Below are positions 1-22,506 of a stretch of 22,506 bases of DNA, in pieces; the stretch's first letter is position 1; every line of letters begins with the position of its first letter. Below the pieces are notes generated by a model that saw only the letters and a program-made list of their open reading frames with translations, had not been told where the DNA came from and ran no database searches. A program made the translations under genes and the position numbers. This stretch comes from a virus, in IMG/VR virus record IMGVR_UViG_3300042519_001196, positions 1-22,506 of that record. One strand, written 5' to 3'.

Positions 1-131
1 TCACATCAGTACAGTTACTACTCGCACTGAGTAATCCCTCAAAAGTATGTACGCTGGCGCGTCCAAAACTTTTTTAGGATTATAAAAATAAAAGGAACCC
101 CGCCGTATGTGGCAGGGTCCCCGGTTGGAGT
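1..131. other. Left edge, no gene seen apart from a terminator
   Basis: I see no convincing coding sequence here. On the minus strand the stretch around 36-51 reads TACATACTTTTGAGGG, which resembles the TATACTT-rCrGGGG promoter module seen elsewhere in this window, so a further leftward gene could start just beyond the window edge. This is weak. Confidence 0.3.
82..121 (-). terminator. Rho-independent terminator of the leftward operon
   Basis: Positions 94-104 and 111-121 form an 11-bp stem with two mismatches around the loop GTATGT. On the minus strand the stem is followed by a T-rich run, the complement of 81-93. It lies just past the stop of the last leftward gene at 132, as expected for the operon end. 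Confidence 0.8.
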
Positions 132-368
132 TTATTCAAACAAACTCATAATCTCATCATCGACGCAGTCCTGTGATTCCATTACACAGAGCGCCGCGTC
201 TTGCACCTGAGTCATCCAAAACGCTTTGGGCGCTGGCTCGGACGTCCAGTAATCCCAGATATCCACATCCGCCAGGTCATCAAGCCCAACGCCAAGACGC
301 CGGGAAATATACCGGTCGACGTGCGCCCGGAACTGTTCAAACGTAAACGTACGCATTTCAACTTCCAT
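132..368 (-). CDS. Small acidic protein of unknown function (78 aa)
   Basis: I do not recognise this protein. It is 78 residues and acidic, with an N-terminal MRTFTFEQFRAHVDRYISRR segment that looks helical and an acidic C-terminal tail ending DDEIMSLFE. Aromatic residues cluster in the middle (DIWDYW, AFWM). The start is ATG at 368, four bases after the stop of the upstream micro-gene, with an AAAGG-type ribosome binding site inside that gene's last codons. It is the last gene of a leftward four-gene operon and sits directly before a terminator. Size and position suit an early accessory phage protein, but no function can be assigned. Confidence 0.7.
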   Translation of the reverse strand: MEVEMRTFTFEQFRAHVDRYISRRLGVGLDDLADVDIWDYWTSEPAPKAFWMTQVQDAALCVMESQDCVDDEIMSLFE

Positions 369-372
369 TGTT

Positions 373-450
373 CTAACCTTTACCCTTGCACAAAGTCAAA
401 CCCGCAAACGTTACAAGCAAACCGAGGATATCAAGAAGGATGATAATCAT
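373..450 (-). CDS. Candidate 25-aa membrane micropeptide
   Basis: A 25-residue ORF begins MIIILLDILGLLVTFAGLTL and ends with CKGKG. Nearly all of it is one hydrophobic segment with a basic tail, the shape of a single-span inner-membrane peptide. Its ATG overlaps the stop of the lipoprotein gene upstream (ATGA, shared at 447-450), and an AGGG lies 7 bases before the start. It fills the gap between two better-supported genes in the same direction. ORFs this short can arise by chance; the ATGA overlap and the hydrophobic composition are the arguments for it. No function is known. Confidence 0.45.
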   Translation of the reverse strand: MIIILLDILGLLVTFAGLTLCKGKG

Positions 451-560
451 CGGGATACCCTATCGGTAGCATTCTCAATCCTGCCATCCGAGCAACCGCA
501 TCCGAGCAAAAGCCCGGATGCAATCACAACAACGACGATGAACTTTAGTATTGGATGCAT
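447..560 (-). CDS. Candidate 37-aa lipoprotein
   Basis: A 37-residue ORF starts MHPILKFIVVVVIASGLLLGC. It has a short positive N-terminus, a hydrophobic core and a lipobox-like LLGC with cysteine at residue 21, followed by GCSDGRIENATDRVSR. This is the layout of a lipoprotein signal peptide, implying export and lipid anchoring of a mature peptide of about 17 residues. The start overlaps the stop of the 117-aa gene (TAATG at 562-558) and GGAG lies 5 bases upstream, so translation is probably coupled. Small phage lipoproteins include outer-membrane spanins and superinfection-exclusion proteins; which, if either, applies here cannot be told. It has no Rz1-like proline-rich stretch. Confidence 0.6.
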   Translation of the reverse strand: MHPILKFIVVVVIASGLLLGCGCSDGRIENATDRVSR

Positions 561-913
561 TACCACTCCACAACCATGACATAAGGCGAGAGCTCCAATG
601 CATCATTGGCAACCCGCATATCCTTCAAGCACGAACGCCACTCCTTGAACAACACATCGTTGATTGTTTCACCGCCGAACTCATCCGAGAACTCGCGCCA
701 CTCCACAGAGTCAAGGACATCGAGAATCTTTGCAATGTCAGTGACTACCATGTCAGACTCAGGAACCGTAATGGAACCCTCATCGCAGATGTAGTTATAA
801 AGGAACGAAGTCAAGCCGTGCCCCGCCAAGTCTGGCACATTGTCCCCGATAATCTCGGCCAGATTGTCGATTGTCATGTAAGACAACTGAGCCGGTGTAG
901 TTAGTTTTATCAT
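560..913 (-). CDS. Acidic protein of unknown function (117 aa)
   Basis: I do not recognise this 117-residue protein. It is soluble-looking and acidic, with predicted helical stretches (residues about 14-25 and 57-72) and a C-terminal segment ending YVMVVEW. The start is ATG at 913; a GGGAG lies about 12 bases upstream, a rather long spacing. It is the first gene of the leftward operon, and a candidate promoter (TGATACAAT on the minus strand, 970-962) lies about 50 bases upstream. The plus-strand ORF opposite it (551-904) looks like its shadow. Confidence 0.75.
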   Translation of the reverse strand: MIKLTTPAQLSYMTIDNLAEIIGDNVPDLAGHGLTSFLYNYICDEGSITVPESDMVVTDIAKILDVLDSVEWREFSDEFGGETINDVLFKEWRSCLKDMRVANDALELSPYVMVVEW

Positions 914-961
914 TCTAGGTAAAAGCTCCCAAGTGTAGCAGAGCCGATTCCCTGCTGTAGT

Positions 962-970
962 ATTGTATCA
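962..970 (-). promoter_or_regulatory. Candidate extended -10 promoter for the leftward operon
   Basis: Read on the minus strand this is TGATACAAT, a TGn extended -10 box, about 50 bases ahead of the ATG at 913. Just upstream on the same strand (about 988-975) is TGGAATACTTGCGGGGA, which matches the promoter module found before several rightward genes. Either could be the start site. No clear -35 box is seen. Confidence 0.45.
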
Positions 971-1014
971 GTCCCCGCAAGTATTCCACTTGCATTATTC
1001 TACGATAAATTTTT

Positions 1015-1032
1015 CCGGCGCTGGCGCGCCGG
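1015..1032. repeat. Perfect 7-bp GC hairpin
   Basis: CCGGCGC, loop TGGC, then GCGCCGG. No T-run follows it on either strand, so it is not an obvious intrinsic terminator. A short A/T stretch (AAATTTTT) lies immediately on its left side. Confidence 0.7.
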
Positions 1033-1040
1033 GAGTTCGA

Positions 1041-1229
1041 TCTCGCTAAAGCGAGACCATTCATTGCTGAGTTCGTGACATATTGTTGTGGTGTGTACGC
1101 TATGTGCAATATATGCTCACGCTCTTATACATCTTCGCTAAAGCTTGATGTAGTTGTGGTGTGTACGTCAGGCTGTGCCACCCTTCCTTCTCACCATAAG
1201 GGGGTGCGCCTTCGCTAAAGCTTGGCGCA
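1041..1229. repeat. Three hairpins with a shared loop, interleaved with two direct repeats
   Basis: Hairpin 1 (1041-1056) is TCTCGC-TAAA-GCGAGA. Hairpin 2 (1128-1152) has the stem TACATC/GATGTA around the 13-nt loop TTCGCTAAAGCTT. Hairpin 3 (1205-1229) has the stem TGCGCC/GGCGCA around exactly the same 13-nt loop. Stems 2 and 3 differ in sequence but each pairs perfectly, which points to selection on structure. The direct repeat GTTGTGGTGTGTACG lies at 1085-1099 and 1153-1167, between the hairpins. Role unknown. Confidence 0.8.
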
Positions 1230-1425
1230 GTACGCCCTCCTATACAGTCGGGCGTCCGCTGTGTTTTAGACACTATCTTCCTTTCCCTCTTTAGTACCAT
1301 GTGTACTTACAGGGGGGTAGGACAATGTGTGCCGGGGTATATACTACCTCTCCATCCCAACCCCCTACAGAATATCCCTAGTCAAACCACTTCTCCCGTC
1401 GGAGAACTCATACCCATGCAGGTAA

Positions 1426-1445
1426 TGATATACTTGCGGTGGAGG
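1426..1445 (+). promoter_or_regulatory. Promoter-RBS module before the Tad2-like operon
   Basis: TGATATACT is an extended -10 box (TGn + TATACT at 1429-1434), followed by TGCGGTGGAGG, which contains the ribosome binding site. The predicted transcript start lies only a few bases before GGTGGAGG, giving a 5' leader of about 10-15 nt. The same arrangement occurs before 4391 and 5527. Confidence 0.65.
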
Positions 1446-1452
1446 TATGAAT

Positions 1453-1656
1453 ATGACAGGCATTGAAGCGTTGGTTGCGATACGTGACGGTAAGCACATT
1501 CGTCGTGTGGATTGGAAGTCTGGTGATTACATTAGGATGAACCGTCAAACAAAGAAGATTTCATACGTGCGGGGTACAACTATTTCGATACTGATTGTTG
1601 CTGATCACTTCTTGCATGATGACTGGGAAGCCATTGATGCTAAGGATGGTGAGTGA
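1453..1656 (+). CDS. Small Tad2/DUF2829-like protein (67 aa)
   Basis: The protein shows both ends of the short DUF2829 pattern (also called Tad2-like): a helix IEALVAIRDGKHIRRVDW (residues 3-21), in the style of ALxxLxxGKxVxRxxW, and a C-terminal ILIVADHFLHDDWEAI (46-61), in the style of xxDxxxxDWE. Family members are small phage and prophage proteins; characterised Tad2 proteins bind and sequester the signal nucleotide of Thoeris immunity. Whether this divergent copy binds a nucleotide is unknown. I chose ATG at 1453 because GGAGG at 1441-1445 is 7 bases upstream; an ATG at 1447 would be only one base away from it. It is the first gene of an overlapping operon and is followed by two proteins with the same pattern. 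Confidence 0.65.
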   Translation: MTGIEALVAIRDGKHIRRVDWKSGDYIRMNRQTKKISYVRGTTISILIVADHFLHDDWEAIDAKDGE

Positions 1657-2063
1657 TGGACGGTAGGCGTAAGTTGACTCCTGAGCAGGTTATGTTGGTA
1701 AGGCAGCGGGTGGCAGAGGGTGTGAAGCAGGATTCTATTGCTAGGGAGTTTGGTATTAGTGCACAGCACGTCTCTAGAATCAAACACAATCAACGACACG
1801 CTGCATGTGTAAATCAGACTGCTGGTAGGGCGTTGGACTGGTTACTTGCGGGCGGGGCTGTAAGACGTAGTTGTTGGCTAGATATTGAGTACATGAGATA
1901 TTCACGCATGGCGTTCCAGCTCTGGATTGATAGCGAGTGCAGCTTGCTTGAGGCGTTTGAGATCAGTGGTTACGACATGACTGTAAACGACTGGATACTC
2001 GGTGTGTATAACAAAGCGGATGGCACTGTTACATGGCCTAAAGGATGCGAGGTAGTGGAATGA
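1656..2063 (+). CDS. HTH protein fused to a Tad2/DUF2829-like domain (135 aa)
   Basis: Residues 7-47 form a helix-turn-helix of the type in recombinases and small phage regulators (LTPEQVMLVRQRVAEG, then IAREFGISAQHVSRIKHNQR). Residues 57-117 repeat the neighbours' pattern: AGRALDWLLAGGAVRRSCW at the start and GYDMTVNDWILGV at the end. It therefore reads as a DNA-binding domain joined to a Tad2-like domain. Inference: it could regulate the operon in response to a nucleotide ligand, or simply be a DNA-binding phage protein. The ATG at 1656 shares one base with the preceding TGA (TGATG); a GTG at 1653 is possible. Its stop overlaps the next gene by ATGA. Confidence 0.65.
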   Translation: MDGRRKLTPEQVMLVRQRVAEGVKQDSIAREFGISAQHVSRIKHNQRHAACVNQTAGRALDWLLAGGAVRRSCWLDIEYMRYSRMAFQLWIDSECSLLEAFEISGYDMTVNDWILGVYNKADGTVTWPKGCEVVE

Positions 2064-2320
2064 CGTTTGCTGAAGTACTACTTGCGTTTATGGAAGGATT
2101 ACCTATAACTCGCAAGGCATGGATAGATCAAGACGAGAACAAAATTGTCTACTACGATTTTCATACAAAGACATTTGTAGAAAGACGTACGGCTGAAACG
2201 TGGGAACTACAGTGTAAGTTCACTTGCTTCACGTATGAGGATATGGCTGCAACTGACTGGGAAGTATGTGAATGGGACGAGATAGATGAGAAAATACATA
2301 GTACATCCACCTCTGAGTGA
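2060..2320 (+). CDS. Small Tad2/DUF2829-like protein (86 aa)
   Basis: Residues 1-21, MTFAEVLLAFMEGLPITRKAW, and residues 57-68, FTYEDMAATDWEV, match the two ends of the DUF2829/Tad2 pattern better than either neighbour. Between them is a strand-rich stretch with KIVYYDFHTKTFVERR. An acidic tail (EWDEIDEK) follows. The ATG overlaps the upstream stop (ATGA, 2060-2063) and GAGGT lies 6 bases upstream; an in-frame ATG at 2045 is less likely. By analogy with Tad2 it may act inside the cell as a small-molecule-binding anti-defence protein; this is inference from a short motif only. Confidence 0.65.
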   Translation: MTFAEVLLAFMEGLPITRKAWIDQDENKIVYYDFHTKTFVERRTAETWELQCKFTCFTYEDMAATDWEVCEWDEIDEKIHSTSTSE

Positions 2321-2549
2321 CATTAATAGTGATGCACTGTATGACGCAGTCTCACAGGTGTCGCAGTATTTTATGCTCAACCCAAATGCTCCATACGTTG
2401 AATTGACTTCAGATACTGACGGGGTTGTAGAGGTTATTGGAAGGATTAATAATCCAGCATTGGTTGGCACGATTGACATTGTTCACAATGCTATCTATCA
2501 ACACGAACGCAAAAACACTGTACGTACAGTGCAGATAAAAGACAGATAA
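2286..2549 (+). CDS. Small protein of unknown function (87 aa)
   Basis: This 87-residue protein overlaps the previous gene by 35 bases, in another frame, and ends the operon. It begins MRKYIVHPPLSDINSDALYDAV and has a likely beta segment (YVELTSDTDGVVEVIGRI). It lacks the ALxxLxxGK and DWE features of the three genes before it, so I do not place it in that family. Its last codons contain a perfect 16-bp palindrome. No function assigned. Confidence 0.6.
   Translation: MRKYIVHPPLSDINSDALYDAVSQVSQYFMLNPNAPYVELTSDTDGVVEVIGRINNPALVGTIDIVHNAIYQHERKNTVRTVQIKDR
2516..2531. promoter_or_regulatory. Perfect 16-bp palindrome, possible operator
   Basis: CACTGTAC/GTACAGTG is fully palindromic with no spacer, which suits a site for a dimeric DNA-binding protein better than an RNA hairpin. 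It lies inside the end of the 87-aa gene, about 20 bases before a TATATT box (2552-2557). A regulator such as the HTH-fusion protein of this operon could bind it; this is speculative. Confidence 0.45.
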
Positions 2550-2626
2550 GGTATATTGCACACGGAATGAATAGAAAGGCTTCAGCGAAACCCGAACCTT
2601 CCCGACAAACCAAACTCTGCAAACAG

Positions 2627-2657
2627 AAAGACCAGCCGGCCACGCTGGTCTTTTTTT
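2627..2657 (+). terminator. Rho-independent terminator
   Basis: AAAGACCAGC (2627-2636), loop CGGCCAC and GCTGGTCTTT (2644-2653) form a perfect 10-bp stem running into seven Ts. It closes the rightward operon that ends at 2549, or a short transcript from a TATATT box at 2552. Confidence 0.9.
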
Positions 2658-2679
2658 ATTTAGTTGCTATAAAATGACA

Positions 2680-2757
2680 GTACCCGAAAGGGGATTTAAT
2701 AAAGAAAGTCCTGTGCTGGATTAGACAAAAGCCACCCATCTGCGGTGGTTTTTGTTT
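2680..2757 (+). ncRNA. Candidate small RNA between two terminators
   Basis: An extended -10 box TGCTATAAA (2665-2673) lies directly after the first terminator, predicting a start near 2680. The transcript would begin with CCC-GAAA-GGG (2683-2692), a hairpin with a GNRA tetraloop, and end at a second terminator (2727-2757), about 78 nt in all. No ORF of note lies within it. The evidence is architectural only. Confidence 0.35.
2727..2757 (+). terminator. Second rho-independent terminator
   Basis: CCACC (2732-2736), loop CATCTGC and GGTGG (2744-2748) are flanked by AAAAG and TTTTT, which extend the stem and supply the T-run. It lies 74 bases after the first terminator and shields the next gene from upstream transcription. 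Confidence 0.75.
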
Positions 2758-2792
2758 GTGTGCTGTCATTGCAACTTACAAACAACCTAAAT

Positions 2793-2801
2793 TGTTATAC
2801 T
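2793..2801 (+). promoter_or_regulatory. Extended -10 promoter for the phosphoesterase operon
   Basis: TGTTATACT (TGn + TATACT at 2796-2801) stands 31 bases before the ATG at 2833, after the double terminator. A GAGGTG ribosome binding site lies at 2823-2828. TTGCAA or TTACAA further upstream is at poor -35 spacing. Confidence 0.6.
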
Positions 2802-2832
2802 GTAGTAACCCGATGATATTCCGAGGTGACTA

Positions 2833-3729
2833 ATGACAGTTATTGACTATTGCACTGACACAGCAGATCTTGCTTTGTGTCTCATGAGTGACCTTCATAT
2901 CGGAGGTCTACACGTAGATTACAGTCTCATTGAAAAAGAACTTGCAACCGCTAAGAAACGTGGAGCAAAGATACTTATCAATGGTGACGTGTTTGACGCT
3001 GTGATGCCCGGTGATCGTAAAAGATACCGGGCTAATAATTTGCATCCACGAATGTTCTCCTCGGGAGATGACATGCTTGGCGAAAGTATTAGATGGGCGT
3101 ACGAAATACTTGAGCCATACAAAGATGACATCATTATGATTGGTGATGGCAACCATGATGATAGCGTTGCCAGATACCATCACATCGAACCTGTCAAGCA
3201 ACTAGTTGTAATGCTTAATGCCGGTACTGGAAAAATCCAATATGGTGGATATCATGGTTTCATCCACATACAACTGCGTCCATACAAAGAAGCTGCTCGT
3301 GTAGGGCACTACGTCATTCATTATCACCACGGAGCTGGTGGTGCTGCACCTGTAACTAAAGGTGCTATCACTTTCTCAAGGGCGGCTATGTGGATTGAAG
3401 GTGCGGATGCTATCTGGCGTGGACACACTCACCACCGTCAAGCGGGACGTGACAACAAAGTAGTCTTTCACAAGAGCGTTCTTAAGTTAGAAAACCGAGT
3501 GCAAACCAGAGATGTTCTTACTTTAAGAACCGGATCGTACATTGACACATACGCTGGTACTACTAGCGATAACCTTATCAAGCACGGACGAAAAGATTCC
3601 TACGCTGCTTTGTGGGATGCACCAAGTTTGCCTAAAGGTGGACTCATGCTCAACCTATACGCATCTAAGCCTAGATCGGTTAGAGGGAATGGTGCAGGTG
3701 TAGTTGTAACAGACACGCTGGAAATTTAA
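2833..3729 (+). CDS. Calcineurin-like metallophosphoesterase (298 aa)
   Basis: The metal-binding motifs of the metallophosphoesterase superfamily appear in order: SDLHIG (D20, H22), GDVFD (D52), GDGNHDD (N107, H108), HYHHG (H163-H166) and GHTHH (H198, H200). These residues normally hold a two-metal centre that hydrolyses phosphodiester or phosphomonoester bonds. The substrate cannot be read from sequence; phage members range from nucleic-acid nucleases to small-molecule phosphatases. The last 70 residues lie outside the core. The ATG at 2833 has GAGGTG upstream and its own promoter after two terminators. It opens the nucleotide-metabolism block with dut, thyX and ssb, which suggests a role in DNA or nucleotide handling. 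Confidence 0.88.
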   Translation: MTVIDYCTDTADLALCLMSDLHIGGLHVDYSLIEKELATAKKRGAKILINGDVFDAVMPGDRKRYRANNLHPRMFSSGDDMLGESIRWAYEILEPYKDDIIMIGDGNHDDSVARYHHIEPVKQLVVMLNAGTGKIQYGGYHGFIHIQLRPYKEAARVGHYVIHYHHGAGGAAPVTKGAITFSRAAMWIEGADAIWRGHTHHRQAGRDNKVVFHKSVLKLENRVQTRDVLTLRTGSYIDTYAGTTSDNLIKHGRKDSYAALWDAPSLPKGGLMLNLYASKPRSVRGNGAGVVVTDTLEI

Positions 3730-3740
3730 GGGGTGTTCAA

Positions 3741-3998
3741 TTGAACGGATTACAAGGCTTTATTGCTGGTGTTGGAACGACATCTTTAGCGTTCTACATC
3801 TATGACTACATTGCTGGATACTTTGAATACTCTAAATTTAAACAGTGGTTAGCCAGTATTGATGTGGATGTCCGCACAATAGATGAAGCAAGTTTTGATG
3901 AGTACTTTGCAATATGGGAATTAAGTAAACTGCCAGGTGTAGAAATATCTAACCTTACAGAAGGGAATAGCATTGATGTCAACAGCAAAGAAGACTGA
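3741..3998 (+). CDS. Small membrane-anchored protein (85 aa)
   Basis: It appears to start at TTG 3741, since GGGG lies at 3730-3733 and no upstream ATG fits. Residues 3-28 are hydrophobic and aromatic (FIAGVGTTSLAFYIYDYIAGYF) and form a likely membrane span near the N-terminus. The rest is soluble and acidic. I do not recognise the family. It overlaps the next gene by 23 bases and lies 11 bases after the phosphoesterase, so the three are probably co-transcribed. A link to the phosphoesterase is possible but unsupported. Confidence 0.6.
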   Translation: MNGLQGFIAGVGTTSLAFYIYDYIAGYFEYSKFKQWLASIDVDVRTIDEASFDEYFAIWELSKLPGVEISNLTEGNSIDVNSKED

Positions 3999-4362
3999 CC
4001 CCACCAAGTGGAAGGCTATTGTTGCTAGTGTAAAGGCTGGCACTAAAGGCGGTGACCCCGGTGAATGGTCTGCTCGCAAAGCTCAGTTAGCCACACAGAA
4101 GTACAAAGGTTCTGGTGGTGGATACGTTGGGCCTAAGCCGAGAGATAACAGTCTTTCCAAGTGGACAGAGCAAAAGTGGAAGACTAGCGACGGTACACCA
4201 AGCGAAGGCAAGAAACGTTATCTTCCTGAAAAGGCATGGTCGAGTCTGTCTAAGTCAGAAACAGCCGCTACCAATAAAGCAAAGGCTGCTGGTAACAGAG
4301 CCGGTAAGCAGTTTGTAGCACAACCTAAAAGTATTGCTAAAAAAACGGCCGGTTACAGATAA
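3976..4362 (+). CDS. Small basic protein, DUF5872-like (128 aa)
   Basis: The protein is rich in Lys, Gly, Ala and Ser, with blocks GGDPGEWSARKAQLATQKYK, SLSKWTEQKWKTSDG, PSEGKKRYLPEKAWSSL and SETAATNKAKAAG. From memory these blocks match a family of short basic proteins in phages and large DNA viruses (I believe DUF5872); its function is not established. The charge suggests nucleic-acid binding or packaging (inference). The start is ATG at 3976, after AAGGGA at 3961; TTG at 3973 is an alternative. The dUTPase promoter lies partly in its last codon and just beyond. Confidence 0.7.
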   Translation: MSTAKKTDPTKWKAIVASVKAGTKGGDPGEWSARKAQLATQKYKGSGGGYVGPKPRDNSLSKWTEQKWKTSDGTPSEGKKRYLPEKAWSSLSKSETAATNKAKAAGNRAGKQFVAQPKSIAKKTAGYR

Positions 4363-4366
4363 AGAT

Positions 4367-4385
4367 TGTATACTTGCAGGGGAGG
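4367..4385 (+). promoter_or_regulatory. Promoter-RBS module before dut-thyX
   Basis: TTGTATACTTGCAGGGGAGG: a TATACT -10 box at 4369-4374 with TG directly before it, then the ribosome binding site GGGGAGG 5 bases before ATG 4391. It closely resembles the modules at 1426 and 5499. The predicted 5' leader is only about 10-15 nt. Confidence 0.65.
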
Positions 4386-4390
4386 TTGTA

Positions 4391-4855
4391 ATGTACTTTG
4401 AACTTATCGATGGTGTGCCGGGTATCTTGCCTGTTAAAAGCACATCAAAAGCAGCTGCATACGATTTATCAGCTCGTCATTCGTGTGTTGTAGAAGCTGG
4501 TCAAACAGCACTTATTAAAACTGGTGTGCGTACCAAATTGCCTGATCATGTTGTTGGCTTGGTGTGTAGCCGGTCTGGGCTTGCCCTTAAGGACTCGGTA
4601 TTTGTACTCAATGCACCGGGTGTTATTGATGCTGATTACGAACATGAGATTGGCGTAATTTTATTCAATGCAGGTTTTTATCCGTTTCATATCGATGCAG
4701 GTATGCGCGTAGCGCAAATGTTGTTTGTGCATAGCGCTACGTATGCCGATGCTGGCGCTCAGAACGTCCGTACAGGCGGGTTTGGTAGCACAGGCGTAAG
4801 TAATCGGTGTATAGACAATGTCAATACATATGACGAACTGGATACCCCTAAGTAA
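4391..4855 (+). CDS. dut: dUTP diphosphatase (dUTPase), 154 aa
   Basis: It hydrolyses dUTP to dUMP and pyrophosphate, keeping uracil out of DNA and supplying dUMP for thymidylate synthesis. All five motifs of the trimeric dUTPase family are readable: AAAYDLSA (21-28, with the motif I Asp), VCSRSGLA (58-65), GVIDADYEHEIGV (77-89), AGMRVAQMLF (103-112) and RTGGFGSTG (127-135). The length is typical. ATG 4391 is chosen because GGGGAGG precedes it by a normal distance. The gene is joined to thyX by a TAATG overlap, placing consecutive pathway steps together. A short tail after motif V is not part of the core. Confidence 0.93.
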   Translation: MYFELIDGVPGILPVKSTSKAAAYDLSARHSCVVEAGQTALIKTGVRTKLPDHVVGLVCSRSGLALKDSVFVLNAPGVIDADYEHEIGVILFNAGFYPFHIDAGMRVAQMLFVHSATYADAGAQNVRTGGFGSTGVSNRCIDNVNTYDELDTPK

Positions 4856-5493
4856 TGGCAGCAACACTTAAGTACATTCAGCCTGATGCTGAACAGTTTA
4901 TGATTCATCTTGCTCGAGTATCGTCGAGTAACCAAGACAATCCCAGTTATGAAGCATTACTTAATTACTGCATGAAGGAAGGTCACTGGTCTGTATTTGA
5001 AATGGTTGATGTAACCATTGAAATCTTTACATCTAGGGCTATTGCAGCTCAGATTCTTCGTCATCGCAGCTTCCATTTCCAAGAGTTTAGCCAGCGTTAC
5101 GCTGACCCATCTAAGATTGAGATGGACTTGCCAAAAATGCGAGCCAAAGGTTCCACTAATAGGCAAGGCAGTATTCCGTTTGTTGATGAAGAAGACCAAC
5201 TGAACGCCGACAACGTAGCACTAGCGGCTATATTGAACTCAATCAGAACATATAACCAACTCGTTGAGCAAGGCGTAGCCCTTGAGTCAGCTCGCATGGT
5301 GCTTCCACTCTGCATGGGTACACGCCTGTACATGAAGGGCACAGTACGTGACTGGCTTCACTACTGTCGTGTGCGAATGGATGAACATACGCAAGCAGAA
5401 CACAGGGAAGTCGCAACGGATTGTTGGAATGTTCTCACTGAAGTTCTGCCAGTTGCAACAAAATCCTTTGAGAAGTACTACCTTAATCAGTAA
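4855..5493 (+). CDS. thyX: FAD-dependent thymidylate synthase ThyX (212 aa)
   Basis: It methylates dUMP to dTMP using methylenetetrahydrofolate, FAD and NADPH, independently of dihydrofolate reductase. The ThyX signature RHRSFHFQEFSQR lies at residues 69-81, followed by YADPS. The C-terminal half contains LESARMVLPLCMGTRLYMKGTVRDWLHYCRVR in separate blocks, matching the conserved ARxxLP and Lys/Arg region of ThyX. The length is normal. The start shares one base with the dut stop (TAATG), so the two are probably translated together. ThyX is frequent in phages of actinobacteria and many aquatic bacteria, but it does not identify a host. Confidence 0.95.
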   Translation: MAATLKYIQPDAEQFMIHLARVSSSNQDNPSYEALLNYCMKEGHWSVFEMVDVTIEIFTSRAIAAQILRHRSFHFQEFSQRYADPSKIEMDLPKMRAKGSTNRQGSIPFVDEEDQLNADNVALAAILNSIRTYNQLVEQGVALESARMVLPLCMGTRLYMKGTVRDWLHYCRVRMDEHTQAEHREVATDCWNVLTEVLPVATKSFEKYYLNQ

Positions 5494-5498
5494 ACCGC

Positions 5499-5520
5499 TG
5501 GTATACTTACAGGGACAGGA
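5499..5520 (+). promoter_or_regulatory. Promoter-RBS module before the coiled-coil gene
   Basis: TGGTATACT is an extended -10 box (TATACT 5502-5507), followed by TACAGGGACAGGAG, which includes the ribosome binding site before ATG 5527. It matches the modules at 1426 and 4367 and lies right after the thyX stop. Confidence 0.65.
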
Positions 5521-5526
5521 GTTGTA

Positions 5527-5712
5527 ATGGAAACAACAAACAAAGACAAAGAACCAATCGTCTTTACCATGGAGATGATGGTTCAACTCATTGAGCAACT
5601 CAATGCAGTAACAACGTATTTTGACTTGATGAACGTCAAGATGAACAAGATGCAAGAACGCATCAAGGAACTTGAGAAGAAGAATGACAACGATAATCAC
5701 CAACAGCCGTGA
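5527..5712 (+). CDS. Small coiled-coil protein (61 aa)
   Basis: After a polar N-terminus, residues 13-53 form a likely continuous helix with heptad-like hydrophobic spacing (MEMMVQLIEQL, FDLMNVKMNKMQERIKELEKK), so a small dimeric coiled coil is expected. The tail is Asn/Asp/Gln rich. No family is recognised. AGGAG lies 6 bases before the ATG and a good promoter precedes it. It overlaps the next gene by 29 bases in another frame. Such proteins are often scaffold or regulatory partners, but nothing here shows which. Confidence 0.7.
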   Translation: METTNKDKEPIVFTMEMMVQLIEQLNAVTTYFDLMNVKMNKMQERIKELEKKNDNDNHQQP

Positions 5713-5953
5713 TTGCAATGTTGATATCAAACTGTCTTACAGTGATGGTATTCAATATCACATTACAGTTGACACTAATGACCCATATGTTGGAACACCG
5801 CTTCAGGCTTGGAACTATCTTTATTCCCAGCGCAATGACGGTGTAGTTGTACCGAATCGGGTTATGCTTGAATTGGCAGAGACTGTTATTCAGTATCTTG
5901 CCCCAAAGAAGCCATATCGCCCACTTAGCGAAATGACTACGTTTGACGAGTAG
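5684..5953 (+). CDS. Small protein of unknown function (89 aa)
   Basis: I do not recognise it. From ATG 5684 it reads MTTIITNSRDCNVDIKLSY, then a strand-rich stretch (YHITVDTN), then helices containing LQAWNYLYSQR and MLELAETVIQYL. A TTG at 5672 is possible but the ATG is preferred. It overlaps the coiled-coil gene by 29 bases and ends 11 bases before ssb, so it is part of the same transcript. Its neighbours suggest an accessory role in DNA metabolism. Confidence 0.6.
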   Translation: MTTIITNSRDCNVDIKLSYSDGIQYHITVDTNDPYVGTPLQAWNYLYSQRNDGVVVPNRVMLELAETVIQYLAPKKPYRPLSEMTTFDE

Positions 5954-5964
5954 AGGAATTACGG

Positions 5965-6363
5965 ATGCTTAATAGAGTTGTATTAATCGGAAGGCTATGT
6001 GCTGACCCTGAGATTCGCACCACGAATGCAGGTAAGACAGTTGCAGGATTGCGTATTGCAGTAGATCGTAAAGGGCGAGAAAAAGAAACAGACTTCTTTG
6101 AAGCATCTGCTTTTGGACAGTCCGCTGATTTTGCTGGCACGTACCTCAAAAAAGGACGCTTGGTTTCTGTTGATGGCAAACTCCGTGTACGTGAGTTTGA
6201 AGCCAAGGATGGCACTAAGCGTAAGGTCTACGAAATCATCGTAGATGACATCTCTGGTCTTGATCGTCCTAAAGATGGAGAACCTGGTGGCTTTACCGAG
6301 TCATCTACCGGAATCAAGAAGGCTGCACCTATGCAGGACATTGATGACCCATTTGCGGAATAA
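5965..6363 (+). CDS. ssb: Single-stranded DNA-binding protein (132 aa)
   Basis: It coats single-stranded DNA during replication and recombination and recruits partner proteins through its tail. The OB-fold start MLNRVVLIGRLCADPEIR and the block VAGLRIAVDRKGREKETDFFEASAFGQSADF are typical of bacterial-type SSB, as is YLKKGRLVSVDGKLRVREFE. The C-terminus ends DIDDPFAE, resembling the acidic DDIPF tip but with two extra residues after the Phe. The linker is short, giving a compact protein. GAGGAAT lies before the ATG. It is the last gene of the rightward metabolic block and faces a convergent operon across a shared terminator. Confidence 0.93.
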   Translation: MLNRVVLIGRLCADPEIRTTNAGKTVAGLRIAVDRKGREKETDFFEASAFGQSADFAGTYLKKGRLVSVDGKLRVREFEAKDGTKRKVYEIIVDDISGLDRPKDGEPGGFTESSTGIKKAAPMQDIDDPFAE

Positions 6364-6381
6364 GACACCAAATAAAACACG

Positions 6382-6412
6382 AACACTCCCTCAACTAAGG
6401 GAGTGTTTTTTT
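6382..6412. terminator. Bidirectional terminator between ssb and the leftward operon
   Basis: AACACTCCCT (6382-6391), loop CAACTA and AGGGAGTGTT (6398-6407) form a perfect 10-bp stem. Seven Ts end the plus-strand transcript, and the minus strand has TGTTTTATTT beyond the stem. It stands between convergent genes, and the stop of the DUF3310-like gene lies within it. Confidence 0.85.
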
Positions 6413-6618
6413 ACTCTATCTACAATCTCATCTGACAACTCTTCGTCATCAGTGAGCTCAACTACCAGATACCAGATTGCTTTATGTAGGTCTTGGTTCT
6501 TATATTGCTTGTGATTACACCTAGCAACATACTTGATGACATTGAATAGGTGTGGATTCAACCCCCAGTCCATTGCAAACTTTCGTGGACTGGGGCCTTT
6601 GCGATAGTGTTCAACCAT
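6391..6618 (-). CDS. DUF3310-like small protein (75 aa)
   Basis: The sequence MVEHYRKG, then MDWGLNPHLFNVIKYVARCNHK and NQDLHKAIWYLVVEL, follows the pattern of the phage family DUF3310 (HY near the start, a central GN-IKY-R segment, and DL-KA-WYL). The family is common in tailed phages and its function is not settled. An acidic tail (TDDEELSDEIVD) follows. The start is ATG at 6618, overlapping the methyltransferase stop by 8 bases (ATGGTTGA). Longer starts in the same frame exist but would lie in methyltransferase sequence and lack family similarity. It is the last gene of the leftward operon. Confidence 0.75.
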   Translation of the reverse strand: MVEHYRKGPSPRKFAMDWGLNPHLFNVIKYVARCNHKQYKNQDLHKAIWYLVVELTDDEELSDEIVDRVKKHSLS

Positions 6619-8227
6619 GTCGTTCTTTGCTTTCTTGGATGCGTCTTCCAATCCATCCCATGACAGGTACAGCCATGGAGTTACCAATTGCTTTATAACG
6701 GGGACCATCAGGAGTATCCTTGCGTATATCTGTCCAGTTATCTGGGAAACCTTGTAAGCGCTCACACTCAACTGGCATCAGACGTCTGACAATCCAGTTG
6801 TCCTTGTTGGCATACACAATTGATTCAACAGGTGTTCCGTCTGATCGGAATCCACTGCCGGGGTTAGCACGGAGAGTATTGGCTACATCATGAGCAACGT
6901 ATTGATCTTGTGATGCAGCTACAGTAAAAGCCATCTCATCTTGTCCCAAGTATCCCGTGCCTCCTGTCCCGCCAACGGGACCACCTCGAGAACCATCACC
7001 ATTACCACCGCCTCGCATCTTAAAAGCGTGGCTATGGGCAACACCGTGAACACCAGTGGCATTCAGTGTATACATGGGACCGCCAACTGTAAACCCATCA
7101 CCATTGCCCCCATTGAGTGGCTGACGCCCAATAGTGTTCTCGGCAAGAGCAATAGGTTGCACAGCAAGATTCGTGCTTTGGATGTCACCGATATCAAAAC
7201 AATTCAACGTGTTTGCAATGCCGTCATCCACCCACGTCTCTTCACCGTCTCTGCATCGAGGGCGTGTACTTTTACGGAAGACGTGCTGCACAAGTGGGAC
7301 ATTCCCACCACCTGTTCCCATGTGAGCAGTTAGCGTCCCACAAGTATGAGGCTCTTCGGTTAACCGTCCATCACTAGGATGATGGTTATACAAGATGCAT
7401 GGTTGGTTGTCACCGTTCTTGCTCATTGAAGCAAGTAGTGTTCCTGTTTTCTCCGTAAGTTGAAGATGTCCAGTTCTTACTAACGATGGGTAAAAGGTGG
7501 CTGGGACAAAAAGTGTTGCACCACCATCAATGTGTTGGTTTTCCAAACCCATCTTGTCCCCGTAGTGAGCATCTAGGGTTCCTGTGATTGTTGCTGGCCA
7601 AGAGACACCCTCCGCATCAGTGCTTGTTTCAACACTGGAGGAAGTTTTTTGCCTCGGCTTTCGGCTCTTCTGAGGATACCCTCGCAAGCTTTCGGACTCA
7701 AATAGTATCTCTCCGGCACGTCTTGAATCTCCACTAATATGTCCGACAAGAAAGACTCGACGGCGTCGCTGGGGGACTCCAAAGTATTGAGCGTCAAGCA
7801 CTCGGTAGGACCACCCATACCCGATGTACCCCACCGCCGTGAGGAGGGAACCAAAATCCCGTCCTCCGTTGCTTGACAGAACACCGGGAACGTTTTCCCA
7901 GATAAAGAATTCTGGCTGATAGTACTCAACCATTGAAACGAAGGTGAGGGCAAGGTTGCCACGGGGGTCATCGAGTCCTTTTCGCAATCCTGCAACGGAG
8001 AAGGACTGACAAGGGGTTCCTCCGACAATAAGGTCAACTGTATCTCGGTCAAGATTCCACTCCTTAAACTTAGTCATATCTCCAAAGTTGGGTACATCCG
8101 GAAAGCGTTTTGCTAAACTTTCTGAAGGAAATTTTTCAATTTCGGAATACCCAACTGGAGTCCAACCTAAGTCATGCCAAGCAACTGATGCTGCTTCTAT
8201 CCCACTGCATACACTCAGGTAACGCAT
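6611..8227 (-). CDS. DNA (cytosine-5-)-methyltransferase (538 aa)
   Basis: It transfers a methyl group from S-adenosylmethionine to carbon 5 of cytosine in DNA. Motifs are in canonical order: SVCSGIEAAS (I), GGTPCQSFS with catalytic C73 (IV), ENVPG (111-115, VI), QRRRRVF (153-159, VIII), then RRLMPVECERLQGFPDNW (IX) and YKAIGNSMAVPV (511-522, X). The region between VIII and IX is very long (about 160-478) and contains about seven variants of a TLxA unit, for example GTLDAHYG, GTLTAHMGTGGG, NTLNCFD, YTLNATG, NTLRANPG. It is therefore a repeat-built target-recognition region whose specificity I cannot predict. The start overlaps the LuxR-type gene stop (TAATG). No restriction partner is adjacent, so self-protection or regulation is likelier than a complete restriction-modification system. 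Confidence 0.95.
   Translation of the reverse strand: MRYLSVCSGIEAASVAWHDLGWTPVGYSEIEKFPSESLAKRFPDVPNFGDMTKFKEWNLDRDTVDLIVGGTPCQSFSVAGLRKGLDDPRGNLALTFVSMVEYYQPEFFIWENVPGVLSSNGGRDFGSLLTAVGYIGYGWSYRVLDAQYFGVPQRRRRVFLVGHISGDSRRAGEILFESESLRGYPQKSRKPRQKTSSSVETSTDAEGVSWPATITGTLDAHYGDKMGLENQHIDGGATLFVPATFYPSLVRTGHLQLTEKTGTLLASMSKNGDNQPCILYNHHPSDGRLTEEPHTCGTLTAHMGTGGGNVPLVQHVFRKSTRPRCRDGEETWVDDGIANTLNCFDIGDIQSTNLAVQPIALAENTIGRQPLNGGNGDGFTVGGPMYTLNATGVHGVAHSHAFKMRGGGNGDGSRGGPVGGTGGTGYLGQDEMAFTVAASQDQYVAHDVANTLRANPGSGFRSDGTPVESIVYANKDNWIVRRLMPVECERLQGFPDNWTDIRKDTPDGPRYKAIGNSMAVPVMGWIGRRIQESKERHG
7573..8052 (-). CDS. Long second-frame ORF inside the methyltransferase gene
   Basis: This 159-codon open frame runs on the same strand as the methyltransferase, shifted by one base, over its residues 59-218. 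Its C-terminal half reads like a phage protein: SSRRWGTSGMGG, PTECLTLNTLESPSDAV, then SDILVEIQDVPERYYLSPKA and CEGILRRAESRGKKLPPVL. I recall hypothetical phage proteins with the same signature (YYLSPKAC-GILRRAE-RGK-LP). The start could be TTG 8052 or an internal ATG about 28 codons later; neither has a strong ribosome binding site. The alternative is a by-product of conserved methyltransferase sequence read in another frame, since motif VIII and its downstream segment underlie the signature. Expression is uncertain. Confidence 0.45.
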   Translation of the reverse strand: MTEIQLTLLSEEPLVSPSPLQDCEKDSMTPVATLPSPSFQWLSTISQNSLSGKTFPVFCQATEDGILVPSSRRWGTSGMGGPTECLTLNTLESPSDAVESFLSDILVEIQDVPERYYLSPKACEGILRRAESRGKKLPPVLKQALMRRVSLGQQQSQEP

Positions 8228-8463
8228 TAGTCGATGAGTCCAAGAGATTGAGCCTTCTTGACGGCACGAGTACGGGCATCCATACCACTAACATTCAACT
8301 TCCAGTACATGTTGTCAGCGTGAAACTGAACTGTTCTAAAAGAGATTCCCAGAGCTGCTCCAATCATCTTTGCCGTCCGGCCTTTGGCCAGATGACCCAA
8401 AATCTCCAGTTCCCTTTCCGACAGAGGATATTGCATCTCTTCGGACTTTTTTTCTAATTCCAT
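8227..8463 (-). CDS. LuxR/GerE-type helix-turn-helix protein (78 aa)
   Basis: Residues 13-70 form a LuxR-family DNA-binding domain: YPLSERELEILGHLAKGRT, then AKMIGAALGISFRTVQFHAD and NMYWKLNVSG. The SxRExEIL start, the A--IA--L-IS--TV--H core and the closing K LNV segment are typical. No receiver or ligand domain is attached, so it acts as a stand-alone HTH or with another protein. ATG 8463 is supported by AGGAG 6 bases upstream; a longer in-frame extension has no such site. It probably regulates transcription of phage or host genes and is coupled to the methyltransferase (TAATG). The upstream gene overlaps it by 128 bases, with an A7 run in the overlap. Confidence 0.85.
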   Translation of the reverse strand: MELEKKSEEMQYPLSERELEILGHLAKGRTAKMIGAALGISFRTVQFHADNMYWKLNVSGMDARTRAVKKAQSLGLID

Positions 8464-8743
8464 TTTGTTCTCCTTTGTACCTTTTTTGGTACATTTCAAA
8501 ATTTCGACTTGCCCGTAGTTCATCTTTAAAAAACTCAAGGCTGACACGATCATCCTCTGTATTAACTACAAAGAACTTCCATATCTTGTCTGTAAGTATC
8601 TGTACATACCAGCACTCAAACGTATGCAACGTATCATCTGTGTAAGTTCCAGAAATGTGCTCAATGTGCTTTCCGTTAGGTGGCACACAGTATGCAAGCA
8701 ACGCATTAATAATCAATGGTTCATACACAACTGTAGAGAGCAT
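8336..8743 (-). CDS. Unknown protein overlapping the LuxR-type gene (135 aa)
   Basis: The first about 93 residues look like a genuine folded protein, with strands and aromatic residues (HIEHISGTYTDDTLHTFECW, YVQILTDKIWKFFVVNTEDD). The last about 42 residues overlap the LuxR-type gene in another frame and are low-complexity, ending SSSGNLF. The start is ATG 8743 with no Shine-Dalgarno sequence; a TATAGAAT box ends 5 bases before it, so the mRNA may be leaderless. The overlap contains A7 on the minus strand (plus Ts 8447-8453). Slippage there could join this N-terminal part to the HTH domain. No family recognised. A sequencing or assembly frameshift is another explanation. Confidence 0.55.
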   Translation of the reverse strand: MLSTVVYEPLIINALLAYCVPPNGKHIEHISGTYTDDTLHTFECWYVQILTDKIWKFFVVNTEDDRVSLEFFKDELRASRNFEMYQKRYKGEQNGIRKKVRRDAISSVGKGTGDFGSSGQRPDGKDDWSSSGNLF

Positions 8744-8748
8744 AGGTT

Positions 8749-8754
8749 ATTCTA
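8749..8754 (-). promoter_or_regulatory. -10 box of a leaderless leftward transcript
   Basis: On the minus strand this is TAGAAT within GGTATAGAAT, 5 bases before ATG 8743. No ribosome binding site lies between them. It is paired with the divergent box at 8798 in a 67-bp gap. Confidence 0.45.
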
Positions 8755-8797
8755 TACCTGCATATCTGCGGTCGCAAGTGTGTTCCATGCCATGATG

Positions 8798-8803
8798 TAC
8801 AAT
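8798..8803 (+). promoter_or_regulatory. -10 box of a leaderless rightward transcript
   Basis: TACAAT with TG directly upstream is followed by exactly 7 bases (CCTATTT) and then ATG 8811. A transcript would start at or next to the A of the start codon. No Shine-Dalgarno sequence is present. Confidence 0.55.
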
Positions 8804-8810
8804 CCTATTT

Positions 8811-9059
8811 ATGGGTGTTGTAAAAAAATATCAGAATCCCAAAGGCGGATTAAATGCGGCTGGTCGTGCGCATTTTAAAAAAGCCGAAGGATTAAATCTC
8901 AAGCCACCGGCTCCTAGTCCAAAAACTCCAAAGGATGCCGCAAGGCGTAAAAGTTTTTGTGCAAGAATGGAAGGTATGAAGCGGGTAAACACATCTGCTA
9001 AAACGGCTAAGGACCCTAATAGCCGTATTAATAAAAGCCTTCGAGCTTGGAACTGCTAA
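8811..9059 (+). CDS. Small basic protein, DUF6321-like (82 aa)
   Basis: The sequence KGGLNAAGRAHFKKAEG, then LKPP, KTPKDAARRKSFCARMEGMK and DPNSRINKSLRAWNC matches from memory a family of small basic phage proteins (I believe DUF6321) often found near packaging and head genes. Function is not established; the high Lys/Arg content suggests binding to DNA. The two cysteines, C50 and C82, sit in the most conserved blocks. The start is ATG at 8811 behind a leaderless-type -10 box. It begins the late, packaging-side gene cluster and overlaps the next gene by TAATG. Confidence 0.75.
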   Translation: MGVVKKYQNPKGGLNAAGRAHFKKAEGLNLKPPAPSPKTPKDAARRKSFCARMEGMKRVNTSAKTAKDPNSRINKSLRAWNC

Positions 9060-9298
9060 TGCTGAAAAACATCAATCACCCACATATCTTTATGCGTAAC
9101 TTACCTGATCTTGAACGCCGTGAACACGGCATGAAGAAAACTCCAACCAAAACAGAAATGTTACAGATGGAGAAAAAGGAACATGGTCTTAAGAAAACAC
9201 CTAGTATGTCTCAATTAATGCAGATGGAAATGAAAGAACATATTAAACCTAACGGTAATGTAATTGTTGGAAGTGGGTTTAAAGGAAGGGCAAAATGA
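9059..9298 (+). CDS. Small protein with internal EHG-KKTP repeats (79 aa)
   Basis: The middle of the protein repeats about every 19-20 residues: ERREHGMKKTPTKTEMLQME, then KKEHGLKKTPSMSQLMQME, then a truncated MKEHIKP. The repeat is charged and Met-rich, and likely helical. The end, VIVGSGFKGRAK, is Gly/basic. No family recognised. The ATG at 9059 shares a base with the upstream stop (TAATG); a TTG at 9047 is an alternative. It ends with an ATGA overlap. Being in a cluster of small basic genes before the terminase suggests a virion or packaging accessory role (inference). Confidence 0.7.
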   Translation: MLKNINHPHIFMRNLPDLERREHGMKKTPTKTEMLQMEKKEHGLKKTPSMSQLMQMEMKEHIKPNGNVIVGSGFKGRAK

Positions 9299-9450
9299 CG
9301 TCTTCTGATGTTCAAATGAAACGAGCAGCAATGGGTCGTAAGCCAATGCTCAACATGACTAAAAAGATGGTTACTGTCAAAACTCCAACTTACCCTGGTC
9401 AAAGTACAATGGGTAAAGCCTTAATGGCAAATGCAAAGAAAAAGGTGTAA
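9295..9450 (+). CDS. Small basic Met-rich protein (51 aa)
   Basis: A 51-residue ORF, MTSSDVQMKRAAMGRKPMLN then MTKKMVTVKTPTYPGQSTMG, is very basic with eight methionines and ends AKKKV. It overlaps the stop of the repeat protein (ATGA, 9295-9298) and GGAAGGG lies before it. No family recognised. The tight overlaps on the left and the near-adjacent gene on the right argue that it is translated. Confidence 0.65.
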   Translation: MTSSDVQMKRAAMGRKPMLNMTKKMVTVKTPTYPGQSTMGKALMANAKKKV

Positions 9451-9452
9451 CG

Positions 9453-9560
9453 ATGGCTAAAGTAATTAAATCAACAAAGACGATGTCCGACATGATGGGT
9501 GTTAAGAAGGCTCACCCTGCTGGATGCAAATGCCCAATGTGCAAGAAGGGTAAGTGCTAA
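9453..9560 (+). CDS. 35-aa peptide with a possible zinc knuckle
   Basis: MAKVIKSTKTMSDMMGVKKA is followed by HPAGCKCPMCKKGKC. One His (21) and four Cys (25, 27, 30, 35) crowd into 15 residues, which could hold one zinc ion. AAGGTG lies before the ATG, which is 2 bases after the preceding stop, and the next gene starts 2 bases after its own stop. No family recognised. The packing between neighbours makes it a credible micro-gene. Confidence 0.6.
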   Translation: MAKVIKSTKTMSDMMGVKKAHPAGCKCPMCKKGKC

Positions 9561-9562
9561 CA

Positions 9563-10816
9563 ATGGCATTAGGACCAGGATTGACATATAAAGCATTTCT
9601 TAAAGGACGTCAACCTAATCCACGCTTGGCTCGAGAGTATAGTGATTTAGTTAAATCAAGGACTCCACGTCCGTCTATGCCACCATCTGGACGTACATCT
9701 GGAGATATGCCTTCACCTTCTAGTGCTAGTAGTACTAGGCCAATAGCTGCCGTAAGCAGTGGCACTCGCACTAACGGTAGTCGCATTAAAACCAACCCTC
9801 GTTTTGATACTACTGGCGTTCGTGTAGACCCAAGTCGTATTAGAACTGAAAGATTTACTCCACCCCCTACACCTCCGTCAAGTGGTACACCACCTATGCC
9901 ACCTGCTGGTGAAAGATTAGTAGCCGGCAAAAATTTTGCGGAACGTGTTGCTGCTAACGCCGCTAAACGTGGTGTTCCAGCTGCTTCTCGTATGTCTCAA
10001 TTAGGATCAGCAGTTGGTAAAGTCGTAAGACCTGTTGCTCAAGTTATGAACTCTCCTGCTGGAAAAATGGCTGGTAGGGTTGGGCTTGCTTATTACGGTG
10101 CTAAAAGTGCTGGTGACCTTTTTGGTGCAGTAGAACCTTACCTTGATATGGCTAGGTATGGTCATAAGTTGCCGTACAAAGATGGTGTTGGTGGACGTGA
10201 CAACCGTCTTAATGACGTGTTGGGAAACATTCCATTCAACGTTCGTGAAGCAATGACTCCCGGTCAAACCCAAAAAGATTTATCGGCTTTAACGGGTGGT
10301 GTATCGGATAAAGTTCTCAAAACGATAATGCCATATCGTGAACGAGCAAAAGCCGAACCAGCTGCATTTAAAAAGCCTGATGGGGTTGGTGGTCCTAAAA
10401 CTGCTGGGCAAAAACCAATGACTCCAGCACCAGATGGACCTAGTTCAATTGCTGACATTGGTAGGCAAGGGCGAGGTCAGAGTAAGGCAATGCGTGACCC
10501 TGAGTCTTATCTGGGTTCTGCGTTTGATGCTACGCTTCGCAAGGGCATTGACACTGGACGCAACTATCTTCGTAGCCAGATGAACAAAGACGGACTTGAT
10601 GCTGATGATCAATCTAAAATCATGGCTCGTTTTGACAGCAAGATTGCCAAAGATAAAGAGTTGTCGTTAGAGGCTAACAAGGGCGGCATCATCAATACGA
10701 TCAAAGCTAAAGATGAAGCACGTGCTGGTCGCACACTTGAAGCTTATCGCGGACAACGTGGTCAGTATAAAGGGAATACTTCGTACGCCAAAATGCAAGA
10801 AAAGTACGTCAAGTAA
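9563..10816 (+). CDS. Basic Pro/Ser-rich protein, possible internal virion protein (417 aa)
   Basis: No enzyme motif is visible. Residues about 30-120 are disordered and rich in Pro, Ser, Thr and Arg (PRPSMPPSGRTSG, TPPPTPPSSGTPPMPPAG). Residues about 143-200 are small and hydrophobic with glycines (LGSAVGKVVRPVAQVM, GRVGLAYYGAKSAGDLFGAV). The last 100 residues are charged and helical (SKIMARFDSKIAKDKELSLE, GRTLEAYRGQRGQYKG). The composition and place before the terminase suggest an internal or ejected virion protein, but this is inference. ATG 9563 is preferred to an in-frame GTG at 9554. A strong terminator follows. Confidence 0.65.
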   Translation: MALGPGLTYKAFLKGRQPNPRLAREYSDLVKSRTPRPSMPPSGRTSGDMPSPSSASSTRPIAAVSSGTRTNGSRIKTNPRFDTTGVRVDPSRIRTERFTPPPTPPSSGTPPMPPAGERLVAGKNFAERVAANAAKRGVPAASRMSQLGSAVGKVVRPVAQVMNSPAGKMAGRVGLAYYGAKSAGDLFGAVEPYLDMARYGHKLPYKDGVGGRDNRLNDVLGNIPFNVREAMTPGQTQKDLSALTGGVSDKVLKTIMPYRERAKAEPAAFKKPDGVGGPKTAGQKPMTPAPDGPSSIADIGRQGRGQSKAMRDPESYLGSAFDATLRKGIDTGRNYLRSQMNKDGLDADDQSKIMARFDSKIAKDKELSLEANKGGIINTIKAKDEARAGRTLEAYRGQRGQYKGNTSYAKMQEKYVK

Positions 10817-10830
10817 TTTTCAAACTAATG

Positions 10831-10856
10831 AAATGGGGCTTCGGCCCCATTTTTTT
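10831..10856 (+). terminator. Rho-independent terminator with UUCG tetraloop
   Basis: AAATGGGGC, loop TTCG and GCCCCATTT form a perfect 9-bp stem with a stable tetraloop, followed by seven Ts. It ends the small-gene cluster just before the packaging operon promoter. Confidence 0.95.
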
Positions 10857-10863
10857 ATGCCTG

Positions 10864-10869
10864 TATACT
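10864..10869 (+). promoter_or_regulatory. Leaderless promoter of the packaging and head operon
   Basis: CTGTATACTTGTACGTATG: a TATACT -10 box is followed by 7 bases and then ATG 10877. The predicted transcript start coincides with the start codon and no ribosome binding site is present. It lies 8 bases after the T-run of the preceding terminator. Confidence 0.6.
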
Positions 10870-10876
10870 TGTACGT

Positions 10877-11674
10877 ATGAATTACATTCAAGAAGTCAAT
10901 GGCAACTACATTGAACGAGATGGGCGCGTCTATCGTAAGACCCCTCATGGTGAAGCCCTTGTCTGTAGTGCTTTAGTTGATAAAGACGGAACTAAGCGTA
11001 GATGTCGAGCGTTAGCCTTATCAGGGCAAGAGTATTGCATGGCACATGGTGGTGCACATCTTCGTAAAGCGGAGACGCCTCGATACCTTGGACACCTATT
11101 CCAAGCAAACCGCAAACGATTTAGCAAGGTTGGTAAAGAGTTACTTGAGAAGGTTGATTCTTACCGTGATGACCCAGACCTATTCAGTCTCCGAGATGAC
11201 ACTGCTTACGTAACTGCTCTTCTTGATCAACGTGCAGAAGCGGCTGCTGAAGGCGTAGGTATTGAGCAGTATCGTAAGGTTGAGTCAGCGTATAACCTTG
11301 CTAGGTCAAAACTAGGGTCTCCTGACTTCATAGATGCATTTGAACAGATAGGTGATTTGCTCAAGGAGAGACTGGATGAGTACTCAGCCAGTAAAGATGT
11401 ACTTGATTTAATCAACCGCCGTACTGACCTAGTAGAAGCCGAACAACGCATGATGCAGACAAAGGCCTATACACTGGAAGCAGATCAGGCGTTTATGTTG
11501 ATAATGCAGATTGTAGACGTTGTAAAAACAAATGTTCGTGATTCAGATGAGCTTGCCGGGATTAAGTCTGGTATCAATAAACTACTTCGTCAACATAAGC
11601 AGGATACAACTGAAGATATTCAAGATGCGGAAATAGTAGAAGATGTCGAACAACCTAAAACGAACAACTCCTAA
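10877..11674 (+). CDS. Probable small terminase-like protein with zinc motif (265 aa)
   Basis: Cys30, Cys43, Cys54 and His57 lie in CSALVDKDGTKRRCRALALSG and QEYCMAHGG. This Cys-Cys-Cys-His cluster, with the C--HGG ending, occurs in phage proteins next to terL, including some small terminase subunits. The rest is helical and charged (LLDQRAEAAAEGVGIEQYRK, ERLDEYSASKDVLDLINRR), suitable for oligomerisation, and ends in an acidic tail. The gene overlaps terL by 32 bases. From position and motif I infer a role in recognising DNA for packaging. No Shine-Dalgarno sequence precedes ATG 10877; it is probably leaderless. Confidence 0.65.
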   Translation: MNYIQEVNGNYIERDGRVYRKTPHGEALVCSALVDKDGTKRRCRALALSGQEYCMAHGGAHLRKAETPRYLGHLFQANRKRFSKVGKELLEKVDSYRDDPDLFSLRDDTAYVTALLDQRAEAAAEGVGIEQYRKVESAYNLARSKLGSPDFIDAFEQIGDLLKERLDEYSASKDVLDLINRRTDLVEAEQRMMQTKAYTLEADQAFMLIMQIVDVVKTNVRDSDELAGIKSGINKLLRQHKQDTTEDIQDAEIVEDVEQPKTNNS

Positions 11675-13370
11675 AGAGTTTAGACATCTGACAAGTTCTG
11701 ATAAACCATTGTCAGTTGCTCTACTTGAAGCCCTTGAGGAGCAGATTGGCCAAGTCATTGAGACTGGTGATTATGATTCTGGTCGCGCGTTTGCTATCGA
11801 TGGAGCTCAATTGGATTACAAACATTGGCTTAGAACATACGCACCTCACGCTACATCAAGTGAGTTAGGTGTCCATCACATACGCGCGTGGGACTGGGCT
11901 GAAGGTATAACTGCCGGTGCACCACCTCCTGCATTGATTGAGTGCTGGTTCCGTGGTGGTGGCAAAAGTACGACAATGGAGCATATTGCAGCTCGCATTG
12001 CAGTAAAAGGTTCTCGTCGATTCCTGTTGTACGTTTGCTCAACGCAAGAAGCAGCCGACCGTCACGTTTCTGATATTGCACACACGATGGAACGGTGCGG
12101 TATTGAAAGGGCTTTGAATAGGTATGGCTTTTCTAAAGGCTGGAATGCGTCAAAGCTACGAACTGCTAATGGCTTTAATGTTTTGGCTTTTGGTCTTGAC
12201 ACTGGTGCTCGTGGTGTTAAGCTTGATCACCTTCGACCTGATTTCATCATCCTTGATGACATTGACGAACTGGATGATTCGGTTAACCGGGTTGAAAAAA
12301 AGATAGCAACTATTACGCAGACTATCCTTCCTGCTAAAAGTACTGACTGTGCAATTGTATTTGTACAGAATAAGATTCATGCTAACTCCGTCATGGCACA
12401 GGTACTTAACGGTGAACTAGATATGCTACAAAACCGCATACAGTCACCTATTGTTCCTGCTGTAGAAGGTTTGCAATATGAGCCTGTAGAACGTGAAGAC
12501 GGACGTGTTGGTTACAAGATTACCGCCGGTACACCAACATGGGCACATAAAGACCTTGAAGTATGCCAACGTGAGATAGATGACTACGGCATCATCTCGT
12601 TCCTTCGTGAGTGCCAACATGAAGTTGGTGTTGGTGGAATGTTCTTTCCTGATTTCAAGGAAGTTGATTTGCAAGGAAAACCTTGGCACGTTGTTGATAG
12701 TGTTGACGTTGCACCTTGGTGGCGTATTTGGGCAAGTCATGACTTTGGTACAGGTGCACCGGCCGCAACTCTTATCTATGCTAGTGACGAGAATGAAGAC
12801 GTTTACGTAATTGGAGAATGCTACGAAGCCGGTTTAGTGTCTTCACATCAAGCAATGAAAGTTTTAGAAGAACTTGAAAAACGTCAGTGGGCAACTCCAG
12901 TAAAAAAGAACCTCCGAGAAGGACTATGGCAAACCCGATTGGAAGCAATTGCGTTTGATTACGCTAATACTTTTCCACCGGAGAATGTTGATCAGAGGGT
13001 TGGTGAATATCCAGTAGAAGTGTGGTGGAGGCGAGGACTCCCAGCGGTACGTGCTGTAAAAGACCGCAAGGCTGGTTGGCGTAGATTAAAGGAATGGCTT
13101 GTTGCAAGTCGTGTGAAAGAAGGCAATATGATGCCAAGATTTCGTATAGTACGTGGAGCATGTCCTAATCTTATCCGTGAACTGAAAGGTGCTATGGCAA
13201 ACCCTAAAGACCCGGAAGACCTTGATCCAGGTACAAAAAGCGACCACGCTTTAGACAGCCTTCGATATGGCGTCATGTGGCGTGAGTATCCCGTACAGTG
13301 CCCCCATACTAATGCTAAAGCAAATAAGCCACACTGGCTTGGCAACAAAGACGAGGACAAGTTCGTATGA
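11643..13370 (+). CDS. terL: Terminase large subunit (575 aa)
   Basis: This motor pumps DNA into the prohead and cuts the concatemer. The ATPase half has a Walker A-like FRGGGKST (103-110) and a Walker B FIILDDIDE (201-209). The nuclease half (RNase H fold) shows acidic residues in SHDFG (D367), AIAFDYA (D439) and SDHALDSLRYG (D534, D538). The length is normal. ATG 11643 lies inside the preceding gene's end in another frame. The stop overlaps a 47-aa membrane gene by ATGA. The Walker A lacks the usual leading Gly, as in many terminases. Confidence 0.93.
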   Translation: MSNNLKRTTPKEFRHLTSSDKPLSVALLEALEEQIGQVIETGDYDSGRAFAIDGAQLDYKHWLRTYAPHATSSELGVHHIRAWDWAEGITAGAPPPALIECWFRGGGKSTTMEHIAARIAVKGSRRFLLYVCSTQEAADRHVSDIAHTMERCGIERALNRYGFSKGWNASKLRTANGFNVLAFGLDTGARGVKLDHLRPDFIILDDIDELDDSVNRVEKKIATITQTILPAKSTDCAIVFVQNKIHANSVMAQVLNGELDMLQNRIQSPIVPAVEGLQYEPVEREDGRVGYKITAGTPTWAHKDLEVCQREIDDYGIISFLRECQHEVGVGGMFFPDFKEVDLQGKPWHVVDSVDVAPWWRIWASHDFGTGAPAATLIYASDENEDVYVIGECYEAGLVSSHQAMKVLEELEKRQWATPVKKNLREGLWQTRLEAIAFDYANTFPPENVDQRVGEYPVEVWWRRGLPAVRAVKDRKAGWRRLKEWLVASRVKEGNMMPRFRIVRGACPNLIRELKGAMANPKDPEDLDPGTKSDHALDSLRYGVMWREYPVQCPHTNAKANKPHWLGNKDEDKFV

Positions 13371-13510
13371 CGCCCAGTGGTATTATTCTTTATCTGTTAC
13401 TTACTGGTATTCTCGTGTTTTTAGGATTAATAACATGGGAATTACGTTGGTGGCGATCAATGCATAACGAATTACAGGCGTTTATACGTCAGGATGACAG
13501 GTACTTGTAA
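13367..13510 (+). CDS. Single-span membrane micro-protein between terL and portal (47 aa)
   Basis: It begins MTPSGIILYLLLTGILVFLG and continues LITWELRWWRSMHNELQAFI, ending RQDDRYL. Residues 5-24 form one clear membrane span, followed by an amphipathic, Trp- and charge-rich helix. It is locked between neighbours: ATGA with terL and TAATG with the portal gene, which makes translation likely. No family recognised. A role in lysis or membrane attachment is possible but nothing in it shows this. Confidence 0.65.
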   Translation: MTPSGIILYLLLTGILVFLGLITWELRWWRSMHNELQAFIRQDDRYL

Positions 13511-15807
13511 TGGCAATACCATTCCCTAGATTTGGTAAGAAAAAGCCAACGTTAACTTCGGGTATGTATAACAGATCTGAAGCTGTAGAGATGAATCCAC
13601 CCGGCATGGCTGAGGTTGAACAAAATGTTATGGCAATGAAAATGCCAGACAACTCTGGAACAGCCGGTAGTTTTGACGTTGGTAATTTAAAGCTTACGGA
13701 TAAAGATGACCTTACACTTGACCATGATGCTAATAAGTGGGCAGTAGACCCTAAAGAACAACCAGAAGAAGCAGTCAGAGTAGTCAACTACGTCAAGGAA
13801 CAATTTGACACCGCTTACAAAGCACGTCAAGAAATGGAACTTGAATGGGCACAGGCTCTTGCGTTTTTTGAAGGTAGGCAGTGGTTCCGCATTAATAGTC
13901 AGACTCGTAACTTAGTACAGTTACAGAACCCAGCCGAACCTAACCGTTATGTAACCGTCAACAAGATGAGACCACTTATTGATGGAGTGGTTGGTAAATT
14001 AACGCAGGTTGCTCCTGATGCAAGGGCTGTGCCACTGTCACAAAACCCTAAAGACCAAGCTGCCGCAGATGAAGCAAACTTTATTGCTGGACATTACACT
14101 CGTAAGTTTGATCGTGAGACTCAGACTAAAGAACGTGTTCGATGGGCATGTATTACTGGTACATCGTTTGTGAAAGTTTACTGGAAGGCTAACGCTGAAA
14201 TCATTGTGCCTAAGATGAGCATGGATGATGGTTCAGTTAAGGGCTATGAATCTCTACCGCTAGGAGATGTTGAAGAAGAGATTGTTCCTTGCTTCAACGT
14301 CATGATGGACCCTACAGCGCAACGTGATAACGATGTCCGTTGGATGATACACGCTAGTATAAAGCCATTGTCATGGTTTGTTGATAACTACGGTGAAGCA
14401 GGTAAAGCTGTAACACCTGATGCTGTTGCAGGACAAAACGCAGGATATGTTGATTCGTATCTTGAAGGTGCAAATGGTTCTGGTAACGGCTGGGTTCAGC
14501 CGTCGAGTGCAAGACTAAACAACATAGACAGTCGTAAGCATTGTGCTATCGTATATGAATATTGGGAAAAACCTACCTCTCAGTACGAAAACGGGCGATA
14601 CGTTGTCAGTACAAATCGTGCACTACTTTACGCTGGCGATTGGCCATACAAAAAGAAGGATGACTTTCCTTTCATCCCTCTTCGATGGCAACCTCGATCA
14701 GGGACTCCTTATGGTCATAGTCTTTGCTTTGACCTTTGCCCACTACAACAAACGTACAACCGCATCTATAGTCGATGGCTAGAGCAGTTTGAAACTAACA
14801 AAGACTACTTGATGATTGAAAGATTGTCTCGTGTTGGTGCAGATGCATTTGATAAGGCGGGTGATGACCTCGATGACAACAGTCGTATTTACCGCAAGGT
14901 TTACTACGACCGTGGTTCTAATCCACCACAAATCATGCGAGCTCCGGGTATTTCACAAGACCTTATTCCATTTATGCAAGCACTCGAAAAGGATATGGCA
15001 GACATTGCCGGTCTTCACGATGTAAGTCAAGGGCAAGCACCAGCGGGTACTCCGGCTGAGGCAGTAACGTTACTTCAGCGAGCAGACAATACGCAACATA
15101 GTTATATTCGTGCAGACATTGAAATCTCAATTAGTAAAATCAAAGACTGGGAGATTTCATTGGTTGACCAGTATGCAATCACACCATTCATCGGTTCTGT
15201 TGATGACCAGATTAATCCACGAAATCAAATCAATCAAGGCATAATCACGTTTGATCAGATTCGTAACGGCGGACAGTTCCGTGTTGTTTATGTACCTGGT
15301 AGTTCAATGCTTGATACACCAGAGCAGAAACTACAGAAGATTCTATTGCTTCGTCAGATGGGTCTATTTGGTGACCCACAAGATGCAGATACAAACGCAT
15401 TGGCTGTTCGCATGATTCAGTTGCCAGAAACATCTGACATCTTGGACAACTTGCAAATTACTAAACAGAAGCAAGAACAAATGCAACAGCAAGCAATGGC
15501 TATGCAACAACAACAGATGCAAATGGAACAGCAGAAGATACAAGCACAACTTGCATCCAAGCAAGAGCAGTTTAATCCTGAAGTTGAGCAAGCCAAAGCA
15601 CAAATCGATTTACAAAAACAGTTAGCATTGCAAGAAGCAAAAACGCAATCTGACCTTATGAAAATACAAGCACAAGTATCAGCCGCTGGCGAGCAGTATG
15701 CTCAAAAGCAAGTTGCTGACATTGCTAAGAATGTGGTCTCAGGAACAGATCGCAACACACCAAAGCCACAAGATGGCAAATCAACAAACAACGGTGTGCT
15801 AAAATAA
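13510..15807 (+). CDS. Portal protein, P22-like (765 aa)
   Basis: The portal ring forms the DNA entry vertex and docks the terminase and adaptor. The block EEAVRVVNYVKEQFDTAYKA, followed by ELEWAQALAFFEGRQWF, NPAEPNRYVTVNKMRPLIDG, AQRDNDVRWMIHAS and FPFIPLRWQPRSGTPYGHSL, is typical of P22-type portals. The first 65 residues are variable. From about residue 650 to 745 the chain is a long Gln/Met-rich coiled coil (QQAMAMQQQQMQMEQQKIQA), comparable in position to the P22 portal barrel. Length is close to the P22 protein. It overlaps the small membrane gene by TAATG and is followed after 15 bases by the scaffold. Confidence 0.9.
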   Translation: MAIPFPRFGKKKPTLTSGMYNRSEAVEMNPPGMAEVEQNVMAMKMPDNSGTAGSFDVGNLKLTDKDDLTLDHDANKWAVDPKEQPEEAVRVVNYVKEQFDTAYKARQEMELEWAQALAFFEGRQWFRINSQTRNLVQLQNPAEPNRYVTVNKMRPLIDGVVGKLTQVAPDARAVPLSQNPKDQAAADEANFIAGHYTRKFDRETQTKERVRWACITGTSFVKVYWKANAEIIVPKMSMDDGSVKGYESLPLGDVEEEIVPCFNVMMDPTAQRDNDVRWMIHASIKPLSWFVDNYGEAGKAVTPDAVAGQNAGYVDSYLEGANGSGNGWVQPSSARLNNIDSRKHCAIVYEYWEKPTSQYENGRYVVSTNRALLYAGDWPYKKKDDFPFIPLRWQPRSGTPYGHSLCFDLCPLQQTYNRIYSRWLEQFETNKDYLMIERLSRVGADAFDKAGDDLDDNSRIYRKVYYDRGSNPPQIMRAPGISQDLIPFMQALEKDMADIAGLHDVSQGQAPAGTPAEAVTLLQRADNTQHSYIRADIEISISKIKDWEISLVDQYAITPFIGSVDDQINPRNQINQGIITFDQIRNGGQFRVVYVPGSSMLDTPEQKLQKILLLRQMGLFGDPQDADTNALAVRMIQLPETSDILDNLQITKQKQEQMQQQAMAMQQQQMQMEQQKIQAQLASKQEQFNPEVEQAKAQIDLQKQLALQEAKTQSDLMKIQAQVSAAGEQYAQKQVADIAKNVVSGTDRNTPKPQDGKSTNNGVLK

Positions 15808-15822
15808 AAGGAGAACTCTTAA

Positions 15823-16713
15823 ATGCCTGAAGAGATGGTGACACGAACTACTGATTCACCAGCAGTAGATTCTGGCGATACAGGGTTAGGTAACGCAGTA
15901 ACGGACTTTATTCGGGATAACGCCGGTTCCGATGATAACTCACAATGGGCGACAAGTGAGCAAGCAGGTCAAGATGCGGAATATGGTGGTCATGATTCTT
16001 CGGAAGTGGATTACACGGATGTTGTAGATGACATTCTTGGACTTCAATACGAAAATCAGAACCAGTACCAGGCGGAGCCTACATCTCCACAACCTGTTCC
16101 ATATGAGCGCTTTCGTGAAGTAAACGAACGTGCTCGAACGGCTGACGAACTAGAATCAAAATTTGGCCGCTGGGGTCGAGTTATTGAACAGTTTGAGCAA
16201 CAAGGATATCAGTCAGCGGATGACATTGATCGAGCCATGGAGCAACAACAACAGGTTGCTTATGAAAATCAAATCCGTAACCGATATCAGCAGTTAGCCG
16301 ATTCGCAAATCATTGATCCAGCTGTCGCTCAAATGCAGCAAGAGGCAGAAATTGCCAAATACCGCTATGAGCAACAGATGACTCAAGTGCAGGGATATAT
16401 GTTGATGCAACAGCGTGACGCTGCTGTCCAACAATTTCCACTTGCACAACGCGCACCTGGTTTGGTGGACAACCTCATTCAAGCGGGATTCGACCCTATG
16501 GATGCGGCTCAAGCAGTTCACGAACAGGTACGTACAATCGCACAGTCTTTGGCTCCTGAGATTGCAAGTCGAATGAACCAGACAAAACGTGCTCCACAAC
16601 CAATGGGTAACGGTCAAGCCGCAAGGATGGCTCCTACCGGAGGTGGCAATGGGCAACAACGTTCAAGTCTTGGTTCTCTTCTGGGAATCACTCGAGGCCG
16701 TGGAACTCTATAA
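15823..16713 (+). CDS. Putative scaffolding protein (296 aa)
   Basis: The N-terminal about 90 residues are acidic and low-complexity. The middle is a Gln/Glu-rich coiled coil (PYERFREVNERARTADELES, DRAMEQQQQVAYENQIRNRY, QQMTQVQGYMLMQQRDA) and the C-terminus is basic and Gly/Arg-rich (MNQTKRAPQP, LGITRGRGTL). An acidic coiled coil with a basic tail, lying between portal and capsid genes, is the classical description of a scaffold that binds the coat protein. AAGGAG precedes the ATG. Sequence identity alone would not prove this; the position does most of the work. Confidence 0.75.
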   Translation: MPEEMVTRTTDSPAVDSGDTGLGNAVTDFIRDNAGSDDNSQWATSEQAGQDAEYGGHDSSEVDYTDVVDDILGLQYENQNQYQAEPTSPQPVPYERFREVNERARTADELESKFGRWGRVIEQFEQQGYQSADDIDRAMEQQQQVAYENQIRNRYQQLADSQIIDPAVAQMQQEAEIAKYRYEQQMTQVQGYMLMQQRDAAVQQFPLAQRAPGLVDNLIQAGFDPMDAAQAVHEQVRTIAQSLAPEIASRMNQTKRAPQPMGNGQAARMAPTGGGNGQQRSSLGSLLGITRGRGTL

Positions 16714-16726
16714 GGAATAGAAACAA

Positions 16727-17776
16727 ATGGCAATCGCATCCGGTGCAGTCCTGCTTGATACACAAGCTATGACTCTTGCCGATCAGGCAATCATCAGCAA
16801 CGACCCCTTGGTAAAGGAAATTACCAAGGCTCTTCACAAAACGTGGAATGCTCTTAAGGACATCCCACTGACAACATCTCCATCGCTTCGGCAGGTTGGT
16901 GTACGTTTTACACAGCAGTCCGGTTCGCTTCCAACGATTAACTGGGCAACGGTTAACGAAGAACCAACAGTTTCTAAGGGTAAGCCAAAGCAGTACGAAG
17001 AATCTATGTATCTTATTCGTAATAAGATTCAGATTGACCATGTACTTCTTGATCAGCCTAACAACATTGTTGACCCAATCGAAGCACAGGTTCAGATTTT
17101 TATGGAAGCATTTGCGTATGATTTCAATACGAAATTTATTTCCAATGACCCGACAGCCAGTACGGGTGATGCAGACTGTTTCCCTGGTCTTCGATATCGC
17201 TTGTCGAACCCTGATCAGTTTGACATTCCTTCGGAAATGTCGGTTAACGCAGGTGGCGTAGACCTTACTACTACAACTGGTGCTTCTGGTCTTGCCAACA
17301 ACTTGATGCTTTATATGCAACAGTTGCTTGACAATATGAACAGCCCAGACGGTGATGGTGTGACAATCTATGTTTCTGAACTTCTTAAACGCCGTATTGA
17401 GTGGGCTATTAGGAATATGGGCATTGGAGCTGGATTTGACGTGACGCGCGACTCATTCGATCGCCCGGTAGAAAAATTCAAGGCTGCAACAATCCGTTCT
17501 GTTGGTCGTAAAGCCGATGGTATTACTCCAGTTCTAAGCAATGAATCTGCAACTGGTGTAGAAGCATCCACATCCACTGGACTTCAATCTATGTACGCTG
17601 TTCGCTACGGCAATGGCTACTGTACTGGTTGGCAGAGTGGACCATTCAAGCCAACGTACCTTGGACTCAGCAAGGAAAACGGCGTTCTTCACAACATCGT
17701 ATTCGATTGGGGTGTAGGTATGTGGGTTCCACATACACGCGCTATCGGTCGTGTTTACAACATCAAGGTAGCGTAA
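16727..17776 (+). CDS. Major capsid protein (349 aa)
   Basis: The length, the position after the scaffold and the sequence organisation suit a HK97-fold coat protein: an N-terminal arm, LTTSPSLRQVGVRF, the block YEESMYLIRNKIQIDHVLLD, the helix EAQVQIFMEAFAYDFNTKFI (spine helix), and the C-terminal GVLHNIVFDWGVGMWVPHTR. From memory this resembles capsid proteins of podovirus-like aquatic phages; no closer family is claimed. AAGGAAT precedes the ATG. No protease gene is seen in this window, and no cleavage site was identified. Confidence 0.85.
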   Translation: MAIASGAVLLDTQAMTLADQAIISNDPLVKEITKALHKTWNALKDIPLTTSPSLRQVGVRFTQQSGSLPTINWATVNEEPTVSKGKPKQYEESMYLIRNKIQIDHVLLDQPNNIVDPIEAQVQIFMEAFAYDFNTKFISNDPTASTGDADCFPGLRYRLSNPDQFDIPSEMSVNAGGVDLTTTTGASGLANNLMLYMQQLLDNMNSPDGDGVTIYVSELLKRRIEWAIRNMGIGAGFDVTRDSFDRPVEKFKAATIRSVGRKADGITPVLSNESATGVEASTSTGLQSMYAVRYGNGYCTGWQSGPFKPTYLGLSKENGVLHNIVFDWGVGMWVPHTRAIGRVYNIKVA

Positions 17777-17788
17777 GGAAGGTTTATT

Positions 17789-18307
17789 ATGGCAAGAGAT
17801 TTTCTGCTAAATTTTAACACTGTACAGAAGACTAAAGCTTCTGGGGCAGGTGCAACTACCACATTTGGTGGAACAACTGGTAGTGGAGCAACAAACGCTG
17901 ATGCTCCATTGAACATTACCCCATGGGCAATGACCCGTGACACTGGTTTGTTTGTAAAGGTTATGATTAACCTTACTGGTGTTACATCTGCTGTGGCTGG
18001 AACAGTTCAGTATCAAGTTCGCCTTCTTGCAGCTACTGCAATTGCTGGTACTTACACTATCGTTCATCAAACTCCATCTGATGCAACGTTCCTGAAGTCT
18101 ACCGTTGGTACATTGAACACAGTTGATGGTAAATCGTCTTTTGAGGTTTATCTTCCGTTGACTGTTCCATGTGGTTATAACGGGTCAACCAATGACGTTT
18201 ACAACTGGTTCCAAGTTGCAATCGTTGACACGCTCTCTACGGCAACTGCCGCAGCAGCTACCTACACTGTACACATTGTGCAGGGTAAGGACGGTTCGTA
18301 CTCCTAA
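17789..18307 (+). CDS. Putative capsid decoration protein (172 aa)
   Basis: It directly follows the major capsid gene with GGAAGG before the ATG. The sequence is rich in Thr, Ala, Gly and Val, with alternating beta-like segments (GLFVKVMINLTGV, GTVQYQVRLLAAT, YNWFQVAIVD) and no charged helices, so a beta-sandwich or jelly roll is likely. This is the usual position and composition of capsid cement or decoration proteins such as Bbp16-like ones; the family assignment is tentative. It ends by TAATG overlap with the next gene. Confidence 0.6.
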   Translation: MARDFLLNFNTVQKTKASGAGATTTFGGTTGSGATNADAPLNITPWAMTRDTGLFVKVMINLTGVTSAVAGTVQYQVRLLAATAIAGTYTIVHQTPSDATFLKSTVGTLNTVDGKSSFEVYLPLTVPCGYNGSTNDVYNWFQVAIVDTLSTATAAAATYTVHIVQGKDGSYS

Positions 18308-18954
18308 TGACTAGAGGCGAGATCAAACGGCGTATACGTCTTTTGGGACGGCATTACTTTGGCTCTGATTCAGACCAAGACCCGTTTGGTCTCGACCTCC
18401 TCATTATCGAGGTTGCTAATCAGATAGCCAGATCAACTGACTGCTATAACGGCAGACGGTATCTTGATCTGGCTGCTGATACTACAGAATATTGTGCACC
18501 TGATTTATACAGAATTAGAAACGTACAAGTTAAAAACACAGGCGGTGACTGGGAACGTATGCGTTTATTTGACGCTTATAACCGCAAGGTAGACATGGCT
18601 CGTAATGACGGAAGCAGTGCTTACCCTACGATGGCTGTGTTTACTGGTCCAAATAAAATTGCTGTTTATCCTCCTCCAGCAGCGGCAATACCTCAAGGAA
18701 TAATGATTGAGGGATATGCAATACCCGGTGATTACTGGCAATACGATGTTAATGGCGTTGCTCTACCAATGAACGATGATGCTGAATGTCCACTGCCGGA
18801 CGTTGCTCACGACTGTCTTGTTTATGGTGTTCTAGCACAACGTGCAATGCAATCAAAAGATGGTGATGGATTCCAAATGTACCAGTCTCAATACGTTGAT
18901 CGTATTGGAATGGTTGAATCATACGCTGCTACATATTTCAGGAGAGCAGTGTAA
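18307..18954 (+). CDS. Putative head-tail adaptor, first copy (215 aa)
   Basis: The protein has a helical N-terminus (EIKRRIRLLGRHYF, LDLLIIEVANQIARSTDCYN), a beta-rich centre (FTGPNKIAVYPPPAA, MIEGYAIPGDYW) and a C-terminal helical region (DVAHDCLVYGVLAQRAMQSK) ending YFRRAV. This helix-strand-helix layout, just after the capsid genes, matches phage adaptor proteins that attach the tail to the portal. It overlaps its neighbours by TAATG on both sides. The next gene has the same layout, and the two may be distant paralogues. Confidence 0.65.
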   Translation: MTRGEIKRRIRLLGRHYFGSDSDQDPFGLDLLIIEVANQIARSTDCYNGRRYLDLAADTTEYCAPDLYRIRNVQVKNTGGDWERMRLFDAYNRKVDMARNDGSSAYPTMAVFTGPNKIAVYPPPAAAIPQGIMIEGYAIPGDYWQYDVNGVALPMNDDAECPLPDVAHDCLVYGVLAQRAMQSKDGDGFQMYQSQYVDRIGMVESYAATYFRRAV

Positions 18955-19706
18955 TGGCTCAAACAATTTTACAACTTCGTAAAGAAGTTTATAAACTATT
19001 AAATGAAGCAACCAACACTACTCTTGGTGCAGTAAGTAGTGGCACAGGAACCATTGCTTCTGGTAATGATAGTGACTCAACTATCAACCAGTTTCTCATG
19101 GAAGCCATTGCGGAGATGTGTCGTACGTGCGTTGCTGTTCCCGCTGTAGGAACTCTTGGATTCAGTAGTAATACTCGCACTGGGTACATGAGTGCAGTAA
19201 CTGTTACAAGCCCCACGTTGGGGGCTATATGGTTCCCTACAGACGTTTACATTTCAGGCACACGACTTATTCACGCTAGTGAATCTAGTGTTCGTGCTAA
19301 CGACCTTACATACGCCAGTGCGGTAACAACATCAGCTGCAAACGTCCAGTATTGGTACAGGCAAGATAATTATGCTATTAGCCTTTACCCATACAATTCA
19401 ACATCTTCAATGACTGCTACAGTTTATGGATACGGAATTCCTAACGTAGATTTATCTGGCATTGCAGGAACAGATGACATTAAGTCATATTCGTTCATAC
19501 CAGATGACCTCCTAAGACAAACCGTGCCGGCATACGCTGCTGTAAAACTTATACTTAAAAATATTGATGACCCAACATTAGTTGATCGATTATCTTGGCG
19601 TAATTGGTACAACGAAGGTCGTGCCAAACTTTATCTACAATTAGACGCCGGGCTTAAAACATCGGGTGGTGCGTTTGCAGTCCCTCCAGTAATAGGTCAA
19701 GGCTAA
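18954..19706 (+). CDS. Putative head-tail adaptor, second copy (250 aa)
   Basis: Its layout parallels the preceding gene: an N-terminal LQLRKEVYKLLNEATNTT and INQFLMEAIAEMCRTC, a beta-rich middle (AISLYPYNSTSSMTATVYGY, GIPNVDLS) and a C-terminal helical part (DDLLRQTVPAYAAVKLILK, LYLQLDAGL). The matching order and the similar YP--GYGIP segments suggest an ancient duplication or two related connector layers. Whether it is adaptor or nozzle cannot be told. It begins and ends with TAATG overlaps. Confidence 0.65.
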   Translation: MAQTILQLRKEVYKLLNEATNTTLGAVSSGTGTIASGNDSDSTINQFLMEAIAEMCRTCVAVPAVGTLGFSSNTRTGYMSAVTVTSPTLGAIWFPTDVYISGTRLIHASESSVRANDLTYASAVTTSAANVQYWYRQDNYAISLYPYNSTSSMTATVYGYGIPNVDLSGIAGTDDIKSYSFIPDDLLRQTVPAYAAVKLILKNIDDPTLVDRLSWRNWYNEGRAKLYLQLDAGLKTSGGAFAVPPVIGQG

Positions 19707-20002
19707 TGAACGTAGCGTGGGGGCGTCTTATTCTCATAGCATTAGCATCATTTATGGCTAGTGCAGCACCAGAATTTGACTCAGCGTGGAAGCAATTACA
19801 TATTGCTGACAACGCAACCTACGGCACGGTAACTAAAGCTTTATTCATTTCTGGCATTGAAGGACTCCGTGCTGGTATACCCGCTATGACAACCGCGTTG
19901 ATTGCCTTCTTTATGCGACAAGATAGCAACCTACCCGTGTTTTCAGTTAAACTACCGGAGGTGAGAAAAGTCAGTGAAACGACGAGGGACATCAATGGAT
20001 AA
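19706..20002 (+). CDS. Small membrane protein (98 aa)
   Basis: Two hydrophobic segments are visible: residues 7-22 (RLILIALASFMASAAP) and about 44-70 (KALFISGIEGLRAGIPAMTT, then ALIAFFM), with a charged loop between them and a polar C-terminus. It lies in a run of small genes after the connector genes, next to another membrane protein. Phage holins often have two spans and this position, but other membrane roles are possible. It shares TAATG with the gene before and overlaps the next by 8 bases. Confidence 0.6.
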   Translation: MNVAWGRLILIALASFMASAAPEFDSAWKQLHIADNATYGTVTKALFISGIEGLRAGIPAMTTALIAFFMRQDSNLPVFSVKLPEVRKVSETTRDING

Positions 20003-20279
20003 GTTGCAAATTGACTTGAACACGCTGCTTGCTGGTTTTATCGGTGCGTTAATTGGCACTGACTGGAACAAGATAAAGAATGTAGTTCAAGGAGCTATAA
20101 CAGTTCTGTCAGGAACTGCGTCGGCAATCTACTTAACTCCACTTGTTGCAAAACAACTAGGATGGGATCAACCCCATCAAATGATTGGGCTGTCATTCCT
20201 GCTTGGCACACTTGGTCTGCGTACTGTACAGGCTTTCAACCTATTGATCGAGAAGTCTTTAAAAAAGGTGAGTGAATAA
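19995..20279 (+). CDS. Small membrane protein, holin-like (94 aa)
   Basis: Three hydrophobic stretches are seen: residues 10-21 (TLLAGFIGALIG), 30-52 (VVQGAITVLSGTASAIYLTP) and 62-82 (QMIGLSFLLGTLGLRTVQAF), with a short charged C-terminal tail (EKSLKKVSE). The layout suits a holin or a similar membrane effector, and it pairs with the preceding membrane gene. ATG 19995 is chosen because GAGGG lies 6 bases before it; a GTG at 19974 is possible. No lysin is present in this window, so the lysis assignment is tentative. Confidence 0.6.
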   Translation: MDKLQIDLNTLLAGFIGALIGTDWNKIKNVVQGAITVLSGTASAIYLTPLVAKQLGWDQPHQMIGLSFLLGTLGLRTVQAFNLLIEKSLKKVSE

Positions 20280-20280
20280 C

Positions 20281-20463
20281 ATGAGCTGGCTAAGTAAGTT
20301 ATTGAAGAAGACTACTAACGTCCCTGAAGTCAAGATACCTTTTGGTGAGGTTATGATTCTTAGTCAGATTGCTGACAACCTAGACTTTATGAGTGTTGGT
20401 GACCTTGAGAAGTTGCGTGACCTTGCGATGGTCGCTATTGATAAGCGGAAGGTCAAGAAGTGA
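20281..20463 (+). CDS. Small helical protein (60 aa)
   Basis: MSWLSKLLKKTTNVPEVKIP begins a likely amphipathic helix, and a second helix runs through DLEKLRDLAMVAIDKRKVKK. There is no membrane span. AAGGTGAG precedes ATG 20281. The gene begins 1 base after the preceding stop and ends with a GTGA overlap with the next. No family recognised. Confidence 0.6.
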   Translation: MSWLSKLLKKTTNVPEVKIPFGEVMILSQIADNLDFMSVGDLEKLRDLAMVAIDKRKVKK

Positions 20464-20687
20464 ACCTGCAAAATTATCGCTTAGAGCCTAATCCTCTTAG
20501 CCCCGGTGACTGGATTGTCTTTGGTGATATCTATGACAACGAAGGCAATCTTATTGGTACGTTTGGTGATAATGGTACGTCAATCTTTGCTTGGTGGGCT
20601 TTACAAGACGCACAGTTTCAGCAAGGTTACAGCAACCAGTTTGCTGTGATTATGGCTCAAGAAATTGTGGCAGGGACTGCTGAATAA
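20460..20687 (+). CDS. Small protein of unknown function (75 aa)
   Basis: It starts at GTG 20460 (GTGA overlap), with GGAAGG in the preceding gene as ribosome binding site. The sequence is polar and aromatic (YRLEPNPLSPGDWIVFGDIY, GTSIFAWWALQDAQF), probably beta-rich. It ends in TAATG at the tail-protein start. It may be a small tail or chaperone protein for the next gene, but no motif shows this. Confidence 0.6.
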   Translation: MNLQNYRLEPNPLSPGDWIVFGDIYDNEGNLIGTFGDNGTSIFAWWALQDAQFQQGYSNQFAVIMAQEIVAGTAE

Positions 20688-22506
20688 TGGCGACATATTA
20701 CGTTCGTGTAGATGGTAACGACACCAACGCTGGCACAGGACCTGCTACGAATCAAGCGTGGCAGACTATAACCAAGGCTGTCGGCGCAACGGGTGTAGGT
20801 GTAGGTGATACGGTTTACATCGCTCCCGGAATCTATCGTGGAAACTTTGTTGCTGGATTTACAAACCCAGCAAATGAAGGTGAACGCATCACCATAGCCG
20901 GTAACCCTACGGCTTCACAATTTACCGGTGTAAATGCTGGACCGGTTATTCTTACAAACTATCTAACGGACAATGTCTCATTTACTTTGGGAGATATTTT
21001 CTCTATCAGTAAAAACTTTGTAACCGTTCAAGACATGATTTTTTATGGATGGACTCCAACGCCTAGTCCATTTTATAGACCATTCTCAGCACCAGCAGCT
21101 AGTGCTTTAAAGTTGTACCGGTGTCTTTTTGGTTTACCTAGTTCTAATGCTCAAAAGCCACCTGTTCTAGTAACTATAAATGCCGGTAGTACTGGACTTG
21201 TAATGCAACAATGCGTTGTCCTGAATGGTAGTTTTGCTGTTGGTGCATCTGCACACTCTGGTGCTTGGGATTCACAGACTGTAATCACTGACAATATTTT
21301 CATCAACAATAATACAAATGGGTTTAACTCCGAATGTATGTCACTTTCCTCTGGCACATCTGGTCAATTTGGCGGCGTAAAAATTGTCAATAACTACATG
21401 CAAGGCGTGTATGGTGTGCGGATGTATAACGCTTTGTCTACAGCCTTCCCATCAGTTATACAGAACTGCTACATCGAAGCATCGACAACTGCAATCACAT
21501 CTGATGTTGGAAACACCTCGGCTATGTTGCAGACATACAACATACTGAATGCTCCAAACTCTGTTACTAGTGTAAGTTCATCTGCTACCTCAAAAACAAA
21601 TGCATTCAACCCAATCAATGCATCAATGTCCAAGATTCAAGGTTGGGCAGATTATCCGTTTATAAGCGCGTTATCTAGTCTCAATGCCGGTGTTAGTGCT
21701 GGCATCAATACAAACAGTCCAGCAACGGATATCTATGGAACATCTTGGCTTATCCCTGCGACTCCGAGTATAAACGCCGCTGAGTACGCAAGTTACACGC
21801 CATCAAGTCAATACCTACCAACAGAGCGAAACGCTAGCACCATTACAATCGCTCCCGGTTCCACATCACAATCTATAGAACTCTACCTAGGAGTTACAGG
21901 TCTTACAGCCTCTACAAGCGGTCTGTCAGCCCGTTACAACCGCTCACGCACTCCTAGTGTAAACATCCCTCTTGTAGCACGTGTTATTGACGGAACAGCA
22001 CCTACTGGCGGATGGACTGCTGGTGGGTTTGCTGAAGTAGATTCAGTTAATATGCCGGGTGTCTACAGACTTGACCTTCCTGATGCCGCACTAGCGGCAG
22101 GAGCAGATGACGTTACTGTAGTAGTCAGAGGCGCATCTGGTACTAACGGTGCAGTCATGACTATCAAACTTTCGAGTGGTGGTCTTACAGCGGCGCAGAC
22201 AGCATTTGCTGTATGGAATGAAGATGTTTCTGGTTACACTACGGCTACAATTTTTGGTGGTGTTGTAACAGAGACACGTTCTGAAATGCAAGAGACGTTA
22301 GGGAAAGTAAATAACCTTCCACAAACCATTTGGAATGAACCTAAAGCAGGTCTTGCAACACCAGGTACGTTTGGTGCTAGGTTGCAGGATAATGTACTGG
22401 CAGATGAACTGCTCGCAAGAGAAATAGGAAGTGGTTCAGGTGCAGGAGCAATCAACGAGCGGACTGTAAGGTCTGCTCTAAGAGGTTTGCGTAATAAGAC
22501 TACAGT
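20687..22506 (+). CDS. Beta-helix tail protein, truncated by the window end (606+ aa)
   Basis: The reading frame is open from ATG 20687 (TAATG) to the window end. Residues 1-48 (YYVRVDGNDTNAGTG, AWQTITKAV, GDTVYIAPGIYRG) are the usual start of a right-handed beta-helix, with a serine-, asparagine- and glycine-rich fold to about residue 380. Residues about 383-495 look like a separate domain found in phage tail proteins: ARYNRSRTPSVNIPLV, GGWTAGGFAEVDSVNMPGVY, RLDLPDAALAAGADD. Beyond that come a AVWNEDVSGY-like repeat (a partial copy, TIWNEPKAGL, follows) and a helical stretch. It is probably a receptor-binding tail spike or fibre; the enzyme activity, if any, cannot be read here. Confidence 0.8.
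   Translation, partial: MATYYVRVDGNDTNAGTGPATNQAWQTITKAVGATGVGVGDTVYIAPGIYRGNFVAGFTNPANEGERITIAGNPTASQFTGVNAGPVILTNYLTDNVSFTLGDIFSISKNFVTVQDMIFYGWTPTPSPFYRPFSAPAASALKLYRCLFGLPSSNAQKPPVLVTINAGSTGLVMQQCVVLNGSFAVGASAHSGAWDSQTVITDNIFINNNTNGFNSECMSLSSGTSGQFGGVKIVNNYMQGVYGVRMYNALSTAFPSVIQNCYIEASTTAITSDVGNTSAMLQTYNILNAPNSVTSVSSSATSKTNAFNPINASMSKIQGWADYPFISALSSLNAGVSAGINTNSPATDIYGTSWLIPATPSINAAEYASYTPSSQYLPTERNASTITIAPGSTSQSIELYLGVTGLTASTSGLSARYNRSRTPSVNIPLVARVIDGTAPTGGWTAGGFAEVDSVNMPGVYRLDLPDAALAAGADDVTVVVRGASGTNGAVMTIKLSSGGLTAAQTAFAVWNEDVSGYTTATIFGGVVTETRSEMQETLGKVNNLPQTIWNEPKAGLATPGTFGARLQDNVLADELLAREIGSGSGAGAINERTVRSALRGLRNKTT

Follow-up and report, generated by a model that had tools for sequence, protein, structure and literature searches.

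A gene run in an uncultivated phage

The whole stretch of DNA analysed here (the window) is a linear virus record of 22.5 kb, whose genes we take to encode a terminase, portal, capsid, ThyX, dUTPase, SSB and cytosine methylase, most of them named by reading their sequences. The capsid and terminase show only distant similarity to those of cultured phages, and scans of bacterial genome contigs returned no match to a host or prophage counterpart. An earlier note on this DNA had placed three reading frames of 67, 135 and 86 aa at 1447-2320, and these frames proved correct. All three lie on the plus strand. ORF1 (1453-1656, 67 aa) encodes a stand-alone protein with a Tad2 fold; the length is that from the ATG at 1453, an alternative start at 1447 would give 69 aa, and orthologues occur in 6 contigs. 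ORF2 (1656-2063, 135 aa), which we propose to be the regulator of the operon, is a fusion of an N-terminal, three-helix helix-turn-helix (HTH; residues 1-48, 1656-1799) with a Tad2-fold domain (residues 52-118, 1809-2009). ORF3 (2060-2320, 86 aa) is again a stand-alone Tad2-fold protein, with relatives of 60-75% identity in the gene arrays of other phages described below.

The run ends with ORF4 (2286-2549, plus strand, 87 aa), which has no assigned function and is only 49% identical between the window and the related contig L001, though the backbone genes of L001 are mostly 90-100% identical. Behind it, a strong hairpin resembling an intrinsic terminator (2625-2655, plus strand), with 12 pairs and then a T run, ends the operon. 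A search for RNA families found none within the window. The genes look real, since most dN/dS values between orthologues fall between 0.06 and 0.5.

Three Tad2 folds, one joined to an HTH

These genes had been read as three consecutive Tad2/DUF2829-like proteins, one with an N-terminal HTH, sharing an ALxxL...RxxW helix near the N terminus and a DW segment at the C terminus around differing middles; Pfam, a hidden Markov model (HMM), AlphaFold models and profiles all support this reading. Against the Pfam family PF11195 (Tad2-like; curated cut-off 25 bits), ORF1 scores 22.9 bits over profile positions 1-38 and ORF3 23.2 bits over positions 1-72 of 73, both just below the cut-off; ORF2 reaches about 10 bits (at 1821-1997) and its orthologues 18.3-20.9 bits with nearly the whole profile covered. 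Other array members pass the cut-off in 13 of 26 records. The window's trio lies under it, and we therefore call these proteins Tad2-fold relatives and not Tad2. Run over all 263 of the window's frames, an HMM built from array members matched ORF1, ORF2 and ORF3 alone, and an HMM from which the window's own phage lineage had been excluded still matched all three (E values of 1e-23, 6e-12 and 8e-8).

The comparison with Tad2 structures that the earlier note had suggested gives matches for the ORF1 and ORF2 models, and ORF3 matches by profile. The AlphaFold (AF2) model of ORF1 (pLDDT 85) is assigned to solved Tad2 by Foldseek with a probability of 1.00 and overlays with Tad2 structures at Z 10.3, with 64 residues aligned at an rmsd of 1.6; the best unrelated fold reaches Z 6.0. 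The AlphaFold model of ORF2 (pLDDT 84.6) divides into the three-helix HTH and a Tad2 fold, residues 52-118 matching Tad2 structures at Z 8.0-8.6 and rmsd 2.0-2.1 (best Z 8.6, rmsd 2.1 over 65 residues). Tad2 entries fill the top ranks in the structural comparison both of ORF1 and of this part of ORF2. When the ORF2 model was ranked by Foldseek, HTH and regulator chains came first, with no Tad2 in the top 50, and Tad2 emerged at a second look. The HTH itself scores 27.3 bits against CENP-B_N, above the cut-off, and residues 1-48 of the model match the DNA-binding domain of GcrA (Z 8.0, rmsd 1.5, 48 residues). For the ORF3 group, searching profile A9 against the whole PDB gave seven matches, all of them Tad2/AcrIIA7, with E values from 2.7e-7 to 7e-5. 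A Tad2 fold is thus well supported for ORF1 and the C-terminal half of ORF2, by model, and for ORF3, by profile.

Two further candidates were rejected as relatives. T4-type RIIB is the top viral Foldseek match of the ORF2 model, but the structural match has an rmsd of 17.7, and Pfam finds in T4 RIIB the HTH only and no Tad2-like match. Phage T4 rIIB (L060, 469-1404) does carry this HTH at its N terminus, as HTH_7 at 23.6 bits, just under the cut-off. Matches of profile A5 to cyanovirin are confined to a repeated stretch, have an i-Evalue of about 2 and were taken as chance.

Arrays of Tad2-like genes in related phages

Related loci and contigs were fetched (L-numbers), and genes were counted in a single representative stretch from every one of 41 viral contigs. 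Two to six Tad2-like genes lie close together in 38 of the 41, and 32 carry exactly one member fused to an HTH of class 1, that of the window, or class 2, the second fused class in related phages; none carries two. Because these proteins served as queries in fetching the contigs, the counts are not population frequencies. The clustered trio with its HTH fusion can accordingly be extended beyond the window, related phages carrying arrays of the same kind, mostly with one HTH-fused member. A third HTH class was found once (L043, 8097-8657), where a Tad2-like domain lies behind an N-terminal part whose HTH resembles that of small terminase subunits, and no class 1 or 2 fusion was present in the stretches examined of six arrays (L007, L033, L041, L042, L080 and L082).

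Canonical Tad2 genes present a different picture. Across 400 records of cultured phages, a canonical Tad2 query found 410 places, almost always a single one in each record, and no neighbouring Tad2 copy turned up in 12 canonical regions inspected together with 1 kb flanks. With three fusion proteins as tblastn queries, no full-length HTH-Tad2 fusion was matched in cultured phages, a negative that weighs little because the fusion proteins diverge fast.

Exchange of domain types and the form of the junctions

Clustering of 79 domains gave 13 types and 12 singletons, ORF1 belonging to type A, the ORF2 domain to type D and ORF3 to type E. The same type may occur free in one phage and fused in another. 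Type D carries an HTH in the window, L001, L003, L010 and L011 and stands alone in L034; type B carries one in L004, L005, L014-L019 and L029 and stands alone in L003, where it lies directly behind an HTH-type D fusion; and type C stands alone in some arrays, is joined to another HTH in L034, L035 and L039, and is joined to the HTH-bearing N-terminal part in L043. Domain types and their order change while many neighbouring genes are 80-99% identical, and the terminase lineage of the window (76-99% identity) shows this turnover against a nearly constant background. Between L005 and the window, for instance, SSB and terminase are 99% identical and the HTH protein 30%; L005 is without ORF3, and nothing in it detectably matches the Tad2 domain of ORF2; between L010 and the window, identity is 99% for SSB, 73% for the HTH part and 45% for the Tad2 domain. 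Among the class-2 phages, L061, L066 and L074 carry an additional Tad2-like gene ahead of the HTH gene, a case of cassette gain, and the same site is vacant in L063, L065 and L067. These sequence comparisons lend good support to the view that Tad2-fold cassettes have been shuffled between phages.

The genes of the arrays also meet in a recurrent form. An ATGA end leads into an open frame in 43 of 71 array genes. In the window, the ORF2/ORF3 junction is an overlap of this kind (2060-2063, plus strand), preceded by GAGGTAGTGGA, the codons of the terminal EVVE of ORF2, which can act as a ribosome-binding site ahead of ORF3. More generally, the codons of the terminal DWEVVE, TGGGAGGTAGTGGAATGA, hold a ribosome-binding site (GGGAGG), and some of the C-terminal conservation noted earlier may therefore stem from translation of the gene that follows. 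Among 27 coupled cases, 24 use GAG for the Glu of the terminal DWE, vs 63 of 210 in window genes, the only background used; since the array sequences are also related, the p value of 4e-9 is indicative.

Conserved elements upstream of ORF1

The region ahead of the operon contains several conserved elements, beginning with a perfect inverted repeat, AGTAC-N5-GTACT (1293-1307), which we regard as a candidate operator. It is the window's sole perfect copy, is perfect in five of seven orthologous loci, and is degenerate in L004 and L005, whose HTH-fused gene differs. A leader element of 32 nt, GGGGGGTAGGACNATGTGTGCCGGGGTATATA (1312-1343, plus strand), follows, with an exact match in six of seven orthologous contigs. 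This element is identical across the six orthologous phages despite differing coding sequence nearby, and could be a promoter of an unfamiliar type or a structured leader. Finally, TGATATACTTGCG (1426-1438, plus strand) is kept in all seven orthologous loci and lies 14 nt ahead of the ORF1 ATG at 1453, directly before the ORF1 ribosome-binding site. It resembles an extended -10 promoter element (TGnTATAAT-like), an assignment made by eye because a scan for the sigma-70 consensus gave no match there, and it is overlapped by an imperfect palindrome, GCAGGTA-N6-TACTTGC (1420-1439).

A palindrome at 2516-2531 had been put forward as a possible target of the HTH protein. The palindrome exists (CACTGTACGTACAGTG, perfect in the window), but it is a poor operator candidate, lying inside ORF4 and carrying one mismatch in L001; judged by sequence, the conserved region just upstream of ORF1 is probably the better candidate. 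The minus strand of the palindrome scans as a terminator-like hairpin. Also ahead of the operon, the intergenic sequence TTCGCTAAAGC occurs at 1134-1144 and 1211-1221 and again upstream in L001, L004 and L005, and has the appearance of a small dispersed repeat or a hairpin.

Class-2 phages are arranged differently. Their array lies directly behind another gene with no visible promoter of its own, which fits poorly with simple autorepression at the start of an operon, and an alignment of the upstream regions of class-2 loci gave no common operator. Together with the arrays in which no fusion is visible, this arrangement calls for caution about the mechanism of control.

Loss of the canonical pocket motifs

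Tad2 family proteins bind immune signal nucleotides of Thoeris systems, and the earlier note had suggested that ORF1, ORF2 and ORF3 could likewise bind different ligands. According to a review (PMC12043709), the ligand pocket of Tad2 lies at the β1-β2, β3-β4 and β4-α3 loops. Two motifs, which we place in these loops by reading of alignments, distinguish canonical from array domains: WNG, in loop β1-β2, is present in 16 of 17 canonical domains, and SQxD, in loop β4-α3, in 13 of 17, while none of the 42 array domains, the window's three included, has either motif. The 17 canonical domains include the solved ones, and the set leans towards ModTad2 because ModTad2 was the query. The scaffold, by comparison, is kept in the array domains, with RxxW in 33 of 42 and DW in 39 of 42. 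A ligand of the gcADPR or His-ADPR type should therefore not be assumed, and the case for Thoeris-type signals is weakened.

This result bears most directly on the possibility that the array proteins are true nucleotide sponges for different immune signals (gcADPR isomers, His-ADPR or cyclic dinucleotides), while ORF2 would repress until such a signal releases it. This is in essence the reading of the earlier note. The fold is the same as that of SPO1 Tad2, ModTad2 and HgmTad2, and different Tad2 proteins do bind different signals (PMC12043709, PMC13299392). However, in addition to the loss of both motifs, the array domains are mostly shorter, and ORF1 lacks a long insertion which, according to the review, is linked with the binding of cyclic dinucleotides (PMC12043709). 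We consider the sponge reading unlikely.

A proposed variable operon under a single HTH-fused member

We propose instead, with about even confidence, that the run belongs to a hypervariable accessory operon, probably with a counter-defence role, of re-tooled Tad2-fold binders controlled by a single HTH-fused member, in this uncultivated tailed phage. The genes would be exchangeable cassettes, each of which retains the scaffold, namely the N-terminal helix, RxxW and the C-terminal DW strand, and in which the loops and the middle that form the pocket in canonical Tad2 have been replaced. With these pocket-forming loops replaced, each member would probably bind a target of its own, most likely a host-derived small molecule or a component of host defence; it is the fold that suggests a counter-defence role. 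The GGGAGG-carrying DWEVVE codons and the ATGA would couple the translation of neighbouring genes, and the junctions would also provide short stretches of homology through which one cassette could replace another. The HTH-fused member, as a rule one per cluster, may act as the transcriptional autoregulator of the cluster, its Tad2 domain serving for multimerisation and possibly for sensing of a ligand.

A bolder form of this proposal, which we regard as doubtful, is that phages keep an evolving library of binders on one scaffold, with changing Tad2-fold pockets swapped at the stop/start junctions, to track the immune signals of their hosts, and that the one HTH-fused member in control senses the same class of ligand.

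The array could also be a regulatory module with no anti-defence role, in which the free members join the HTH-fused member in mixed multimers and adjust how it binds DNA, the Tad2 fold serving solely as an assembly domain. Such mixed assembly is conceivable because canonical Tad2 is a homotetramer (PMC12043709), and the occurrence in the 32 contigs of a single HTH-fused member together with several free ones is in keeping with it, as is the better conservation of the HTH part relative to the Tad2 part. The free members are nevertheless of many unrelated types with very different loops, which would be unexpected of subunits that serve one partner, and some arrays are without an HTH-fused member in the stretch examined; we hold this reading to be improbable. 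That the genes are mobile or decaying, without a function for the phage and kept only through easy recombination, is very unlikely, for although cassette turnover between close relatives is high, the frames are open across arrays, most dN/dS values lie well below 1 and the leader elements are conserved.

Relation to known systems

If the variable operon that we favour does consist of members binding different host signals, such clusters would be a source of unfamiliar immune-signal binders and could lead to bacterial immune messengers that have yet to be described, and shuffling on near-identical backgrounds would provide a natural comparison of pocket variants. To our knowledge, the HTH-Tad2 fusions would be the first case in which a domain of the immune-signal type is joined to a DNA-binding part. 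The Tad2 fold as a family is known already, as is the concept of anti-defence regulators fused to an HTH. The earlier note knew of no description of a triplet with a DNA-binding fusion, and we likewise found no Tad2 cluster and no HTH-Tad2 fusion described in the open-access literature searched.

The closest family is Tad2/DUF2829 itself (PF11195; SPO1 Tad2, ModTad2, SptTad2 and HgmTad2, the last being AcrIIA7). ORF1 and the C-terminal half of ORF2 share its fold and the ORF3 group its profile homology, along with the conserved RxxW and terminal DW, but the window proteins fall under the Pfam cut-off, are without WNG and SQxD and are clustered, whereas canonical genes are nearly always single. 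For the HTH-fused member, AcrIIA15 may serve as the nearest working model, being an HTH autorepressor joined to a defence inhibitor and so a precedent for an HTH-fused counter-defence autoregulator (PMC10901769). Like ORF2, it is a small phage protein with an N-terminal HTH and a second domain, from an operon of small accessory genes (PMC10901769). The second domain differs, being a Cas9 inhibitor in AcrIIA15 and a Tad2 fold in ORF2, which has a candidate operator only. We group the Aca-controlled acr operons with AcrIIA15 as a comparable system.

Tad2 domains have been joined to further domains elsewhere. Pasteurella phage Pm86 ORF47 (L050, 707-1264) combines Gp49_66 with Tad2, and gp19 of Ruminococcus phage phiRg507T2_3 holds two Tad2-type domains in one protein; in contrast to the arrays, these fusions pair a canonical Tad2 domain with something other than an HTH, and neither gene was found to lie in a cluster. 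Two Tad2 domains also share one protein in L040 (2653-3180, minus strand), where the second is canonical, with WNGK and SQAD.
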